From positions 1 through 64,000 of the forward strand of contig CAIYTH010000048.1 of NCBI GenBank assembly GCA_903929135.1: DNA of 64,000 nucleotides, in the 5' to 3' direction. The notes beneath the pieces are model-generated. The model searched no databases. It was not told where the DNA came from and worked only from the letters and a program-made list of their open reading frames with translations. This stretch comes from an uncultured Chlorobiales bacterium (GTDB taxonomy: Bacteria; Bacteroidota; Chlorobiia; Chlorobiales; Chlorobiaceae). Position numbers and translations under genes: made by a program. Shown one piece after another: positions 1 to 64,000 of the stretch. How positions within the stretch are numbered: position 1 is the stretch's first letter; every line of letters starts with the position of its first letter.

Positions 1-247
1 GAACGGAGTGAAGGATCCATCCCCATCCTCTGCGCACCGCCATTCCGAGACACTCCATGGATTCTTCACTGACGCTCGGAATGACATGGACAGTACCTCA
101 CTCGTCACTGTTCTTTCCTCACCGTCACTCTGTCATCCTGAACGGAGTGAAGGATCCATCCCCATACTCTGCGCATCGGCATTCCGAGACACTCCATGGA
201 TTCTTCACTGACGCTCGGAATGACATGGACAGTACCTCACTCGTCAC
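1..247. repeat. Tandem intergenic repeat, two copies, period 139 bp
   Basis: The unit starting GAACGGAGTGAAGGATCC at position 1 recurs at 140 with very few differences; the second copy fades out near 247. Each copy holds the inverted pair CATTCCGAG / CTCGGAATG (41-49 with 75-83; 180-188 with 214-222) and a second pair built on GTGAAGGATCCAT and ATGGATTCTTCAC, so each copy can fold. Short motifs of this kind are dispersed between genes in many bacteria. Reading frames across it are not credible genes. The left edge of the window cuts the array, so more copies may lie upstream. Confidence 0.85.
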
Positions 248-261
248 TTGTCACGACAAAC

Positions 262-289
262 AAAAAATCCCGCCTTGGCGGGATTTTTT
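262..289. terminator. Bidirectional intrinsic terminator
   Basis: A perfect stem (AAAAAATCCCGCC, loop TT, GGCGGGATTTTTT) gives a T-run on both strands. It lies 16 bp beyond the bchU stop codon and should end the minus-strand bchU transcript. Confidence 0.9.
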
Positions 290-305
290 GTTTGTGTCTT
301 CAGGC

Positions 306-1325
306 TCAGGCTGGCTTCACGGCCTCGCAGTAGAGGTGTTCGTACTTCCTGACGATCCGGACGTCGGTAAAACCGAGCGACTGGAGGATTTCACGATACG
401 TATCCTGCTTCTTGAAACCGAGCACCGAGAAGGGCATGCCGGCACCGAGGATATAGTGGCTCAGGTAGTCGTAGTTCGGGTTCTCATCCTCGTCTATGAT
501 CATGTCGAGGATGAGCACCTTGCCGCCGGGCACGATCGCATCGAACGCTTTCTTGCACATCATCGCTGTCAGCTGTTCGTTGGCCGTATAGAGGATGCGG
601 CAGAACATGACGGCGTCGGCCTGGGGATACTGGTCCCTGTAGATATCAACGGGAATACCCTGCAGGCGGTCGCCGAGACCCTTTTCCGCAGCGTTTTCAT
701 TGACCAGATCGATAGCGCCCGGCAGGTTGAGGATCGTGGAGCGGAGCGTCGTGTACTTTTTCAGGATTGCGGCAGAGATGTCGCCGATGCCTCCGCCCAC
801 GTCGACGAGGGTTTTGGCGTTCGAAAGATCGGCCTCTTCAAGAAGCAGCTGGATGGAGAAATGGGCGTTGCTGCGGTGGATCTCCTCGAAATACCAGTTT
901 TCTTCCTTGGTGACCGGCGGATAGGAGACTTCACCCTTGTAGTTCATCTTGCCTCTGACGGCATCGGCGATCTTCAGGTAGAATGTATCGGCCATGTTCG
1001 TCATCGCTTTCGCCACCGGAACCATGTAAAGGTTCGGGGTTTCGGGATTCGGCAGGAACATGTTTTTTGCAAAGTCGGAAAGGCTCCACTTGCCATCTTT
1101 TTCGGTGGTAAGGCCGATCTGGCGAAGCGCTTCAAGAAGCATGGCAAGCCTCGGCGGAACAGCCCCGGCTGCGGCGGCGATCGACTCCACATCCTTCGCC
1201 TCGTGGGCGAGATGCGTAAACAGGTCGAGTTCGAGTGCGGCCTTCAGGCAACCAAGCTCGACAAGTCCCTTGAAGACAAGCTGGTGTGCCCGGTGGCTTT
1301 GCTGCAGTAAATCGCTGTTGTTCAT
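306..1325 (-). CDS. bchU: Bacteriochlorophyllide C-20 methyltransferase BchU
   Basis: 339 residues. BchU transfers a methyl group from S-adenosylmethionine to the C-20 meso carbon of the chlorin ring, turning BChl d-type into BChl c-type (or f into e) pigments of the chlorosome. The sequence shows an N-terminal dimerisation/winged-helix region (about 1-110), the SAM-binding loop DVGGGIGD at 175-182, and Tyr246 (in CRILYTANEQ) and His290 (in YLSHYILGAG). As I recall, these two residues were proposed from the Chlorobaculum tepidum BchU structure as the acid/base and central-metal ligand. Length and whole-protein similarity match that enzyme. It is the last gene of a minus-strand trio and is followed by a strong terminator. 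Its presence implies a BChl c- or e-producing organism. Confidence 0.95.
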   Translation of the reverse strand: MNNSDLLQQSHRAHQLVFKGLVELGCLKAALELDLFTHLAHEAKDVESIAAAAGAVPPRLAMLLEALRQIGLTTEKDGKWSLSDFAKNMFLPNPETPNLYMVPVAKAMTNMADTFYLKIADAVRGKMNYKGEVSYPPVTKEENWYFEEIHRSNAHFSIQLLLEEADLSNAKTLVDVGGGIGDISAAILKKYTTLRSTILNLPGAIDLVNENAAEKGLGDRLQGIPVDIYRDQYPQADAVMFCRILYTANEQLTAMMCKKAFDAIVPGGKVLILDMIIDEDENPNYDYLSHYILGAGMPFSVLGFKKQDTYREILQSLGFTDVRIVRKYEHLYCEAVKPA

Positions 1326-1376
1326 GTCGTGAATGCTGAATGGTTAAAAGAAATTATTGGAGATGGTGCTGCCGTA

Positions 1377-2768
1377 CTATCGTTTATTCCCGATATGGTG
1401 CTCGGCCTCGAAAACCCTCAACTCCTCCCTGATGTTTTTCCTGAACGCGAGGCTGGTGACGAGGTTAAGCAACTTGTAGGGGTTGCGCCGAACCCTGTTG
1501 GCGATGAATTTCAATGAGTAGACCCGGTAATAGCTCTTCATGAACTTGTGCTGGAACACCACCGGATCGTGGTCGCCCGCATCAACCACCAGGTTCATGG
1601 CGTTGTATTTTTCCCAGTCTTCGTCGACGATCAGCCCCTTGTTCCTGTACTCCCAGTACATGGCGGTGCCGGGGTATGGGGTGATGATCTGGAAGATCGG
1701 CATGAAAACGCTGTTCTTTCCGACGAACCGGACAAGTTCGTCCATGTCCTCGAGGGTGTCGAGCGCCGGGTTGAAGAGGAAATTCCCCTGGATGTTCAAC
1801 CCCGCCTGGCGGCACTCCTCGATCAGTTTCGAGAACTGGTCTGCCGAGTTGACGTGCCCCTTGTTGTAAGCCTCGAGGGTGCTTTGCTTGATCGATTCGA
1901 AGCCGACCAGCACCATGATGCATCCGGATTCGACGAGCTTTCTGACCGTCTCACGGTCTTCGAGGAAATTGATGCTGAAGAAGACGCTGTAGTTGATATC
2001 GCACTCCCTGATCAGGTCGAGCGTCTCCCAGAGTCGCTTCTTGCTCACGCCGAGGTTTTCGTCGCACAGCATGAACCAGGGCTTCGACGATTTGCCGTTC
2101 GCCTTGAAAAACACCCTCTTGGCGGTTTCGATCTGCCGTTTGAGTTCATCGGGTTTCTGGGCCCGGTAGAGCTTTCCGGTAAAATTCGGGGTGACGCAGA
2201 AGGAGCATTCGAACGGGCACCCCCTGGTGACATAGATCGGAATGGCTCTGGTACCGTCGACCTTTTCACGTTTGGAAGCCTTGGCGATGCGCTCGTAGTC
2301 GAGGGGCACGATCTCTTTGACCTGGGGAAAGTCCTTGGAGTCGTAACGGGGCTTGAGGCGATGAAAGGAAACGTCGTCCAGTACCGTCTGCCAGAGGTTT
2401 TCAGCCTCGCCGGTGACAAGGCAGTCAGCATGGGGAGAGGCCTCTTCGGCATTGAACGAAACATGCAGGCCGCCGAGGATGACGGTCGTGCCTTTTGCCC
2501 GGAACCTGTCGGCAATTTCGTAACCGCGGGTGGCATCGATCGTCCGCGAGGTGATGCCGACGAAATCGTAGTCGCCATCATAATCGATGGTATCCCCGAA
2601 GTGTTCATCGACCATTTCGATGTGATGGCACGCAGGAGTGAGGCTCACCAGGACACCGAGAGCCATGTTGAACAGCGGCTTCTGGTTGGATTTGGAATCC
2701 TTTTTCCCTTTCGGGGCGATGAGAAGGATCTTGAGAGGTTTACTACCGTATGATTCAAGTCCGCTCAT
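1377..2768 (-). CDS. B12-binding-domain radical SAM protein, BchE/BchQ/BchR-like
   Basis: 463 residues. The N-terminal half (about 12-135) has a Rossmann-like cobalamin-binding fold of the type lacking the DxHxxG motif; [16 protein letters not shown] and TGEAE are typical. The radical SAM cluster motif CPFECSFC follows, with Cys184, Cys188 and Cys191. Relatives include BchE and the BChl side-chain methyltransferases BchQ and BchR. It sits 51 bp upstream of bchU on the same strand, so a role in chlorophyll or chlorosome-pigment modification is an inference from context. I cannot tell from sequence alone whether it is one of the named enzymes, so no symbol is given. The ATG start at 2768 gives a normal N-terminus. 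Confidence 0.8.
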
Positions 2769-2873
2769 GCTCGATTGTTTCTGTTGACAGGTTTCCGACT
2801 CTTGTGTTCAAATAACCGGACCAGCCGCCCCCTGGCCTGATGATGAGGGCGAGAGACCCGCAAAAGGAAGCGT

Positions 2874-4097
2874 TCAGCCGAGCTCTTTCTCGTAACGGTT
2901 CGGCGCACGATGCTCCTTGTGGCTGTTCAGGTCGAAGGGCACATGCAGCCACTTGTCCTGGAAGTACGCATCGCCGGGCTCGAGACCGGTAAGGCTGAGC
3001 GGAAGCGTGATGATTTTGCGCTGGTTGCCCATGTGGATGAACAGTTCATCGCCGGTCACCCATACGTCGATTTCAGAAGGGTTCGCGAACATGAGCTTCA
3101 ACTGGACTTCATAAAGCTCCTTGGTCCTGACGAACCTGATCGGCGGTTCATCGTACATCATGTCGGCAGGATCGGTGTCGCCATACATGTCGCGCGCGAA
3201 CTGGTCGAGAGCCTTCAGGCCGACAACCTCCTGGTCGTACATCTTCAGCTTCCTGACCGGCAGCGGTGAGAAGCCGGCTTCGATCTGTGCCAGGTACTTC
3301 TGCTGGATGCCTTTCCATTTCTCGAGGTAGCCGCTCTCCTCGTTGACGTCGAGCAGCCTGTTCACCAGAACCATGTCAACCTTGAAGCCATAGAGGTTCA
3401 GGTAGGTCAGTGCCCGCATGGTCTCCTTGATCGACATCTTCTCGGCATTCATGACCAGCCGGACCGTCGAGTTGAGGTTGTCCGTCAGCAGTTCACGGAT
3501 CCCCTCGAGTTCGTCGAAAACCTGATCGACAGAATCGATGGCGGCTTCGTTCGGGATATAGCTCGCAATCTTGTCCGACATCTTCGAAAGCGGCTTGCTG
3601 AGCGGCCTGACGATATACTTGGTGACATTCTTGACGGCCTTGATCCCCCATGAGAGCGTGTCGGGAAGGGAGAGCAGCCTCAGGGTTTCACCGGTCGGAG
3701 CGGTATCGAGCACAAGGGCGTCATACAGGCCGGAGTTCTTGTATCTCTTGATCCTCAGGAGCGAAAACAGCTCTTCCATGCCGGGCAGGATCGTCATTTC
3801 ATCGGTCATGACTCCTCCAACCCCCTGCGCCATGAAAATACGCGAATAGAACTTCTGGACTTCCGACCAGTTCTCCTTCAGGTCCACGTATGGATTGACT
3901 TCGATGGCATGAAGGTTTTCCCTGACTTTCGTAGGTTCGGCACCGAGAGGCAGATTGAACGAGTCGGAAAGACTGTGGGCGGGATCGGTCGAAAGGATCA
4001 GGGTGCGGTAGCCTAACTGGGACAACCGGACGGCCGTCGCAGCTGAAACACTTGTCTTCCCAACACCACCCTTACCTGTAAATGTTAAAATTCGCAC
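2874..4097 (-). CDS. ArsA/Get3-type anion-transporting or tail-anchored-protein ATPase
   Basis: 407 residues with a GTG start. The deviant Walker A loop GKGGVGKT is at residues 8-15, followed by the switch region STDPAHSLSDSF and the Walker B-like VLDTAPTGETLRLL, all hallmarks of the ArsA/Get3 family. It is a single ATPase half, unlike the doubled arsenite pump subunit, and has a C-terminal beta-rich extension ending near PFDLN. No arsenite permease or arsR lies nearby, so arsenic resistance is unlikely. Green sulfur bacteria carry several such ATPases of unclear function. It is first in the minus-strand trio with the radical SAM gene and bchU, suggesting a link to pigment or chlorosome assembly (inference). 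Confidence 0.85.
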   Translation of the reverse strand: MRILTFTGKGGVGKTSVSAATAVRLSQLGYRTLILSTDPAHSLSDSFNLPLGAEPTKVRENLHAIEVNPYVDLKENWSEVQKFYSRIFMAQGVGGVMTDEMTILPGMEELFSLLRIKRYKNSGLYDALVLDTAPTGETLRLLSLPDTLSWGIKAVKNVTKYIVRPLSKPLSKMSDKIASYIPNEAAIDSVDQVFDELEGIRELLTDNLNSTVRLVMNAEKMSIKETMRALTYLNLYGFKVDMVLVNRLLDVNEESGYLEKWKGIQQKYLAQIEAGFSPLPVRKLKMYDQEVVGLKALDQFARDMYGDTDPADMMYDEPPIRFVRTKELYEVQLKLMFANPSEIDVWVTGDELFIHMGNQRKIITLPLSLTGLEPGDAYFQDKWLHVPFDLNSHKEHRAPNRYEKELG

Positions 4098-4525
4098 GCT
4101 GATTCTGGATTTAAATATAGGTGTCGCCTCTTCAACGCTTCCGGCAGGTCAATCCGGAACGGATCCTCTGAAAATCAGGTGCCACAATGCCACAGGTCGC
4201 TACCAATCATCTCTTCCACTGGAGTCAATCCGTACAGGCTTACCTGAAAATTGCAAGCTCCAATATATCACCTCATCCGACAAGAACAAAAAATGTAAAC
4301 GCTCCACCGCCCGGGAAACGATGCGTGCCGGCGGGAATGCGTACGTTTTACTCCAAATCGACCAGCAGGCGCCAAAACGCCTGAGATCCTGACTTGTTGC
4401 GCCTCTCCGATTTACCGCCCGATGAGGGCAATCAGAAAGATAATGGCTATATTGGGCATATGACTGCTGAACCAGAACTGCCGTCAGTCCCCTTCCGGCT
4501 CCGGCAAGCCACCAACTGAAATATC
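4098..4525. other. Intergenic gap between ArsA-like gene and moaCB
   Basis: This divergent gap must hold the promoters for both flanking operons. I see no convincing gene, RNA or strong hairpin. A 65-codon frame at 4187-4384 has no ribosome-binding site and unconvincing composition. Confidence 0.5.
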
Positions 4526-5464
4526 ATGGAATTCTCTCACCTTGACCCAAGCGGCATGGTCCGCATGGTCGACGTATCCGGAAAACCGCCGGCACGCCGC
4601 GAGGCAAGCGCTTCGGGCTGGATCGCGATGCGGCCGGAGACGATTCGCCTGCTCGAACGGGATGAGATGCCCAAGGGTCATGTGCTTGCAGCGGCAAAGA
4701 TCGCCGGCATCCAGGCGGCAAAGCAGACCGCCGCACTCATTCCCCTCTGCCATCAGCTGAACCTCTCATGGATCGACCTGTGTTTCGACATCCATGAGGC
4801 GCGCATCGGCATCACTGCCACCGTCAGGACCAGGGAGTCGACCGGCGTCGAAATGGAGGCCCTCACCGCAGTTTCGGTCGCAGCCCTGACGATCTACGAT
4901 ATGTGCAAGGCCGTGGACAAACAGATGGAGATCGGCGGCATCAGGCTGGAAATGAAAACTGGCGGCAAGCTGCAGGCAGCGACGGAGTACCGCCCGAAAA
5001 CCGCCATTCTGGTCATGTCAGACTCGATATCGTCGGGCATCGGCATCGACCGGTCTGGCGCCTTGCTCAGGGAGGGGTTCGAAGCCGCGGGATGCACGAT
5101 TCGGGAGGTCGCGATCGTACCCGACGACCCCTCGGAAATCGAATCAAGGGTCGATGGATGGATCAGGGACGGCATCGAACTGATCGTCACCTCGGGAGGC
5201 ACCGGACTCGGGCCGAGGGATCTGGCCATCGAGACGCTCGTGCCCAGATTCACCAGGCGCCTGACCGGCGTCGAGCACGCGCTGTTCCAGTGGGGACAGG
5301 GCAAGCTCCGCACGGCGATGCTCTCCAGGCTCGCGGCAGGAGTCATCGGCAGCACCATCGTCGTCTGTCTTCCCGGAAGCCCCGGAGCTGCCGGTGACGC
5401 GATCGAGGTTCTCGTACCCGGGATATTCCACGCGTTTGCAATGATGAAGGGAGAGGGCCACTGA
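4526..5464 (+). CDS. moaCB: Bifunctional MoaC-MoaB/MogA molybdenum cofactor protein
   Basis: 312 residues, two domains fused. Residues 1-150 are MoaC (cyclic pyranopterin monophosphate synthase), with LIPLCHQLNL at 71-80, TGVEMEALTAVSVAAL and YDMCKAVDK at 124-132; Asp125 and Lys128 match the family's catalytic pair. Residues from about 158 to the end are a MoaB/MogA-type molybdopterin adenylyltransferase domain, with TSGGTGLGPRDLAIETL and the PGSPGA loop. MoaC works with MoaA early in the pathway, and MogA activates molybdopterin with AMP before MoeA inserts the metal. The gene opens a four-gene plus-strand operon; moeA starts 2 bp after its stop. Confidence 0.93.
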   Translation: MEFSHLDPSGMVRMVDVSGKPPARREASASGWIAMRPETIRLLERDEMPKGHVLAAAKIAGIQAAKQTAALIPLCHQLNLSWIDLCFDIHEARIGITATVRTRESTGVEMEALTAVSVAALTIYDMCKAVDKQMEIGGIRLEMKTGGKLQAATEYRPKTAILVMSDSISSGIGIDRSGALLREGFEAAGCTIREVAIVPDDPSEIESRVDGWIRDGIELIVTSGGTGLGPRDLAIETLVPRFTRRLTGVEHALFQWGQGKLRTAMLSRLAAGVIGSTIVVCLPGSPGAAGDAIEVLVPGIFHAFAMMKGEGH

Positions 5465-5466
5465 CC

Positions 5467-6693
5467 ATGATCACGGTACCTGAAGCGCACGGGATCATCA
5501 GGGCATCGACCCGCATATCCCTCGACACAGAACGCGTACCCCTGCATGAGCTGTCGGGCCGTGTGATCGCCGAGGATGTCTTCGCAGGCTTCCCGATGCC
5601 CCGGTTCACCAACGCTGCCATGGACGGTTTTGCGGTCATGATCGCAGACATCGGCAACGCTTCCCGGAACCTGCCCGTTCTCCTGCCGGTCGCACAGGAG
5701 ATCAAGGCCGGTGCGCAGTCCACGATGCCGCTCGCGGTCGGCACCTGCGCCAGGATCATGACCGGAGCCCCGATGCCGGATGGTGCCGACACGGTCATCC
5801 CGTTCGAGGAGACCAGCGGATTCGGCCATCCCGTAGTGGAGTTCTACAGGACCCTGAAACGCGGATCGAACATCCGCCACGCAGGAGAAGAGGTCCGAAG
5901 CGGCCAGCTGCTCATACCGAAAGGTTCGCGAGCCACCCCGGCAGAAATCGCCATCCTCGCCGCCTTCGGTGTTTCGGCACCGCCTGCTTACCGAAAACCG
6001 AACGTGGCGCTGGTGACCGTCGGCGACGAACTCCGGATACCGGGTGAAGCGGCCGAGCCACTCTCCATCTACAACAGCAACCTGCCCATGCTCGAAGCAT
6101 GCATTCAGGCATCTGGCGCCGGAAAATGCGGGGCCTGGCAGCTTCCGGACGATCCCGTGCGTATCAGGAAAACCCTTGAAGAAGCCCTGGGGTCTTGCGA
6201 CCTCCTGGTAACTGCCGGCGGCATCTCCACCGGGCAATATGACTTCATGCAGGAAACGCTCACCTCCCTCGGGGTCGTACAGAAGTTCTGGCAGGTCGCC
6301 CAGAAGCCCGGCAAACCGCTCTATTTCGGCCTTGCCCCATCCGGCGCCCTGGTGTTCTCGCTGCCGGGCAACCCGGTCTCGGCCCTGGCCTGCTTCATCG
6401 AGTACTGCATGCCGGCACTCTCGAGAATACATGGCGCAGAGCCTTCGGCCAAAATCGAGGCCTGCCTCGACGAACCATTCCCGGTCGACCGTAACCGTCA
6501 CCGATTCCTCTTCGGAAGGGTCCGGGCAGAGGGCGGGCAGCTTCGCTGCCTCGCCTCGCCGAAAACCGATTCGCACATGCTCACGGCCGCTGGCGGGGCG
6601 AACTGCCTCATCGAGTCACCTCCTTCATCCGATCCGCTGCCGGCCGGCGCCATGGCCACCTGTAACCTGCTGCCCTGGGCCGAACGATGCTGA
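5467..6693 (+). CDS. moeA: Molybdopterin molybdenumtransferase MoeA
   Basis: 408 residues, the usual MoeA length. MoeA inserts molybdate into adenylylated molybdopterin. Visible family motifs are FTNAAMDGFAV near residue 47, IMTGAPMPDGADTVIPFEE, the MoaB-like fold segment VALVTVGDEL, and VTAGGISTGQYDF followed by KPGKPLYFG and SLPGNPVSA. It follows moaCB by 2 bp and its end overlaps the next gene by 7 bp, so translation is probably coupled. Confidence 0.95.
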   Translation: MITVPEAHGIIRASTRISLDTERVPLHELSGRVIAEDVFAGFPMPRFTNAAMDGFAVMIADIGNASRNLPVLLPVAQEIKAGAQSTMPLAVGTCARIMTGAPMPDGADTVIPFEETSGFGHPVVEFYRTLKRGSNIRHAGEEVRSGQLLIPKGSRATPAEIAILAAFGVSAPPAYRKPNVALVTVGDELRIPGEAAEPLSIYNSNLPMLEACIQASGAGKCGAWQLPDDPVRIRKTLEEALGSCDLLVTAGGISTGQYDFMQETLTSLGVVQKFWQVAQKPGKPLYFGLAPSGALVFSLPGNPVSALACFIEYCMPALSRIHGAEPSAKIEACLDEPFPVDRNRHRFLFGRVRAEGGQLRCLASPKTDSHMLTAAGGANCLIESPPSSDPLPAGAMATCNLLPWAERC

Positions 6694-7817
6694 GGAAAAC
6701 CGACAACCTGTTCCACCCTTTCGAAATCGCCGTCTGCGGGCTTTCGGGATCAGGAAAAACCACGCTCCTGACCGGAGTACTGCGGCATTTCCGTCAGTCA
6801 GGACATGAGCCTGCATATTTCAAACACGGCTGCCACCGTTTCGACATCGACCGGGAAGGCAAGGACTCTTTCCGCGCCGCAGAGGCGGGGGCCGTATCGG
6901 TCATGATAGCCGACCCGGACAAGGAAGCCCTTATCTCCAGCGGTTCGGGAAGCATCACGCAAAGCCCTGCAACGCTTGCCTGCGACATTCTCTTCATCGA
7001 GGGCCTGAAGGAGCTGCCGACCGCGAAGCTTCTGCTTGTCGATGCCAGGGGTGCCATCCTGCCTCTGCTGGACAACGGCGTTGTCCGCAATGTCATAGCG
7101 CTCGTGCACGAAAATCATCCGACCGGACTGGAACGGTTCGGATTGCCGGTATTCCACCGGAACGAGGTCGCGGAAATCGCCTCGTTCATCGAAGGACATC
7201 TTGCCGAACGGGCGTCAAAGGTTCCGCTCTACGGACTCGTGCTCGCCGGCGGGCGAAGTTCGAGAATGGGCACCGACAAGGCCCTGCTGAACTACAGCCA
7301 CCAGAACCAGCTTGCTGCGACGGCTTCGCTCCTGGCCGGGGTGTGCGGCAGGGTGTTCGTCTCGTGCAGGCAGGAACAGGCCGACGGATACGACCTGTTC
7401 GGCTGGACCGCCATCACCGACGCCTATCTCGACATGGGACCCATGGGCGGCCTTCTCACGGCTCAGCGATGCCATCCTGATGCAGCCTGGCTCGTCGCGG
7501 CTTGCGACTTCCCGCACATGGATGGGCGTACCCCTGCAGCGCTGGTGGCAGCCCGGAATCCGTTCAGGTTTGCAACGGCCTTCCATCAGCCCGGGAACGA
7601 ACGACCGGAACCGCTCTTCACGATTTACGAACCGAAATCCCGACTCCCGCTCCTCCGGCAGCACGGCACCGGCAACGACTCCCTCTCGTCGTTCCTCATG
7701 CATTCGAGGATCGCGGCAATCGAACCGGCGGATCCGGCAGGATTGCGCAACATCAACGACCGGGAAGCCATGGAGCTTGCCCTGAAGGCTATGCGCAGGA
7801 ACCAGAGCCCATGCTGA
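6687..7817 (+). CDS. MobB-MobA fusion, molybdenum cofactor guanylyltransferase
   Basis: 376 residues, two domains. Residues 1-170 are MobB-like, a P-loop GTP-binding protein, with GLSGSGKTTLL near residue 19 and FKHGCHRFDID. Residues from about 178 on are MobA, the nucleotidyltransferase that adds GMP to Mo-molybdopterin, with the signature LVLAGGRSSRMGTDKALL and the acidic motif AACDFPHM. MobB and MobA are separate proteins in E. coli; here they are one chain. MobA makes the bis-MGD cofactor of DMSO-reductase-family enzymes, so the organism probably has such enzymes elsewhere. Confidence 0.9.
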   Translation: MLRKTDNLFHPFEIAVCGLSGSGKTTLLTGVLRHFRQSGHEPAYFKHGCHRFDIDREGKDSFRAAEAGAVSVMIADPDKEALISSGSGSITQSPATLACDILFIEGLKELPTAKLLLVDARGAILPLLDNGVVRNVIALVHENHPTGLERFGLPVFHRNEVAEIASFIEGHLAERASKVPLYGLVLAGGRSSRMGTDKALLNYSHQNQLAATASLLAGVCGRVFVSCRQEQADGYDLFGWTAITDAYLDMGPMGGLLTAQRCHPDAAWLVAACDFPHMDGRTPAALVAARNPFRFATAFHQPGNERPEPLFTIYEPKSRLPLLRQHGTGNDSLSSFLMHSRIAAIEPADPAGLRNINDREAMELALKAMRRNQSPC

Positions 7818-8812
7818 TGCCCGAAAACCTCCAGCCAAACCTGATCGACCGCTACGGACGCACGATCGACTACATGCGCATCGCCATAACCGCTGCCTGC
7901 AACCTGCGATGCACCTACTGCCTTCGTGAAGATGACGCCGGGGTGGCCCGAAAGCAGGAACAGATGGACGCGGCTCAGATCGGCAGCATCATCGGTGTGC
8001 TCGGCCGGATGGGCATCAGGAAAATCCGGTTTACCGGTGGAGAACCGCTGCTCAGGAAAGATCTTCCGGAACTTGTCGCCATAGCCCGGGCAACACCCGG
8101 CATCGAAAGCGTCAAACTCACCACGAACGGTGTTCTCCTCGAAAAGCGCCTCCCCGAGCTCCTCGAAGCCGGGATCGACGGTATCAACCTGAGCCTGGAC
8201 ACCCTCGACCAGGCAAGATTCAGGTCAATCACACGCCGTGACGAATACCCACAAGTCCGCAAGGCCCTGGAAATCCTCAAGGAAATGCCGTCACTCAGGA
8301 TCAAGATCAACGTCCTGCTGCTCAGGGGAGTAAACGACGACGAAATACCTGCATTCGCCGAATTGACCCGTAACAGTGAGATCACGGTGCGTTTCATGGA
8401 ACTGCAACCTTTCGACGATCGTCAGATCTGGCGTACAGGACGGTTCATGGGGGCCGAGATGATCAGAGAGCGACTCCATTCCGCTTTTCCGGACATCGAT
8501 CCGATCACCGGCAGGGATACCGAACATTACAGCTTCCGGATTCCCGGCTGCAAAGGATCGATAGCCATCATACCGGCATACTCGCGCAACTTCTGCAGCC
8601 GATGTTCCCGCCTGAGAATTACCGCCGCCGGAAATCTTGTGAGCTGCCTGTACCGCAGGGAGAGCATCGACCTCATGCCGATCCTCAAAGGAGATTCGCC
8701 GGAAGAGACCCTGATCCTGACGATAGAAGATGCCGTAAGGAGGAAACCGCAGGATGGCCTGAAAAGCGGAGACGACAATGCGGTCACAAGCATGTCGCAG
8801 ATCGGCGGGTAG
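7811..8812 (+). CDS. moaA: GTP 3',8-cyclase MoaA
   Basis: 333 residues from the ATG at 7811, chosen because a GCAGGA ribosome-binding site lies about 10 bp upstream and the start overlaps the mobA end; the ATG at 7817 is the alternative. MoaA is a radical SAM enzyme with two 4Fe-4S clusters that rearranges GTP in the first cofactor step. The N-terminal cluster motif is CNLRCTYC (Cys30, Cys34, Cys37). The C-terminal cluster motif is NFCSRCSRLRITAAG followed by VSCLY. The conserved C-terminal Gly-Gly tail (SQIGG) is intact. A longer in-frame reading back to 7502 only runs over the mob gene. Confidence 0.95.
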   Translation: MLMPENLQPNLIDRYGRTIDYMRIAITAACNLRCTYCLREDDAGVARKQEQMDAAQIGSIIGVLGRMGIRKIRFTGGEPLLRKDLPELVAIARATPGIESVKLTTNGVLLEKRLPELLEAGIDGINLSLDTLDQARFRSITRRDEYPQVRKALEILKEMPSLRIKINVLLLRGVNDDEIPAFAELTRNSEITVRFMELQPFDDRQIWRTGRFMGAEMIRERLHSAFPDIDPITGRDTEHYSFRIPGCKGSIAIIPAYSRNFCSRCSRLRITAAGNLVSCLYRRESIDLMPILKGDSPEETLILTIEDAVRRKPQDGLKSGDDNAVTSMSQIGG

Positions 8813-8999
8813 CGTAGCCTCCGGATTCAGGAACCGGCAGAGACCGCAGGCTCCTGCGGCCCCCCTTGGTCGCCGAGCAGATCATCGTCAGCGGATCATC
8901 AAAGTGAAGCACGCCGTCCGGGACGGCTCGGAAAAAGAGGCGGGGGTGCTTGCTGCCGGTGTGAAGCATTATGCAACAACAGATTTCACGACACTCCTC

Positions 9000-9018
9000 C
9001 CGTCAGGATTCCTGACGG
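9000..9018. other. Perfect 8-bp hairpin after the TetR gene
   Basis: CCGTCAGG, loop ATT, CCTGACGG. It abuts the stop codon of the minus-strand TetR gene and lies about 190 bp after moaA. There is no T-run on either strand, so it may be a weak terminator or an RNA-stabilising stem. Confidence 0.5.
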
Positions 9019-9711
9019 CTAAATGTCAATGAACTGCTTGACGATCGATTTGATTTCGAATTCGTACAACGATGCACCCCCATCGCCGAAGGGAGGAATC
9101 TGGCCGGTAAGCTCGAGCGAAACCATTCCGTGAACCCTGCTTCTGATAACCATGGCCAGGGTATGAACGATCAGGTCATCCTTGGTCATGGGAGGGCCCA
9201 CACAGCAATATTGCTCGAAAGCAGCCGCGTCCATGACAGGCATCGAATCGACATTGATCAGCCTGGCTGCCCGGAGCTCCCTGATGACACTCACCAGAGG
9301 ATTGAGAGAACGCATCAAGAACGGTTGCAGAATGTCCCCGGGAGGAGTATATCCGGGAGACCTGGGACCGAAGATCAGCATATAGCGTTCAGGGTATCGG
9401 AAAGCCCATTCCCGATAGGCCACACCGGTAGCCATGAACCGCTGAAGGAACTGGCTGACGCCGGGAAATGAGTCCCGGGCGCTTATCTGATAATCCCCGA
9501 AAGAGGAGTGGGCCTCGATGATCAGTGCCGTTATCAGGGCGTCGCGATGCGGAAAATAGCTGAAAAGCTCCTTTTCCGAAATGTTCAGCCCGTGGGCAAT
9601 CTCCTGAAGGGAGAGTGCGGTGATGCCCGATGCGGCGATCTGCCGCCATGCGGCCTCCTTGATCTCCTGCTGAAGGCTCTTTACCTGTCGTGTAGTGGAA
9701 GAACTCACCAT
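9019..9711 (-). CDS. TetR-family transcriptional regulator
   Basis: 230 residues. The N-terminal helix-turn-helix is plain: EAAWRQIAASGITALSLQ, then EIAHGLNISEKELFSYFPHRDALI (about residues 17-62), the standard TetR DNA-binding unit. The ligand domain (about 90-215) resembles the WHG-type TetR C-terminal domain, with YREWAFRYPERYMLIFG. It probably represses itself or nearby genes in response to a small molecule; the ligand is unknown. An inverted repeat lies just upstream of its start. It is downstream of moaA on the opposite strand, and the adjacent MOSC gene is the nearest candidate target. Confidence 0.88.
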   Translation of the reverse strand: MVSSSTTRQVKSLQQEIKEAAWRQIAASGITALSLQEIAHGLNISEKELFSYFPHRDALITALIIEAHSSFGDYQISARDSFPGVSQFLQRFMATGVAYREWAFRYPERYMLIFGPRSPGYTPPGDILQPFLMRSLNPLVSVIRELRAARLINVDSMPVMDAAAFEQYCCVGPPMTKDDLIVHTLAMVIRSRVHGMVSLELTGQIPPFGDGGASLYEFEIKSIVKQFIDI

Positions 9712-9727
9712 GGCTATTCATGATTTA

Positions 9728-9740
9728 AGCTTATAAAGCT
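9728..9740. promoter_or_regulatory. Candidate TetR operator
   Basis: AGCTT-ATA-AAGCT is a perfect inverted repeat in an AT-rich stretch 17-29 bp upstream of the TetR start codon, a usual place for an autoregulatory operator. It is short, so chance is possible. Confidence 0.3.
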
Positions 9741-9960
9741 CATATATAAAGAGTATACGAAACAAAGCAATAACAATAAAAATTTATATGCAAACATATC
9801 CGGCAATGAAGCACCCTCCATACTGACAGGACAATCATCAGCAGAACAGGAGAACCTGTGCATGGAGAAACATTTCGGAAGAGTTGAGCGTCAGGATCCT
9901 TCTGCGGATCCTGCTCCAGCGGAGGAGACCGCCACGGAAAAATGTCGACAGGCGTATCGG

Positions 9961-10413
9961 TCAGACGGAACGAGTTGCCTGCACCAGGCTGATTTCCGTT
10001 CCGGATATGACCTGGCCCCCGGAGAGCACCTTGCAGAAAATACCCTCCCGTGGCATGATACAGTCTCCGGTAGCCGTTTTGATGGGGCATCCTCCATTAT
10101 GGCAGGCCTTGCCGACCTGGGTCACTTCGAGGATCACGACCTCGCCGATCTTCAGGCAGTCTCCGCAGCAAAGGCCAGGAAGTTCTATACCTCTTGTGAC
10201 CAGGTTTTCACCGAACATGCCGTATCGGAGTTCCGGCATCTTCTCGCGAACCAGATCTATGCTTTCGCCCGCAAGGAGTGAGACCTGGCGGTGCCACGCC
10301 CCTGCATGGGCATCACCCTCAAACCCCCAGTCCGTTTTCAGGAGGGCCGCACGGACAGGATTTTTGACAGTCCCTTTTTCTGTGCTGGTGCAGACAGCTT
10401 CGATTACTCCCAT
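9961..10413 (-). CDS. MOSC domain protein
   Basis: 150 residues, essentially one MOSC domain. Support: the N-terminal strand ending in TEKGTVKNPV, the GDAHAGAWHRQVSLLAGESI segment, GMFGENLVTRGI, and the cysteine-bearing motif VGKACHNGGCPI. MOSC domains bind molybdenum cofactor or handle its sulfur ligand. Small MOSC proteins of this type are often fused to, or sit near, MoaB/MogA. Its position 1.1 kb from the molybdenum-cofactor operon fits that role. The GTG/ATG N-terminus is short and standard. Confidence 0.85.
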   Translation of the reverse strand: MGVIEAVCTSTEKGTVKNPVRAALLKTDWGFEGDAHAGAWHRQVSLLAGESIDLVREKMPELRYGMFGENLVTRGIELPGLCCGDCLKIGEVVILEVTQVGKACHNGGCPIKTATGDCIMPREGIFCKVLSGGQVISGTEISLVQATRSV

Positions 10414-10649
10414 GACCCGAACCGGTTAGAACCTGCAAATGCAAGGCGATACTTTAAAAACAAAATAAGAAATCCGGCAAATTTACAGTACTCATCATCT
10501 TTTTCGTTTTCAGAACGGCACCTGACGAACAGGGAGAAGCATGCCGGAGCAGTTCCTCAATAACGCCCCTCCCGACGATCCCTGTGCCCGGCACCCCCGG
10601 TTCAGCTTTCATGCGCCACCGCTCTTCAGCAGATCCGGAATGATTGATT

Positions 10650-11336
10650 TCAATGGTCACGGCCATTTGACAGGGTTGTGCGTCTGCGCTGGATGAGCCA
10701 CTCGACAACGATGATGTTAGGAACCCAAGACAGCCACATGACCACCCTGTAAGCTTCAAGAAAAAGATGGTCAAAATGCCCCCCATACGAACTCCCGAGC
10801 CGGGGAATGAGCATCACGATCAGGATGGCGAGCCAGAGGCGCAGGGTAACAGCCGCGAACGTCAACGCAAAATTGCGCATCATCCATTCTCGATGCACAG
10901 CGACCCGCCCTTCCCTGATATTCGAAAAACCCCGCCATCCTGTCCAGAGCCAGAGGATCCCGAGGAAAATCAGGCCAAACTCGCCTGACAATCCCGAAAT
11001 CATCCCCGGGGCGATAATGAAGGCTGAAATGCCTCCGAAAAGTATTCCGACGAGGTAGAGGCGCCCGGCAAATCGATGGAGCCCGGGAAATCCAAGGCGT
11101 ATCCGGTCAAGGAAAAGAAAAGGACCGATCAGGAGCAGAAGACTCCCTGTAAATGCATGGACAAAAAGCGAGATCAACCGGAATGAAGATTCGCTGGCAA
11201 AGCGTGCCGTGGCGTTGTTGAAATGCCTCGGATCGAAGGTCATGTAGGGCGACAACGCCACCGCGGCAATAACGAGGCATAGCGCCGCCATGCCACCCCA
11301 GGCAAGGTGGTTCCGAGGCGAACTGTTCGATTTCAT
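10650..11336 (-). CDS. DUF2306-like integral membrane protein
   Basis: 228 residues from the ATG at 11336, chosen because the longer frame to 11531 runs into the neighbouring gene. About six or seven hydrophobic segments are visible (for example ALCLVIAAVAL, LFVHAFTGSLLLLIGPFLFL, LYLVGILFGGISAFIIAPG). The pattern of paired His/Arg around LHRFAGRLYL and VHREWMMRNFALTFAAVTLR is typical of DUF2306 proteins, which may bind haem. No function is established. It lies 34 bp downstream of the flavodoxin-fold gene on the same strand. Confidence 0.65.
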   Translation of the reverse strand: MKSNSSPRNHLAWGGMAALCLVIAAVALSPYMTFDPRHFNNATARFASESSFRLISLFVHAFTGSLLLLIGPFLFLDRIRLGFPGLHRFAGRLYLVGILFGGISAFIIAPGMISGLSGEFGLIFLGILWLWTGWRGFSNIREGRVAVHREWMMRNFALTFAAVTLRLWLAILIVMLIPRLGSSYGGHFDHLFLEAYRVVMWLSWVPNIIVVEWLIQRRRTTLSNGRDH

Positions 11337-11370
11337 GATGACAATCAGGATAGGGGTTGTGGGAGTATCG

Positions 11371-12675
11371 TCATGATACCTGCTGGTAGGGGCGATCGAA
11401 AAGATGTTGCTCCGTTCCCATACGTCTTGCCCGCTTCTTCCATTGCCAGCCCCCGACCATCCGGTATATCCAGGCAGGCGCAAAAGGTCTGGAAAGCTGC
11501 ATCCTCGCCTCTTCAGGAACGGAAAGGCCATGCCGGAGCGCCAATGCCACCTGGTCGAGGGCGTTCCTGAGCGGGATGGCTGGTCCGCTCAACTCATGCA
11601 GCGACCTACCCTTGACGAGTCCTTCCCCACCCCCGATCGAAATGGAGCCTTTCCAGTCAAATCCTGCATTTCGGGCAAACAGGGCACAGGCCGCAAGCGC
11701 GTTGAGATTATGCGAAGCCTCGATGAACCCGCAATTGGCGAGCGCCGCGAATGCCCCCCTCGACATCTTCGAACTCCGTTTCTTTGCGATCGAGCGCAAT
11801 GCGGAAAGAACAGGGTAAGGGAGACTGTCGATGTAGAGGGGAAAGGCCAGCACCGTCAGGTCGGCGCCATAGATCAGCTCCAGAGCCTCCTGCAATTGCG
11901 TGGCATCGGCCACTGCCTGGTAAAGCTGAATCGTCCTGGTTTCGACCCCCTGTTCGGCGAGACGTTCGAAAAGGTAGCCTCCAAGCGAAGCCGAAGTGCT
12001 TTTCCCCATCCGTGGACTTCCGACGAGAAGCACTGCCCGACGCACCTCCGCTCCGGTTTCGCCTGTAACCGTGAGCACCGGCAATTCGGACGCAGCCATG
12101 CGATCACTCTGTTCGATGCATGCAAGAAGCTGCTTCACTCCTGCAGCCATGACCTGCTCATCCTGTGTCCGGTAGAGAATGCCTGCTGACGCGGATTCGG
12201 CATAAAAATTGACCGAGTTGCGATAGACAAGATGCCGGAAAATGGCCTCGGCCGTCTCATCGTGCCCGTCGAGCCATCCGATCGTCATCAGGTCGGGATA
12301 GCGATGGTAGCGTTTACGGTGGTGCGTCTCTCCATGAACCGTGGTGAAAAACGGTGACACGTTCGGGATCAGTCGATCGTACATCCTTTTCAGTTCAGGG
12401 GAATAGACCCCGAATGTCAACGGCGTCAGGCTGATCACCATACCGCTGCCGACAAACTTACCCGTGAGCTCACGGCTGTCGTCGTCGATCATGCAGATAC
12501 CGGGAGTTTTCAACCAGCAGTTGAAACAGCCGGCACAGTTTGCGATGCGCCTCTCCCTGAGCACGACGCGTTCCACTTCATGGCCCCTTGACGCGAGCAG
12601 AGGGCCCAGAAGGGCGAAAAGGCGCTCACCCATCGGGTCACCGGCAGGAGAACCATCGAGAATCAACGTTTTCAT
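11371..12675 (-). CDS. Tandem flavodoxin-fold (NADPH-dependent FMN reductase-like) protein
   Basis: 434 residues with two flavodoxin-like folds. The first begins MKTLILDGSPAGDPMGERL and carries a cysteine cluster at Cys47, Cys50, Cys53 and Cys61 (ANCAGCFNC and PGIC), as in iron-sulfur flavoproteins and multimeric flavodoxin WrbA-like reductases. The second starts near residue 214 with RAVLLVGSPRMGKSTSASLGGYLFERL and keeps the ADLTVLAFPLYIDSLP flavin-loop motif but lacks the cysteines. The C-terminus is basic. An electron-transfer or quinone/flavin reductase role is likely; the substrate is unknown. It is followed by the DUF2306-like gene. Confidence 0.75.
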   Translation of the reverse strand: MKTLILDGSPAGDPMGERLFALLGPLLASRGHEVERVVLRERRIANCAGCFNCWLKTPGICMIDDDSRELTGKFVGSGMVISLTPLTFGVYSPELKRMYDRLIPNVSPFFTTVHGETHHRKRYHRYPDLMTIGWLDGHDETAEAIFRHLVYRNSVNFYAESASAGILYRTQDEQVMAAGVKQLLACIEQSDRMAASELPVLTVTGETGAEVRRAVLLVGSPRMGKSTSASLGGYLFERLAEQGVETRTIQLYQAVADATQLQEALELIYGADLTVLAFPLYIDSLPYPVLSALRSIAKKRSSKMSRGAFAALANCGFIEASHNLNALAACALFARNAGFDWKGSISIGGGEGLVKGRSLHELSGPAIPLRNALDQVALALRHGLSVPEEARMQLSRPFAPAWIYRMVGGWQWKKRARRMGTEQHLFDRPYQQVS

Positions 12676-12711
12676 GAGCTTGTGCGGAGACTGATGTTGA
12701 GCGTTGCCGCA

Positions 12712-13179
12712 TTACAGATACTTGAGATGAACATCGAGATCGACCTCTGCGCGATCGAGCTGGAAGCTGGCGTCTTCGAACGATGGAGGTCCGAATTTCG
12801 ACCTGGGATTGTTGGAGGCGCCAACCCCCTCTTTGGGTATGCCGATGAAGTTCGAATCCAGCTTTCCGTTTCGATTCTCGTCATGCATGACGGAGACCGC
12901 ATAGGTCCCGTAGGGCACATTCTCGAACACATAGACATGCGCCTCCCCCTCCGAGGAGATCCCCCCCTTCAGAAAAGCCTTCTCAACCTTGCCGGGAAAA
13001 CCCTTCTTCTGATTGAACAGGGCTATGCCGAGATCGCCATCATGACTGCGCAGATCGAAAACCCTGATCCTGATGCAGCCTGTCCTGATGCAATCGGACT
13101 GGGGCGAAGGAGTATCAGCTGCGAGCCGTCCGCTGACGATGGCGAGTGAAAGCAGCAGCAGGGTGATGAACTTTTTCAT
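12712..13179 (-). CDS. Secreted DUF2141 protein
   Basis: 155 residues from the ATG at 13179, chosen because a clean signal peptide follows (MKKFITLLLLSLAIVSGRLA, cleavage after about residue 21). The mature part matches DUF2141, a small periplasmic beta-sandwich: IRVFDLRSHDGDLGIALFNQ, then VPYGTYAVSVMHDENRNGKLD, FIGIPKEGVGASNN and a final DLDVHL. Function is unknown. It ends 36 bp upstream of the flavodoxin-fold gene. Confidence 0.8.
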   Translation of the reverse strand: MKKFITLLLLSLAIVSGRLAADTPSPQSDCIRTGCIRIRVFDLRSHDGDLGIALFNQKKGFPGKVEKAFLKGGISSEGEAHVYVFENVPYGTYAVSVMHDENRNGKLDSNFIGIPKEGVGASNNPRSKFGPPSFEDASFQLDRAEVDLDVHLKYL

Positions 13180-13386
13180 GATCGGATGAACGTTATGGGT
13201 TTGAAGAGTGACTCGATCGACTCGATGGCAGACTGGTGCCATACTCGCATTGCCGCTGAGTGGAGCATGACCGACCAGCCCGTTCATCCGTCGGGAGGAT
13301 GAACGGCAGATCGCATCCTGAGCGGTTTGCTTTATAATAAAGGTAGGATTTACGGCTGAAGAAGTGATTGACAAATATCACATTCG

Positions 13387-14001
13387 TCATCGCCGGCCGA
13401 TACATTGCCTGATACGGCTCAGGCTCTCCCGCTCCATGCCGAGATATGAGGCCAGATGGTACAGGGGCACCCGGCTCAGGAGCTCCGGCTGCTCCCGCAT
13501 CATATGGAGATAGCGCTCTTTTCCGCTCATGAAGAGGAGTTTCTCGAGACGCCCGGACACCTTGGCTAAACTTTCCTGTGTCAGCAGACGGCCGAGGCGC
13601 TCCCAGTTTTTCGATCGATTATAGGCACTGATCAGCACGTCATGGCTGAAGGTGACGACCGTGGCATCTTCGAGCGCCTGTATGGAATTCCTGGCCGGAT
13701 TGTGGCCGAAAAAGCTGTCGGGATCGACGATGAATTCGTTTTCCAGGAAAAAGATGACGTTGATCTCCTTGCCTTCAGACTGGCAGAACATCCTGAAGGC
13801 GCCCGACAGGACAAACGACATCTCACGGCAGAAATGCCCCGCCTCAAGCAGGAACTCATCCTTCCGAATCGTTCTCTCAGCCAGAAAAGGCCTGAAATAT
13901 TCGATGTCCTCTTCTGTCAGGAAATCATAGTTGCTCTCCATCCATGATTTCAGCTGTAAGATGCCAACCATATCACGCAAGGCTTCATGAGGATTTTCCA
14001 T
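13387..14001 (-). CDS. Crp/Fnr-family transcriptional regulator
   Basis: About 204 residues from the ATG at 14001. ATG codons at 13971 and 13944 are alternatives, and no start has a strong ribosome-binding site. A cyclic-nucleotide-binding-type beta-barrel is visible (RTIRKDEFLLEAGHFCREMS, then FVLSGAFRMFCQSEGKEINV, FFLENEFIVDPDSF), followed by a long helix and a C-terminal helix-turn-helix (PLYHLASYLGMERESLSRIR). It lacks the four N-terminal cysteines of Fnr. This short type, common in Bacteroidetes and Chlorobi, often responds to redox or nitrosative stress. It ends about 200 bp upstream of the DUF2141 gene. Confidence 0.82.
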   Translation of the reverse strand: MENPHEALRDMVGILQLKSWMESNYDFLTEEDIEYFRPFLAERTIRKDEFLLEAGHFCREMSFVLSGAFRMFCQSEGKEINVIFFLENEFIVDPDSFFGHNPARNSIQALEDATVVTFSHDVLISAYNRSKNWERLGRLLTQESLAKVSGRLEKLLFMSGKERYLHMMREQPELLSRVPLYHLASYLGMERESLSRIRQCIGRR

Positions 14002-14164
14002 GGGAAATCGGGCACATCGACCGCCCGGATGCGGTGGGGACGCATAACCCGACAGGTGCCCATGGTCGGGCAATGCGAAGTACAAGCCCGGCCAGTATCA
14101 CGAATTTATAGACAAAAAACACAATAAACCACAAGAAATCGATAGAGACACCGTGACCGGCAAA

Positions 14165-15469
14165 TCAGGATTCGGTGTGGCTGATGACCTCTTCGTCCGG
14201 GTTCAGGTTCGTCGACCGGGTTCGTACGCCGGTCATGATGGCAAGGCCGAGACCGAAAAAGAGTAGCAGGGATGCAAGCGCCGCTTTCTGGCTGCCCGCC
14301 TGGGAAGAGACGAGACCGAATACCATGGGCCCCACGATCGCCGAGGCTTTGCCGAAGGTGCCGTCATAGAATCCGAAGAATTCGGTGATATGCTCCTTCG
14401 GGGTGAGTCGTGCCATGAGGGAGCGCGAAGCTGCCTGGGAGGAGCCCATGGACATGCCTGCCAGAAGCCCGGTCATGTAGAAAAGGGACTTGCCCTCGGA
14501 CAGGATCGCCATGAAGATGACCACGAACCAGATGATCAGGGTCATGACGATGGTGCGCTTCGGCCCTATCCGGTCGGTCACGAAGCCGAACACCACCGAG
14601 CCGAGAATGGCCGTGGTCTGGACGGTCATGAAGAACACGATCAGTTCCCCTGTCGTAAACCCGAGGGTGTTCTGGGCGTAGATGGATGAGAATGCGATGA
14701 CCGTCAGGATGGCGTCGTTGTAGAAAAAAAATGCAAGCAGGAAACGGGCAAGGTCGGGATAGCTCATGATATGCCTGACGGTATGGGCCACTTCACCGAT
14801 CGATCGGGAGACTGAAGTGAACACTCCTTCCCTGATCCGTGCAGTGTCTGCAGCCCGGGCTACACCTTTCGTGTCACGAAGGTTCAGGAACAGCGGCGCG
14901 GCGAAGAGGGCAAAGAAGAGTGCCACGAGCAGAAAGCTCAGATGGAGGTTGGGCATGTTTGCAACCGTGATGCCCTTCGAAAGCAGGGGCTTGACGAGCA
15001 ACAGGATGGCGAGTGCGCCGAGATAGCCCATGGCGAAGCCATAACCCGACACCCTGCCGATACTCCGTCTCGAGGTGATTTCCGGTAAATAGGCGTCGTA
15101 GAAAACCAGGCCCCCTTCGAAACCTATGTTCGCAAGGATGAAAAGGGCTGCAGCCGGAATTGCGTAACCGGGTCCCGTGAACGAAAGCAGGGCTGTCGAA
15201 ATGACCGATATGAGCGTGAAGATGAGCAGGAAGCGTTTTCTTCGTCCGGAATAGTCGGCCTGCGCACCGAGCACCGGGGAAATCAGGGCAACCAGCAGCA
15301 TGGAGATGCTGATGCAGGCGCCCCAGATGGCGTCCCCGGAGGGATCGCCGCCGCAGATGACGTTCTTGAAGAAAAGGGGAAAGGCGAACGTGACCATCAT
15401 AACGCTGAACGACGTATTGGCGAAGTCGAACAGCAGCCACGAGAAGATCCGGGTCTTGGGCGAGCTCAT
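14165..15469 (-). CDS. UMF1/Atg22-type major facilitator transporter
   Basis: 434 residues with about twelve hydrophobic segments. Family cues: the opening [20 protein letters not shown], the cytoplasmic loop [10 protein letters not shown] after helix 2, [22 protein letters not shown], and [28 protein letters not shown], all typical of the UMF1 branch. Many relatives lie beside unrelated biosynthetic genes and their substrates are unknown. The ATG start gives the usual short N-terminus. It ends upstream of the Crp/Fnr gene and starts 14 bp after purQ ends, possibly sharing its transcript. Confidence 0.85.
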
Positions 15470-15482
15470 TGCAGAGAAGGGG

Positions 15483-16187
15483 TCAGGTGCCGGTCACATG
15501 CCGGAACATCGATTCGAAAAGCCTGCGCCCGTCCTCGGAACCGAGAAGCTTTTCGCTCGCCCTTTCCGGGTGCGGCATGAGGCCGAGAACGTTGCCGTTT
15601 CGGTTGACGATGCCGGCGATATTACCCAGCGAACCGTTGAAGTTGGCATCTTCGGTTGCGCGGCCCTCGGCGTCGGTGTACCTGAAGACGACCTGTCCAT
15701 GCTCCTCGAGGCTCTCGATGGTCTCGGGAGAGGCGATGTAATTACCTTCACCATGGGCTACGGGCATCCTGAGCACTTCGTCGTTTCGATAACCGTCGGT
15801 GAAGAGCGTGCCGTTATTTGCCACCTTGATGGTGGCCTCCCTGCAGATGAACTTCTTGCCGGTGTTGCGGATGAGAGCACCTTCAAGAAGGCCGCTTTCG
15901 ACGAGGACCTGGAACCCGTTGCAGATGCCGAGCACCGGACGTCCCTTTCGGGCGAACTCGATGACTTCGCGCATGATTGGCGAGAATCTGGCTATGGAAC
16001 CGCATCTGAGGTAGTCGCCGAAGGAGAATCCGCCGGGCAGAATAATGGCGTCGCTGCCCTGCAGGTCGTGGTCGTTGTGCCAGAGCATGACCGGCCTGAC
16101 GCCGGGAAACGAAGCGACGGCATATTCGGTATCATGGTCGCAGTTCGAGCCGGGAAAGACCACGATGCCAACGGTTACATCAGCCAT
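15483..16187 (-). CDS. purQ: Phosphoribosylformylglycinamidine synthase, glutaminase subunit PurQ
   Basis: 234 residues, a class I glutamine amidotransferase. PurQ supplies ammonia from glutamine to PurL in the fourth step of purine synthesis. The nucleophile elbow is [11 protein letters not shown] (Cys in GICNG), and the His/Glu pair lies in [29 protein letters not shown] is the PurQ-specific oxyanion region. It starts 14 bp after purS; purL is not in the window. Confidence 0.96.
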
Positions 16188-16201
16188 AGCAGTTGCGGGG
16201 T

Positions 16202-16456
16202 TTAATTGACGGGTTCAAGTTCGAAGGTGAAGTCTTCCATGACCGGGTTGGAGAGGAGCTTCTGGCAGATTTCGGTACAGACCCTGCCTGCATCGTCGGC
16301 CGAGCTCTCATTGATGGTCGCCTCCATATATTTTCCGATCCTGACCGATTCAACACTTGAGTAGCCGAGGTTGGCGAGGGCATGCTGTGCCGCTTTCCCC
16401 TGGACGTCGAGGATTGAAGGACGCAGGGTCACCCTGATCTTTGCCTTGTAAGCCAT
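16202..16456 (-). CDS. purS: Phosphoribosylformylglycinamidine synthase subunit PurS
   Basis: 84 residues, the normal PurS size. PurS bridges PurL and PurQ in the three-subunit synthase. Typical sequence: KIRVTLRPSILDVQGKAAQH, then LGYSSVESVRIGKYMEA and a C-terminal MCQKLLSNPVMEDF-like helix (here ICQKLLSNPVMEDF). It lies directly upstream of purQ. Confidence 0.95.
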   Translation of the reverse strand: MAYKAKIRVTLRPSILDVQGKAAQHALANLGYSSVESVRIGKYMEATINESSADDAGRVCTEICQKLLSNPVMEDFTFELEPVN

Positions 16457-16487
16457 AACTGGATTGTGTTGCGAGTTGAAAAGAGCC

Positions 16488-17288
16488 TCAGACCTGCCAC
16501 TGCCGGACGAGCATGGTCAGCGACCTGACGATTCCGAGCAGAATATACAATAACATGGCCACAAAAAAAGCCTTCGCCTGAAAGACCAGCACGCAGGAAA
16601 TGGCGATGACGTAGGCGGTCATCTGGAAAGGATATCGGCGGAACGAATCGAGGGTAGGTTTGGGAAGTGTGTCGTAGTTCACCTTGCTCACCATGAGGCC
16701 GGCAAGCAACACCGTCAGGAGGGCGAGCGCCTCGTGCAGGGCGCTGCCGGTCAGGAGAGGTTCAGCCTGCATCCAGAGGACGAATGAGGCGATCGTCATG
16801 GCCTGGGCCGGTGTCGGAAGACCAGAAAAAGACTCCTTGTGATACCCGATGAGGCTGATGTTGAACCTCGCGAGCCTCAGGCCGCTGCCTACCATGAGCA
16901 ATGAGCTGAGAATCAGTCCCTGCGGCATCCCCAGGCTCGAGAGCCCGAACTTGTAGACAAGGAAAGCGGGAGCCGCCCCGAACGAAACGAGGTCTGAGAG
17001 AGAGTCGAGTTCGACGCCGAATTCAGAGGCGCCGTTGGTGACCCTGGCCACGAAGCCGTCGAGCGTATCAAAGAGGGCGGCAAGAAAAATCAGCCAACCG
17101 GCGACCGCAAAGCTCCCTTCGCCGGCCATGACGATCGAGCCGTAGCCGGAGACCATGTTCATGACGGTGAATACCGAAGGAACGAACGATCTCGATACAG
17201 TCGGGAAACGGAACGATGGCCTGCTGTTTCCGTTTTCCAGAACGGGAGGATAGCGTTTCTCCCTCTTATTTTGTTCGACAATACCCAT
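16488..17288 (-). CDS. pssA: CDP-diacylglycerol-serine O-phosphatidyltransferase
   Basis: 266 residues from the ATG at 17288; a TTG at 17309 would add seven residues. The CDP-alcohol phosphotransferase signature DG-x2-AR-x8-G-x3-D-x3-D is present in LDGFVARVTNGASEFG followed by VELDSLSDLVSFG. About seven or eight membrane segments follow the basic N-terminus. The opening FVPSVFTVMNMVSGYGSIV is typical of the Bacillus-type PssA. It makes phosphatidylserine, the precursor of phosphatidylethanolamine; the decarboxylase gene is not in the window. Confidence 0.92.
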   Translation of the reverse strand: MGIVEQNKREKRYPPVLENGNSRPSFRFPTVSRSFVPSVFTVMNMVSGYGSIVMAGEGSFAVAGWLIFLAALFDTLDGFVARVTNGASEFGVELDSLSDLVSFGAAPAFLVYKFGLSSLGMPQGLILSSLLMVGSGLRLARFNISLIGYHKESFSGLPTPAQAMTIASFVLWMQAEPLLTGSALHEALALLTVLLAGLMVSKVNYDTLPKPTLDSFRRYPFQMTAYVIAISCVLVFQAKAFFVAMLLYILLGIVRSLTMLVRQWQV

Positions 17289-17391
17289 AAATATTTCTAC
17301 AAAGGACAACGAGTGATTGCGTCGGACAGTTTCGGCCTTAAAAATAAGGCATTCGCATCAACTTTTAAAGAAAAGAGTTCGGCAACGAACC

Positions 17392-18225
17392 TCAGTAGCT
17401 CTCGTCGATGGATGGAAAGCTGTTCGACCGGACATCCTCGACATACTCCCGCACGGCTCCCTCGATCATCGATGCGAGATTGGCATATCGCCGGACGAAG
17501 CGTGGATGGAACTCCGTGGTGAGGCCGAGCATGTCGTTGATAACCAGCACCTGGCCATCGCACTCGGGTCCTGCACCGATGCCGATGGTCGGAATCGTCA
17601 ACGATCGGCTCACCTCTCCTGCAAGCGCAGATGGAATCTTTTCGAGCACCACGGCAAAGGCTCCGGCCTCTTCGAGAATCTTCGCATCCTCCATGAGCTG
17701 GCGCGCTTCGGCGTCCTCCTGCGCCCGCACCTTGTAGCTGCCGTACTTGTATATCGACTGGGGCATGAGCCCGAGATGCCCCATCACCGGAATCCCGACG
17801 TCGGTGATGCGCTTGACCGCTTCGGCAATCACCTTGCCCCCCTCCAGCTTCAACGCATCGCATTCGTGCTCCTTCATGATCTTTCCGGCGTTGCGCAGGG
17901 CCTCTTCAGGCGAAAGCTGGTAACTCATGAAAGGCATGTCGACAACGATCATGGCCCGGCTCGATTCCGCCTGCACGCCACGGACAACCGCCCTGGCGTG
18001 GTAGATCATCTCCTCGATGGTGATGGGCAACGTGGTGTTGTGGCCTGCGAAGACGTTGCTTGCCGAATCGCCTACGAGGATAGCATCGACACCTGCGCGA
18101 TCAAGGATGCGCGCCATGGTGAAGTCATAGGCGGTAAGCATCGCAATCTTCTCCCCGTTCTGCTTCATGTCGAGCATGCGGCGGGTGGTGACATGGGGCA
18201 GTTTCTGAACGGTACCTGGTGACAT
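17392..18225 (-). CDS. panB: 3-methyl-2-oxobutanoate hydroxymethyltransferase PanB
   Basis: 277 residues, standard length. PanB adds a hydroxymethyl group from methylene-tetrahydrofolate to ketoisovalerate, the first committed step to pantothenate. Motifs: [39 protein letters not shown] (metal Asp in VGDS), [15 protein letters not shown], and [20 protein letters not shown]. It starts 22 bp after the end of the LipM-like gene on the same strand. Confidence 0.97.
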
Positions 18226-18247
18226 GGCGGCTTATTGGGTTAACTGT

Positions 18248-19051
18248 TTAACATATCCGATCCCTCAACGGAGGCAGGAATGCAAGGTCTTCAGGCTGAA
18301 GAATCGTGATCCCGACTCCGTCGTCTCCAATCCCGGCCTCCGACATGATCAGCGTCACGAGATCGTCATATCCCGCTTCGGTAAACTCGTCGAGCGATGC
18401 GGTCTTCCGCTCCATGTCGCGAGCGATGGCCTCTATCAGCCCAGTCTCTCCGGCGATATAGCGGATGATCTCCCGGTGGCGACCGGTAAGCGGCATCGAG
18501 CCATGCTGCAGGAGGGCATTCCCACGACGTCGCTGGGCCGATCCCACGATTTTCCTGCCGTCCACCTGCAGTTCATATTTTGCCGACGCCGTGAAACACG
18601 TCACGGCCTCTGCCGTCGCGTAACGCTTCCTGAAATCGGGCTGCGACCTGCAGAAATCGGGTACGACGCCGGCCTTTTCAAGGGCACGGCCGATCGCTTC
18701 GTGCACGATCCTGTAGATCGTTTCGTTCGACTCACCGGTTTCGGCGAAAAACGAATAGGTCACTTCGTCGGCGTGGAAGACGGCCCTTCCTCCGGTCGGG
18801 CGGAGTACCACATCGATGCCGTCTGCAAGGCACTTGCCGGCATCGATCTCGGCCGGGTCCTGGTTGCGGCCAAGCGAGACAGCCGCCGGTGCCCATGAGT
18901 AGAATCGCCACAGGCAGCTGCCGCTCCCGAAAGCCTGCCGAAAAGTGCCATCGGACAGCGACTGCATGAGCCGCATGTCCAGATCCATGTTGAACCGGCC
19001 GCTGCCGGCTCCGGTATCGATGCAGTAAACAGATTCGAAAAAGCCGGACAT
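18248..19051 (-). CDS. LipM-like octanoyltransferase (lipoate-protein ligase A family)
   Basis: 267 residues of the biotin/lipoate ligase fold. Motifs: LRPTGGRAVFHADEVTYSF (substrate loop), then CFTASAKYELQVDGRKIVG and SAQRRRGNALLQHGSMPL. Cys152 in the position just before TASAKYEL corresponds to the catalytic cysteine of LipM-type octanoyl-ACP:protein transferases, which favours LipM over a true LplA ligase; the C-terminal adenylation-coupled accessory domain of LplA is absent. It likely loads octanoyl groups onto lipoyl domains or GcvH. It is first in a minus-strand pair with panB. Confidence 0.82.
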   Translation of the reverse strand: MSGFFESVYCIDTGAGSGRFNMDLDMRLMQSLSDGTFRQAFGSGSCLWRFYSWAPAAVSLGRNQDPAEIDAGKCLADGIDVVLRPTGGRAVFHADEVTYSFFAETGESNETIYRIVHEAIGRALEKAGVVPDFCRSQPDFRKRYATAEAVTCFTASAKYELQVDGRKIVGSAQRRRGNALLQHGSMPLTGRHREIIRYIAGETGLIEAIARDMERKTASLDEFTEAGYDDLVTLIMSEAGIGDDGVGITILQPEDLAFLPPLRDRIC

Positions 19052-19423
19052 CCTGTTTCAGATAAAGTATGGACCATGAAAGAGGAACCCGGTTCGTATG
19101 CCGGGACCCGATGGTGCTGCCGGATCCTGCATGGTCTGTCGTTACGGTTCAATTGAATATAGAAAAAGATGCAGGCTCCCTAAGCATCTCCGGCCAAAAA
19201 CCCGGTCAGCGATGCCTTTCCGGCAGATGAGGCAACATCCTGCCGTTCATTTCATTCCCGGAGGAAATATGGGGAGCCGGTGCCGCATGGCATCGTCGGC
19301 AACAGGCCGAAGAGCGGCATGCGTCTCCTTACCGACGCTGATGAGGTGATCGACACGATTATATGTTGTGAGTCTCCGCCGAGACCGGTATTTTCCGGAG
19401 ATGCAGCAAGACCGCAGAGCTTC
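19052..19423. other. Divergent intergenic gap
   Basis: This lies between the LipM-like gene (minus) and the CoA-binding protein gene (plus) and should hold both promoters. I see no credible gene, RNA or clear hairpin. Confidence 0.5.
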
Positions 19424-19840
19424 ATGAGCACACCAATGGATATCGGATCGATTCTCACCACATTCAGGCATGTCGCCGTCGTCGGCATCTCCGACCGGCC
19501 CGACCGGCCAAGCAATGCTGTTTCCCGTTACCTGAAAGATGCCGGATATGAGCTCTATCCCGTGAATCCCTCACTCGACGAGGTAATCGGACTGAAGTGC
19601 TGGCCATCTCTTTCGGCGATACCGGAGGAGAAGCGAAAGCTCATCGAGATGGTGGTCATCTTCCGGAAACCGGCGGACGTTCCGCCCGTCGTGGACGAAG
19701 CAATCGCCATCGGTGCCAGGGTGGTCTGGATGCAGCTCGGCATCGCCAACGACGGTGCGGCGGAGAAAGCTAGCAAGGCCGGCCTGGAAGTAGTCCAGAA
19801 CCGCTGCGTAGCCATTGAGCACCAGCGGCTCGGCCTATGA
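19424..19840 (+). CDS. CoA-binding (YccU-like) protein
   Basis: 138 residues from the ATG at 19424, which fits family length; the longer frame to 19280 is unlikely. It is a single Rossmann-type CoA-binding domain related to succinyl-CoA synthetase alpha: FRHVAVVGISDRPDRPSNAV, YLKDAGYELYPVNPSLDEVI, VVIFRKPADVPPVVDEAIAI and VVWMQLGIANDGAAEKA. No enzymatic activity is established for these proteins. It is followed by ddl on the same strand. Confidence 0.9.
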   Translation: MSTPMDIGSILTTFRHVAVVGISDRPDRPSNAVSRYLKDAGYELYPVNPSLDEVIGLKCWPSLSAIPEEKRKLIEMVVIFRKPADVPPVVDEAIAIGARVVWMQLGIANDGAAEKASKAGLEVVQNRCVAIEHQRLGL

Positions 19841-19879
19841 CCGCATTTTATTAAAAAACATATCGTTACGTTTCCGCTT

Positions 19880-20974
19880 ATGCCCCTTTGCACCGTCGCC
19901 CTGATCTTCGGAGGAAAATCCGCCGAACATGAGATATCGGTCATCTCAGCCCGTGCCGTGGCCGCTCAGATCGACCCTCGGGAGTTTGCCGTCACCCCGG
20001 TCTATATCGACCATGACGGCCGCTGGCATGGCGGAGCCTGCTCCCGGGAGGTCATCTCGACCGATCTTGCCGGCCTGCTGAGAAGCGGCACTCCCGAATC
20101 GGCAAGGGCACAGCTGCAGAGCATCACCGGGAGGTTCTCCGGGGAGCTCTTCGACTTCACGGCATTCCAGCAGGAGACCGACGTCGCGTTCCTGGTTCTT
20201 CACGGCTCTTATGGCGAGGACGGCAGAATCCAGGGCTGCCTCGATACGTTCGGAATTCCCTATACCGGCTGCGGCGTCACGGCTTCGGCGCTCGCCATGG
20301 ACAAGGCGCTTACCAAGATATGCGCCATGTCCGCCGGCATTGAAGTGGCGGACTTCCTGACGGTGCTGAGCATTGAATATTTCAGTGATCCCCGGAAAAC
20401 ATGCGACGCGGTCGCCTCGACCTTCTCCTGGCCGGTGTTCGTCAAGCCGGCAAGCCTGGGCTCTTCGGTTGGCATCGCGAAGGTACACCATGCGGGAGAA
20501 CTTCAGGCAGCGCTTGACGAGGCCTGCCGCCTCGACACAAAGGTGCTGGTCGAAACCGCGATTTCAGGTCGTGAGATAGAGGTGGCCGTGCTCGGCAACA
20601 ACGATCCCGTTGCGTCGCTCCCCGGCGAAATCGTTCCGGGAAGCGAGTTCTACGACTTCGAGGACAAATACATCAGGAATGCAGCCAGGCTCTTCATCCC
20701 GGCCGAGCTCACCGGAAAGCAGACCGAAGCCATCAGGGCGGCGGCCCTTGTCGTATTCAGGGCCCTCGGCTGCAGCGGCATGTCACGGATCGACTTCTTC
20801 CTTGAAAACGGCACCGGAAAGATTATCCTGAATGAGATCAACACGATTCCCGGTTTTACCGACATCAGCATGTACCCGATGCTCATGGCCGCAACGGGCG
20901 TCGGTTTTCCCGACCTGGTGAAAAAACTCCTTCATCTGGCCATGGAGAAGATGACCGCCACCCGGCATATCTGA
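19880..20974 (+). CDS. ddl: D-alanine--D-alanine ligase
   Basis: 364 residues, ATP-grasp fold. Ddl joins two D-alanines for peptidoglycan precursors in the cytoplasm. Motifs: ALIFGGKSAEHEISVISAR at the N-terminus, HGSYGEDGRIQG, YTGCGVTASALAMDK, FVKPASLGSSVGIAKV (ATP-binding lysine), and the metal-binding LNEINTIPGFTDISMYP. It is longer than E. coli DdlB and closer to the VanA/DdlA type. A TPR-protein gene follows 59 bp downstream. Confidence 0.97.
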   Translation: MPLCTVALIFGGKSAEHEISVISARAVAAQIDPREFAVTPVYIDHDGRWHGGACSREVISTDLAGLLRSGTPESARAQLQSITGRFSGELFDFTAFQQETDVAFLVLHGSYGEDGRIQGCLDTFGIPYTGCGVTASALAMDKALTKICAMSAGIEVADFLTVLSIEYFSDPRKTCDAVASTFSWPVFVKPASLGSSVGIAKVHHAGELQAALDEACRLDTKVLVETAISGREIEVAVLGNNDPVASLPGEIVPGSEFYDFEDKYIRNAARLFIPAELTGKQTEAIRAAALVVFRALGCSGMSRIDFFLENGTGKIILNEINTIPGFTDISMYPMLMAATGVGFPDLVKKLLHLAMEKMTATRHI

Positions 20975-21033
20975 AGCTCAAACCGACAGAACGCGCCGAG
21001 TCCTGTTCGGACAGACCCGATCGTGATACACCT

Positions 21034-21609
21034 ATGACAATCGAACCGCACCTGATATATGCCGAAGTTTCGCTGGACATCGCCCGAAGGGAGTTCCAGG
21101 CCGCTTTGGACAAGCTCTCCGGAGCGGGCCGCAGCCTGCCGGAGTCATACATCCTGCTCCTCCTCCAGGCGAGGGCATGCATCGGCCTCGGCCGATACGA
21201 ATCGGCGGTCAGGCATCTTCGGCAATGCTGCCGCATCGCACCATCGAACCAGGTCGCCTGGCAGGAGTTGATCGAGGCGACCGTACTGCAGGCCCAGCAA
21301 CGCGAGGAGCATACCGTTGTGCTTTTCGACCCTGTAGCCGACGAGTTCGAACAGCTCTCTATCGCCCTCTCGGGGTTCCATATCCCCCAGGCTTCGGAAT
21401 CCTCCGAACCGACTCCGATCGCCGAGCAGAAACAGCCTTTTCCGGACGATGCGTCCATTGCCGTTCCGACCGAATCCCTCGCCAACCTGTTCATCGCACA
21501 ATGCGCATACAAAAAGGCAATCAGGGTGTATACCTCCCTCATTCAGATCAAACCGTCGAAGGCCGACGATTATCGCCAGAACATCGACCGGCTGCTCGAA
21601 AAACTCTGA
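21034..21609 (+). CDS. Tetratricopeptide repeat protein
   Basis: 191 residues. Helical repeats resemble TPRs: AEVSLDIARREFQAALDKL, then ILLLLQARACIGLGRYESAV with RHLRQCCRIAPSNQVAWQEL, and a C-terminal unit ESLANLFIAQCAYKKAIRVY with TSLIQIKPSKADDYRQNI. A proline- and glutamate-rich linker (about 120-150) separates them. There is no signal peptide, so it is probably cytoplasmic and a protein-binding adaptor. The partner is unknown. Confidence 0.75.
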   Translation: MTIEPHLIYAEVSLDIARREFQAALDKLSGAGRSLPESYILLLLQARACIGLGRYESAVRHLRQCCRIAPSNQVAWQELIEATVLQAQQREEHTVVLFDPVADEFEQLSIALSGFHIPQASESSEPTPIAEQKQPFPDDASIAVPTESLANLFIAQCAYKKAIRVYTSLIQIKPSKADDYRQNIDRLLEKL

Positions 21610-21724
21610 CCGGCGACCGGCCTGCCTCCTGCTGCGGGAACCATTTACGCCATATCATGTTATATGGTTCATGCTTATATTAGTAGCCAGAACAAAAACC
21701 ACCCCGACCGAAAGGTACAGCCGC

Positions 21725-23119
21725 ATGCCATCGCCCCGGAATAAAGTCCTGTTCATCCTCGCACTCCTGCTTCTGGTATCCATGCCTGCTCAATCTGCCG
21801 AGCTCCCGGCAAAAAGGCTTTCCCTGAATGAGTGCATCTCGATCGCCCTGAAGAACGCCACATCGGTGAAAAAAGCACAGAACAACCTGGAGCTCGAAGG
21901 GGTCGACCTCCTGAGAAGCTACGGCAGCTTCCTGCCGAAAGTAACCTCTTCAGCAAGCTTTGTGCCGCGATCGGTCTCCCGCTCCTACAACTCGATCTCC
22001 TCCGGAATCAGCTCCGGCGACAAGGTGAGAACAGAAAACGAATCGATCTCCCTCGGCGTGACCGCCTCGCTGAACCTCTTCAACGGCCTCTCGGATTATT
22101 CGGCCCTGCAGTCGGCGCTCGACCTGAAGGGTGCAGCAGGGTTTACGCTGCAGCGCGCAAGGGAGACCATCGTGCTCGACATTACGCAACACTACTACCA
22201 GGCGTTGCTCGACGTGGAACTGCTCGGTATCGCCCGCGAGAACCTGCAGTCGTCAAACGATCTGCTGACCCTGACCGACCGGCAGTACAGGATCGGCCTC
22301 AAATCTATGACCGACCTTTACCAGCAGCAGGCCGAAGTGGCCGGCAACCTGCTCTCGGCCATCAAGGCGGAGAACCAGTCAAGGAAAAGCAGGCTCGAAC
22401 TTCTGCGCCGCCTGCGGCTCGATCCCGTCACGGAAATCACCCTCGAACCGGTCGAAACGGCGAGCCTCGAATCGCTCTCCCCTTCCATCGATGTCGAAGC
22501 CCTGTCCGCTTCGGGGCTGAAAAGCCGTGCGGACCTTGAAGCCGGCAGGCTCCAGACCGACGCGGCCCGTTGGCAGGTCAGAAGCGTTTCCGGGAACCGC
22601 CTGCCGAAGCTCGATCTCGTCTTCTCGATGAACTCGAACGGTATCGAATACTACAAGCTGACCAGTGGCGGCAGGACCATCGACTATCCCTATCCCCCGA
22701 TCGGCAGGCAGCTGGAGAACGGCATAGGTTACTCGGTCTCGCTGAACCTCAGCTGGACGATCTTCGACGGGTTCCAGACCCGTTATTCTGTCCAGAACGC
22801 AAAAGTCAACTGGCTGAACCGGCGGCTCGACTACGAGGAGCTGAAGGACGGCATCGTGCTCGATCTCCAGCTGGCCGCCGGCGACTACCGGTCGGCCTTC
22901 AACCAGATCGAGGCTGCGAGGGCCAGCCTCAGGTCAGCAGGCTCGGCGTTCGGCGCCGTGCAGCGGAAGTACGAGCTCGGCGCAGCGGGTTTCGTGGAGC
23001 TGAGTGCCGCAAGGGCAACACTGTTCAACGCGAAATCGAACATGACACAGGCCTCGTACAACCTTGCCCTTCAGAAAGCTCTGCTCGACTACACTTCGGG
23101 CAAAACCGTCATCGAATAG
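21725..23119 (+). CDS. TolC-family outer-membrane efflux protein
   Basis: 464 residues from the ATG at 21725, which gives a clean signal peptide (KVLFILALLLLVSMPAQSAE); the frame back to 21449 overlaps the TPR gene. The protein shows two TolC-type halves starting LSLNECISIALKNATSVKKA, with long helical stretches (LLDVELLGIARENLQSSNDL, LRSAGSAFGAVQRKYELG) and beta segments such as GYSVSLNLSWTIFDGFQTR. It forms the outer-membrane channel for the adaptor and ABC transporter encoded just downstream. Confidence 0.9.
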   Translation: MPSPRNKVLFILALLLLVSMPAQSAELPAKRLSLNECISIALKNATSVKKAQNNLELEGVDLLRSYGSFLPKVTSSASFVPRSVSRSYNSISSGISSGDKVRTENESISLGVTASLNLFNGLSDYSALQSALDLKGAAGFTLQRARETIVLDITQHYYQALLDVELLGIARENLQSSNDLLTLTDRQYRIGLKSMTDLYQQQAEVAGNLLSAIKAENQSRKSRLELLRRLRLDPVTEITLEPVETASLESLSPSIDVEALSASGLKSRADLEAGRLQTDAARWQVRSVSGNRLPKLDLVFSMNSNGIEYYKLTSGGRTIDYPYPPIGRQLENGIGYSVSLNLSWTIFDGFQTRYSVQNAKVNWLNRRLDYEELKDGIVLDLQLAAGDYRSAFNQIEAARASLRSAGSAFGAVQRKYELGAAGFVELSAARATLFNAKSNMTQASYNLALQKALLDYTSGKTVIE

Positions 23120-23145
23120 CATGAAAACGCATTACCGCTTACCCC

Positions 23146-24417
23146 ATGTCAAAAAAGCAGAATACAGGTAGACGCAATACCATCATAGTCCTGTCCGGCG
23201 CCTTCATCCTGCTTCTTGCCGCCGTTGCCCTCTGGATGAAGCTTCGTGAAAAACCGGTCGAAGTGACAACCGAAAAGGCGTTCCGCAAAGAGGTGGTCCA
23301 CGTCGTGACGGCCACCGGCAAGATACAGCCGGAACTTGAGGTCGCGATGTCACCCGACGTGTCGGGAGAGATCATCGACCTGCCGATCAAGGAGGGTCAG
23401 CAGGTCAGGGCCGGCGACCTGCTCTTCAGGATACAGCCGGACATTTACGAAAATCAGGTCGAGCAGAGCCGGGCACAGATGAACCTCGCCAAATCCCAGA
23501 GCCTGGATTCCAGGGCGCGGATGCTCAAGGCACAGGACGATTTCCGTAAGGCCGATCTGCTCTACAGGGAAAAACTGATCTCACAGACCGAATGGCTGAC
23601 CTCAAAAACAACTGCGGAATCCGCCAAAGCCGTCTTTGAAGCTTCACGTTACGGCATCGAACAGAACCGCAGCCTGCTCAGCCAGAACGAGGAACGGCTG
23701 AGGAAAACCGTCGTCAGGGCCCCGATGATCGGTACGATCTCTCTGCTCAAGAGCAAGCTTGGAGAGCGCGTGGTCGGCACAGGCCAGTTCCCGGGAACCG
23801 AAGTGCTCAGGATCGCAAACCTCGACAGCATGCAGGTCGAGGTTGAGGTAAACGAGAACGACATCGTCAACGTGCGGACCGGCAACCCGGTGACGGTCAC
23901 GGTCGACGCGTTCGGCGACAGGAAGTTCAACGGCGTCGTGCGTGAAATCTCGAACTCGGCCATCACGAAGGCGGCCAACACCCAGGAGGAGGTTACCAAT
24001 TTCGCGGTCAAGATCAGGGTCCTGAACCATCTGCGCCTGCTCAAGCCGGGCATGAGCGCGACAGCCGACATCCAGACCATTCGCGTACCGGACGCACTCG
24101 TGGTGCCGATCCAGAGCGTGACCATCCGTGACGCCGGCGGCAAGGTCATGAACTCCGGAAAAAAGGACCAGAATGACGACAAGGCGGTACAGGCACCTGT
24201 AACGAGCAAGCGCAGGGAGGAGGGCACCGAAGGTGTCTTCGTGGCCACTGACGGCGTCGTGCGGTTCAGGAAGGTCAGCACCGGCACGACCGACAACACC
24301 CATATCATCGTGCTCAGCGGTCTCAGGGAGGGCGAAACGGTCGTCTCGGGAAGCTTCGGCGCCATCACCCGCGAACTCCGGGACGGAAGCCGGATCAAGC
24401 TGCAGGGGAATCAATGA
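23146..24417 (+). CDS. MacA-like periplasmic efflux adaptor
   Basis: 423 residues. One N-terminal membrane anchor ([19 protein letters not shown]) is followed by the half-lipoyl segment [20 protein letters not shown], an alpha-hairpin (about 110-185) and beta-barrel segments ending [20 protein letters not shown]. This is the MacA/HlyD layout. It links the inner-membrane ABC transporter to TolC. The ATG of the ATPase gene overlaps its end by 4 bp, which indicates coupled expression. Confidence 0.9.
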
Positions 24418-25106
24418 GCGACCGGCCGTTCATCATCGACATCCAGTCGCTCTGCAGGTTCTACACCATGGGCGACCAGACGGTCAAAGCGCTGGACAGC
24501 ATCAACCTGCAGTTCCGGAAAACCGACTATACCGCCATCATGGGCCCGTCGGGAAGCGGAAAGTCGACCCTGATGAACATCCTCGGCTGCCTCGACACGC
24601 CGACCTCCGGTCGTTACGAGCTGAACGGGCAAAACGTTGCCGAAATGGACGACGACGAACTGGCCCGCGTGCGCAACCGGGAGATCGGGTTCGTATTCCA
24701 GACCTTCAACCTCCTGCCGAGGCTCAATTGCCTTAAAAATGTCGAGCTGCCGCTGATCTATGCCGGCATCGACCCCGAAGAGCGCCTCGAACGGGCCCGT
24801 GCCGCACTTGAATCGGTGGGGCTTGCCGACAGGATCGACCACAAGCCGACAGAGCTCTCCGGAGGGCAGATCCAGCGGGTCGCGATCGCCCGGGCCCTGG
24901 TCAACCGCCCCTCGATCATCCTGGCCGACGAACCCACTGGAAACCTCGACACTGCGACCAGCCACGACATCATGGGAATTTTCGGCAAACTTTCGGAAGC
25001 AGGAAATACGATCATCCTGATCACCCACGAAGAGGATATCGCCCGTTTCACTCGCCGCACCATCCGACTGCGCGACGGCAGGATCGAAAGCGATTCGTCG
25101 ACATGA
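24414..25106 (+). CDS. MacB/LolD-type ABC transporter ATPase
   Basis: 230 residues, one ABC ATPase domain. Walker A is [12 protein letters not shown], the Q-loop is [11 protein letters not shown], the signature is [15 protein letters not shown], Walker B is [12 protein letters not shown], and the switch histidine lies in ILITHEE. The EPTGNLD pattern is typical of the MacB/LolD subfamily. In MacB of E. coli this domain is fused to the permease; here it is separate. It overlaps the adaptor and the first permease gene by 4 bp each. Confidence 0.95.
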
Positions 25107-26368
25107 ACGGGAAACTCCAGCATTTCCGTTACGAGACGACCGAAAGCCTGAACATGGCCGTCTACCAGATCAGGTCCAACAAGATCCGCTCATTCCTGAC
25201 GGCGCTGGGCGTCATCATCGGCATCGTCGCCATCACCATGATGGGCACCGCGATCAACGGCATCGACCTCGGTTTCGAAAAGAGCCTTGCCATGATCGGC
25301 TACGACGTCATCTACGTGCAGAAATCCTCGTGGAGTACGATGGGGCAATGGTGGAAGTACCGGAACCGCCCCGACATCAAGACGGACTATGCCGTGCAGA
25401 TCAACCGCACCATCGCAGACACGCCCCGTTCTGAACTGGTCGTCGCCGTACCCCAGATGTCGACCTTCCAGGCTTCTGCGCGCTATCGCGACCGCCTGCT
25501 GCAGCAGGTATTTTCATTGGGCACCAACCAGGACTACCCCCGGACCGCATCGGGAGACCTTTCGGAGGGCCGATTCTTCACCCCGCAGGAGTCTGCTGCC
25601 GGTGACATGGTCTGCGTCGTCGGTGACGATATCGCCACGGGTCTTTTTCCCCATGAACCATCCATCGGCAAGGCGATACGGCTGAAAAACAGCAACATAC
25701 GCGTCATCGGGGTGTTCAGGAAGCAGGGGAAATTCCTCGGGCTCTTCAGCTTCGACAACCAGATCGTCATGCCGCTCGGAGCATTCGAGAAGATCTACGG
25801 CAAAAGCCCCTTCGTGAGTATCAGGATCAAGATCCGCGACCAGAAGAGGAGCCCTCAGGCGAACGAGGAGATCACCGGGCTGATGCGACGGATCAGGAGG
25901 CTCTCCCCCTCGCAGGAGAACGATTTCGCGGTCAACGAGCAGATGGCGTTCAAGAGCCAGCTCGACCCGATCAAGAACGGAATAGCCGTGGCCGGCATCT
26001 TCATCACCGGAATGTCGCTCTTCGTCGGAGCCATCGGCATCATGAACATCACCTTTGTCAGCGTCAAGGAGCGCACCCGCGAGATCGGCCTCCGCAAAGC
26101 CCTCGGTGCGCGTCGGAGAACGATCCTGCTGCAGTTCCTGATCGAATCGGTGATGATCTGCATGATCGGCGGCCTGATCGGTCTCGTCACCTCCGTCTCG
26201 ATCACCTTCGCCATCCGGTTCGTCATGCCGGATTTCCCGGTACGTTTCTCGCCGATGCTGGTCCTGGCCAGCCTCGCCGTGTCGGTCATCACAGGAGTCG
26301 TCTCGGGCCTCGCCCCGGCCGTGATCGCCTCGAAACTCGACCCGGCCACATCACTCAGGTACGAATAG
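25103..26368 (+). CDS. MacB-type ABC permease (first of two)
   Basis: 421 residues. The MacB layout is clear: TM1 after [20 protein letters not shown], a large periplasmic core (about 60-280), then three C-terminal helices containing [20 protein letters not shown] and [20 protein letters not shown], the FtsX motif that contacts the ATPase. It ends [10 protein letters not shown], a standard family terminus. It probably forms a heterodimer with the next permease and exports a substrate through TolC; the substrate is unknown. Confidence 0.92.
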
Positions 26369-26370
26369 CC

Positions 26371-27618
26371 ATGGCGACCATCACCATCCGGGAAACCCTC
26401 TTTCAGGCAGCCATCTCCCTTGCTGCCAACAAGCTGAGGTCGGCGCTGACCACACTCGGCGTCGCGGTCGGCGTTTTTTCGATCATCGCGGTCATGACGG
26501 CACTCGACGCGGTTGAACGCTCCGTGGCCACCGGTCTTTCGAGCCTAGGGGCCAACACGTTCCAGATCCAGAAATACCCTGCCACTGTATTCGGCAGCCG
26601 GCACCAGCAGGACCTTTATGCAAACCGAAAGGACATCAACTGGCAACAGGCCCTGCTGTTCCGGAAGTTCATGGGGGCGAAGGCATCCGGCATCGGCTTC
26701 GTGATCACGAAGCAGGCAAGCCAGGCGCGTTTTGCAAACCGATCGACAAACCCGGACGTCATCATGACCGGAGGGGACGAAAACTTTGCCAAGGCAAACG
26801 GATTCGACCTTTCGGATGGGCGGAACATGAACGCAAACGACATCCAGTATGCGAGCAACATCGCGGTGCTCGGCAGCGAAGTGGCCGTATCGCTGTTCGG
26901 ACTGGGGGAAAACCCCCTGAACCGGCAGATCAAGGTAGACGGGAAGGTCTATACGGTCATCGGGATCTTCAGCAAGAAGGGGGCCGCTTTCGGGCAGAGC
27001 CAGGACAACTTCGTACTCATACCGATCACACGTTACCTCGACCAGGTGAACGAAAAAAGCAGTCTCTCGATCACGGTCGAGGCCCGGTCACAGAAAGAGT
27101 ACCCCGCGACCATCGACCAGGCAATCGGGGCCATGCGGCTTGCAAGAGGCCTTACGGTGAGACAGACGAACGATTTCGAGATAAGGACCAACGAATCCCT
27201 GATCGAATCGTTCAGGGAAATCCAGAACACCATCAGCGTCGGAGCCTTCATCATCAGCTTCATGGCCCTCCTGACCGCCGGGGTGGGCATCATGAACATC
27301 ATGCTGGTCAGCGTCACTGAACGAACCCGGGAGATCGGCATAAGGATGTCGATCGGGGCTCCGCGACAGACAATCCTCAGGCAGTTCCTGCTTGAAGCCC
27401 TGCTGCTGTCGATCGGAGGCGGCTTGGTAGGAATCGCCGCGGGGGCCGGAGCAGGAAACCTCGTCGCCCTCAATTTCAACCTGCCGATGATGTTTCCCTG
27501 GGGCTGGATGTTTGCTGCGATCATCGTCTGCTCGGCAATCGGCATCTCTTTCGGCATCTTCCCTGCATGGAAAGCCGCCAACCTCGACCCGGTTGTGGCC
27601 CTGCGCTCTTCGAAATGA
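26371..27618 (+). CDS. MacB-type ABC permease (second of two)
   Basis: 415 residues with the same architecture as the preceding gene: NKLRSALTTLGVAVGVFSII at TM1, a periplasmic core, GVGIMNIMLVSVTERTREIG and IRMSIGAPRQTILRQFLLEA, and the terminus LDPVVALRSSK. It starts 2 bp after the first permease. The two are diverged copies of one fold, so the transporter is likely a heterodimer. It is the last gene of the cassette. Confidence 0.92.
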   Translation: MATITIRETLFQAAISLAANKLRSALTTLGVAVGVFSIIAVMTALDAVERSVATGLSSLGANTFQIQKYPATVFGSRHQQDLYANRKDINWQQALLFRKFMGAKASGIGFVITKQASQARFANRSTNPDVIMTGGDENFAKANGFDLSDGRNMNANDIQYASNIAVLGSEVAVSLFGLGENPLNRQIKVDGKVYTVIGIFSKKGAAFGQSQDNFVLIPITRYLDQVNEKSSLSITVEARSQKEYPATIDQAIGAMRLARGLTVRQTNDFEIRTNESLIESFREIQNTISVGAFIISFMALLTAGVGIMNIMLVSVTERTREIGIRMSIGAPRQTILRQFLLEALLLSIGGGLVGIAAGAGAGNLVALNFNLPMMFPWGWMFAAIIVCSAIGISFGIFPAWKAANLDPVVALRSSK

Positions 27619-27633
27619 GCTTGGGGAACGTCG

Positions 27634-28539
27634 TCAGCCACCGGGAATCAGGCCTCCGGCAAATTCGGCAAAACGGTTCAGGACTCCTGGTTCAGCGGAT
27701 GCCATGGAGATGAGTTCGCGTTTGAGCGCAGGATCAGCCTGCATCCGGCGGTCGGCTTCCATCCAGGCAGGCATCACAGAGGACTCGATCCATTTCCAGC
27801 GATGGCCGGCATCGGCAATGCTCCTCATGCCTGCAATCGTCTCCAGATATCCGTGGAAAGAGGGAAACGATGCGACGCAACGGGGGCCGGACGGAAACAT
27901 TCCGGAAAAATCCAGCTCGCTGCCAAAAGATGCCAGTATGCATCCTCCCGGGCTGAGCCTGTCGAACACCGGCTGCAGGACTTCAGTCTGCTCATGGCGC
28001 AGCAGGGCCAGGTTGCCCTGCCAGACCAGGCGCAAAGCCTCTTCCCCTTCGCTGCCTGCACCACCTGTTTTCACTCCCCGGTCGATCAGCCGGAACCCCT
28101 CGAGAAGCTGGTTCCTGTCCCTCCCCACGGCATTGCCTTCGATCTCGTCGAGACCACCTTCAAGATATGCGGCATGCGCCCAGGCGATATCATGGAAAAT
28201 GCTGTTGTTCCCGGTGCGCATCTCTTCAAGGTCACGGACCATGAACATGCCTGAAGCGATCCGGTGCAGCCAGAGAAGAGGGTTTGCAGCACCAAGGCGT
28301 TCAGGTGCGAGAAGCATCTCCGCCGAAACGACGGCCATCCCGACCTGACGCGATGCAAAAGCTGCCATGCCGGCCCACTTGAACTGCTCGGGATAATCGA
28401 GGTACCAACGGGCGTAACGGGCGGTGATCGCACGGTTTCGTTCCGAAAAGCGCTCTTCTGAGGGCAGGCCCGTCTCGACGACCTGCAGCCATTCTTCCCT
28501 TGTACGCAGCATGTGTGACTTCTGATTGCGGTTGTCCAT
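27634..28539 (-). CDS. Uncharacterised protein, possibly DUF2515-like
   Basis: 301 residues from the ATG at 28539. The frame is long, well composed and convergent with the transporter cassette. It is largely helical with no signal peptide or membrane segment. Recognisable blocks are FSERNRAITARYARWYLDYP, FKWAGMAAFASRQVGMAV, and NNSIFHDIAWAHAAYLEGGL, which recall DUF2515 proteins of unknown function. The DUF assignment is from memory and tentative. No operon partner is evident. Confidence 0.6.
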   Translation of the reverse strand: MDNRNQKSHMLRTREEWLQVVETGLPSEERFSERNRAITARYARWYLDYPEQFKWAGMAAFASRQVGMAVVSAEMLLAPERLGAANPLLWLHRIASGMFMVRDLEEMRTGNNSIFHDIAWAHAAYLEGGLDEIEGNAVGRDRNQLLEGFRLIDRGVKTGGAGSEGEEALRLVWQGNLALLRHEQTEVLQPVFDRLSPGGCILASFGSELDFSGMFPSGPRCVASFPSFHGYLETIAGMRSIADAGHRWKWIESSVMPAWMEADRRMQADPALKRELISMASAEPGVLNRFAEFAGGLIPGG

Positions 28540-28750
28540 CCATCCACCACTCAACGCCGGTGCCGTGCAATTAATTTTCAGGAACGTCAAGTCACCTGAA
28601 GCAGCAGATCCTGATCCATCGATCTTATTCGATGTTTTCTTTCCTGCCCGTTGTTTACTTTTATGGTGTGTGTTGCTTGCAGTATGAGAATCGCATGACC
28701 GTGTGACGCATTGACGCTTCCTCCTTTTTCAAAACACCTAACCTGTGACC

Positions 28751-29458
28751 ATGATGACCAACTACAGGAAACTTTCAAGACCCATAACCCTCGGCCTTCT
28801 CCTTTCCACCGCATCCCTCTCATGGGGCTGCCAGTCGGAAATGACTGCAACAGAGGGGCGCGGCACCCGGGGAGCCGGCATCGGTGCGGCTTCCGGCGCC
28901 ATCATCGGCGGGCTCATAGGCAGCTCGAGCGGGAGCTGGGGCAAAGGAGCGCTCATCGGCGCCGTTATCGGTGGCGCTGCAGGCTCAGCAATCGGCAATT
29001 ACATGGACCGTCAGGCCGCAGATATCAGGCGTGAAGTTGAAGGCGCCAACGTCGAGCGTGTCGGGGAAGGAATCCGGGTCGTTTTCGACACCGGGCTGCT
29101 CTATTCCACGGGCTCTTCGACACTGACCTCATCAAGTCGCTACAACATCGAAAAACTGTCGAAAATCCTGAACCGGTACAATGACACGAACATCGTCATT
29201 GAAGGACACACGGACACCGTAGGCGGAGAAGCTGCCAACCAGACGCTCTCCGAGCGCCGGGCTGAATCCGTCGCGTCGCTCATCAGGACGTACGGGGTCT
29301 CCGGAAATCGCATGAGTACGGTTGGTTACGGCCAGACACGCCCTGTCGCCACCAATGAGACAGAAGCCGGGCGTCGCCTGAATCGCCGGGTTGAAGTGCT
29401 CATTTACGCCAACAACGATCTCAAGAGACAGGCTGAGACAGGCGAGCTGAAAATGTAA
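28751..29458 (+). CDS. OmpA-family outer-membrane lipoprotein (YiaD-like)
   Basis: 235 residues from the ATG at 28751. A lipoprotein signal ends in the lipobox LSWGC. A glycine-zipper stretch follows (GAGIGAASGAIIGGLIGSSS, GALIGAVIGGAAGSAIGNY), then an OmpA C-terminal peptidoglycan-binding domain (about 110-225) with NIVIEGHTDTVGGEAANQTL, SERRAESVASLI and RRLNRRVEVLI. It probably tethers the outer membrane to peptidoglycan. A strong hairpin lies just downstream. Confidence 0.92.
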   Translation: MMTNYRKLSRPITLGLLLSTASLSWGCQSEMTATEGRGTRGAGIGAASGAIIGGLIGSSSGSWGKGALIGAVIGGAAGSAIGNYMDRQAADIRREVEGANVERVGEGIRVVFDTGLLYSTGSSTLTSSSRYNIEKLSKILNRYNDTNIVIEGHTDTVGGEAANQTLSERRAESVASLIRTYGVSGNRMSTVGYGQTRPVATNETEAGRRLNRRVEVLIYANNDLKRQAETGELKM

Positions 29459-29478
29459 CCACCCGGCAGCCTTCATCA

Positions 29479-29520
29479 ACTCAGGCGGTTCTCCTGGGAG
29501 CGAACCGGCCTGAGTGTTTG
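29479..29520 (+). terminator. Probable terminator of the OmpA-like gene
   Basis: ACTCAGGC ... GCCTGAGT form the outer stem (29479-29486 with 29508-29515) and GGTTC / GAACC extend it inward, followed by TGTTTGTTT. It begins about 20 bp after the stop codon. Confidence 0.7.
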
Positions 29521-29668
29521 TTTATAGTCATTTACAGCAGGAAGCATTGCGTCCGAATGTGAAATATTGCTTACCTTCAGAGACTGGAAACCGTTTATAA
29601 CCCGGCAACAATATGCTCAGCAAGGGAGACCGGGCTCCCTTTGATCAAAACACACCATCAGTACCACC

Positions 29669-30061
29669 ATGCACTACCAGAACGCCGAAGATGTCCTCTC
29701 CCGCTGGATATCCGGAATCTGCAACGGAGCCATCGACGAGGTCGAGACCCTGTACCATGAGAACGCCGTTCTCATTCCGACGTTCTCTCCCCATACCGTG
29801 AATACAACCCAGGGAATACGACAGTATTTCGAACAGCTTGCGACAAGAGACAAGCTGCAGGTCAGGCTTTACGACAAGTCCCTCAAAAAGCAGTGGCTCG
29901 GCGGGACATCCTGGGTGCTCAGCGGGATCTATGCATTCGAATTCGAGGTTGACCAGATGCTGCTTACTTTTCCGTCGAGGTTCACGTTCGCCGTCGACCT
30001 TTCAGGCGAAAAGCCGATCATCCATCACCACTCTTCTCAGGTACCGAGGAACCTGTCGTAA
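29669..30061 (+). CDS. NTF2/SnoaL-like protein
   Basis: 130 residues. The shape is a single cone-like NTF2 fold: helix ADVLSRW-type start (here EDVLSRWISGICNGAIDEVE), LYHENAVLIPTFS, TTQGIRQYFEQLATRD, and the closing strand FTFAVDLSGEKPIIHHHSS. This matches the SnoaL/CaMKII-association group, seen as small isomerases or protein-binding domains. No catalytic residues can be named. It stands alone between the OmpA-like gene and the signalling cassette. Confidence 0.75.
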   Translation: MHYQNAEDVLSRWISGICNGAIDEVETLYHENAVLIPTFSPHTVNTTQGIRQYFEQLATRDKLQVRLYDKSLKKQWLGGTSWVLSGIYAFEFEVDQMLLTFPSRFTFAVDLSGEKPIIHHHSSQVPRNLS

Positions 30062-30367
30062 GACGACCGGAACGGGGGAGGTGGGCCGGCGTGGTTCCCC
30101 TCCCTCGTTCACCCCTCGAGCAACGATGGAGGGTGTTCCGGATCACCAGAGCTGATCTAATTCTTCCGAATACCCAGTCTCAACAGCACGATTGACGTAT
30201 AAATGCACGAATATCGGATATACAGGAAAAAGAGATGCTGGCGAATTTGCGCCAAAAAAGCTATATATTAGTTGTATTTGCGTCCGGACTCACAAATAGA
30301 TTCGGCGAATATATACGACCATTGAGCAGGTGGTTTTTTCGATGATCGTGGAAGCCTCCCTGCAATC
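30062..30367 (+). promoter_or_regulatory. Upstream region of the AfsA-like cassette
   Basis: 306 bp without a gene and clearly AT-richer than the flanks in its second half. It holds a short hairpin (TGGCG, loop AATTTG, CGCCA near 30239-30254) and a TATATT box at 30264-30269 that could be a -10 element. No -35 box at good spacing was found. This is where regulation of the cassette should act. Confidence 0.4.
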
Positions 30368-31339
30368 ATGACGAAAAGTGTTTCATGGATACGGGACAGG
30401 CTTTTCCTCCATAAGCAAACTGTAGCAATGCAAAAAACGACAAATGGCCAGAAAAGTAATGGTAACGATCAGAATAACAGCTCTGGCAACCCCTCCTATA
30501 TATTGCTGTTAGAAGAAGACGGGCGTCCCCTTTCTGCTGATAAGTTGCAGGTCGTCACCGCCCACTCGGCAGAAGAGGCCGAAAGGTTCTCTTTGCTCCT
30601 TGGCAATGCATGCCGGTTGTATCTTTCCCCGGAGTACCGTCAGTCTCATCCTGATATTTCTGAACAAACAGAAAACCTGACTTCTGCGTTCCGGGACAGG
30701 AAAGCGATGCTCGACACCGATGCCGCCGTTCCCCTGTTGCGAAAACTGCCGCTCGATCTTGACAGCCTTCTCAACAGTGCGATCGCGGTGAATGACGGGG
30801 ATCCTCAGCCCGCACCCATAGACAGGAGTATCGTGCACAAGCACCGGGATGCGAATGTGTTGATTTCAGAACCGCTTTGCTGTGGGGATCTGCGTTACTA
30901 CAACATGTTTCTGGAAACTGACGAACTGAAGTTCGACCACACCTCCGCACACGTACAGGGCATGCACATGCTCGAAGCGTTGAGACAGGTAGGCATTGCA
31001 ACCGGACATCTTCAGGGACTGCCGGCCGGCGGCCAGATTGCCTTGCTGAACTATGACACGAACTTCTACAGTTTCATCGAGCGAAATTCTCCTATTATCA
31101 TAAGGGCGTACAGCAGTTTTACAGCAGATGAGACAAGTGAAGACAAGGAGATTCTTGTGTTCACCCAGGTTATCCAATGGGGAAAAGTCTGTGCTGATGC
31201 CATGCTGAAAGGATTTGCCTTTATGAGCAGAGAACGATGCGAACAGAAAGAGGCGCAGCTTGCAAGAATAGCCTCCAGGCACAAAACGATGTTCGAATCG
31301 AAGATCAAGAAGTTTCTTGAAATGGAGAACAAAGGGTAA
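30368..31339 (+). CDS. AfsA-type hotdog-domain protein, candidate signal synthase
   Basis: 323 residues. The C-terminal half (about 150-290) matches the AfsA hotdog domain, the family of the Streptomyces gamma-butyrolactone synthases AfsA and ScbA: IVHKHRDANVLISEP at 155-169, then FDHTSAHVQGMHMLEALRQV at 189-208 with Glu203 and Arg206 in the E-A-x-RQ-x-G motif. AfsA joins a beta-ketoacyl-ACP to a glycerol-type acceptor. AfsA has two such repeats; here I see one, behind an N-terminal region (about 43-145) I do not recognise. The stop codon overlaps the next start (TAATG). The ATG at 30368 has no strong ribosome-binding site; 30428 is an alternative. The assigned chemistry is inference from the fold. 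Confidence 0.75.
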   Translation: MTKSVSWIRDRLFLHKQTVAMQKTTNGQKSNGNDQNNSSGNPSYILLLEEDGRPLSADKLQVVTAHSAEEAERFSLLLGNACRLYLSPEYRQSHPDISEQTENLTSAFRDRKAMLDTDAAVPLLRKLPLDLDSLLNSAIAVNDGDPQPAPIDRSIVHKHRDANVLISEPLCCGDLRYYNMFLETDELKFDHTSAHVQGMHMLEALRQVGIATGHLQGLPAGGQIALLNYDTNFYSFIERNSPIIIRAYSSFTADETSEDKEILVFTQVIQWGKVCADAMLKGFAFMSRERCEQKEAQLARIASRHKTMFESKIKKFLEMENKG

Positions 31340-32649
31340 TGCGAGTAGCAGTCATAGGCAGCGGTGTATCAGGAATTGCCTCGGCGTTCTACCTCAGGCA
31401 ACGCAATATTGAAGTCGATCTGTATGAAGCCGAGGAGCGTATCGGCGGCCGCATCGGCAGCGAACCGATGCTCGGCCGCCGCGTCGACTTCGGCGGCAAG
31501 AATATCGGCAAGCATTACCGCCAGTTCCGTGAGTTCGCAGGGGCATGCGGAAATCCGGATTTTGAATATTTCGGCCTTAACACCTCTCAGCTTGTCAAGG
31601 GTCACGTCCTGAAGATCAGCAAGGAAGGCGCGCCGCTCTCCAACACCATCAAGCTTCTCATGCTCTGCGGTTTCGACGGGGTGCGCAAGCTCTATCCCCT
31701 CATCAGGGCCGTTCAGAAAGACCATCTTCAGGGGGTGCTCGGCAGCGACTTTTTCAGAACCGTCTCAGACCGTTACGACCACCTGACGCTTGCCGAATAT
31801 CTGAAGGAGCGCTGCGTCAATCACGTCGTTCGGCCGATCACGATCAGAATGAACGGTGCCGAGCCGGACGAATGCTATCCGGGAAATTTCGGTTCCAACC
31901 TCGCACTCGTGCTCGACAGCTACGAGCAGCTCAAGTACGGAATGCATGGGCTGCTTGATGCATTCCGGAACATGGAGGGCCCCGGATCGCTCAGAATCCT
32001 CGGAAAGCATCAGGTGACTTCGATATCGAACGAACCCGGTGGCACCTTGACAATCACCTGCGAGCACGATGGCGTTTCATCGACGGCACGTTACGACCGT
32101 GTCATTTCTGCCATTCCGGCACGTCAACTGGCAACCCTGCTTGACCATTCCCTGCCTTCCGCAGCAGCACTGCTGCGCCGGATACGCTATTACCCGGTTG
32201 CAGTCGCCATTGTGAAATACCGGGATCGGGTATTCGAGCAGGACCGTCGGGCCATGATGTTCGACAGCACCGGAGCCCTGAGCAACGCCGGCGCTTACGG
32301 CATCAACGACCTTGACCTCGTGCGATATACCTTCAGCGGCAGAGTGTCCCGGTCTGCAATCTCCGCCCACTCCACCCCTGAAGCGGTCATCACTCTTGGA
32401 GAACAGATCGCCGCTCCTTATATTTCAATAAAGAATAATCCCAGGCAGGAGTTCGCCTATCGTTATCTTGCGGAGGGTTTGTGCGCCTACTCCCCCCGGC
32501 ATCACCTGCTCCTTGATCAGCTCGATCGGGAGATAGCGTATTTCAACGGATTTGGCGCGACTGGCGACTATCGTCGTGGAGCCTCAATTGAAGCCTGTTT
32601 CAGGGCGGCGGGTGAGTGCGTCGAAAATGTCATTGGAGATGCCTATTGA
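31339..32649 (+). CDS. FAD-dependent amine oxidase/protoporphyrinogen oxidase-like protein
   Basis: 436 residues. The dinucleotide-binding motif VAVIGSGVSGIASAFYLRQR is at the N-terminus, followed by an acidic strand end (VDLYEAEERIGGRI) and the R-G-G-R region, as in the HemY/amine-oxidase superfamily. The C-terminal FAD segment is degenerate: YFNGFGATGDYRRGASIEAC stands where family members have the GD motif. It starts inside the stop codon of the AfsA-like gene and its own stop overlaps the kinase start. The likely role is tailoring of a small molecule in the same pathway, which is an inference. Its substrate cannot be read from the sequence. Confidence 0.8.
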   Translation: MRVAVIGSGVSGIASAFYLRQRNIEVDLYEAEERIGGRIGSEPMLGRRVDFGGKNIGKHYRQFREFAGACGNPDFEYFGLNTSQLVKGHVLKISKEGAPLSNTIKLLMLCGFDGVRKLYPLIRAVQKDHLQGVLGSDFFRTVSDRYDHLTLAEYLKERCVNHVVRPITIRMNGAEPDECYPGNFGSNLALVLDSYEQLKYGMHGLLDAFRNMEGPGSLRILGKHQVTSISNEPGGTLTITCEHDGVSSTARYDRVISAIPARQLATLLDHSLPSAAALLRRIRYYPVAVAIVKYRDRVFEQDRRAMMFDSTGALSNAGAYGINDLDLVRYTFSGRVSRSAISAHSTPEAVITLGEQIAAPYISIKNNPRQEFAYRYLAEGLCAYSPRHHLLLDQLDREIAYFNGFGATGDYRRGASIEACFRAAGECVENVIGDAY

Positions 32650-34757
32650 AACTCCTGTCACACATACGGGATTTCATCAAGGACGGAACGCTTGTTTCCC
32701 GTTCGAACACGCGCGCCGCGGCATTCCTCGGTGCGCCTGCTCATTTTTTCTTCTATTTCATATTCAAGTACGGCTTTAATCTGAATGAGAGCTTTGCGAT
32801 CAGGATGATCGCAACCTTGCTCTGCCTGAGCATGCTACTCAAGCCGAAATGGCCGGAGAAGCTCCTGCCCTACTTCCCGTTCTACTGGCATTTCATGCTG
32901 ATTTTCGTCCTGCCGTTCATTTTCACGTACAACCTGCTCATCAACAATTTCCACGAGCTCTGGCTCTATTGGGAAATATTCATGGTGTTCGTGCTGATCG
33001 TGTTTTCGCCCCACTGGCTGATGTACCTGCTCGACCTTGTCATCGGCATTGCCGGAGCGATCGTCTACTTTATGCTCAGCTCGCCGCATGCCGTTCTCAC
33101 CCCGACGTTCAACATCCCGCTCTGGAGCCTGGTCGTCGGCTTTTCCATCGTGGTGGGTTACATGTTCAGCTTCAGCAACTGGCAGACCATGAAAGCCGAG
33201 GAACAGCGAAAGTCCGAGGAAAAAACCCTGGCTCTCGAAGCCCTGGCAGGCGGCATTGCTCATGAAATGCGCAATCCGCTTTCCCAGATACGCCACAATC
33301 TCGATGAGATCCTGCAGGAACTTCCCTACCTCCGTAACGAAGAGTTCATCAAAGCGACCGAACCCATCCGGCAACGTGTTGCCCAGGCACACACGGCCGT
33401 CAACCGGGGCCTGCACATCATCGACATGACGCTCGAAAATTTCAAGAGTTTCGATCTTGCCGGTGAGGATTTCAGCTCGCTTTCCGCCGCAGCCGCCACA
33501 CGCAAGGCGATCGACGAATTCGGTTATGCCACCGATGATGAACGCCGGAAAGTGCATCTCCAGGCAAGCGAGGACTTTATCTTCCGGGGTGACGAGAACA
33601 GCTATGTCTTCGTGCTGTACAACCTGCTGCTCAACGCGCTTCATGTGCTCAAATCGACCCCTCTCGGTCAGATATCCGTCAGGCTGCAGCCCGGCGAAAA
33701 CGTCAACAGGGTATTTGTCAAGGACAACGGGCCGGGCATCCCGCCAGAGATCCTCAGCAGGATTTTCGATCCGTTCTTCACCTCAGGGAAAAAAGGCGGA
33801 ACAGGTCTTGGCCTGGCATTCTGCAAACGGGTCATGCGCTCTTACGGCGGCGATATCGTCTGCAACTCGATACCGGGAAAGTCCACGGAATTCGTACTGA
33901 CATTCCCCGTGCTTGAAAAATCGCAGATCGAGGACTACGAGAAAAAACTGTACAGCGAATACCAGAGCGTCTTTGCCGGCAAACGGCTGTTGCTTGCAGG
34001 GAACAACCAGGATGACCTCCAGGTTATCCGCAAGCTTCTTGAACCGCTGCGTGTCGTTACCGAAGAGGCTCTGGACGGAGCCAGTGCCCTGAACATGATC
34101 GAGCTGAAACGATACGACATCCTTCTTGCAGACTACGACCTTCCGGTGCTGGATGCCTCATCGCTCTCCCTCAGGCTTACCGAGCAGGGAAAAGAGCTTC
34201 CGATCGTTGCATATACCTCCAGGAAGCATCTTGTCATCGGCAAGGGGCTTGCTGAAAAATCCGGCATCGATGCCAGGATATTCATGCCCCCGGCGCTCTC
34301 CGAACTGCTGCATGTACTGAAGACCTCCCTTGAAACAACCCGGGAGGCGCTCAAGGAGTCCCTGGCAGGAAAAACGGTGCTCGTCGTCGACGATCTGGAC
34401 ATCAATCGCCGGGTGATCAAATCGATGCTCAAGAAGCTCGATGTGACGATTCTTGAGGCATCGAACGGCCAGGAGGCTCTTGACACCCTGGATGCGAACC
34501 ATTGCGACCTTCTGGTCATGGATATGAAGATGCCGGTGCTCGACGGGTTCGAGGCAACCCGGCGTATCAGGTCGGGAAACAACAGCTACCGGGATATTCC
34601 GATCCTCGGCCTGAGCGGAAACCTTGACAACAAGTCATTCCAGATGGCCAAATTGAGCGGCATGAACGAATGCCTCATCAAACCGGTCAAAATCAAGCTC
34701 TTTCTCCAGAAGGTCTCCTCCATGCTGAAAACCGAACGCCCCGTCCCGGCTGAATAA
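32646..34757 (+). CDS. CqsS-like six-TM hybrid sensor histidine kinase
   Basis: 703 residues from the TTG at 32646, chosen because GGAG lies 7 bp upstream and TTGA overlaps the previous stop; a GTG at 32616 is less likely. Six membrane helices (about 27-42, 50-66, 80-99, 108-122, 126-144, 157-176) precede the phospho-acceptor box GGIAHEMRNPLSQ (His206), an ATPase domain with Asn330, DNGPGIPPE and GTGLGL, a receiver-like domain lacking the acidic pair (about 446-555), and a full receiver (577-692) with Asp582/583, Asp626 and Lys679. The layout and many blocks (LPFIFTYNLLINNF, TEFVLTFP, and an AGNNQ start of the first receiver) strongly recall Vibrio CqsS, the CAI-1 autoinducer receptor. It likely senses a lipid-like signal in the membrane. 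Confidence 0.85.
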   Translation: MKLLSHIRDFIKDGTLVSRSNTRAAAFLGAPAHFFFYFIFKYGFNLNESFAIRMIATLLCLSMLLKPKWPEKLLPYFPFYWHFMLIFVLPFIFTYNLLINNFHELWLYWEIFMVFVLIVFSPHWLMYLLDLVIGIAGAIVYFMLSSPHAVLTPTFNIPLWSLVVGFSIVVGYMFSFSNWQTMKAEEQRKSEEKTLALEALAGGIAHEMRNPLSQIRHNLDEILQELPYLRNEEFIKATEPIRQRVAQAHTAVNRGLHIIDMTLENFKSFDLAGEDFSSLSAAAATRKAIDEFGYATDDERRKVHLQASEDFIFRGDENSYVFVLYNLLLNALHVLKSTPLGQISVRLQPGENVNRVFVKDNGPGIPPEILSRIFDPFFTSGKKGGTGLGLAFCKRVMRSYGGDIVCNSIPGKSTEFVLTFPVLEKSQIEDYEKKLYSEYQSVFAGKRLLLAGNNQDDLQVIRKLLEPLRVVTEEALDGASALNMIELKRYDILLADYDLPVLDASSLSLRLTEQGKELPIVAYTSRKHLVIGKGLAEKSGIDARIFMPPALSELLHVLKTSLETTREALKESLAGKTVLVVDDLDINRRVIKSMLKKLDVTILEASNGQEALDTLDANHCDLLVMDMKMPVLDGFEATRRIRSGNNSYRDIPILGLSGNLDNKSFQMAKLSGMNECLIKPVKIKLFLQKVSSMLKTERPVPAE

Positions 34758-34841
34758 GCCATCCTCCTTTGCAACGTTGGAAGCGATCCGCAAGGAGCGC
34801 AGCAACAAACCTTCCCTCACTCTCCCCTAACGGGCGATACC

Positions 34842-37508
34842 ATGTACCGAAACATCTCGGACTACGGACTGATCGGAAACATGCGTTCGGCTGCGCTGGT
34901 TTCCAGAGACGGCTCGATTGACTACTGCTCCCTGCCATGGCTCGACTCCCCGACGATTTTTGCGGCGCTGCTCGACGACGAGCTCGGCGGGTTCTTCGCC
35001 ATCAAACCCGTAGGAGAGTTCACCTCAAGCAGGGAGTACGTTGCGGAGACCAATATCCTATCCTGCACCTTCAGGACCGAGACCGGAAGTGTGCAGCTCA
35101 TCGACTTCATGCCCGTCGGAAACACGATCAAGCCCGAACGTCCGCCCGGAATACATCGCTGCCTCAGGGCCATCGAAGGACGCATGGCGCTCGAGTTGAC
35201 CTTCGCCCCGCGACCGGACTACGGGCGAATGAAGCCGGTGATCATGAAAGAGAAACAGGGTTTCACGGCAATGGCCGGAGATTTCGGACTGTACCTGCTC
35301 TTCACCGGTCCTGAATGCCGGGAAACGGGCATCGGAAGCGACACTCTCCGGCTTGAGTTCGAACTCGACGCCGGAGAGGCTGCCCATGTAGATCTTCTTA
35401 CGGATCCGCCACTGGAGACGCTCGCCTGTCCGTTCGAATCGACCAGAACCTTCTGGGATGAGTGGACACACTTCTGCATCGGCGAACGATGCGTCTGGAT
35501 GGGTGAATTCACCCCGCTCGTCCGACGCTCGCTACTCGCCCTCAAGCTGCTGACCATCCAGTCGACGGGAGCCATCGCCGCCGCGCCCACGACTTCGCTG
35601 CCGGAATCCGTCGGAGGGACACGCAACTGGGATTACCGTTTCACCTGGATTCGCGATGCATCGTTCACCCTCAAGGCGTTCTTCTCGCTCGGCCACGTCA
35701 GCGAAGCCGACAGCTTCATCCACTGGCTGCACACCACCTACCAGAGGCATGGAAGCCGTGGCCTGCAGATCTTGTACTCCATCCACGGCGAACACGCATT
35801 CGAAGAAGTTTCCCTGACGCACCTCAAGGGATACCACGCATCGATACCAGTCAGGATCGGGAACAACGCATTCCGGCAGAACCAGTGGGACATCTACGGC
35901 GAGGTCATGGATGCGGCCCTCAGGCTTTCGGACAACGCGGGCAGGATCGATGATAAGTTGTGGCCCTTTTTCATGGATATCTGCGAAATGGCCTGTGAAA
36001 ACTGGCGAAAACCGGATGACGGCATCTGGGAGGTGCGTAACGGCCCTCACCACTTCGTCTACTCCAAGGTGATGTGCTGGGTAGCACTCGACAGAGGTAT
36101 CTCCATTGCACGGCGCTTCGGATTCAACGCACCGCTCGAACGGTGGTCGAAGGAACGCAACGCCATCAGGGCCGAGATACTCGAACGGGGCTTCAGCCTC
36201 GATCGAAACAGCTTCGTCCAGCGCTTTGGCTCCGATCAGCTCGACGCGAGCCTGCTGCTGCTCCCGCTGGTCAATTTCCTGCCGGTTTCCGACAGCCGGG
36301 TACAAGGCACGATCGATGCCTGCATGGCTGGCCTGGTAAAAAACGGTTTCGTCAGAAGGTACCTTGCCGAAGACGGTCTTGAGGGAGAGGAGGGCGGTTT
36401 CGTGCTGTGCAATTTCTGGCTGATCGAGTGCCTCGCCCTTTCCGGCAGGACCGAGGAAGCTGAGAAAGTGCTCGTACAGACCATGAAAGCCGCAAACGAC
36501 CTCGGCCTGTTTGCAGAGGAGTATGATATGATGCGGGGCGAAATGCTCGGCAATTTTCCCCAGGCCTTCAGCCATATCGGGTATATCAACGCCGTTTCGG
36601 CCCTGCTGGCAGGCAAGGCGCCTGCCGAAACGAAGGATACCGAGCTTTCGCTGATGCAGTGGCTGCAGCGGCTGATACCGCTCCAGATCACGCTCAACAC
36701 CGATCCGGAAGCAACCGGTCAGACGCATGATGCGGCAGGGATCGACACCCTGCTGAAAAAGAGTCTGGGACGCCTGCAGGGTGCGTTTTTCGACACCAGG
36801 CAGGGACGTGTCGACTATGGCGCCATGAAGCGATCGGAAAGCTTCGGGCAGTACCGGAGCCTTGCTGCCGCATTGCGCCGTTTCGAGCTCGGCACCCTTG
36901 CCTCCGATGGGCAGAAGAAAGCTTTCTGGATCAACATCTACAATATCCTGATCATCCACGGCGTCATCGCCCTCGACATCCGCCGTTCGGTACTCGAAAT
37001 CGTCAATTTCTTCGGCAGGATCGGTTATGAGATCGGAGGTGCCTTCTTCTCGCCGGACGACATCGAACACGGCATCCTGCGCAAAAACCGCCCCCACCCC
37101 GCATTCCCCCTGCGTCCTTTCAGTACATCCGATCTGCGGCTCCGCTTCAGCGTGCAGGAGTTCGATCCCCGGATCCATTTCGCACTGGTCTGTGCATCGA
37201 ACTCCTGTCCGCCGATAGAGTTTTATGACCCGGAGAGGATAGACCAGCAGCTCGATCTCGCTGCCAGGAGCTTCATCAACCGACGGGGACTGGAGTTGGA
37301 CATCGAAAAGCAGGAGATCCGTCTGTCGAGGATCTTTCAGTGGTATGCCGACGATTTCGGAAAATCGCAGGAAGAGCTGCTTGGCTTCGTCATGCAGTTC
37401 GCCGGGGATGAGGTGCGCACCGCCATTCAGGGAATTGGCGTCAAAAATCTGCAGATCCTCTATCTGCCCTACAACTGGGATCTGAACCGTTCGCTCGATC
37501 AGGAGTGA
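34842..37508 (+). CDS. Glycoside hydrolase family 15 protein fused to a DUF547 domain
   Basis: 888 residues. Residues 1 to about 215 form the N-terminal beta-domain (SDYGLIGNMRSAALVSRDGS, then IDYCSLPWLDSPTIFAALLD), and about 220-600 form the alpha/alpha barrel of GH15 glucoamylase/trehalase-like enzymes, with GGTRNWDYRFTWIRDASFTL and GEEGGFVLCNFWLIECL carrying the likely catalytic carboxylate. From about 640 to 880 lies a DUF547 domain, with KKAFWINIYNILIIHGVIA and FALVCASNSCPPIEFYD. DUF547 proteins are usually separate secreted proteins. The GH15 part has no signal peptide, so the fusion is probably cytoplasmic and acts on trehalose, glycogen-derived glucans or a related sugar (inference). 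Confidence 0.88.
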   Translation: MYRNISDYGLIGNMRSAALVSRDGSIDYCSLPWLDSPTIFAALLDDELGGFFAIKPVGEFTSSREYVAETNILSCTFRTETGSVQLIDFMPVGNTIKPERPPGIHRCLRAIEGRMALELTFAPRPDYGRMKPVIMKEKQGFTAMAGDFGLYLLFTGPECRETGIGSDTLRLEFELDAGEAAHVDLLTDPPLETLACPFESTRTFWDEWTHFCIGERCVWMGEFTPLVRRSLLALKLLTIQSTGAIAAAPTTSLPESVGGTRNWDYRFTWIRDASFTLKAFFSLGHVSEADSFIHWLHTTYQRHGSRGLQILYSIHGEHAFEEVSLTHLKGYHASIPVRIGNNAFRQNQWDIYGEVMDAALRLSDNAGRIDDKLWPFFMDICEMACENWRKPDDGIWEVRNGPHHFVYSKVMCWVALDRGISIARRFGFNAPLERWSKERNAIRAEILERGFSLDRNSFVQRFGSDQLDASLLLLPLVNFLPVSDSRVQGTIDACMAGLVKNGFVRRYLAEDGLEGEEGGFVLCNFWLIECLALSGRTEEAEKVLVQTMKAANDLGLFAEEYDMMRGEMLGNFPQAFSHIGYINAVSALLAGKAPAETKDTELSLMQWLQRLIPLQITLNTDPEATGQTHDAAGIDTLLKKSLGRLQGAFFDTRQGRVDYGAMKRSESFGQYRSLAAALRRFELGTLASDGQKKAFWINIYNILIIHGVIALDIRRSVLEIVNFFGRIGYEIGGAFFSPDDIEHGILRKNRPHPAFPLRPFSTSDLRLRFSVQEFDPRIHFALVCASNSCPPIEFYDPERIDQQLDLAARSFINRRGLELDIEKQEIRLSRIFQWYADDFGKSQEELLGFVMQFAGDEVRTAIQGIGVKNLQILYLPYNWDLNRSLDQE

Positions 37509-37526
37509 ACGTGAAATGAACCACCG

Positions 37527-38588
37527 TCAGGCATTGCGCTCCTGCAGGGCCTTGAGCTGCGCCTCGAGCGCTTCGAGCTTCGCCTTCATGTCGCCGAGGC
37601 CACGGATGAGGGCTTCCTGCCTGAGCTGATCGCGCATCGGCTGCGCGGGCACCCCCCTGATGGCCTGTCCGGGCTGTGAGAAACTCTTTGAAATGCCCGC
37701 CTTGGCCGCCACAGAGGTTTTGTCGGCTATTTCGAGATGTCCTGCAAATCCGGCCTGACCACCGATGAGACACTGTCGGCCGATCCTGACGCTGCCGGAG
37801 ATTCCGGCCTGCGAGGCGATAACCGTATCCTCTCCGATCCGGCAGTTATGGGCGATCTGCACCAGGTTGTCGATCTTGGCTCCCCTGCAGACGAGTGTGG
37901 TGCCCATGGTCGCCCGGTCGATCGTCGTGTTGGCGCCGATCTCGACGTTATCCTCGATCTGTACGTTGCCCATCTGGGGAATCTTGATGTACGATCCATC
38001 CTGCTGCGGAGCGAACCCGAAGCCGTCGGCTCCGATGACCGTGCCGCTATGGACGATGACCCTGTCGCCGATGATGGTGCCGTCATAGCAGGCCACCAGC
38101 GGAAAGATCACACAGTTGCTGCCTATGGCAACGTCGTGCATGAGTACCGTGTTCTGGCCGATGACCGTATCGTCGCCGATCGTGCAACGCTCGCCGATGA
38201 CGGCATGCTGGCCGATCGAAACGTTGCGCCCGAGACGGGCGGATGAAGCTACCGATGCCGAGGCTGCTATGCCGGGCGCGGTGATCTGCCTGGTGCCGGC
38301 AAACTTCTCGAGAACGAACACGAACGCCGTATAGGGATCCTTGACCTTCAGGAAGCTCCGGCTGCCTGCACCGTCACCGACAGGAGCATCGGAATGAACG
38401 ATGAGCAGCGACGCACGGGCCTCATCCAGAAAACGGTAGTATTTCTCGTTGGCTACGAAACTGACCTGACCGGCACCTGCCTCCTCGATTTTTGCCGGCC
38501 CGGTGATCACGGTATCCCCGTCACCGACGAGTTCCACGGGCTGGAAAAAGCCCTCGAGAAGCGTTTTTATCTCGCTTATTGTCATCAT
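37527..38588 (-). CDS. lpxD: UDP-3-O-(3-hydroxyacyl)glucosamine N-acyltransferase LpxD
   Basis: 353 residues. LpxD adds the N-linked acyl chain in lipid A synthesis. The N-terminal uridine-binding domain (1-100) includes [21 protein letters not shown] left-handed beta-helix follows, built of hexapeptide repeats such as [20 protein letters not shown] and [38 protein letters not shown] contains the catalytic His. The C-terminal coiled helix is LKALQERNA-type. It converges on the GH15 gene with only 18 bp between the stops. Confidence 0.96.
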
Positions 38589-38621
38589 GTCAGGCGTGCC
38601 GATAGGCCCAGAATTTTTGAC

Positions 38622-38649
38622 TTACAAATTAAAACCGTTTTCGTATATT
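38622..38649 (+). promoter_or_regulatory. Candidate sigma-70-type promoter of prs
   Basis: TTACAA (38622-38627), 16-bp spacer, TATATT (38644-38649), about 100 bp upstream of prs. The same TATATT -10 sequence recurs before rpmG and rnpB in this window. Confidence 0.4.
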
Positions 38650-38751
38650 CGGAATCCGTTACCGAACGGGAAGCCAGCTCTGGATTCCACAGGCCGGAGG
38701 CCGAAGATGCAGGCGTAATATAACTCGTTTCATCAGAAAAAGCAGTGAGCG

Positions 38752-39723
38752 ATGGAAACACCTATCAAAATTTTCGCAGGGCGCAGCAACCCCGGACTCG
38801 CCGAAAAAATAGCCGACTACCTCGGCATGCCTCTCTGCGATGCCAAGGTGGAGAATTTCTCCGACGGTGAAATCTCGGTCAACTATTTCGAGTCCATCCG
38901 TGGCTCGGACATGTTCATCATCCAGTCGACAAACCCTCCTGCCGACAATCTGATGGAGCTGCTGATCATGATCGACGCCGCAAAGCGTTCTTCTGCAGCA
39001 AGAATCACCGCTGTCATGCCTTACTACGGATATGCCCGTCAGGACAGAAAGGACAAGCCCCGCGTAGCCATTACGGCAAAGCTCGTGGCCAACCTCCTGA
39101 CCCAGGCAGGCGCCGACAGGATCCTGACCATGGATTTGCATGCGCCACAGATACAGGGCTTTTTCGATATTCCTTTCGACCACCTCTATTCGAGCGTGGT
39201 CCTGATCGACTACGTCAAGAATATGGACATAGCCGACAACCTCGTGGTCGCATCACCAGACGTAGGCGGCGTCAAGCTGGCAAGGAAATTCGCAGCCGAA
39301 CTCGGAACCGACCTGGTGATTGTCGACAAGCGCCGTCCGAGGGCAAACGTTGCCGAAGTGATGAACATCATCGGCGACGTCAGAGGCAAGAACGTGCTGC
39401 TGGTCGACGACATGATCGATACGGCCGGCACGCTGGTCAACGCAGCGAAGGCGATCCAGGAGGCTGGCGGCCTGAAGGTATATGCTGCCGCGACGCACCC
39501 GATCCTTTCCGGGCCCGCGATCGAACGCGTCAACAACTCTGTCCTCGAAAAGGTCATCGTGACCGACTCGCTGGTGACTGCTCACGACTACTCGTCGAAA
39601 ATCGAGATCGTCACGATCAGCAACCTCTTCGGTGAAGCCATCAAGAGGATCTACGACGGAGAATCGGTCAGCTACCTGTTCGACAGCAAGAATATCACAC
39701 AGAAGATTACCAACCATCATTAA
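38752..39723 (+). CDS. prs: Ribose-phosphate pyrophosphokinase
   Basis: 323 residues. The enzyme makes phosphoribosyl pyrophosphate from ribose 5-phosphate and ATP for nucleotide, histidine and tryptophan synthesis. Motifs: IFAGRSNPGLAEKIADYLG, FSDGEISVNYFESIRGSDMF, MPYYGYARQDRKDKPR (ATP loop), ILTMDLHAPQIQGFFDIPFD, and the PRPP loop VLLVDDMIDTAGTLVNAAK. It is followed 38 bp later by the ribosomal protein gene rplY. Confidence 0.97.
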   Translation: METPIKIFAGRSNPGLAEKIADYLGMPLCDAKVENFSDGEISVNYFESIRGSDMFIIQSTNPPADNLMELLIMIDAAKRSSAARITAVMPYYGYARQDRKDKPRVAITAKLVANLLTQAGADRILTMDLHAPQIQGFFDIPFDHLYSSVVLIDYVKNMDIADNLVVASPDVGGVKLARKFAAELGTDLVIVDKRRPRANVAEVMNIIGDVRGKNVLLVDDMIDTAGTLVNAAKAIQEAGGLKVYAAATHPILSGPAIERVNNSVLEKVIVTDSLVTAHDYSSKIEIVTISNLFGEAIKRIYDGESVSYLFDSKNITQKITNHH

Positions 39724-39761
39724 TCACAAGAGTCAACGTTTAAAGGAGATAGAGGAATAGT

Positions 39762-40364
39762 ATGGAAACACGAGCATTGTCTGTCAACCCCCGCGAGGTG
39801 AAAAAAGGAGAAGCTGAAAAGCTGCGCCGCACCGGCCTGGTTCCCGCAGTCGTCTACCATAAAGGTGAAAAGACCGTTACCATCAGCGTCGATGAAATCG
39901 CTCTTGCCAAGCTTGTCCGCTCTGCGGAATCGCACCTGATCGACCTTCAGTACCCCGACGGGAAAGCCACTCTCTCGTTCATCAAGGACCTGCAGTTCGA
40001 TCCTGTGAGCGACAGGGTCATCCATGTGGATTTTCAGCTCTTCTCGGCCGACGAGATTGTTGAAATGGAGGTGCCGACCCACTTCGAGGGAGAAAGCGCC
40101 GGCATCAAACTCGCGGGCGGAAAGCTACAGGTCAACATGCACACATTGATCCTGAAGGGCAAGCCCGAGGACATTCCCGAGCACTTCTCAGTCGATATCA
40201 GCGGCCTTGAACTCGGCCACTCCCTGCACATCCGCGACCTGAAGCTCGGTGCGCTTGAGGGCAAGATCGTCATTCTCGGCGATGCTGATGCATCTGTCGT
40301 TGCGATCATCGCTCCGAGAAAGGAAGCTGAAGCCGTCGCCGAAGAGTCGCCTGCACAGGCCTGA
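39762..40364 (+). CDS. rplY: 50S ribosomal protein L25 (Ctc/TL5 form)
   Basis: 200 residues. It binds 5S rRNA. The N-terminal L25 domain (1-95) has REVKKGEAEKLRRTGLVPAV and the C-terminal TL5 domain (100-185) has VHVDFQLFSADEIVEMEVPT and LELGHSLHIRDLKL, so it is the long Ctc type rather than the short E. coli L25. A strong AAAGGAGAT ribosome-binding site precedes the ATG. A terminator follows. Confidence 0.95.
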   Translation: METRALSVNPREVKKGEAEKLRRTGLVPAVVYHKGEKTVTISVDEIALAKLVRSAESHLIDLQYPDGKATLSFIKDLQFDPVSDRVIHVDFQLFSADEIVEMEVPTHFEGESAGIKLAGGKLQVNMHTLILKGKPEDIPEHFSVDISGLELGHSLHIRDLKLGALEGKIVILGDADASVVAIIAPRKEAEAVAEESPAQA

Positions 40365-40396
40365 CCCCTTCCCGGTCAGGAGAAGCCGTGAAACTG

Positions 40397-40429
40397 AAGC
40401 TGCCTTTCTTTCGAAAGGCAGCTTTTTTT
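40397..40429 (+). terminator. Intrinsic terminator after rplY
   Basis: AAGCTGCCTTTC, loop TTTC, GAAAGGCAGCTT: a 12-bp perfect stem followed by a T-run. Confidence 0.93.
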
Positions 40430-40476
40430 ATGTCCTCCGGTTTGCATTCGAACCTCAAGTGTCGTTTTTTTAAACA

Positions 40477-42003
40477 GTGAACGAACGCGACCGATTCCCA
40501 TTGTCCACCTCCATCGTGAAAGCAAAGAACGAACAGAAGATTCCGGTCATCTACCGCATACTTCCGGGACTCGGCCTGATCAGCGCAGGAAAAAGAGGCC
40601 TCGGGCTCTTTTTCATGATCGCCTTCTCCTCCTTCGCGGCTCTTTTCGTCCTGCGTTTCGGCCTCTTTGTCATCAGCGTGCGCTCGCTCTTCACCGGCAT
40701 CGCCCTGCTGATGGTTTCAGCAGACAATTTCCTGCAGGTTTTCACTCCGGAGGTACTCGAGTTCTGGGTCGCAGCCCTGTACATCGTCATCGTCCCGGTA
40801 CTCCTCGCGACCTTTTCAACCCGCTCGTATCGTAAAGCGCTTGCCGAAAGGAACGGTGTTCCCTCCGGTGAACTCAGTCTCTGGCAGCTTGGCATGCGTT
40901 CGTTCAGGCGGAACATGATACCTGTGGTCGCCTCGGTGGTCATTTTCATACTCTATTCCGTATCATTTCTCGCTCCGTACCTTGCGCCTTTCAGCCCGTT
41001 CGACCAGCAGGATTTCCTCGTCACGGCATACCGTCCGCCGCTGACCAGGCTCGACGCCATCGTGTTCGCCCCGAAGCGCTCGTCCATGATCCCGCTCCGG
41101 GAGGGCAAGGAGGATTCAGCCCGCCTGACCAACGCCCTGATCGACGACGTCCGGAAGCTTAAATCCAGAAACCGCGACTACTCGCTGAAATTCGTCGACA
41201 GCTACCGTGTCGTCGGAAACATCGTGAACTACCGTCAAGGGATCAGGGAGCGCAGCATCCCCCTCGCCGAGCTTCGCAACCTTCCGGCTGAGCCCTTCGC
41301 AGGCCAAAGACCCGGATTCGTGGTGTCGCGCAACTTCCTGCTCGGCACCGACCAGTACGGACGTGACATCTTCAGCCGGGTGATCTACGGTTCGAGGATA
41401 TCCCTGTCCATCGGATTCCTGGTCGTGCTCATCTCCGTCACCCTCGGGACCGTCATCGGGGTTTCGTCAGGTTATTTCGGAGGCTGGGTGGACAACATCC
41501 TCATGAGGCTCGTGGACGTCCTTATCGCGTTCCCGGCGCTCTTCCTCATTCTGATCATCATCGCCACGTTCGGTAATTCGATCTACCTGATCGTCATCAC
41601 GCTCTCCTTCACCGGCTGGATGGGCGTGGCGCGGATCGTCAGGGGCCAGGTGCTCTCCCTGAAGGAGCAGGAGTTCATTCTTGCCGCCAAATCGCTCGGC
41701 CTGTCGCACCTGCGCATCATCTTCCGACACCTCCTGCCCAATGCCCTGACGCCGGTCATCGTGGCGGCCACCCTGAGAATCGGCAGCATCATCCTTACCG
41801 AGGCGGGACTCTCATTCCTCGGTCTCGGCGTGCAGCCGCCGACTCCGAGCTGGGGCAACATCATCAATGAAGGACGCGACAGCCTCCTGAACCACTGGTG
41901 GATCTCGACCTTCCCGGGCATCGCCATACTCTCCACGGTCGTCTGCTTCAACCTCATCGGCGACGGAGTTCGGGACGCCCTCGATCCGAGGATGCGCGGA
42001 TGA
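40477..42003 (+). CDS. OppC/DppC-type ABC permease with long N-terminal extension
   Basis: 508 residues with a GTG start. The C-terminal 280 residues are a standard peptide/nickel permease: FLLGTDQYGRDIFSRVIYGS, then RISLSIGFLVVLISVTLGTV and the EAA loop EFILAAKSLGLSHLRIIFRH, ending GDGVRDALDPRMRG. The usual length is near 300 residues. The extra N-terminus adds about three or four membrane segments (GLGLFFMIAFSSFAALFVL, AALYIVIVPVLLATFS) and a soluble loop (about 190-290) between the first OppC helix and the domain. No OppB, ATPase or binding protein is adjacent. Confidence 0.88.
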   Translation: MNERDRFPLSTSIVKAKNEQKIPVIYRILPGLGLISAGKRGLGLFFMIAFSSFAALFVLRFGLFVISVRSLFTGIALLMVSADNFLQVFTPEVLEFWVAALYIVIVPVLLATFSTRSYRKALAERNGVPSGELSLWQLGMRSFRRNMIPVVASVVIFILYSVSFLAPYLAPFSPFDQQDFLVTAYRPPLTRLDAIVFAPKRSSMIPLREGKEDSARLTNALIDDVRKLKSRNRDYSLKFVDSYRVVGNIVNYRQGIRERSIPLAELRNLPAEPFAGQRPGFVVSRNFLLGTDQYGRDIFSRVIYGSRISLSIGFLVVLISVTLGTVIGVSSGYFGGWVDNILMRLVDVLIAFPALFLILIIIATFGNSIYLIVITLSFTGWMGVARIVRGQVLSLKEQEFILAAKSLGLSHLRIIFRHLLPNALTPVIVAATLRIGSIILTEAGLSFLGLGVQPPTPSWGNIINEGRDSLLNHWWISTFPGIAILSTVVCFNLIGDGVRDALDPRMRG

Positions 42004-42222
42004 TGCAAAACAGGAATCCAGGCGACCCTGCACCTCTGGAAACGCCCGCTTCGGCCTGCCTCCACAGGAAACCACGGATGACCAAACCCCAGGAGAACGT
42101 GCGGCTCGACGAAACCGGAAAGATCGCCCTCGACAGGTGCATGATCCGGTCGCTTCAGGTCGCGCCGGTGCAAACACCTCATGCAGCGACACGCCGACCG
42201 ACCTGAAACGCAGGAGACCGCC

Positions 42223-42495
42223 ATGAAGAAACAGAAACAGCTCGACCTGCTCGAAGCAGCCATAGCAGACCTGGGTTTCAAGCTCAGATACGAAAAAGGG
42301 AGCTTCATCGGAGGCGACTGCCGCGTGAAGGAGAACAAGGTCGTGGTGGTCAACAGGTTCCTGCCTATCGAAGGCAAGATCGCCACCATAGCCCATGTCA
42401 TCCACAAGATCAACCCTCCCGGCCTCGCTCCCGAAATCGTCAGGATCATCGACACCCTGATCGCGAATGACCTGTTCAGCGGACCTGTCCGCTGA
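42223..42495 (+). CDS. Small conserved-looking protein of unknown function
   Basis: 90 residues from the ATG at 42223, preceded by CAGGAGA. The sequence is well ordered and soluble: QLDLLEAAIADLGFKLRYEK, GSFIGGDCRVKENKVVVVNR, FLPIEGKIATIAHVIHKINP. The GGDCRVKE strand followed by VVNRFLP suggests a small alpha/beta fold. I do not recognise the family. The space before it (42004-42222) follows the permease gene and holds only a doubtful short frame. Confidence 0.65.
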   Translation: MKKQKQLDLLEAAIADLGFKLRYEKGSFIGGDCRVKENKVVVVNRFLPIEGKIATIAHVIHKINPPGLAPEIVRIIDTLIANDLFSGPVR

Positions 42496-42515
42496 CGCTC
42501 CCCCTCCCTGCCGGA

Positions 42516-44717
42516 TCAGGGCCAGGAGGTCTGTCGGGTTTTCGAACGTATCGCGATCCCTTTCCGTGTCATGGCGTACCGTTCGAGCAATGCCCGCTGC
42601 GCAGGCGACATGAACGGGCCCGGCACAAGGAGCACCCGTCCGGGTCCGGCGATGTCGAGCCAATCGTCAAGCTGCCGCCACTGCTTCCCCGTAAAGCGGT
42701 AAATCCAGATGATCGCCATGTCGGCATGACTGCATCGTGTTTCCATCAGGCGCCCCATTCCTGAAACCAGCAGCAGCGAGCGCTTGCGGCTTTCGATCCT
42801 GACTACCCTGTCTCTGAGCCTCGTCACGACTGCAGAATGAAGCACCAGAGACCCTCCGGACGAATCGAGGCGATGCGCTACCGGCATGGCCGCCACGACG
42901 GTGTCGGGGGACATGAGCCCGACGACAGCCTTCGGTCTGGCAAAGCCCCAGAGATCGGCCTGCCGGAGTATCCGGTCCCACGCCTTGCTCTTGCGGCCAG
43001 CGTCGACCAGCACGGTCTCGCTGCCGGACGAAAAGAGTACGGCCATCTCCCTTCCGAGATTGACCGTCACCATCCCGGGCGGCTTCGGTACCGGCCTCGC
43101 AAGCTCATGCCAGAAGATGATGTTCGCTCCGGCAAGCAGGGCGATCGCCGCTCGACCCCACGCCCTCCGGCCGATGAGGAACAGCAGGGTGCCGAGCATT
43201 GCATAGAACAGCATCACCTCGAACCGGTCCGGGCGCAGTTCGACACTTGCCAGGGGCATATGGCTGAAAAGCAGCGTAAAGAAGAGGGTCAGCTTCGCGA
43301 ATATCCATGAACTCAGCGCGAAAAGCGAAGCAATTCCGCCGGGAACGGGGTGGAAAAGAAACAGCGGAAGGGCGGCATACATTGCGAGGTTCGAAAAAAA
43401 CACCACCGGGAGGTTCGCCACGATGCCCGAAGGGGAGAATGTTCCAAAGATCGTCGCAATGACCGGGCTGACCCCGGCCATCGCCGAAAGGCTGACGCAG
43501 AAACCGCTCCACAGTGCCGCAAGCACCTGCCGTATCCGGCCCCTTCCTGTCGGCACAACCCCTGACAGTGGCCCATGAAGCATCAGAATGCCAAGCACGG
43601 CGCCGTTGGTCATCAGAAATCCGGCATTGAACAGGTCGAAGGGGTCGAAAAGGAGGATCAGGAGGTCGGATACGGCCAGGGAGTTGAGCGGCCAGCTCTT
43701 ACGGCCCAGCACGCCTCCGCCGATCATCACTGCCGACATGATGGCTGCGCGTCTGATCGAAGGGGCGTTCCCGGTCACCAGACAATATGCTGCAAGCACC
43801 GAAACGAACAGGACGAAGGCCATCCAGCGACCTGCCGTCGTGACCTTGAGACGCTGCAGGCAGAGGTTGACCGCCCAGGCCAGAAGGGCGACATGCAGGC
43901 CCGATACGGCAATGACGTGGGCTGTGCCGGTTCGCCTGAAGGCATCGCTCAGCTCTTCAGGCAGCAGCTCCTGCTCTCCGAGGATCATCCCTTTCACGAA
44001 CTCCCGTTCCCTCCCCGGAGGAAAACGTCCGTCGATGCATCCGACGAGATAGCCTCTTGCGGGATTGACGACCGTCATGAATAGATCGAACCCTTTCCCT
44101 GGCGGCTCCCTGAGCACGCCCCACGGCCCCGCGCAGAAGATCTGCACGTGAATTCTCCGGTAACGGGCCTGTTGACGTGGATCGAACTCCCCCCGGTTCG
44201 AGGCCGGCGCAATCAGCCCAATGTGTCCCTTGACACGGACGAACTCGCCCTCCTGCACCTGGAAACCGGCATCGGCAGGCAATCTGACGAAAATCTTCGC
44301 CCGATCGTCGAGAGCCGTTCGCTTTCCCTCATGAAACACCTCCCTGACATGAAGCTGAAACCCTGCGCCTCCCGGAGCGACCTGCGGGCGACCGTCGACC
44401 ACTCCAGACAGGATCACCTCGCGACCTGCCCAGGAGAGCAGCGACGGAACGGGCACGAAGGAGTAGCGGCTCGAGGCGTAAAGGGCGAACGAACCGGCGA
44501 CCGCGAGAAGGTAGAGGAGGACGGAAGGCAGGGTAAGCCTGCTCGAAGCGGGTCGAAGAGCTCCTGGCAGAAGAAGTGCCGCGGTCAGGATTCCGGCTGT
44601 CAGACAAAACACCAGCCATGATGCCGGAGGCACCGGTAGAGTCGTGGCTGCAAGAATGCCTGCAACGGCACAGGCCAGCAGACGCACTGCCGGCAAGGCA
44701 GAGAGGAAGTACCGCAT
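42516..44717 (-). CDS. comEC: ComEC/Rec2-family DNA-uptake membrane protein
   Basis: 733 residues. ComEC forms the inner-membrane channel for single-stranded DNA during transformation. The N-terminal part (1-230) has helices and the OB-like domain (REVILSGVVDGRPQV, VRVKGHIGLIAPASNRGEFD), and the competence core (about 230-530) has RRTGTAHVIAVSGLHVALLA, GNAPSIRRAAIMSAVM and FDLFNAGFLMTNGAVLG. The C-terminal beta-lactamase-like domain (about 560-733) is recognisable (VLVDAGRKSKAWDRIL) but lacks the HxHxDH metal motif. It starts 104 bp from metF on the other strand. Confidence 0.9.
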   Translation of the reverse strand: MRYFLSALPAVRLLACAVAGILAATTLPVPPASWLVFCLTAGILTAALLLPGALRPASSRLTLPSVLLYLLAVAGSFALYASSRYSFVPVPSLLSWAGREVILSGVVDGRPQVAPGGAGFQLHVREVFHEGKRTALDDRAKIFVRLPADAGFQVQEGEFVRVKGHIGLIAPASNRGEFDPRQQARYRRIHVQIFCAGPWGVLREPPGKGFDLFMTVVNPARGYLVGCIDGRFPPGREREFVKGMILGEQELLPEELSDAFRRTGTAHVIAVSGLHVALLAWAVNLCLQRLKVTTAGRWMAFVLFVSVLAAYCLVTGNAPSIRRAAIMSAVMIGGGVLGRKSWPLNSLAVSDLLILLFDPFDLFNAGFLMTNGAVLGILMLHGPLSGVVPTGRGRIRQVLAALWSGFCVSLSAMAGVSPVIATIFGTFSPSGIVANLPVVFFSNLAMYAALPLFLFHPVPGGIASLFALSSWIFAKLTLFFTLLFSHMPLASVELRPDRFEVMLFYAMLGTLLFLIGRRAWGRAAIALLAGANIIFWHELARPVPKPPGMVTVNLGREMAVLFSSGSETVLVDAGRKSKAWDRILRQADLWGFARPKAVVGLMSPDTVVAAMPVAHRLDSSGGSLVLHSAVVTRLRDRVVRIESRKRSLLLVSGMGRLMETRCSHADMAIIWIYRFTGKQWRQLDDWLDIAGPGRVLLVPGPFMSPAQRALLERYAMTRKGIAIRSKTRQTSWP

Positions 44718-44820
44718 GTTTGGGGGAGTAGCGGTTAGTCCCGTTTAATTCCTTAAATTACGCAACTCATTGTTTAGTATATTCAGTTTTTTATTTCAAC
44801 AGCACTAACCATACACAAGG

Positions 44821-45693
44821 ATGCTTGTCAAAGAGATTCTCGAATCCAGCAACGAACCGATCTTCAGCTTTGAATTCTTCCCCCCGAAAAAGCAGGAAGA
44901 GTGGGACAGTCTCTTTGAAACCATTTCGAACCTTATCCCCCTCAAGCCATCCTATGTCAGTGTCACCTACGGCGCCGGCGGATCGACGAGGGAGCGTACC
45001 CACAACCTGGTCACGAAAATCCAGAAAGAGACAGGGCTCACGGTCGTGTCGCACCTGACCTGCATCTGCTCTGAAGAGGCCGAGATCGAATCCATTCTCG
45101 AACTGTACCGGAACCACGGCATCGACAACGTGCTTGCCCTGCGCGGCGACAAGCCGGCAGACATCCCGACCATCGAGGAGGCCGTCAGGGATTTTCCGCA
45201 CTCCATCGACCTGGTCAGGTTCATCAAGGCCAACTTCCCGGAAATGGGTGTAGGGGTCGCAGGATTCCCTGAGGGACACCCTGAGACCCCTAACCGCATG
45301 AAGGAGCTCGAGTACCTGAAAGCCAAGGTCGACGCCGGGGCCGACTACATCGTCACCCAGCTCTTCTTCGACAACCGGGACTATTTCGATTATGTGGAGC
45401 GTTGCGCCATGGCAGGCATCACGGTGCCGATCATTCCGGGCATCATGCCGATCACGACCAGGAAGGGGATGATCCGCATGTCAGAGCTGGCGTTGGGTGC
45501 GCGAATCCCGGCTCCCCTGCTGAGGCGGGTCCTTGAAGCCGGGGACGATCGTGAGGTCGCCGCCATCGGGATCGAGTGGGCGACCAGACAGGTGCAGGAG
45601 CTCATCGACAACAAGGTCAAGGGCATCCATTTCTATACGCTGAACCTCGCGGAAGCTACCCTGAAGATATTCAGGAACATCAAGAGGCGATAA
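44821..45693 (+). CDS. metF: Methylenetetrahydrofolate reductase
   Basis: 290 residues, standard MetF size. The enzyme is an FAD-containing TIM barrel that reduces methylene- to methyl-tetrahydrofolate for methionine synthesis. Motifs: FSFEFFPPKKQEEW, YVSVTYGAGGSTRERT, VVSHLTCIC, NVLALRGDKP, VGVAGFPEGHPE, DAGADYIVTQLFFDN and PIIPGIMPIT. The frame is complete and in the usual order. Confidence 0.97.
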   Translation: MLVKEILESSNEPIFSFEFFPPKKQEEWDSLFETISNLIPLKPSYVSVTYGAGGSTRERTHNLVTKIQKETGLTVVSHLTCICSEEAEIESILELYRNHGIDNVLALRGDKPADIPTIEEAVRDFPHSIDLVRFIKANFPEMGVGVAGFPEGHPETPNRMKELEYLKAKVDAGADYIVTQLFFDNRDYFDYVERCAMAGITVPIIPGIMPITTRKGMIRMSELALGARIPAPLLRRVLEAGDDREVAAIGIEWATRQVQELIDNKVKGIHFYTLNLAEATLKIFRNIKRR

Positions 45694-45710
45694 GGGGAAA
45701 AGAGGATTCC

Positions 45711-45795
45711 AAATGGACCTGATGGACGACATGCACCCGATGGACTGAATGGACGAAGAAACCAATGTCCATAACGTCCAGGTCGTCCATTCCCA
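45711..45795. repeat. ATGGAC / GTCCAT short-repeat cluster
   Basis: Four ATGGAC direct copies between 45712 and 45754 (two followed by GA) are answered by inverted copies GTCCAT, GTCCA and GTCCATT from 45767 to 45791, so the segment can fold into alternative hairpins such as AATGGACGA with TCGTCCATT. It lies between the convergent metF and lysA genes and may act as a terminator. Confidence 0.7.
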
Positions 45796-45797
45796 CA

Positions 45798-47081
45798 TTA
45801 CATTTCATTCTGCACCAACTGCTCATAGCTCTCGCGCCTGCGTACGAGCGTGACCTCGCTGCCGTCGACCATCACTTCGGCGGGACGGAGACGCCCGTTG
45901 TAGTTGCTGCCCATGACAGACGCATAGGCGCCTGAAGAGAGCACGGCAAGCAGCTCGCCTTCCGCAGCATCGTCGATCATGCGATGACGGGCGAAAAAGT
46001 CACTCGACTCGCAGACAGGACCTACCACATCGGCAACTACCCCCGTTTCGTGACGAAGGACGGAAAGCACCTCATGGTGCGACTGGTAGAGCGCCGGACG
46101 GATCAGCTCGGTCATACCCGCATCGACGATGAAAAACTCCTTTCCGGCATGGTTCTTCTTTTTGTACAGCACCCTGGTAAGAAGCAGCGCTGCGTTTGCC
46201 GCAAGGAACCTGCCCGGTTCGAAAATGACCGTCACGCCCTTGCCTTCAAGCATCGGGACGATTTTTTCGGCGAAGCGCCCGATCGGGGTAGCCGGCTTCT
46301 GGGGATCGTAGGTCACCGGGAAACCTCCGCCGATATCGAACCACCGGATGTCAAAACCGAGTAAACGGGTTGTTTCGAGTACGTCGAGCAGCTTCTGCGT
46401 TGCGGCCACGTAGTACTCAGGATCGAATATCTGGGAACCGATATGCATGTCGAGCCCCTGTAGCGACAGGTTCGGCAACGTCCTGAAAAGATCGAACACC
46501 TCGCCAAGTTCCGCCTCGTCGATTCCGAACTTCTCCTTGCTGTCGCCGGTCGTGATGTAGGGGTGGGTTTCGGCCGTGACATTCGGATTGATCCTGATGG
46601 CAACGTTCGCCACCTTGCCGAGTCGAGCGGCCACGCGATCGATGGCCCTGAGCTCGGAGACCGATTCGGCCTTGAGCATCAGCACACCCGATGTCAGGCC
46701 GAATTCGATCTCCTGTTCCGTTTTGCCGACGCCGGCCATGATGATCCGGTCGGGAGATACGCCTGCCTTGAGGGCACGGAAAAGCTCGCCGCCTGAATTG
46801 ACGTCACATCCGCAACCCTCGGCAGCCAGCGTCCTGATCACCGAAAGATTGAAGTTCGCCTTGACCGAATAACAGGTGAAATGGGGCAGGCCGGCAAATG
46901 CAGCCTCGAAGGCCCTGAGCTGGTTGACCAGGCTCTGGCGGCTGACAACGTAAAGCGGGGTCCCGAACTGTTCGGCAAGCGTGTCGAGCCTGACGTCTTC
47001 ACAGCAAAGGGTCCCTTCGGTATAGGAGAATAAATGACTGTCCAGCACGGCGCGGTAGGTTATGTTGTTAAAAAGACTCAA
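45798..47081 (-). CDS. lysA: Diaminopimelate decarboxylase
   Basis: 427 residues. LysA is a PLP enzyme that converts meso-diaminopimelate to lysine. The PLP lysine is in HFTCYSVKANFNLSV, the phosphate loop includes FDIGGGFPVTYDP, the substrate region is FEPGRFLAANAALLL, and CESSDFFARHR carries the conserved Cys at the dimer active site. GAYASVMGSNYNGRLRP is the usual C-terminal motif. It converges on metF. Confidence 0.96.
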   Translation of the reverse strand: MSLFNNITYRAVLDSHLFSYTEGTLCCEDVRLDTLAEQFGTPLYVVSRQSLVNQLRAFEAAFAGLPHFTCYSVKANFNLSVIRTLAAEGCGCDVNSGGELFRALKAGVSPDRIIMAGVGKTEQEIEFGLTSGVLMLKAESVSELRAIDRVAARLGKVANVAIRINPNVTAETHPYITTGDSKEKFGIDEAELGEVFDLFRTLPNLSLQGLDMHIGSQIFDPEYYVAATQKLLDVLETTRLLGFDIRWFDIGGGFPVTYDPQKPATPIGRFAEKIVPMLEGKGVTVIFEPGRFLAANAALLLTRVLYKKKNHAGKEFFIVDAGMTELIRPALYQSHHEVLSVLRHETGVVADVVGPVCESSDFFARHRMIDDAAEGELLAVLSSGAYASVMGSNYNGRLRPAEVMVDGSEVTLVRRRESYEQLVQNEM

Positions 47082-47135
47082 TAATAGCGTTTATTGACAT
47101 CGAAACAAAAAAACGGGAGCACTGGCAGCCCCCCC

Positions 47136-47164
47136 TTGCATAATCACGGCCGGGGTTGTATATT
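47136..47164 (+). promoter_or_regulatory. Sigma-70-type promoter of rpmG and tRNA-Leu
   Basis: TTGCAT (47136-47141), exact 17-bp spacer, TATATT (47159-47164), 40 bp upstream of the rpmG ATG. It is well placed between the divergent lysA and rpmG. Confidence 0.6.
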
Positions 47165-47203
47165 CGATGCTCATTTAATAACTAACTGACGGACGTTACA
47201 TCG

Positions 47204-47386
47204 ATGGCAAAGGGAAAAGAAAACAGAATCGTGATCACGCTCGAGTGCACCGAGGCGAAAAAGGAAGGCAAGCCGGTTTCGAGGTATACCACCACCAAGA
47301 ACAAGAAGAACACCACGGATCGTCTTATTCTCAAAAAGTACAATCCGAACCTGAAGAGGCATACCGAGCACAAAGAGATCAAGTGA
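47204..47386 (+). CDS. rpmG: 50S ribosomal protein L33
   Basis: 60 residues, full length. The pattern [35 protein letters not shown] and [16 protein letters not shown] is that of bacterial L33. It has a single cysteine, so it is the zinc-free (C-) form rather than the CxxC/CxxC zinc form. It is followed 56 bp later by a tRNA gene, with which it probably shares a transcript. Confidence 0.97.
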
Positions 47387-47442
47387 TTAGCATAAAATTC
47401 AAAAAGAGCTTATCTTGCTGACAAGCCCATTTTGACTGTATT

Positions 47443-47527
47443 GCCCGAATGGCGGAACTGGTAGACGCACTCGTTTCAGGGACGAGCGCCGAGAGGTGTA
47501 GGAGTTCGAATCTCCTTTCGGGCACCA
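47443..47527 (+). tRNA. tRNA-Leu, anticodon CAG
   Basis: 85 nt. The acceptor GCCCGAA pairs with TTCGGGC, with discriminator A and an encoded CCA end. The anticodon stem CTCGT/ACGAG encloses the loop TTCAGGG, so the anticodon is CAG (reads CUG). The long variable arm and GGAGTTCGAATCTCC T-arm fit class II tRNA-Leu. Confidence 0.96.
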
Positions 47528-47617
47528 ACTAGCTGCTACAGTGAAATGTACAAGAAGCCGGAACTTGATCAAAACAGCACTATTCTTTGTTCAGATAGCA
47601 GAGTATGCATACAGGGT

Positions 47618-47646
47618 AAGCACCTTCCATGGAGGTGCTTTTTTTT
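47618..47646 (+). terminator. Terminator of the rpmG-tRNA-Leu transcript
   Basis: AAGCACCT and AGGTGCTT form the stem, with a TCCATGG-type loop, followed by TTTTTT. It lies 90 bp after the tRNA. Confidence 0.88.
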
Positions 47647-47678
47647 CTCCTTTTCTTAATATCTAAACCGACGCATTA

Positions 47679-48488
47679 GTGGATCATACAAAAATCAATC
47701 TCATCGTTCGCCTCCAGCATATCGACAATCTGATCGAGAGCATCATGAGCCTGCAGAAAGGGCTCCCGGAGGAGATCGCTGCCCTTGAAGAAGATCTTGC
47801 GTTTACAGCCCGCCAGATCGAGGCAAGGAAAAAAATAGCCGAAGAGCACCAGAAGCTGCGCGAACGTTTGAACGGCGCCATACATGACTGCAAGGAAAAG
47901 ATCAAGTCGTTCAAGGAGAAACAGACCCTTGCCAGGAACAACAAGGAGTATGATGCCCTCTCGAAGCAGATAGAGTACGAGGAAAAAGAGATCGCATCGT
48001 CCGAAATCCAGCTCCAGGACATCTCGCACGCCGAACACCACGCCCAGGAACTCCAGAAGAAGGGTCGTGACCTGATCTCGGAGAACCGTTACGATGAAAT
48101 CTCCGAGGAGATGATGCCGGACGACGTCCTGCACCAGCAACTCGAAGACCTCAGCAAGCAGGCGAACCAGAAAAAGGAAGAGCTCGACAGCATCGTGATC
48201 GAAACGGTCGAAGAGGTTACCCAGCTCAGGAAGACCCTCGGCACGCAGCGGGAGGTAGTCGCCAGGGAGGCGAAGCGCCTGCTCGACAAGTATGACCACC
48301 TCAAGAGCGGTACATTGCAGAACGCCGTCGTCAAGCTCGACCGCCACGCCTGTTCGGGCTGCAACACCAGAGTCCCGACCAACCGCCATACCCTGATTGT
48401 CCAGGGCGGCTTCTATGTCTGCGAATCGTGCGGCCGCATCGTCGTCCACGAGCGCCTGTTCGATGAAGCTGCTGCCGAAAAGGCCTGA
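47679..48488 (+). CDS. Coiled-coil protein with C4-type zinc ribbon
   Basis: 269 residues with a GTG start. Residues 1 to about 200 are a long charged coiled coil (IAALEEDLAFTARQIEARKK, IKSFKEKQTLARNNKEYDAL). The C-terminus is a zinc ribbon: HACSGCNTRVPTN followed by FYVCESCGRIVVHERLF, giving two CxxC pairs. This is the COG1579 type, a predicted nucleic-acid-binding protein of unknown precise function found widely in bacteria. A terminator and rnpB follow. Confidence 0.9.
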   Translation: MDHTKINLIVRLQHIDNLIESIMSLQKGLPEEIAALEEDLAFTARQIEARKKIAEEHQKLRERLNGAIHDCKEKIKSFKEKQTLARNNKEYDALSKQIEYEEKEIASSEIQLQDISHAEHHAQELQKKGRDLISENRYDEISEEMMPDDVLHQQLEDLSKQANQKKEELDSIVIETVEEVTQLRKTLGTQREVVAREAKRLLDKYDHLKSGTLQNAVVKLDRHACSGCNTRVPTNRHTLIVQGGFYVCESCGRIVVHERLFDEAAAEKA

Positions 48489-48507
48489 CCCCCGGTCCCC
48501 GGTAGAG

Positions 48508-48539
48508 CACCTGAACGGAATCATCCGTTCAGGTGTTTT
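48508..48539 (+). terminator. Intrinsic terminator after the zinc-ribbon gene
   Basis: CACCTGAACGGA, loop ATCA, TCCGTTCAGGTG: 12-bp perfect stem followed by TTTTC. It ends 16 bp before the -10 box of rnpB. Confidence 0.88.
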
Positions 48540-48572
48540 CATTTCCTGATTTCCGTATATTCTTCATTCAAT

Positions 48573-49008
48573 TGCTGAAACCGCAAGTGTGCAGTCGCTG
48601 TGTGGCATAGTCCATGCAGAGGAAAGTCCGAACTTCACAGGGCAGGGTGCCGGTCGAGAACCTCTGGTTCAAGCCCGGGGGCAGCGGTGCAAGCCGTCTG
48701 CCACAGAGAGTGCAACAGAAAGCGAACCGCCACGGGAAACCGCGGTAAGGGTGAAAAGGCGGTGTAAGAGACCACCAGACATTCCAGTGATGGGATGTGC
48801 TATGAAAACCTCCCCGAAGCAAGGCCAAATAAGAACGCTCTTCCCCGTCGGGAATAAGAGTTGCCCGCTCAATTCAAAAGGGTATCGCTCTGCTTGCAGA
48901 GCAGTGCCCTCGAGAGAGCTTTCGGGTCGGCCGCATTAGATAAATGGCTGCAGCTTCGCCACTTGCTGGCGATTCACAGAATTCGGCTTACAGCTTCGGT
49001 TTCAGCTT
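48573..49008 (+). ncRNA. rnpB: RNase P RNA
   Basis: The catalytic RNA that trims the 5' ends of tRNAs. Conserved blocks are in order: GAGGAAAGTCC (P4 5' side, about 48619), AGGGTGAAAAGGCGG, GTAAGAGACCACC, GAAGCAAGGCCAAATAAGA, TTAGATAAATGGCTGC, and ACAGAATTCGGCTTAC (P4 3' side). The ends pair as helix P1: GCTGAAACCG at 48574-48583 with CGGTTTCAGC at 48997-49006. This fixes the limits to within a few bases. A TATATT -10 box at 48556-48561 is correctly placed for a start near 48570. A T-rich run follows the 3' end. Confidence 0.95.
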
Positions 49009-49034
49009 TATTTTTTCGGGAATCACACGCCACT

Positions 49035-51743
49035 TCACAACCCCTTCACACTCATCACACCTCTTACCTTCGCCAGCAAAGCCTGGACGGTGAAGGGCTT
49101 CTGGAGGAACGATATTCCTTCGTTGAGTACGCCGTGGCTCGTGATGATGTTCTTGGTGTAACCGGACATGTAAATGACCTTGAGACCGGACACCTGATCT
49201 ATTGCCTTGTCGTAAAGCTCCTTGCCGTTCATGCCCCTCATGACCAGATCGGTCAGCAGCAGGTCAGGAACGCAGCCCTTCCCTGTGAGCAGATCCAGAG
49301 CGTGCTCCCCCCCGGAAGCCTCACAGACTTCATATCCATCCTGCGTCAGTGTCTGTATGACGAAATGCCTGACCATATCGTCATCTTCCACGACCATAAT
49401 AGTGCCGGAGCTTGTTTCGACCGGAATCGCTGCCGTCTGTTGAGGCGCCGACAGAATACCGCCCTCATGCTTCGGGAACCAGATCCGGAAACAGCTTCCG
49501 TGTCCCGGTTCGCTCGTGACCCTGATGAATCCCCCATGCTGCCGGACTATACCGTAGACCGTAGACAAACCGAGACCGGTCCCCTTCCCTTTCGGCTTTG
49601 TCGTGAAAAACGGCTCGAACACATGCGCGAGCGTTTCAGGGTCCATACCGGCTCCTGCATCCTGAACGGAAAGTACGACATACCTGCCTGCCGATATTCC
49701 CTTTGACACCTGATCCTGGCCAACCTCGACGGTCTCATCCGAAGTTTGAATGATCAGCTTCCCTCCCTCCGGCATCGAATCATCTGCATTGATGGCGAGG
49801 TTCATGATGATCTGCTCAAGCTGGCCTGCATCACCCAGCATCGGGAGCACCCCTTGATGGAACCGGCAGCTGATTTCGATGTTCGCGCGTAGCGTACGCC
49901 GCAGGAGATGTTCGAACCCGTTGACAATGGAGTTCAGGTCGAGAGCCCTGAACTCGAGCGACTGGCTGCTGCTGAAAGCCAGCAACTGGCGAACAAGGTC
50001 CCTCGCCTTGAGCGCAGCCTCGTGCATGATGTTGAGGTGCTGCCTGCGTTTGTCGTCCGCCGAAAAGCCGAGCGAAAGCCATTCGGAATAACCGAGAATG
50101 GGGGTCAGGAGATTGTTGAGGTCATGAGCGACTCCGCCTGCGAGCCGACCGATCGACTCGATCTTCTGTGACTGGAAGAGCTGCTTTTCGAGCCCGGCCC
50201 GCTCCAGTTCAGCCTGTTTCCTCGACGTGACGTCACGAACGAACACGAGGGCGCCATGGGCACCGGAATAGATGAAGGGTACGGCAGACACCTCCGCGTC
50301 AAACGTCGTGCCGTCTATACGGATCATCCTCTCCTCGAGCAGCGGCATGGGAAGCAACGCCTTGTTGAGACCTCGTATCCTTTCCGAAACTATCTTCTTG
50401 AAATCCGGGTGAATATAATCGATGACGAGCCGACCGATGAGCTCCCCGGGAGAGGCTGCCCCGAACAAGTCAAGCGCCGCAGGGTTCAGGTACGAGAAAC
50501 AACCTTTGGTCTGGACGAAAATACCCTCGGGCGCCGACTCGACCGCTGACCGGAAACGCTGCTCGCTCTCGAGCAATGCCATCTGTGAATTCTGCCGCTC
50601 GGTGATCTCCTGCATGGTCGCTATACGGTAAACCAGATCGCCTTCCTGATCGGTGATACTCACCACGTCCATCTGTACCGGGACGGTCTTGCCGTTCCTG
50701 CGGATCAACCGCGCCTCATAGCTCACGGATCCGGTACGGTCCGCCTCCCGTATGCGCTCGATGACCATGTCACGGTCTTCAGGGGCATACATGCTTACGA
50801 TCGGAGCACCCTCGATATCGCTGACAGCTTCGCCACGCATCCGTGCGAAAGCTTCGTTGCAGGTAAGGACAGAGTTGGTGAGCGGCAGGCCGATGGCGAT
50901 GCCGTGAGCACAGAACCGGAATGCGTCCGCCCAGAGACGGGTCTCCTTTTCATGCTCGATGCGTGACGTAACGTCCCTTGCCGCAACATAAAGGGTATCT
51001 CCCGCAAAAAGAAACGAGTTCCATTCCAGCCAGTGATCCGAACCGTCCTTTGCGCGGAAGCGAATGACCATATTCATCAACTCGCCGCCAGCGATCTGGC
51101 GCTCCAGCTCCTGCCTCGCAATCTCCCTGTCATCCGGATGGACGAACTCCTCGTACGATACCCGGATCATCTCTTCCGGAGTATAGCCCAGGCACTTCTC
51201 CCAGGCCGCGTTGACCTTGGTCAGAAAACCTTCCGGCGAAGCGATGCAGACCATATCGGGGATAAGGTCGAAAAACCTCTCCAGCTCCCGTTCGGCGCTC
51301 TTTCTGCTGCCGATGTCCCTGAACGAGCAACACACTCCTTCCGGTCGACCTCCAGCGTCGAAAAGGGGTGTTTTAAGCACCTGCATCCAGACCTTCCCGG
51401 ATTCCCCGGTAACTTCGTAGTCGACGACGTCCGAGCATCGGGAGTGCATTACCCGGACATCCCCTGACTGGCATCGTTCGGCTTCATCGGACGGAAACAG
51501 CTCGGCATCGCGCTTGCCGATGATCTCCTCCTCTTTTTTCCCGATGAACCTGCAAAACGCAGGATTCACCATACGAAAAACCGAATCCCTGTCTTTCACC
51601 GCGATCAGGTCTGGCGAAGCATCGAACAGCGCATAGCGTGCAGCCCGCTCCCTGCCGAGCTCTTCCTCGAGGACCCCGGTCCTGGCTCCCGCCGCATCGA
51701 GCTCCTTGCGGAGCTTCTGAAGTTCCTGCTCGAGACTGTTCAT
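49035..51743 (-). CDS. Four-PAS hybrid sensor histidine kinase
   Basis: 902 residues and no membrane segment, so it is a cytoplasmic sensor. A coiled coil (1-35) leads into four PAS domains (about 36-146, 150-263, 270-383 and 395-508), some with PAC ends such as VAARDVTSRIEHEKE and FVRDVTSRKQAELE. The kinase core follows with GRLAGGVAHDLNNLLTPILG (His540), an ATPase domain (NLAINADDSMPEGG, QDAGAGMD, GTGLGLSTVYGIV) and a C-terminal receiver (IMVVEDDDMVRHF, LLLTDLVMRGMNG with the phosphoryl Asp, and SFLQKPF). The ligand is unknown; multi-PAS kinases often sense redox or light. Its gene ends 27 bp from rnpB on the other strand. Confidence 0.92.
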   Translation of the reverse strand: MNSLEQELQKLRKELDAAGARTGVLEEELGRERAARYALFDASPDLIAVKDRDSVFRMVNPAFCRFIGKKEEEIIGKRDAELFPSDEAERCQSGDVRVMHSRCSDVVDYEVTGESGKVWMQVLKTPLFDAGGRPEGVCCSFRDIGSRKSAERELERFFDLIPDMVCIASPEGFLTKVNAAWEKCLGYTPEEMIRVSYEEFVHPDDREIARQELERQIAGGELMNMVIRFRAKDGSDHWLEWNSFLFAGDTLYVAARDVTSRIEHEKETRLWADAFRFCAHGIAIGLPLTNSVLTCNEAFARMRGEAVSDIEGAPIVSMYAPEDRDMVIERIREADRTGSVSYEARLIRRNGKTVPVQMDVVSITDQEGDLVYRIATMQEITERQNSQMALLESEQRFRSAVESAPEGIFVQTKGCFSYLNPAALDLFGAASPGELIGRLVIDYIHPDFKKIVSERIRGLNKALLPMPLLEERMIRIDGTTFDAEVSAVPFIYSGAHGALVFVRDVTSRKQAELERAGLEKQLFQSQKIESIGRLAGGVAHDLNNLLTPILGYSEWLSLGFSADDKRRQHLNIMHEAALKARDLVRQLLAFSSSQSLEFRALDLNSIVNGFEHLLRRTLRANIEISCRFHQGVLPMLGDAGQLEQIIMNLAINADDSMPEGGKLIIQTSDETVEVGQDQVSKGISAGRYVVLSVQDAGAGMDPETLAHVFEPFFTTKPKGKGTGLGLSTVYGIVRQHGGFIRVTSEPGHGSCFRIWFPKHEGGILSAPQQTAAIPVETSSGTIMVVEDDDMVRHFVIQTLTQDGYEVCEASGGEHALDLLTGKGCVPDLLLTDLVMRGMNGKELYDKAIDQVSGLKVIYMSGYTKNIITSHGVLNEGISFLQKPFTVQALLAKVRGVMSVKGL

Positions 51744-51809
51744 CCTCTCATGGCTCTGGTTTGAAGAAGGGAAGCATACCGGGTCCTCTGCGGATATGCA
51801 AAGGCACTT

Positions 51810-52001
51810 CTACACATCCTCGCTGCGGGTTTCGACAGCAATCCCGCCTTCGGGAGATACCTGCACGACAAGCTCCACCGGACGGTTGCACACCTCACAG
51901 TCTTCGATATACTCCTGATGCTCGATGGAACAATCGACAAGCACCTCGAAATTCTGGGCGCAATAGGGACACTGGACAACTACTGTTTGTTCCGTATTCA
52001 T
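51810..52001 (-). CDS. CPXCG-type small cysteine-rich protein
   Basis: 63 residues. VVVQCPYCAQNFEVLVDCSI and YIEDCEVCNRPVEL carry two CxxC knuckles, so it is a small zinc-binding protein of the CPXCG group. Function is unknown. It lies 66 bp upstream of the PAS kinase gene on the same strand and may be co-transcribed. Confidence 0.85.
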   Translation of the reverse strand: MNTEQTVVVQCPYCAQNFEVLVDCSIEHQEYIEDCEVCNRPVELVVQVSPEGGIAVETRSEDV

Positions 52002-52133
52002 GATCCGCCTCCAACCCTGATTTTAGTGTTCAGCAATGCTGTAACTGCAGATCTGTAACAACAGATGTAAAAAACGCTCAATGATTCCCAACAACGGCGA
52101 TGGATGATAGGTTTCTGCATCAGCAACAGAGAT

Positions 52134-53309
52134 TCACGAAAAACGGAGTTTCATCAGGTTTTCACACGCTTCGGCCAGCACATGCTCCTCCTTTGCGAAG
52201 CAGAACCTGACCAGATCCTCCCCTCCGGCGCCATGGTAGAAGGCCGTAGCGGGCACCGACGCGATGCCTGCCGTTCGCAGGATATGCATGGCTTTCTCTT
52301 TCGACGTGTTTCCCGGCAGTTCCGATGCGTCGGCAAGCACGTAGTAGGCCCCCTGGGGCACACAAGGCCGCAGGCCCGCCTCGACGAGGGCACCGCAGAA
52401 CAGATCCCGTTTCGATTCGTACTCCTCCGAGAGGCCGTGATAGTAGGTGTCGTCGAGGGTGAGCAACCCGGCTGCCACGCCCATCTGCAGGGGTGCGGGG
52501 GCACAGACGTACACGAGGTCGTTGAAGTTGCCGATGGCCGCGGCCCATTTCGGGTCGCACATGGCATAACCGATGCGCCAGCCAGTGACGCTGAAGGTTT
52601 TGGAAAGGCCGGAAACGGTCACGGTGCGCTCCTCCATCCCCGCGAGGGTTGCAATGGAGCAGTGCGTAAGGCCATCGAAGACGAAATGCTCGTACATCTC
52701 GTCGGTGAAGACGAAGAGGTCGTGGCGATCTGCGAATGCTGCAATCAGCAGCAGTTCCTCACGTGAAAATACCTTGCCGGAAGGGTTTGCCGGCGTATTG
52801 ATCAGGATGCCCCTCGTCCTCGGGGTGATGGCCGCATCGAGCATCTCCTGCGTGAACGACCAGTCCGGGGACCGGAGCGGGACGAAAGACGGTATGGCCT
52901 CCACGGCACGCAACGTGGCGACGTGATACCCGTAGTACGGTTCGAACACGATCACCTCGTCGCCGGGATTGAGGAGGGCCATGAAGGCGCAGTACATCGC
53001 CCCTGTGGCGCCGGCGCTCACGATGATGCCGTTCTCCGGATCGACCTCCATGCCGGTGAAGCGTCGCTGCTTGACGGCGATCGCTTCACGCAGTTCCCGG
53101 AGCCCGGAATGCGGCGTGTAGGTGTTCCGGCCGCGAAGGATCGCATCGATCGCCCCCTGCACGACCGGGGAGGGCACGGGCGTATCGCAAACCCCCTGTG
53201 AGAGGTTTATGCCTCCCGTCCGGGCGCATTCGGCAGACATTGCACGAATTTCAGACTGCATGACGCAGTCGCAGCGGATACTGAGTGAGAGGTTGGATAC
53301 TGGGTTCAT
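52134..53309 (-). CDS. PLP-dependent class I/II aminotransferase
   Basis: 391 residues, fold type I. Motifs: INLSQGVCDTPVPSPV, GATGAMYCAFMALLNPGDEV, FEPYYGYHV, INTPANPSGKVFS, and the PLP lysine in VSGLSKTFSVTGWRIGYAM. The C-terminal substrate arginine lies in EDLVRFCFAKEEHVLAE. It groups by pattern with aspartate/aromatic-type aminotransferases. The exact substrate cannot be read from sequence. Start ATG at 53309 gives a normal N-terminus. Confidence 0.9.
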   Translation of the reverse strand: MNPVSNLSLSIRCDCVMQSEIRAMSAECARTGGINLSQGVCDTPVPSPVVQGAIDAILRGRNTYTPHSGLRELREAIAVKQRRFTGMEVDPENGIIVSAGATGAMYCAFMALLNPGDEVIVFEPYYGYHVATLRAVEAIPSFVPLRSPDWSFTQEMLDAAITPRTRGILINTPANPSGKVFSREELLLIAAFADRHDLFVFTDEMYEHFVFDGLTHCSIATLAGMEERTVTVSGLSKTFSVTGWRIGYAMCDPKWAAAIGNFNDLVYVCAPAPLQMGVAAGLLTLDDTYYHGLSEEYESKRDLFCGALVEAGLRPCVPQGAYYVLADASELPGNTSKEKAMHILRTAGIASVPATAFYHGAGGEDLVRFCFAKEEHVLAEACENLMKLRFS

Positions 53310-53348
53310 TTGCAGAAGGATGTGGGAAAAAAGGATCCTGTGAGAGGA

Positions 53349-53564
53349 TCACTGGGGCGGTTGACGAAACAGGTCGTGCACGCCCAATACTCCCCCGAAC
53401 AGGGCCACGAACAGCATCATGAACACCATCATGACCCCCCAGACGATCATGAGGGCGGGAATGCTCGCCAGGGCAAGTTTGATAAGAAAAACCACCATGG
53501 AACCGAACGGCATCTTCAGGTCGGTTACCACAACACGCTGTTCCTGTTGTTCATGATCAATCAT
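53349..53564 (-). CDS. Small membrane protein of unknown function
   Basis: 71 residues. After a polar N-terminus (MIDHEQQEQRVVVTDLKMPF) there is one long hydrophobic stretch, probably one or two helices (MVVFLIKLALASIPALMIVW, GVMMVFMMLFVALFGGVLG). It resembles small DUF-type inner-membrane proteins of this phylum but I cannot name a family. It lies 39 bp beyond the aminotransferase start on the same strand. Confidence 0.6.
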   Translation of the reverse strand: MIDHEQQEQRVVVTDLKMPFGSMVVFLIKLALASIPALMIVWGVMMVFMMLFVALFGGVLGVHDLFRQPPQ

Positions 53565-53697
53565 GGCTTCAAATTAAGCTTTACGGGACTTTTCAGGATG
53601 TGAACGCTGCCCCCCGCCATGTGCATGGGGCTGACCAGGTATGTATCAATTTACGAAAGTCAGGGAAAACTCTTTCAGCGTACCGTCGGCGCCCCTG

Positions 53698-54105
53698 CTA
53701 GAGAAGCCCGAGATAATGATCCTCCCTTCGGGTCATCTCCTTACGTTCCTCTTCGGAGAAATCTTCATAACCGGCCAGGTGAAGTGACGAATGGATGGTC
53801 ACCCGCATGAGCTCGTCGTCGAACGTCGTGCCGAACCTGCGTGCGTTTTCCTCGACGACGTCGAGCGAAACGTAAAACTCGCCTTCGATTCCAGGCCCCT
53901 CGCTGTAACTGAAGGTGATCGTGTCGGTCGCATAGTCGTGCTGCAGATACTCGCGGTTGATGCGCCTGATCATGCGGTTGCCGCAATAGACCGCCTCGAT
54001 CGCCAGCACGCTGCACCCCTCTGCTGCAAGCACGGCATGTATGGCTTTTTCGAGGCGTGCTTCATCGAGGGCGCGCCTGGTGGTGTTAGCTATCTGCAGG
54101 GGCAT
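53698..54105 (-). CDS. ybeY: Endoribonuclease YbeY
   Basis: 135 residues from the ATG at 54105, which removes a short implausible N-terminal stretch. YbeY is a zinc enzyme of 16S rRNA maturation and ribosome quality control. The motif reads HSSLHLAGYEDFSEEERKEM, with His105 and His109; the third position is Asp115, where E. coli has His. Asp here is common in Bacteroidetes and Chlorobi homologues as I recall. It overlaps the hflX end by 20 bp on the same strand. Confidence 0.92.
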   Translation of the reverse strand: MPLQIANTTRRALDEARLEKAIHAVLAAEGCSVLAIEAVYCGNRMIRRINREYLQHDYATDTITFSYSEGPGIEGEFYVSLDVVEENARRFGTTFDDELMRVTIHSSLHLAGYEDFSEEERKEMTRREDHYLGLL

Positions 54106-55390
54106 GGCTCGACTTCGACGATGCCTTGAGCAGGGCATCGATCTGTTTGAGGTTGTTGCGGTGGACCCTGATGGTCAGGTGGACCTGCTCTTCGACATGC
54201 TTCTTTTCGATCACTTCGGTGTTGTCGTAAAGATAGCCGATAAGCTTGTAGTTCGAAACATGCGTGCGGACCTTCCTGACCCGGAACTCCCTGGCCACAT
54301 GGTCGCTGATGCTCTCTTTCAGTGCTGAAATATTCAGGCCGCGGATCGCGGAGATGAACACGGCCTCCGGATACCTCGACCGCAGGTCGGTCAGCACCGA
54401 CGTGTCCGCAAGGGAGTCGATCTTGTTGAAGACCTCGATGATGTGGTCGTGCTTCACGCCGATTTCGGACAGGGTCTGGCGCACCACCTGCATCTGCTCT
54501 TCGAACGAAGGGTGGCTGACGTCGATGACATGCAGCAGGAAATCCGCCTGCAGCACCTCGTCGAGGGTCGATTTGAAGCTTTCAACGAGCGTGTGGGGCA
54601 GCTTGCGGATGAACCCGACCGTATCGGAAAGGAGTACCAGCTTGTTGATCTTGAGCTCCAGCCGGCGGGTCTTGGTGTCGAGGGTCGCAAAAAGCCTGTT
54701 TTCTGCATGTGCTCCGGCTTCAGGGCAGAGCGCGTTCATCAGGGTCGACTTGCCGGCGTTGGTGTAGCCGACCAGCGCCACCCTCGGAACCGTCATCCGT
54801 CCCCTGGTCTGTGTATCGTGCTGCAGTGAGACCGCCCGAAGCTTCTTCTTGAGGGCGGCGATCCGGTTGCGCACCAGACGCCGGTCCGTCTCGATCTGGG
54901 TTTCACCGGGTCCCTTGGTGCCGATACCGCCCTTCTGCTTCGAAAGGTGGGTCCATGCGCCGGAGAGTCGCGGCAGCAGGTACTCGAGCTGCGCCAGCTC
55001 GACCTGCATCTTGGCCTGGGAAGACTTGGCCCTTATGGCGAAGATCTGCAGGATCAGGCCTGTCCGGTCGATCACCTTGCATTCGAGGATACGCTCGAGG
55101 TTTCTTGCCTGCACGGGCGTAAGGTCTTCGTCGAAGATCACGATGTCCACCGATTCGTCTTTCACGGTCTCGGCGAGCTCTTCGGCCTTGCCTCGACCGA
55201 TGCAGGTCGCCGGGTCGGGCTGCTTTTTCTCCTGGATGATCGACTGGAGCACGTCGGCGCCGGCCGTATCGGCCAGGAACGCCAGCTCTGCAAGGTACTC
55301 TTCGACAAGGGTACGGGGCACGTCGGGCTGGGAAGAGAGGCCGACGAGTATGGCTTTCTCCCTTCCTGTTGCTGATGAGGATGTCGTCAA
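54086..55390 (-). CDS. hflX: GTPase HflX
   Basis: 434 residues with a TTG start; no ATG lies near it. HflX is a ribosome-associated GTPase that can split stalled ribosomes under stress. The N-terminal domain (about 15-190) contains DIVIFDEDLTPVQARNLERI and GPGETQIETDRRLVRNRI. The G domain has G1 VGYTNAGKST, G3 LSDTVGFIRKLPH and G4 VFNKID. The C-terminal tail HVSNYKLIGYLYDNTEVIEK follows. It lies just upstream of ybeY. Confidence 0.95.
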   Translation of the reverse strand: MTTSSSATGREKAILVGLSSQPDVPRTLVEEYLAELAFLADTAGADVLQSIIQEKKQPDPATCIGRGKAEELAETVKDESVDIVIFDEDLTPVQARNLERILECKVIDRTGLILQIFAIRAKSSQAKMQVELAQLEYLLPRLSGAWTHLSKQKGGIGTKGPGETQIETDRRLVRNRIAALKKKLRAVSLQHDTQTRGRMTVPRVALVGYTNAGKSTLMNALCPEAGAHAENRLFATLDTKTRRLELKINKLVLLSDTVGFIRKLPHTLVESFKSTLDEVLQADFLLHVIDVSHPSFEEQMQVVRQTLSEIGVKHDHIIEVFNKIDSLADTSVLTDLRSRYPEAVFISAIRGLNISALKESISDHVAREFRVRKVRTHVSNYKLIGYLYDNTEVIEKKHVEEQVHLTIRVHRNNLKQIDALLKASSKSSHAPADS

Positions 55391-55637
55391 ATGGGTAATG
55401 CGAAAAGAATTGCTGGCATGGACGGCCGTTGTATGCGGGTGACGGGCCGCCGCCCTTGCTCTTGGTATATTAAGGCCATTATTTTATCTTGCCGTCACGT
55501 TCCTGATAACGTGTTCCGTCCCCTGAAAGTTACATTTTTTTGGTTTTCCTGCATACGGATGACCGCACACCGGAGAGGATTCTCCCGGCATCAGCCAGAG
55601 AACAGGTTCCAGAAGCCCCATACAGCATCGAGAGTTC

Positions 55638-56570
55638 ATGAACTACAGCTATAACGGACAGACCGTATTCCAGGATGCCGGCAAGAAGCTGTCGCTCGCG
55701 AACGCCTACGAGTACTGCCGCCAGATCGCCAAGCACCACGCCAAGACATTTTATCTGGCCACGCTTTTCCTGCCGAAAAAGCAGCAGAACCCCATTTTCG
55801 CCATGTACGCCCTCCTGCGTACGGTCGACGACCTGGTCGATCTTGCCGAGGACAAGCTGACCAACGGCCAGCTCACCCGCGGAGAGATCAACCGGTCGAT
55901 CGAGGATTGGAAGGCGCGGCTCAAGGAGTGCTATGCCGGCCAGCACCGCAACGATCCGATCCTGATGGCCTGGCATGACACCCTGCGTCATTATGTCATC
56001 CCGATCGAACTGCCGCTCGACCTCATCGACGGCGTCGCGATGGACATCGAGTTCACCCCGTTCGAAACGTTCGACGAACTCTACGTCTACTGCTACAAGG
56101 TGGCGTCGGTCGTCGGGCTCATGACCGCCGAGATCTTCGGCTACAGCGACAAAAAGGCGTTGCAGCACGCGATCGACCTGGGCATCGCCATGCAGCTGAC
56201 CAACATCCTCCGCGACATCGGCGAAGACGTCGACCGCGGGAGAATCTACCTGCCGCTCGAGGAGCTCAGGCGCTTCGGCTACAGCCGCGAGGAGTTCATG
56301 TCCAAGACGATGAACAGGAACTTCGTCGACCTCATGAAGTTCCAGATCGAACGGGCCCGTCAATACTACGCATCGTCGGACATAGGCATCCCGATGCTCG
56401 AAAAGAACAGCCGCTTCGCCGTCCTCATCAGCCGCCGCAACTACAGCGACATCCTGAAAGCCATCGAACAGAACGAATACGACGTCTTTACCCGGCGCGC
56501 GTACCGTTCCTTCTACCAGAAAATCAGCACCCTGCCGTCGATCTGGCTGAAATCCGCCATTTCCGACTGA
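55638..56570 (+). CDS. crtB: Phytoene synthase CrtB
   Basis: 310 residues, a trans-isoprenyl diphosphate synthase (head-to-head). It joins two geranylgeranyl diphosphates to phytoene, the first carotenoid step. The two aspartate-rich motifs are DDLVD at residues 64-68 and DIGED in TNILRDIGEDVDRGRIYLP. YCYKVASVVGLMTAEIFGY is a family block. In green sulfur bacteria this feeds chlorobactene or isorenieratene synthesis. It is followed 24 bp later by lysS on the same strand. Confidence 0.92.
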   Translation: MNYSYNGQTVFQDAGKKLSLANAYEYCRQIAKHHAKTFYLATLFLPKKQQNPIFAMYALLRTVDDLVDLAEDKLTNGQLTRGEINRSIEDWKARLKECYAGQHRNDPILMAWHDTLRHYVIPIELPLDLIDGVAMDIEFTPFETFDELYVYCYKVASVVGLMTAEIFGYSDKKALQHAIDLGIAMQLTNILRDIGEDVDRGRIYLPLEELRRFGYSREEFMSKTMNRNFVDLMKFQIERARQYYASSDIGIPMLEKNSRFAVLISRRNYSDILKAIEQNEYDVFTRRAYRSFYQKISTLPSIWLKSAISD

Positions 56571-56594
56571 ATCATTACCCTACAGCGCACCAGC

Positions 56595-58130
56595 ATGACC
56601 AGAGAACAAGAACAGAACAAGCCGTCACAGGAGAACTCCCCTGCGCTCTCCCTGAACGACCAGATGAAGCGGCGTTTCGAGGAGCGCAGCCACCTCGCCG
56701 AAATGGGTATCGACCCCTATCCCTACTCCTTCGACGTCACCTCCTCCTCGAAAGCGATCACGGATACATTCAGTGACGAAAATCCCGAAGAGGTTTCGGT
56801 CGCCGGCCGCATCATGACCATCCGGAAAATGGGCAAGGCATCGTTTTTCCATATCCAGGATGCCGAAGGCAGGATCCAGATCTACCTGAAGCGCGACGAC
56901 GTGGGCGAAGCGTCCTACAACACCTTCAAGTTGCTCGACATCGGCGACATCGTGGGGGTCAGCGGTTTCACCTTCAGGACCAAGACCGGCGAAGTGTCGG
57001 TGCACGCCCGCCGTTTCGAGCTGCTCTCCAAGTCCCTGCGCCCGATCCCGGTCGCCAAGGAAAAAGAGGTCGATGGCCAGAAGGTGATCTACGACGCCTT
57101 CAGCGACCGCGAGCTCCGTTACCGCCAGCGCTACGTCGACCTGATCGTCAATCCCGAGGTGCGCGACACATTCATCCGCAGGACGAAGATCGTCAGCATC
57201 ATGCGCAGCTACTTCTCATCGAACGGATGGCTCGAGGTCGAAACCCCGATCCTGCAGCCCATCTACGGCGGCGCGGCGGCCCGTCCGTTCACGACGCACC
57301 ACAACGCGCTCGACATGGAGCTCTACCTGCGCATCGCCAACGAACTCTACCTGAAACGCCTCATCGTCGGCGGTTTCGACGGCGTCTTCGAGTTCGCCAA
57401 GGATTTCCGCAACGAAGGCATCGACCGTTTCCACAACCCCGAGTTCACCCAGGTCTAGCTGTACGTCGCCTACAACGACTACATCTGGATGATGGAACTG
57501 GTCGAAAACCTGCTGCACAAAACGTGCATCGAGGTCAACGGCAAAGACACCACGAACTTCCTCGGCAACGAGATCAGCCTCAAGCCCCCGTTCAGGCGCC
57601 TGACCATCGCCGATTCGATCAGGGAGTACACCGGACGCGACATCAGGGACACATCGGAAGCCCAGCTCCGGGACATCGCGAAAGACCTCGGCCTCGAGCT
57701 CGACCCCAAGATCAGCAGCGGAAAGATCATCGACGAGATCTTCGGTGAATTCGTCGAACCGAAGCTCATCCAGCCGACCTTCATCACCGATTACCCGGAA
57801 GAGATGTCGCCGCTGGCCAAGAAGCACCGTTCCGAACCCGGGCTGGTCGAACGCTTCGAGCTGATCGTCGGCGGCAAGGAGGTTTGCAACTCCTTCTCCG
57901 AGCTCAACGACCCGGTCATCCAGCGCGAACGCCTCGAAGAGCAGGCCCGCCTCCGACAGCGCGGCGACGACGAGGCCATGATCGTCGACGAGGACTTCCT
58001 CCGCGCCCTCGAGTACGGCATGCCCCCCTGCGCCGGACTCGGCATCGGCATCGACCGCGTGGTCATGCTCCTGACCGGCCAGGACTCCATACGCGACGTC
58101 ATCTTCTTCCCTCACCTGAAACCCGAGTAA
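56595..58130 (+). pseudogene. lysS: lysS, lysyl-tRNA synthetase reading frame with one in-frame TAG
   Basis: A 511-residue class II lysyl-tRNA synthetase if the TAG at 57456-57458 (codon 288) is read through. The two parts, 56595-57458 and 57459-58130, are in the same frame with no indel. The OB-fold anticodon domain (about 60-155), motif 1 ([20 protein letters not shown]), motif 2 ([17 protein letters not shown], then LYVAYNDY) and motif 3 ([15 protein letters not shown]) are all intact. The codon at the TAG normally encodes Glu (...FTxxELY), so one G-to-T change (GAG to TAG) explains it. It could be a sequencing error, a recent mutation with a second lysS elsewhere, or suppressed. The upstream part alone lacks motif 3 and cannot be active. 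Confidence 0.9.
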
Positions 58131-58164
58131 GCGTCAGCGGATAACCTGATACCTCTATTATGCC

Positions 58165-58204
58165 AGGAGCCCCGGCAATCCGATGCCGGGGCTCCTGTTT
58201 TTTC
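58165..58204 (+). terminator. Intrinsic terminator after lysS
   Basis: AGGAGCCCCGGCA, loop ATCCGA, TGCCGGGGCTCCT: a 13-bp perfect stem followed by GTTTTTTC. It closes the crtB-lysS transcript. Confidence 0.95.
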
Positions 58205-58263
58205 ACCATGAAGCACCTCGATCGCCGCTGACCAAAGATCGGCTCAAGCCCCTTTGATGAACA

Positions 58264-58593
58264 TCAGTTATTACCGCCCTGTTTGTACTGACGATAACAC
58301 GCCTCAGCCGAGAGCATCCATCGGGTATGAAGCCGCTCCAGTTCCAGCGAAGCTCGAGTGTCGCCGAAAATGACCATGATTTTCAGGATGGCGGCTTGAG
58401 CGTAAAAGGGGTCGTCGGGGGTGTTCAGTGCATCCTGGACCAGTGATAACACGCCATACATCGCCACGTCGAACGTTACCGCCTTATAAGAGCGGCCTCG
58501 TCCAGCGATGTCATGTGTGATGACTTCAATGGCCCTTCCGTAATCCTTTGATTTGATCATGTTGATCACCAGAGACAGATCATCGTGCGTCAT
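58264..58593 (-). CDS. Protein of unknown function
   Basis: 109 residues from the ATG at 58593, preferred because GGGAGAGG lies 5 bp upstream; ATGs at 58650 and 58719 would give 128 or 151 residues. Largely helical: DDLSLVINMIKSKDYGRAIE, VTFDVAMYGVLSLVQDALNT and FGDTRASLELERLHTRWML. There is no signal peptide and no recognised domain. It sits in a somewhat AT-richer stretch after the lysS terminator, possibly accessory DNA. Confidence 0.55.
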   Translation of the reverse strand: MTHDDLSLVINMIKSKDYGRAIEVITHDIAGRGRSYKAVTFDVAMYGVLSLVQDALNTPDDPFYAQAAILKIMVIFGDTRASLELERLHTRWMLSAEACYRQYKQGGNN

Positions 58594-59135
58594 GTCAGCC
58601 TCTCCCGCTTGGAATGTTGCATGTGTTTCCAACAGCACTGAATAGATCATGGCAACCCTTGTGTCTTTCCTGGTCGCCCGCTCAAGAGCAAACCTGACAA
58701 GGATAATCCATATTGCCATGAAACTATGACAACCAAAACAAGGGAGAATGGGGAAGGTAAAAAAGCTGCCGGGGAGGAAATCGGAAGCTGAACGGCAAGT
58801 ACAAGGTCAGTGAACCCTTGAAAAAGATAAAAAACTTTAAGAATAAAAGACAAGGCTTTTCAGGAAACGAGCCGGAACAACCGAAATTCACTGCCGGTTT
58901 ACGTCCGGCCTGAAACAGCCTCCCTCCGGAAGATCTGTTCCCTGAGGGGATAAGCAGACCGGATAGTGCAACCGAAACCAGCAGGACGGAAGCACAATCG
59001 AGACATCCGCATGAAACAGGAAACCCCGTTGATGGAACCGGGTTTCAGCATGCAGGAATATGTTGCCCAACCGGCTTGTCGGGATGTCGCGAATCCTTAC
59101 GACATGAATGGTGGCTGCGATTCATGGAGATCGGG
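58594..59135. other. Gap before the radical SAM gene
   Basis: This includes the N-terminal extension zone of the preceding gene. From about 58730 it is AT-richer than the flanks and contains runs of A. A plus-strand frame with an ATG at 59011 runs into the radical SAM gene on the opposite strand; it has no ribosome-binding site. No RNA or hairpin stands out. Confidence 0.5.
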
Positions 59136-60272
59136 TTATTTCCTGCCCGGACTCGTCGTGCAGCACTCTTCGAAAATGCTCATCAATGGCGATCCCGCGA
59201 GATGATCTGAGAATGAGAACCCCTCGCGCCCTAAAATCTCCAGTACATGGTATGCCGTGCCGATAGCTGCCCGTTCCGAGGCACAGAGAAACGCGCCGGG
59301 AAGGCTGTAGTCACCTGTTGAAAAATAGTTCGTACACCCGCACCAGCACATGCAGTATGGCAGGAGTGAACATGTTCTGCACACCTCGTGGCCACTCGTT
59401 TCAGCATCATGCAGACAACGGCCAAGCAAAGGGTGTTCATCATTGATGTTCCCGAGGCAATGGGCGCCGGCCTCACCCGCCCCCATGAGCCTCTCGCAGG
59501 GATAGACGTCTCCGGAAGGAGCGAATGCGAACTCCGCCTTACCCATCCGGCACTTCTCTTCCGGCTTGTAACCGCCTCGAAGGATCGCCACGATCTTGCT
59601 GTCGATCAGGCTGATGTGGACAGGCACTCCGGCCTGGTAATACGAGATATACTGTTTACCGATCCGATCATAGATATCCGGAAGCAACAGGGAATCGGCT
59701 TCACTCCATGTTGCAGTGATATCGAGATTCAGATAAAGATTCCTGACCCCTGTCTTCACGAGGTATTCGACGACTTCGGGAAGGGCCGCAAGTGTTTCCG
59801 GTCGATAGACCGCATTAACCGGCATGAAAGGGAAAAAATGCAACGCCCGCCTGATGGCAACCTCAACCGCCCCGGAGCTTCCACGTCCGTCAGGGAACAC
59901 TCTCGATCGATCCTGAATTTCAGGATATCCATCGCAGCTGATGCCGAGCGTAACGCCAAGCCTTGTCAGTTCGTGAGCCACATCGTCTGAAAACAGCGTG
60001 CCGTTGGAAACGGTTGAAAAAAGCACTTTCCTTTCAGGGAAATCAACGTGGGACTTGACGAGGTCGACAATCCCGCCGATAAGATCAAGTTCAAGCAGAG
60101 GTTCACCGCCAAAAAACCCGACATCGATGAGCTCCCCGGGTGGAGACACGCGGTACATGAAATCGACAATCTTTGCTGCTGTACCCAAACTCATGGTCAC
60201 CGGCTTCTTCCCGATATAGCAGTACGTGCACGCAAGATTGCACTCCTGTGTAATGGCCAGAGTGTATTTCAT
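59136..60272 (-). CDS. Radical SAM/SPASM peptide-maturase-like protein
   Basis: 378 residues from the ATG at 60272, which puts the cluster motif CNLACTYCY (Cys11, Cys15, Cys18) at the expected place; an ATG at 60323 is the alternative. FFGGEPLLELDLI and the SCDGYPEIQDRSRVF block fit the anaerobic sulfatase maturase/peptide maturase group. The C-terminal SPASM region is rich in cysteine: KCRMG, VYPCERLMG, and VCRTCSLLPYCMCWCGC, enough for two auxiliary iron-sulfur clusters. No sulfatase is nearby. The gene follows a 146-residue protein gene with a hairpin between them, a common layout for modified peptides; that role is an inference. Confidence 0.85.
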   Translation of the reverse strand: MKYTLAITQECNLACTYCYIGKKPVTMSLGTAAKIVDFMYRVSPPGELIDVGFFGGEPLLELDLIGGIVDLVKSHVDFPERKVLFSTVSNGTLFSDDVAHELTRLGVTLGISCDGYPEIQDRSRVFPDGRGSSGAVEVAIRRALHFFPFMPVNAVYRPETLAALPEVVEYLVKTGVRNLYLNLDITATWSEADSLLLPDIYDRIGKQYISYYQAGVPVHISLIDSKIVAILRGGYKPEEKCRMGKAEFAFAPSGDVYPCERLMGAGEAGAHCLGNINDEHPLLGRCLHDAETSGHEVCRTCSLLPYCMCWCGCTNYFSTGDYSLPGAFLCASERAAIGTAYHVLEILGREGFSFSDHLAGSPLMSIFEECCTTSPGRK

Positions 60273-60293
60273 TCTTCGGGGTTCAATTACGAA

Positions 60294-60316
60294 GGGAGGC
60301 GCAGGATGCGCCTCCC
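60294..60316 (-). other. Hairpin between the 146-residue gene and the radical SAM gene
   Basis: GGGAGGCGCA, loop GGA, TGCGCCTCCC: a perfect 10-bp GC-rich stem. It has no following T-run on the minus strand, so it may slow transcription or protect the upstream message rather than end it. Confidence 0.7.
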
Positions 60317-60329
60317 TCCTCATGAAGAA

Positions 60330-60770
60330 TCATTTCTTTGCCTTTTGGGCAGCTTGCTGAGGAATACCCGCGAAGCCTTCGTTAACCTCCAGGAAGGAGT
60401 GGAACCCTATGGAGTTTACCTGAGACAGCCTGGTGCGGAGGTTCTCCAGGACAGGCGCCGTGAATGCCTGCCACTGAGCGGCAGTAAGGACGTACAGATC
60501 GCCGTTGTAATGCAGATGGGCAATCTTGCGACCTCCCCGAAGATCGATGATGGAATCGACGAGCTGGCTGGATTTGGCTGATGTAGCCTGCTTTACCCTC
60601 AGGCCGACTCCCAGGGCCTCAGCCGAAACGGGTGTCAGTTTATGCTCTTTGATGAACTGGCCGATCGTCGCGGCATGGGTCAACCAGAAATCAGCGGGAA
60701 TGCCGATCCGCAGCCGCTGAATGTCGAGCAGCGCCTGGGCAAGGGTATGGTCGTTATTTGGTGGGAACAT
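60330..60770 (-). CDS. 146-residue protein of unknown function, possible maturase substrate
   Basis: 146 residues with no cysteine and no signal peptide. The first half is helical (HTLAQALLDIQRLRIGIPAD, HAATIGQFIKEHKLTPVSAE), the centre is LRGGRKIAHLHYNGDLYVLT, and the C-terminus is SFLEVNEGFAGIPQQAAQKA with a basic end. I do not recognise the family. It is the only gene directly upstream of the radical SAM/SPASM gene on the same strand (57 bp apart), so it is the natural candidate for a substrate or recognition partner. It lies in the accessory-looking segment. Confidence 0.65.
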   Translation of the reverse strand: MFPPNNDHTLAQALLDIQRLRIGIPADFWLTHAATIGQFIKEHKLTPVSAEALGVGLRVKQATSAKSSQLVDSIIDLRGGRKIAHLHYNGDLYVLTAAQWQAFTAPVLENLRTRLSQVNSIGFHSFLEVNEGFAGIPQQAAQKAKK

Positions 60771-61025
60771 GGCTTTCTCCGTTTAGTTGGAATGGCACTA
60801 CTGAACAGGAACCACAACGAAATAATAAGAGGAAGGAATCACCTCAGTGGAAAGTAAGCATAAATAAAATAAAGCCAAATCAGGCAAAAAAACAATATGG
60901 AATCCCCCCCCCTGAGGAAAGTTCCTTACCCATTACACGAATGACAATCCCAGCTTCAGATAACAGTAAAACCGCATCGTCATCAATATCCGCCAAAGAT
61001 AGAGCCGGAAAGCGGGAAACCAGGC

Positions 61026-61292
61026 TCAGGCCGGGTTTCCATGGTGACAGGGGTGGCAGGAGCGGTCGTGGCCGGGCCAGGAGATCGACCAGACCAACGC
61101 ACATATCCATCCTATCCCTGTCCAGCCGAGCAGGAGATTCATGGCGACGATGGCCGCAGCACTTCGGTGCCGGCGCCAGATGGCGATGACCGAAGGGGTG
61201 AAACAGAGCAGCCAGAAACCGGCCATCGCCAATGCTGCAATTACCGGCGATCCGGAAGACCAGGCCCACGAGTGCGTCCATTCATTGATCAT
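61026..61292 (-). CDS. Superinfection-immunity-family small membrane protein
   Basis: 88 residues with AAGGAG 9 bp upstream of the ATG. Two membrane helices enclose a short basic loop: ALAMAGFWLLCFTPSVIAIW, then RRHRSAAAIVAMNLLLGWTG and IGWICALVWSISWP. The pattern (R-x-H-x-x-x-x-A-I-x-x-x-N-x-x-x-GWT-x-IGWI-x-AL-x-W) is that of the superinfection immunity (Imm) family. These proteins are named after the phage T4 Imm protein but are widespread in bacteria. The C-terminus ends in a His/Cys-rich tail (HDRSCHPCHHG). Confidence 0.82.
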   Translation of the reverse strand: MINEWTHSWAWSSGSPVIAALAMAGFWLLCFTPSVIAIWRRHRSAAAIVAMNLLLGWTGIGWICALVWSISWPGHDRSCHPCHHGNPA

Positions 61293-61522
61293 ATGTTCAA
61301 CTCCTTGTTCATGTTGAGGTTCTTTTTCCTTTGACGCCGCTTCCGGTCATTTGTTTGCGCCCTGATCAGGCGCTTTTTTATGAAAAAATCAAAACCTTGC
61401 CGATACCCTTCTGCAGGAGAGCCGGCGTTTGCTTTTATCCATCGGCATGCGTAAGATGCAGTGATTCGCATCGACGGCCCCTCACGCATTCGAAGGCTTC
61501 ATTAACCGGCCGGAGGAACCCC

Positions 61523-62197
61523 ATGCCGCTCATCCGTCCCAGATCCGTACCGTTTTCCCTGCTCGAGGTAGTCTCGCAGGGCGAGGGACTCCGTACCGAG
61601 TTCAAGCGCCTGATCCACTCCCCAGCCAAAATCGCCCGTTCGATCTCTGCGTTCGCCAACACTTCGGGAGGACATATCCTCATCGGTGTTGACGACGACA
61701 GGAGGATCGTGGGCATCAGGAGCGAAAAGGAGACGCTCGAAGTGATCGACGACGCGCTCCGCTTCCATATCGAACCGGCGCCGGAGCTGGACGTGCACGT
61801 CGAAGAGTACAAACGCCGCATGGTGCTGGTGCTCACCATTCCCGAAAGTGTCGAAAAGCCGCATTTCCACGTCGAGCAGGTGCTTTCAGGGACAACCGCC
61901 GCCAAGGTCGCCGAGCGCCGCGTCTTCATCCGCGAAGGCAGCCACAACAAGGCTGCGACCGATGACCGCATCGTCCTGATCCAGTCCCGGAGAGAGCCGT
62001 TGAAGCTCTCCTTCAGCGACAGGGAATCGAGGCTGCTCGACTACCTCGCCCTGCACCCGCGGATCACGGCCCCTGAATTTGCCGATCAGGCGGGCATCCC
62101 CGTCGCCGAAGCACGCCGCATTCTCGTGTCGCTGGTCAGGTCAGGTGCAGTTCGCCTGTTGACAGAAGGAAATTCGGCCGCATATGCCCTCGGATGA
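61523..62197 (+). CDS. AlbA_2/Schlafen-type putative DNA-binding protein
   Basis: 224 residues from the ATG at 61523, chosen for the GGAGGAA ribosome-binding site just upstream; the frame back to 61331 is unlikely. The N-terminal AlbA_2 domain (about 15-150) shows EGLRTEFKRLIHSPAKIARS, then ISAFANTSGGHILIGVDDDR. The C-terminal part is a winged helix (SDRESRLLDYLALHPRITAP, EFADQAGIPVAEARRILVSL). The family is found in regulators and helicase-related proteins. It probably binds nucleic acid. Its target is unknown. Confidence 0.85.
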   Translation: MPLIRPRSVPFSLLEVVSQGEGLRTEFKRLIHSPAKIARSISAFANTSGGHILIGVDDDRRIVGIRSEKETLEVIDDALRFHIEPAPELDVHVEEYKRRMVLVLTIPESVEKPHFHVEQVLSGTTAAKVAERRVFIREGSHNKAATDDRIVLIQSRREPLKLSFSDRESRLLDYLALHPRITAPEFADQAGIPVAEARRILVSLVRSGAVRLLTEGNSAAYALG

Positions 62198-62324
62198 TCT
62201 GCCCGAACTCCGAAAACATTACATTTGCGTATAATATTTTTAGGACTATTTTTTATTTGGCCGAAATTATTTAAGTTTAATCCGAGAGAGTTACGGTATT
62301 TTATCAGCGTTACCACTTCCCGCC

Positions 62325-63773
62325 ATGACCCGCCTTTTCGAACATTATGACGCCGGCCCCGAAAGGTTTTTCGATGAAGTCATCTCGAAGGAGGGCTCAC
62401 CCAGGGGGCATTATGAAAAAATGATGCGCCGGTTCTCCCAGCTCTCGGTCGAGGACATACGGGCAAGACGACAGCTGATGAACATCTTCTTCCGTAACCA
62501 GGGCATCACGTTCACCGTCTACGGAGTTGACGAGGGCATCGAACGCATCTTCCCGTTCGACCTGATTCCGCGTATCATCCCCTCGCCGGAGTGGGAAACC
62601 ATCGAACGGGGGCTCGTCCAGCGCATCACGGCACTCAACGAGTTCCTCTCCGATATCTATCATGACCAGAAAATCCTGAAGGACAAGGTCATCCCCCCCG
62701 AGCTGGTGCTCGGCAGCAAGCACTTCCGCCGGGAGTTCGTCGGGGTCAGGCCTCCGCTCGGGGTCTACATCCACGTCACGGGAAGCGACATCATCCGGGA
62801 TGACTCAGGCAAGTTCCTGGTGCTCGAAGACAACCTCCGGACTCCGAGCGGCGTCTCGTACATGCTGCAGAACCGGCAGGCGATGAAACGGGCGTTCCCG
62901 GTGCTGTTCGACCTCTACAAGGTCCGGCCGATCGACAACTACCCGCAGCAGCTCCTGAGGACGCTCCAGGAGATCAGCCCGACTCCCAAAGCGGAGCCGA
63001 AAGTGGTCGTGCTGACCCCGGGCATCTACAACTCGGCTTACTTCGAGCACAGCTACCTTGCGCAGCAGATGGGTGTGCAGCTCACCGAAGGCCGCGACCT
63101 CGTGGTCAACAACAACAAGGTCTATACGCGGACAACCCGCGGCCTTCAGCGGGTGGACGTCATCTACCGCAGGGTGGATGACGATTTCCTCGATCCGCTG
63201 GTCTTCAGGCCTGACTCGAAACTCGGCGTGGCCGGCCTGATCAACGCCTACAGGAAGGGCAACGTAGCCCTGGCCAACGCTATCGGCACCGGCGTGGCCG
63301 ACGACAAGGTGATCTACAGCTTCGTTCCTGATATCATCAGGTACTACCTCGGGGAAGACCCGATCATCGACAATGTCGAGACCTGGCTGGCCAGCAACCC
63401 GAAACATCTGAAATACATCCTCGAAAACCTCGAGTCGCTGGTCGTGAAGGCCGCCAACGAGTCTGGAGGCTACGGCATGCTGGTCGGTCCGCACTCCACG
63501 CTTGAGGAGCGGGAAAAGTTCGCCGAGATGATCGTCGCGAACCCGCGCAACTATATCGCACAGCCGACGATCTCCCTGTCGCGCCACCCGAGCTTCTTCA
63601 ATGATTCGGAGATCGCCCCCTGCCATATCGACCTTCGACCTTACGTGCTGTACGGCAAGTCACCCTCGATCGTGCCGGGCGGACTGACCAGGGTCGCCCT
63701 GAAGCGGGGGTCGCTCGTGGTCAACTCCTCCCAGGGCGGAGGAAGCAAGGACACCTGGGTCATCGATATCTGA
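62325..63773 (+). CDS. Circularly permuted ATP-grasp type 2 protein
   Basis: 482 residues. This is the DUF404/DUF407 (COG2308) protein, a peptide-ligase-like ATP-grasp. Blocks: [72 protein letters not shown], and [16 protein letters not shown]. It is almost always encoded beside an alpha-E protein and often a transglutaminase, and the set is thought to make or modify a peptide. Here the alpha-E gene follows after 20 bp. The ATG at 62325 starts the usual N-terminus. Confidence 0.93.
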
Positions 63774-63793
63774 ACCATTAACGCACGAACACC

Positions 63794-64000
63794 ATGCTGA
63801 GCCGCGTAGCCGAATCGCTTTTCTGGATGAGCCGCTACTTCGAACGGGCCGAAAATACGGCCAGGTTCCTTGACGTCAACTTCAACCTCCTGCTCGACCT
63901 GAACAACATCGCCGTCGTGGACCATCCGAACTACTGGAGCCCGTTGATCATGGTGATGGCCGATCCGAAGGATTTCAGCAGGCACTACCAGGAGTACAAC
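63794..64000 (+). CDS. Alpha-E domain protein, truncated by the window end
   Basis: The first 69 residues of a DUF403 (COG2307, alpha-E) protein: MLSRVAESLFWMSRYFERAE followed by NTARFLDVNFNLLLDL, the family's characteristic start with the E-R-A-E-N-x-A-R motif. The frame runs off the right edge. It is the expected partner of the ATP-grasp gene just upstream. Confidence 0.93.
   Translation, partial: MLSRVAESLFWMSRYFERAENTARFLDVNFNLLLDLNNIAVVDHPNYWSPLIMVMADPKDFSRHYQEYN

Follow-up and report, generated by a model that had tools for sequence, protein, structure and literature searches.

Three overlapping genes of an uncultured Chlorobiales bacterium, encoding an AfsA-domain protein (AFS), a flavoenzyme (FAD) and a hybrid sensor histidine kinase (KIN), probably form a self-contained cell–cell signalling cassette, in which AFS and FAD would produce an autoinducer of acyl origin, perhaps resembling a butenolide or furan, that KIN would sense. 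The genes lie in the window, which is the whole stretch of 64,000 nucleotides that was analysed (contig CAIYTH010000048.1), and their features are as follows:

30368..31339, + strand: AFS, AfsA-domain protein of 323 aa, putative autoinducer synthase (PF03756, E 1.7e-32; 28 loci in 27 of 98 Chlorobiales genomes)
30833..31216, + strand: single AfsA hotdog domain of AFS, aa 156-283, with invariant H157, K158, FDH 189-191, H195, Q197, G198, E203, R206 and Q207 (Pfam, alignment, AlphaFold/Foldseek)
31339..32649, + strand: FAD, flavin oxidoreductase of 436 aa with the Amino_oxidase/protoporphyrinogen-oxidase fold, putative tailoring dehydrogenase (PF01593, E 8e-24; Foldseek)
32646..34757, + strand: KIN, hybrid sensor histidine kinase, putative receptor (TTG start overlapping the FAD stop; domain profiles; linkage)
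32646..33215, + strand: N-terminal membrane sensor domain of KIN, about aa 1-190, homologous to CqsS (profile alignment; end estimated)
32961..32963, + strand: codon of W106, the counterpart of W104 in V. cholerae CqsS (alignment)
32970..32972, + strand: codon of W109, the counterpart of S107 in V. cholerae CqsS (alignment)
33237..33911, + strand: HisKA (phospho-acceptor H206, codon 33261) and HATPase_c (domain profiles)
33981..34340, + strand: first receiver-like domain, no acidic pair, Asp496 kept (limits estimated)
34377..34715, + strand: second receiver, complete with DD, Asp626 and Lys (profiles, alignment)

The three genes described in the initial annotation are present at the positions given there, together with both of their overlaps, and its account of the operon is confirmed as a whole, with its reading largely supported. 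AFS and FAD overlap at TAATG (31337-31341), and the stop of FAD is overlapped by the TTG start of KIN at TTGA (32646-32649). These overlaps are conserved, with AFS and FAD sharing 1–10 nt at 28 of 28 loci, and a KIN start codon overlapping the end of FAD being available at 24 of the 26 loci open to inspection.

The AfsA hotdog motif that had been read in the first protein is indeed there. AFS scores 112.7 bits with PF03756 against a cut-off of 24 (115.1 bits in a six-frame match in its own genome), which assigns it to the AfsA domain family, and the top PDB matches of its AlphaFold model are FabZ and hotdog thioesterases (FabZ 3d6x, Foldseek E 1.3e-5). The VHK motif corresponds to V156-H157-K158, E203-A-L-R206-Q207 is likewise located, and H157, K158, E203, R206 and Q207 are unchanged in all 32 sequences of the alignment, one of which is the window's. 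The designation as an AfsA-like synthase stands as far as the family is concerned, but AFS has one recognisable hotdog instead of two: a single AfsA stretch is present, compared with two in the Streptomyces protein L202:889-1947, the ScbA/BarX gamma-butyrolactone synthase model NF041195 gives 37.4 bits, well under its cut-off of 200, and the order of elements in the N-terminal domain of the AlphaFold model is, by our own reading, not that of a hotdog. AFS is therefore not a canonical double-hotdog ScbA. The substrates that AfsA-type enzymes join are a beta-ketoacyl thioester and a small C3 compound, e.g., dihydroxyacetone phosphate. In gladiofungin synthase, a single AfsA domain is reported to carry out butenolide chemistry (PMC7756420).

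FAD matches PF01593 and has the protoporphyrinogen-oxidase/amine-oxidase fold, with 2ive as the best hit of the structure search (Foldseek, E 2.1e-27). Its scores with the protoporphyrinogen oxidase models NF008841 and TIGR00562 are 72.1 and 48.6 bits, below the respective cut-offs of 517 and 97.85; FAD shares the fold of protoporphyrinogen oxidase without reaching the models of that enzyme.

In KIN, the GGIAHEMRNPL box holds His206, and HisKA, HATPase and two receiver stretches were detected, one receiver without the acidic pair and one complete, as annotated. The missing acidic pair is not universal, because Asp occupies the first of the two positions in 13 of 25 AFS-linked kinases; DD, the phospho-Asp and Lys of the second receiver are all kept in 25 of 25. 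A hydropathy scan of the sensor gave six peaks, and since two pairs among them overlap, the six membrane helices are plausible, not proven. In hhalign, the sensor profile matches the CqsS membrane domain of Vibrio campbellii with E 1.1e-10 across 169 columns, whereas 15 control sequences all gave E 0.045 or worse, which places the kinase in the CqsS group. The domain order is not, however, that of Vibrio CqsS, as had been claimed: compared with the HisKA, HATPase_c and REC domains given for CqsS in a review (PMC3376566), KIN has an additional receiver-like domain. It has also been reported that the V. harveyi CqsS membrane domain grafted on a cyclase makes the cyclase answer CAI-1 (PMC4821796). 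Among the NCBIfam models, KIN scores best with LuxN (NF041945), but its 271.8 bits (best stretch aa 195-563) against a cut-off of 1550 rule out that KIN is LuxN. A plain CqsS is ruled out as well, as KIN has no CqsA partner and no Ser at the S107 position; CqsA was found neither in the window's operon nor, at E 1e-60, in the window's genome, and the adjacent synthase typical of the CqsS/LqsS family is thus lacking.

AFS was found in 12 genomes of the window's genus (g1) and 15 of a second genus (g2). FAD follows AFS directly at 28 of 28 loci and KIN comes next at 27 of them (window counted), the sole exception being a locus that ends at the contig end, so the linkage of the three genes holds in the related genomes. 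The triple is found in two distinct neighbourhoods (g1 and g2) and also in one Rickettsiaceae MAG. A comparison of AFS with a Rickettsiaceae hotdog-like gene beside another such kinase (L203:9693-10829) revealed no relationship (E 0.078). For the AfsA relatives of Corallococcus/Myxococcaceae (9 loci), the flanks examined gave no FAD or KIN match, which rules these bacteria out as its carriers. Each of the 15 AFS-bearing g2 genomes has CqsA at another place as well, and KIN could therefore in principle hear the CqsA signal, a point against the cassette.

The window's operon has a SnoaL-like gene upstream and LpxD and Prs downstream, and in related genomes the same neighbourhood holds the same kinase adjoining CqsA in 4 cases and adjoining a methyltransferase in 3. 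CqsA is a known autoinducer synthase, and one of these 4 genes, when tested, scored 590.8 bits with NF005526 (cut-off 428). The methyltransferase c20, which stands in the place of AFS and FAD, matches generic methyltransferase models only, and the best relative of c20 in a set of 398 Pseudomonadota (40%) lacks a KIN-like kinase within the 13 kb that were read; c20 is accordingly not established as a proven PhcB.

These neighbourhoods bear on two other explanations. Hotdog and PPO-like folds occur widely in the metabolism of lipids and tetrapyrroles, and the folds of AFS and FAD would suit enzymes that modify a lipid of the membrane or chlorosome, or some other housekeeping metabolite, with KIN monitoring the cell's own lipid state and no intercellular signal. 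We consider this distinctly improbable, since the patchy presence of AFS (27 of 98 genomes) and its alternation with CqsA in one neighbourhood make a housekeeping role a poor fit; the triple in the Rickettsiaceae MAG also speaks against it. The product could, alternatively, be mainly antimicrobial and be sensed by its producer via KIN, for which a MacB/FtsX-type permease gene at 26371-27618 in the window and a precedent in Ruegeria pomeroyi can be cited; in the latter, killing is reported to depend on an AfsA cluster, most of which is not transcribed without afsA (PMC7426152). We consider this explanation very improbable, because no gene other than AFS, FAD and KIN is common to the g1 and g2 neighbourhoods (ORFs of at least 90 aa), and hence no immunity, transport or PKS gene travels with the triple.

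W109 of KIN occupies the position of Vibrio CqsS S107, a head-group determinant according to the literature. All 14 CqsA-partnered receptors have Ser here. The AFS-partnered receptors have Trp throughout (27 of 27), as does the window's KIN, and only 2 of 184 columns (109 and 112) separate the CqsA-partnered receptors from the other 36 partnered ones. It counts against the cassette that AFS- and methyltransferase-partnered receptors both have Trp at 109, although 13 other columns tell them apart. The Trp argues against the explanation that KIN senses a CAI-1-like alpha-hydroxyketone from CqsA elsewhere or from neighbours, with AFS and FAD only modifying or feeding that pathway. The homology of the KIN sensor to CqsS, the nesting of CqsA-linked sensors inside the AFS-linked ones of g1 and the CqsA genes of all 15 g2 AFS genomes favour such a role, but a search at E 1e-60 found no CqsA in 11 of the 12 g1 AFS genomes, among them the window's. 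In addition, in 16 of 25 g2 CqsA genomes a stretch that distantly matches the KIN membrane domain lies at most 3 kb from CqsA on the same contig (a count of coordinates only), and CqsA there therefore seems to own a receptor. This explanation is thus unlikely.

The exchange of partners is also reflected in the trees. In the membrane-domain tree, the 9 methyltransferase-type sensors from both genera, 7 of which have a methyltransferase gene adjoining, form one clade (100/100), and g1 as a single clade is rejected (p-AU 5e-97); in the kinase-domain tree, it is g1 that forms a single clade (100/100), and the 9 methyltransferase-type kinases as a single clade are rejected (p-AU 4e-28). As the former tree tracks the methyltransferase and the latter the genus, synthase and sensor have moved together as a cassette. 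AFS-linked sensors as one clade are rejected (p-AU 0.001), which counts against the signalling cassette. An initial tree contained rows for Vibrio CqsS, Cupriavidus, Rickettsiaceae, Paraburkholderia and an own-genome LuxN-like sequence, the placement of which was left unused because of the long branches among them. The distances of AFS and FAD correlate with those of the sensor when the kinase domain is allowed for (partial r 0.51 and 0.58), versus 0.05 and 0.16 with the kinase domain when the sensor is allowed for. The second receiver, with the sensor allowed for, retains partial r values of 0.39 and 0.35 with AFS and FAD, and within g1 the AFS correlation is 0.80 for the kinase domain and 0.79 for the sensor; both results count against the signalling cassette. 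On balance, we lean slightly towards a wider reading, in which the CqsS-type membrane domain would serve as a socket for acyl-derived autoinducers in general, and bacteria would change their language by swapping a synthase together with its sensor, as a whole cassette, upstream of a kinase core that stays in place. The helix-4 position of CqsS S107 would then be a partner code, with Ser for CqsA, Trp for AfsA plus flavoenzyme or for methyltransferase, and Ala for KASIII-like synthases, and the product of AFS and FAD would be a chemically new autoinducer class for CqsS-type receptors.

For the signalling cassette itself, the following mechanism is proposed. AFS would couple a fatty beta-ketoacyl thioester with a small C3 compound, for example dihydroxyacetone phosphate, and FAD would then oxidise or desaturate the product. 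The resulting amphiphile, resembling a butenolide, butyrolactone or furan, would diffuse out and bind the membrane domain of KIN as a CqsS-family receptor. Ligand binding would shift the kinase/phosphatase balance of KIN, and the phosphate would pass from the second receiver, which is intact, to an HPt or regulator encoded elsewhere. In this scheme we infer the structure and lipid-like nature of the signal, its secretion and density dependence, the relay and the target genes. The operon contains no response regulator, HPt or phosphatase gene, which counts against the cassette. The initial proposal that the operon makes and senses its own signal is supported all the same, as AFS has its hotdog match, the kinase falls in the CqsS group and the linkage is kept. 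The statement that no such pair was known in green sulfur bacteria holds in part: CqsA/CqsS itself is described there in two papers (PMC5289986, PMC10158934), so the new part is the AfsA and flavoenzyme partner, and no paper naming AfsA and CqsS together was found in the literature searched.

If true, an AfsA-made signal would be added to the membrane-kinase type of quorum sensing, which would join the Streptomyces hormones and the Vibrio/Legionella autoinducers, fields now studied apart. The sensor family is apparently able to exchange one signal-making enzyme for another, and its members, which in nature combine one output core with a range of synthases, allow ligand specificity to be read off and tested. 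Communication in green sulfur bacteria becomes testable as well.

Among known systems, the AfsA/ScbA/BarX and MmfL/MmfH furan systems of Streptomyces share with AFS the AfsA hotdog with its FDH...E..RQ stretch (AFS profile against a Streptomyces ScbA-type protein, E 5.4e-11), although they have two AfsA stretches. On the plasmid that encodes this Streptomyces protein, the AfsA-type gene is likewise followed by a flavoprotein gene, and then by a HAD hydrolase gene, but this flavoprotein belongs to the acyl-CoA dehydrogenase family, another superfamily than FAD; the Chlorobiales operon, unlike the Streptomyces AfsA systems, has no phosphatase, and its receptor is a membrane kinase, whereas an ScbR-type repressor is annotated beside the Streptomyces gene. 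PhcB/PhcS of Ralstonia, described as 3-hydroxy fatty acid methyl ester quorum sensing (PMC10653808), resembles the system in placing a membrane kinase beside a small-molecule synthase; PhcB and c20 belong to the same broad enzyme class (compared by class, not by PhcB sequence), while the AFS operon is without a methyltransferase. LuxN, the Vibrio AI-1 receptor, is the top NCBIfam model for KIN, but the score is far under the cut-off and the match is confined to the kinase and receiver part. Receptor family, adjoining synthase gene and hybrid kinase are shared with CqsA/CqsS of Vibrio, LqsA/LqsS of Legionella and CqsA/CqsS of Chlorobiaceae. In the CqsA/LqsA systems the synthase is a PLP enzyme, whereas here it would be an AfsA-type protein with a flavoenzyme, and KIN differs from CqsS and LqsS in the extra receiver-like domain and the Trp at the S107-equivalent position. 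The gene order differs as well, with three overlapping genes in the same direction here and a CqsA pair that is divergent in 4 Chlorobiaceae and convergent in V. campbellii.

The three joined genes that the initial annotation described were found as overlapping reading frames on the forward strand:

30368-31339, forward strand: AFS, an AfsA-domain protein and putative autoinducer synthase (323 aa, Pfam AfsA)
31339-32649, forward strand: FAD, a flavin oxidoreductase (436 aa, Pfam Amino_oxidase)
32646 (TTG start) to 34757, forward strand: KIN, a hybrid sensor histidine kinase and putative receptor (703 aa, Pfam HisKA, HATPase_c and two receiver stretches)

AfsA-type enzymes produce the butyrolactone signals of Streptomyces, and the AfsA domain claimed for the first gene was recovered, AFS matching Pfam AfsA at 112.7 bits against a cut-off of 24. 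The best NCBIfam models (among the best 25 for FAD and KIN) all fall under their own cut-offs: ScbA/BarX for AFS (37.4 bits, 200 required), protoporphyrinogen oxidase for FAD (72.1 bits, 517 required) and LuxN for KIN (271.8 bits, 1550 required). By sequence, AFS has no significant relative in the PDB (best E 0.2), and FAD matches protoporphyrinogen oxidase (E 4.4e-9, residues 1-55) and amine oxidases. The AlphaFold model of AFS, built from 32 natural sequences, has a mean pLDDT of 83 and a pTM of 0.80, with low confidence at residues 1-39; from its element list it is read as a predicted alpha/beta domain (~44-135) followed by a single hotdog (~170-285), and its top Foldseek matches in the PDB are FabZ (3d6x, E 1.3e-5) and then hotdog-type thioesterases. 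FDH (189-191), H195, Q197-G198, E203 and R206-Q207 do not vary across 32/32 aligned sequences, and by motif this stretch appears to overlie the FabZ active-site stretch. The FAD model (mean pLDDT 90, pTM 0.90) is closest to Myxococcus xanthus protoporphyrinogen oxidase (2ive, E 2.1e-27), with phytoene desaturase and monoamine oxidases likewise among its matches, which suggests that FAD is a dehydrogenase or oxidase.

AfsA is present in 27/98 Chlorobiales genomes from 2/9 genera: 12/21 of the window's genus (g1) and 15/65 of the second (g2). Linkage of the three genes in other Chlorobiales is borne out, since FAD follows AFS at all 28 AfsA loci (two in G007) and KIN comes next at 27 of them, the window included; at the remaining locus (L034) the contig stops 52 bases past the FAD stop, and a kinase piece lies at the edge of another contig of the same genome. 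The same triple is set in different flanks in g1 and in g2. In one genome, G007 (L045), the complete operon is duplicated in tandem, and a FAD fragment and a third kinase lie alongside; G012 (L041) has one extra kinase. In the window, the 888-aa protein of 34842-37508 combines a trehalase-like N-terminal domain with GH15 and DUF547 domains, and 27634-28590 on the reverse strand encodes a DUF2515 protein (184 bits) adjoining a MacB/FtsX-type permease gene. When the AFS alignment was scanned against genome contigs of 84,980 species, by way of two short motifs so that remote relatives may escape, 32 loci emerged: 22 from Chlorobiota (the isolate Chlorobium ferrooxidans DSM 13031 among them), nine from Corallococcus/Myxococcaceae and one from a Rickettsiaceae MAG. 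No FAD or KIN match was found in the flanks examined of the nine myxobacterial loci. The Rickettsiaceae contig (767 kb) keeps the order AFS, FAD, KIN at identities of 35, 38 and 49% (the last for the membrane domain); its AfsA frame is interrupted upstream, its kinase contains an HPt domain, and an AFS match occurs in 1/61 genomes of that family.

The likeness of the kinase to CqsS also holds: the profile of the N-terminal membrane domain of KIN aligns with V. campbellii CqsS, the receptor paired with the autoinducer synthase CqsA, at E 1.1e-10 over 169 columns, whereas the controls, ten CqsS shuffles and five stretches of membrane proteins encoded elsewhere in the window, gave no E better than 0.045. 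According to PMC3376566, head-group preference of V. cholerae CqsS is set by W104 and S107 and ligand gating by F160/F162/F166 and C170; the W, S, F, F, F letters recur in V. campbellii CqsS at a constant shift of 5. Every row of the residue table has Trp at the W104 equivalent, W106 of KIN. The S107 equivalent, position 109, is Ser in 14/14 CqsA-partnered receptors (four Chlorobiaceae, V. campbellii, Cupriavidus and eight from a Pseudomonadota sample), Trp in 27/27 AFS-partnered ones, including that of Rickettsiaceae, Trp in 7/7 partnered with c20, a methyltransferase that replaces AFS and FAD beside some KIN-like kinases, and Ala in 2/2 partnered with KASIII, counts that come from related, non-independent sequences and are not probabilities. 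Trp is also present in two AFS-genome kinases kept out of the table, one in G006 (cut by the contig end) and one in G071 (on a separate contig). Among the 184 scored columns, 109 and 112 alone set the 14 receptors partnered with CqsA apart from the remaining 36; position 109 is the same in AFS- and c20-partnered receptors, which 13 other columns distinguish. Rows left uncounted, because no synthase partner was recognised or (one row) the kinase is the second of a tandem pair, have Ser in the extra kinases of G012 and G007 and the second kinase of L096, Trp in seven g2 kinases, Ser, Ala, Ala and Thr in four LuxN-like kinases of the window's genome, Glu, Trp, Cys and Ala in four further Rickettsiaceae kinases, and Thr in one L206 kinase.

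The KIN membrane domain is matched in 45/98 Chlorobiales genomes, and 20 more loci were read, 18 with KIN relatives outside AFS loci and two from the window's own genome. In four g1 genomes (L095, L097, L100, L101) the kinase lies at the window's site, between a SnoaL-like gene and LpxD/Prs, with a divergent CqsA adjoining; the CqsA of L100 reaches 590.8 bits against NF005526 (cut-off 428), and the other three were assigned by BLAST clustering. In three more g1 genomes the kinase lies in the window's neighbourhood next to c20, a class I methyltransferase, flanked by the SnoaL-like gene and LpxD (L099), the SnoaL-like gene (L098) or other window flanking genes (L096), and in four g2 genomes (L107, L108, L109, L111) c20 follows the kinase. 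The g1 tally is AFS 12, CqsA at the site 4, c20 3 and none of these 2; G011 has both AFS and CqsA, on separate contigs, and 15/15 g2 genomes with AFS have CqsA elsewhere. c20 was found in 8/98 genomes, adjoining such a kinase in seven and at a contig start in the eighth. In G017 (L099) c20 has four in-frame stops beside an open kinase frame, so the receptor seems to have outlived its synthase.

Trees of 44 kinases conflict between membrane part and kinase part. In the membrane tree, nine c20-type sensors from g1 and g2 (seven beside c20; in the other two, L110 and L112, no c20 was seen in the stretch examined) form one clade with 100/100 support, whereas in the kinase tree g1 is monophyletic (100/100); g1 monophyly is rejected in the former (p-AU 5.2e-97) and c20-type monophyly in the latter (p-AU 4.1e-28), AU values that do not come from a blind test, since an initial tree had been inspected before the groups were defined. 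The c20-partnered kinases of g1 and g2 share a mean identity of 59.8% over the membrane domain and 44.9% over the kinase domain; for AFS- against c20-partnered kinases within g1 the values are 43.3% and 62.0%, and sliding windows place the changeover between about residues 110 and 190. These conflicting trees, identities and windows suggest a joint exchange of synthase and sensor upstream of a resident kinase core. For AFS and CqsA the membrane trees give a nested pattern and not a clean swap: the four CqsA-partnered sensors lie within the AFS-partnered g1 ones, and a single clade of AFS-partnered sensors is rejected (p-AU 0.001). Across 25 complete triples, distances of the AFS hotdog and FAD correlate with the membrane domain when the kinase domain is controlled (partial r 0.51 and 0.58); with the membrane domain controlled instead, little correlation with the kinase domain is left (0.05 and 0.16). 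This pattern is weakened by REC2, the second, complete receiver of KIN, which retains partial correlations of 0.39 with AFS and 0.35 with FAD, and by g1 alone, where AFS correlates 0.80 with the kinase domain and 0.79 with the membrane domain; operon adjacency could contribute to the correlation of AFS and FAD with the sensor.

In other bacteria, the KIN membrane profile matched 19/398 Pseudomonadota genomes at E 1e-6, in 25 places. Among 16 loci read, a CqsA-like gene adjoins the kinase or lies one gene off in eight, a KASIII-like gene is present in one (L204, Rickettsiaceae), no synthase could be confidently named in five, and the genes of L212 and L214 were not resolved by the simple gene finder; on a Paraburkholderia plasmid, a KASIII-like gene lies 27 bases upstream of a KIN-type kinase. 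At L206:2208-6986 (G482, Pseudomonadota), a kinase of this family has on one side a 438-aa protein that no Pfam model matches above its cut-off and on the other a PhyH-type dioxygenase; the locus may hold another synthase set. The Rickettsiaceae MAG (G098; L139, L203, L204, L205) has six CqsS-type membrane-domain matches, many for a genome of 1.6 Mb; one such sensor adjoins AfsA and the flavoenzyme and one a KASIII-like gene (L204). A 379-aa protein of the same MAG (L203:9693-10829), flanked by two CqsS-type kinases and without a Pfam match at E 0.01, has a stretch, GHF...PILPVGVL, that looks FabZ-like by eye; the protein is possibly another hotdog synthase. The window's genome holds four LuxN/CqsS-like kinases (L113 and L114, contigs 54 and 33), three in tandem, one of them cut at the edge of the stretch examined; no CqsA match was found in this genome at E 1e-60, and these kinases are receptors without a known synthase.

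Downstream of an AfsA-type gene on a Streptomyces plasmid come genes for a flavoprotein and a HAD hydrolase, the gene order of the methylenomycin furans; the flavoprotein is of a different family from FAD, and no phosphatase is linked to AFS-FAD-KIN. PMC12114271 and PMC7756420 attribute Streptomyces butyrolactone signals to AfsA-type enzymes, and the latter reports that the gladiofungin butenolide requires an AfsA domain within a polyketide synthase. By analogy with this domain and the plasmid gene order, a route in which AFS and then the flavoenzyme would give a butenolide or furan is plausible. CqsA/CqsS homologues of Chlorobium and Prosthecochloris have already been published (PMC5289986, PMC10158934), PMC10158934, which names AHL, AI-2, CAI-1 and DSF systems, reporting the CAI-1 system alone in green sulfur genomes; AfsA domains beyond Streptomyces are likewise published (PMC7426152, PMC12114271, PMC7756420). 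In the literature searched, from which subscription papers are largely absent, AfsA and CqsS are nowhere mentioned together, and no paper among those listed by related searches pairs them. Since each half is known and the pairing was not met there, what is new here is that a receptor family known for alpha-hydroxyketones stands with a different synthase, one that is probably chemically distinct.

Follow-up and report, generated by a model that had tools for sequence, protein, structure and literature searches.

To our knowledge, AfsA-type synthases, which make Streptomyces hormones, and CqsS-type membrane kinases, which serve Gram-negative quorum sensing, are known only apart. Streptomyces AfsA has two hotdog repeats, and the receptor that goes with this type of synthase is a TetR-like repressor, where the locus described here has a membrane kinase. 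In CqsA/CqsS of Vibrio and LqsA/LqsS of Legionella, a six-TM hybrid kinase with a kinase core, an unmatched or degenerate middle section and a C-terminal receiver lies beside its synthase; the locus described here shares this plan (our sequence comparisons covered CqsS). According to the available text of PMC5007282, CqsS tells the C3 group of the signal CAI-1 apart through its residues W104 and S107. Systems of the CAI-1 type have already been reported in Chlorobium and Prosthecochloris (PMC5289986, PMC10158934), the accessible parts of these papers naming only cqsA/cqsS, and the latter, in the same parts, gives the CAI-1 system as the only one found in green sulfur genomes.

The locus analyzed here (positions 30368–34757) lies in a 64,000-nucleotide stretch of DNA, the window, from a green sulfur bacterium, and consists of three genes, all co-directional on the + strand. 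It shares its bacterial family with the Chlorobium and Prosthecochloris cqsA/cqsS systems and carries a related kinase, and CqsA occupies the very same chromosomal slot in 4 of 61 genomes. It differs from CqsA/CqsS in that an AfsA hotdog enzyme and a flavoenzyme replace the PLP enzyme CqsA, in that the position of S107 holds Trp rather than Ser, and in that synthase and kinase are co-directional. With Streptomyces AfsA, ScbA and MmfL it has in common the AfsA hotdog domain and the accessory enzymes alongside, as MmfH and MmfP accompany MmfL in the available text of PMC6604932. The features are as follows.

29669–30061, + strand: SnoaL/CaMKII_AD-like gene, which marks the left side of the slot and is probably outside the system
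30428–31339, + strand: AfsA-like synthase gene (Pfam AfsA); the longest frame opens at ATG 30368, but ATG 30428 is the likelier start, giving 303 aa
30833–31216, + strand: AfsA hotdog domain (PF03756) with VHK, FDH..H.QG and EALRQ
31339–32649, + strand: FAD-dependent enzyme of the amine-oxidase superfamily, 436 aa (PF01593)
32646–34757, + strand: CqsS-like hybrid sensor kinase of 703 aa from a TTG start (HisKA, HATPase_c, Response_reg; alignment with Vibrio CqsS)
32679–33185, + strand: six-TM sensor domain, residues 12–180 (AlphaFold2 model, sensor-domain tree)
32961–32972, + strand: W106 to W109 in TM4, W106 and W109 corresponding to CqsS W104 and S107 in V. cholerae numbering (alignment columns)
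33219–33920, + strand: kinase core, H206 box and ATPase (Pfam matches)
33981–34340, + strand: degenerate receiver REC1, with LLLAGNN at the acidic-pair site
34371–34730, + strand: complete receiver REC2 (Response_reg, residues 588–700 of a 713-aa frame)
34842–37508, + strand: GH15-trehalase/DUF547 gene, right-hand neighbor and weaker marker

Both overlaps by which the first-pass annotation had joined the three genes are real in the sequence. At the TAATG junction the AfsA-like gene ends with TAA 31337–31339 and the flavin enzyme begins with an ATG from 31339, while at the TTGA junction TTG 32646, a possible kinase start, overlaps the flavin gene's stop, TGA 32647–32649. Begun at this TTG the kinase has 703 aa, and the same overlap is the start in many orthologues. 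The span first given for the AfsA-like gene, 30368–31339, exists as an open frame, but its start is more likely ATG 30428 because the called starts of three further loci (L022, L023 and L025) align there. Upstream and across the operon (29900–34900), sigma-70-like promoters number 3 versus a mean of 2.9 in shuffled sequence, and a dyad considered as an operator candidate, TGGCGAATTTGCGCCA (30239–30254), has one exact match in the genome and one-mismatch matches at 3 other places versus 1 in a reversed control.

The AfsA assignment of the first gene held up well. Its product passes the Pfam AfsA cut-off of 24 with 112.7 bits over residues 156–283 of 323, a stretch that holds both the VHK and the EALRQ motif on which the assignment was made, and H157, K158, E203, A204, R206 and Q207 are invariant across 20 sequences. 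Unlike Streptomyces AfsA, the modeled protein has a single hotdog, with FabZ and thioesterases as its PDB neighbors, behind a different N-terminal half. The family model of ScbA/BarX gamma-butyrolactone synthases (NF041195) matches residues 146–255 only, at 37.4 bits, far under its cut-off of 200; given this low score and the one hotdog, the chemistry known for butyrolactones may not hold here. The same partial match, together with the lack of a phosphatase gene in the operon, weighs on a chemical version of the signaling reading in which the product would be a genuine A-factor-type gamma-butyrolactone or butenolide, built from DHAP and a beta-ketoacyl chain, and the kinase would replace an ArpA-type repressor as sensor. 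In favor of this version are the EALRQ motif and the route proposed in Streptomyces, in the accessible part of PMC6604932, by which MmfL (AfsA family), MmfH and MmfP make related signals from DHAP and a beta-ketoacyl thioester; we regard it as tentative, with somewhat worse than even prospects. A search for AfsA relatives on plasmids gave no match at E 0.001.

The second gene product matches the amine oxidase family (PF01593) with 85 bits, and its N-terminal GxGxxG and C-terminal GDYRRGAS are invariant or nearly so across 13 sequences. Its weak NCBIfam matches include protoporphyrinogen oxidase, HpnE and carotenoid desaturases, which belong to pigment and membrane-lipid synthesis, and kinases are often encoded together with enzymes. 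Both points count toward a reading in which the product of the two enzymes is a lipid or pigment with some other purpose, and the kinase senses another cue, such as membrane or redox state, and controls the operon.

The third gene has the architecture that the first-pass annotation described: six TM helices, a GGIAHEMRNPL box, a first receiver without its acidic pair and a full second receiver, in the order of Vibrio CqsS. TM-length helices are predicted at residues 19–43, 50–68, 74–99, 104–120, 124–145 and at the start of 157–204, the AlphaFold2 model of the sensor domain has a pLDDT of 80, and the box lies at residue 202 of 703. REC1 has the lowest mean identity among the kinase parts measured (40.7%), and orthologues vary at its acidic-pair site. 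Vibrio campbellii CqsS (690 aa) has the same layout of kinase, Pfam-unmatched gap and receiver (574–686), and the window's sensor domain aligns with CqsA-linked kinases as well as with CqsS of Vibrio. Assignment to the CqsS group is thus upheld for the sensor and for the order of kinase core and C-terminal receiver; however, the best NCBIfam match of the whole kinase among those listed (25 of 144 families) is LuxN (NF041945), for the kinase and receiver part only, with no CqsS model among them. We reject LuxN identity because the score of 271.9 bits falls far short of the 1550 cut-off and the best-matching stretch, from residue 205 in the 713-aa frame, lies beyond the sensor. A Foldseek search for solved structures resembling the sensor returned none at E ≤ 0.001 (rank 2 was adenylyl cyclase 8, E 2.3).

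AfsA occurs in 27 of 394 genomes taken from the phylum, all of them in one family; among 61 relatives it occurs in 14, and the flavin enzyme (E 1e-40 or better) in the same 14. The 27 genomes hold 28 AfsA copies, with the flavin gene next in 28/28 and the kinase after it in 27/28 (kinase matches under 100 bits were left out); at the remaining copy (G328) the contig ends before the kinase, and a contig end has also removed most of the kinase of G004. The conserved gene order is therefore not a matter of chance. Close sensors (at least 46% identity) are present in 21/61 genomes, and a synthase lies beside one in all 21: AfsA with the flavin enzyme in 14, CqsA in 4 (score over the NF005526 cut-off) and a methyltransferase in 3. 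In the window's own genome a search for CqsA gave no match at E 1e-80, and the kinase does not lie beside CqsA.

These synthases are alternatives at one chromosomal slot. On the 3′ side of the same SnoaL-like gene, same-genus genomes carry CqsA (4 genomes) or a SAM methyltransferase (3) in place of AfsA and the flavin enzyme, the slot CqsA being divergent from the kinase whereas the AfsA operon genes are co-directional. Of the 11 further loci fetched from the same genus with AfsA, 10 have the SnoaL-like gene beside it and the remaining one begins at a contig start; the gene also adjoins the CqsA or methyltransferase version in 7/7 loci (this slot-locus survey listed kinase matches from 150 bits and MacB matches from 50% upward). 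To judge by gene arrangement, and by the available part of the published account, the methyltransferase version resembles PhcB/PhcS of Ralstonia, whose signals are methyl 3-hydroxy fatty acids; unlike PhcB/PhcS, the window's operon has no methyltransferase. An autoinducer synthase at the same slot beside an orthologous kinase in four genomes, a sensor domain that changes along with the synthase where this is a methyltransferase, and a CqsS-like sensor with a changed head-group position all argue against the reading that the enzymes serve another purpose, which we consider unlikely.

At the head-group position (V. cholerae numbering, anchored via V. campbellii F175), the equivalent of S107 is Ser in 14/14 CqsA-linked kinases and Trp in 20/20 AfsA-linked kinases (27/27 in an overlapping set); the window's kinase has Trp109 and so lacks the Ser of CqsS-type receptors. 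The equivalent of W104 is Trp in 49/49 aligned kinases. Ser also occurs in 3/3 slot paralogues lacking their own synthase, and three more kinases without an identified synthase have Trp, Thr and Ser. Independent changes behind the Ser/Trp pattern are few: there are 3 pairs on starred branches, and the sign test, Cupriavidus left out, gives a median P = 0.5. One could also suppose that the kinase is an ordinary CqsS detecting CAI-1-like molecules of neighbors and that, cqsA having been lost, AfsA and the flavin enzyme merely precede it. A survey takes green sulfur cqsS genes without cqsA as synthase loss (PMC10158934, in its accessible part), and in the sensor tree the CqsA-linked slot sensors fall inside the spread of AfsA-linked sensors, but the consistent Trp in both AfsA-linked sets, the conserved operon order and the co-occurrence of both enzymes in the same 14/61 genomes make this account very improbable.

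In the methyltransferase version, comparison of trees shows at the sequence level that the sensor domain was co-inherited with the synthase and the kinase core was not, a swap seen there and not for the AfsA version. The sensor-domain tree places the four methyltransferase-linked kinases in one clade (100/100), which the kinase-core tree rejects (lnL 182 lower, p-AU 1e-5), and the kinase-core grouping of two methyltransferase-linked kinases with the window's kinase is rejected by the sensor tree (lnL 97 lower), with the crossover near residues 180–210. The tree set took 6 kinases from 18 named loci, the rest being duplicate G-genome contigs or cut off; the G004 kinase (truncated) and G016 (N-terminus called too short) were left out of the trees, and all 17 distant kinases out of the topology tests. 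Across 25 of 27 triads, leaving out two with truncated kinases, distances between AfsA proteins correlate with those between sensors once kinase-core distance is accounted for (partial r = 0.53), and less with those between cores once sensor distance is accounted for (0.22), under a permutation test that ignores relatedness; for the flavin enzyme and the sensor the partial correlation is likewise 0.53. Divergence is far quicker in AfsA (mean −ln identity 0.77) than in the sensor (0.44), a gap that does not suggest strict lock-step.

Together with the finding that sister genomes fill this slot with CqsA or a methyltransferase, this evidence supports the earlier proposal that the operon may make and sense its own lipid-like signal. 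None of the three outcomes named beforehand as counting against that proposal (a first protein with no hotdog match, a kinase whose best hits fall outside the CqsS group, linkage lost in related genomes) came about. We think it probable that the operon is a self-contained cell–cell signaling unit, a variant of CqsA/CqsS-type quorum sensing with a self-made signal and its receptor, the signal being most likely fatty-acid-derived. Secretion of the AfsA product and its role as ligand of the kinase are inferences, as are the enzyme chemistry and output path that follow. The AfsA-like enzyme would condense or modify a beta-ketoacyl (acyl-ACP-derived) chain, and the flavoenzyme would oxidize or desaturate its product to a lipophilic signal. 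This would diffuse and bind the six-TM domain of the kinase, shifting the balance of kinase and phosphatase activity, and output would leave via REC2 to a separate phosphotransfer protein. As for novelty in green sulfur bacteria, only the AfsA pairing is new, because CqsA/CqsS in Chlorobium is already published; no AfsA/CqsS-like pairing in these bacteria was found in the searchable literature, most subscription papers lying outside it.

A joint reading, to which we give an even chance, is that green sulfur bacteria use a single receptor chassis and exchange cassettes of synthase and sensor domain on it (AfsA with the flavoenzyme, CqsA, a PhcB-like methyltransferase and, elsewhere, a hotdog–methyltransferase fusion). 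The AfsA cassette would then make an autoinducer class not yet described, the Ser/Trp switch would help set the class that is read, and Ser paralogues without a synthase may eavesdrop on ketone signals. Some synthase-less "cqsS" genes of green sulfur bacteria may serve a different signal. The slot forms a natural series, with orthologous receptor kinases beside three kinds of synthase and the sensor exchanged at a clear joint in one, and it is therefore possible to test how a signal and its receptor can change jointly while the circuit stays intact. A point against the signaling-unit reading is the right-hand side of the slot, where the GH15 gene is found at just 1/7 CqsA or methyltransferase loci (L078), versus 7/13 other AfsA loci.

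Head-to-tail overlaps join the three genes at 30368-34757 (forward strand), and their products follow the layout that the first-pass annotation had read from them. Gene 1 matches Pfam AfsA at 112.7 bits (cut-off 24), bearing out the hotdog motif called there, and is the only AfsA match found by profile search of the window's genome. Its Met at 30428 aligns with the called starts of three related loci (L022, L023, and L025), so the AfsA-like protein is probably 303 aa long. Its AlphaFold2 model (pLDDT 79.8, residues 1-39 of low confidence) has a single hotdog fold at ~170-285 preceded by an N-terminal alpha/beta part, and a Foldseek search of the PDB matches it best to hotdog thioesterases and FabZ dehydratases (E from 2.2e-5). 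Gene 2 encodes, by profile match, an FAD enzyme of the amine-oxidase superfamily; of its 26 NCBIfam matches, none of the 25 listed reached its cut-off, the best score among them being 72 bits on protoporphyrinogen oxidase (cut-off 517). Gene 3, most likely starting at TTG 32646 (703 aa), encodes a hybrid kinase with six predicted TM helices, HisKA and ATPase domains, and a degenerate followed by a complete receiver (REC2), as claimed.

Across a phylum sample, AfsA occurs in 27/394 genomes, every one in the window's family. The linkage expected in related genomes held up: among 28 AfsA copies in these 27 genomes, the flavin gene is adjacent in 28/28, followed by the kinase in 27/28, and the copy without a kinase (G328) lies at a contig end. 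Among 61 relatives, AfsA is present in 14, and a search at E 1e-40 or better recovers the flavin enzyme in the identical 14. One genome (G018) holds a tandem pair of full triads plus a third kinase, another (G013) one triad plus a second kinase, and in G004 the kinase is shortened by a contig end. A scan of named genomes returned 18 loci, by their length mostly contigs already in the relatives' set, titled Chlorobiaceae, Chlorobium, Chlorobaculum, Pelodictyon, Chlorobiales, or Chlorobiota and including Chlorobium ferrooxidans DSM 13031.

Within the window's genus, OmpA-like and MacB-type genes and then a SnoaL-like gene precede the operon, at a site (the slot) that accommodates different synthases. 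Close relatives of the sensor domain (at least 46% identity) occur in 21/61 genomes, or 23/61 once distant ones are included; beside the close sensors stand AfsA plus flavin enzyme (14 genomes), CqsA (four: G001, G010, G015, G020), or a SAM methyltransferase (three: G009, G017, G019). All four slot CqsA proteins pass the autoinducer-synthase cut-off (428 bits), two of them with 576 and 597 bits. The methyltransferase was identified by Pfam in G009 and G022 and by 60% identity in G017 and G019; it occurs in 5/61 genomes (E 1e-20), adjoined by a kinase of the CqsS-like family in four, the fifth copy (G060) being 31% identical. In G017 the gene is split across two reading frames (L081:8300-9308), with an open kinase frame downstream. 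The left flank (MacB, OmpA, SnoaL) is kept in 7/7 CqsA and methyltransferase loci. The right flank is less constant, with a GH15 gene in the window, in 7/13 other AfsA loci, and in 1/7 CqsA and methyltransferase loci. Neither SnoaL nor OmpA was found within the stretches fetched from a second genus (2 loci and 13 loci), so the triad there seems to sit elsewhere. AfsA and CqsA can share a genome: 3/14 AfsA genomes (G007, G022, G028) have an off-slot CqsA. Off-slot CqsA totals seven copies in five genomes, with a more distant kinase adjoining 6/7 and the seventh at a contig start. Frames at 23146-27618 resemble, by eye, a membrane-fusion protein and a MacB-type ABC transporter. The MacB-type gene (26371-27618) adjoins the slot in 15/18 other same-genus loci fetched; it may be an exporter or merely a neighbor.

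Sensor-domain and core (HisKA plus ATPase) trees, built separately for 48 kinases and again for 31 close ones, conflict. The four methyltransferase-linked sensors form a single clade (support 100/100), and their cores do not: those of G017 and G019 cluster with the AfsA-linked window and G007 kinases (100/95), that of G022 with a G028 kinase (95/83), and that of G009, with weak support, near the slot CqsA kinases. Constraining these cores as one group lowers lnL by 182 (p-AU 1e-5), and constraining the G017/G019 sensors with the window and G007 sensors lowers it by 97. The G017 kinase is 69% identical in its sensor to the methyltransferase-linked G022 kinase and 50% to the AfsA-linked G007 kinase, with 49% and 76%, respectively, in its core; identity switches near residues 180-210. 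This conflict and switch therefore suggest that, in the window's kinase clade, synthase and sensor domain were exchanged jointly and the kinase retained. A single sensor clade on scattered cores could also reflect convergence, which we consider less likely than common descent by recombination. On sequence grounds, the methyltransferase version thereby documents co-inheritance of sensor and synthase. Slot CqsA-linked sensors form one clade in both trees, placed among AfsA-linked ones, so the sensor there seems to have been altered in place.

One ligand-pocket position differs between CqsA-linked and AfsA-linked kinases. According to a review (PMC5007282), W104 and S107 in the fourth TM helix of CqsS discriminate between a hydroxyl and an amino group at C3 of CAI-1. 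In V. campbellii CqsS (L118), residue 175 is F, and F175 of V. harveyi CqsS equals V. cholerae C170 (PMC3285556); because F175 anchors the numbering to C170, V. campbellii W109 and S112 correspond to V. cholerae W104 and S107, aligned with W106 and W109 in the window. The W106 column is Trp in 49/49 aligned kinases. At the S107 position, CqsA-linked kinases have Ser (14/14: four slot, six off-slot, three Vibrio, one Cupriavidus) and AfsA-linked kinases Trp (20/20; 27/27 in an overlapping second set), a pattern underlain by few independent changes and not significant by sign test. Methyltransferase-linked kinases also have Trp (4/4), and another three kinases, for which no synthase was identified, carry Trp, Thr, and Ser. 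Slot paralogues without their own synthase, adjoining a triad or methyltransferase pair (L020:13957-16092, L023:10496-12652, L078:1590-3704), have Ser (3/3); no CqsA match was found in their genomes, and they are possible eavesdroppers.

Other genes also pair with CqsS-type kinases. In four genomes a hotdog-like part, named from a YiiD_C match under its cut-off in the two of four proteins scanned, is fused to an LCM-type methyltransferase directly upstream of such a kinase, and appears to be an additional type of synthase:
L112:8944-10344, hotdog-methyltransferase fusion gene
L113:6140-7534, hotdog-methyltransferase fusion gene
L114:5527-6978, hotdog-methyltransferase fusion gene
L115:8105-9502, hotdog-methyltransferase fusion gene
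Their kinases have Cys or Ala at the S107 position (4/4). On a Paraburkholderia caribensis plasmid (L103:4783-8424), the gene immediately preceding a CqsS-type kinase with Ala at that position encodes a KAS III-like enzyme, and the two are possibly another synthase-receptor pair. A second CqsS-type kinase of the window's genome, in which no CqsA match was found, is distantly related and includes an Hpt domain (contig C33, L111:5003-9236); it has Thr at the position and an Acyl_transf_3 gene nearby.

We class the system with CqsA/CqsS-type signaling; it is not classed as a butyrolactone system because it falls below the ScbA/BarX cut-off. The first-pass annotation knew of no such pair in green sulfur bacteria. 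This stands for AfsA with a CqsS-type kinase, which we did not find in the literature open to search, and not for the wider system: cqsA/cqsS homologues are published for Chlorobium and Prosthecochloris (PMC5289986), and one survey (PMC10158934) states that in green sulfur genomes it found the CAI-1 system alone. The sequences show the operon, the co-occurrence of its genes, the CqsS-like sensor, and synthase replacement. Judging from its family, the AfsA-like enzyme would use a beta-ketoacyl thioester and the flavoenzyme would complete the product, which, once released, may bind within the kinase TM helices, like CAI-1 in CqsS. Output would pass via REC2 to an Hpt protein; the window's genome has six Hpt matches, one in a 134-aa frame at 98349 of the window's contig.

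Upstream of the AfsA gene lies a dyad, TGGCGAATTTGCGCCA (30239-30254), partly kept by eye in L020 and L023 and with one exact match in the genome. The window also holds two RNA genes:
48578-49006, RNase P RNA, class A (Rfam RF00010, 206 bits)
47443-47527, tRNA-Leu
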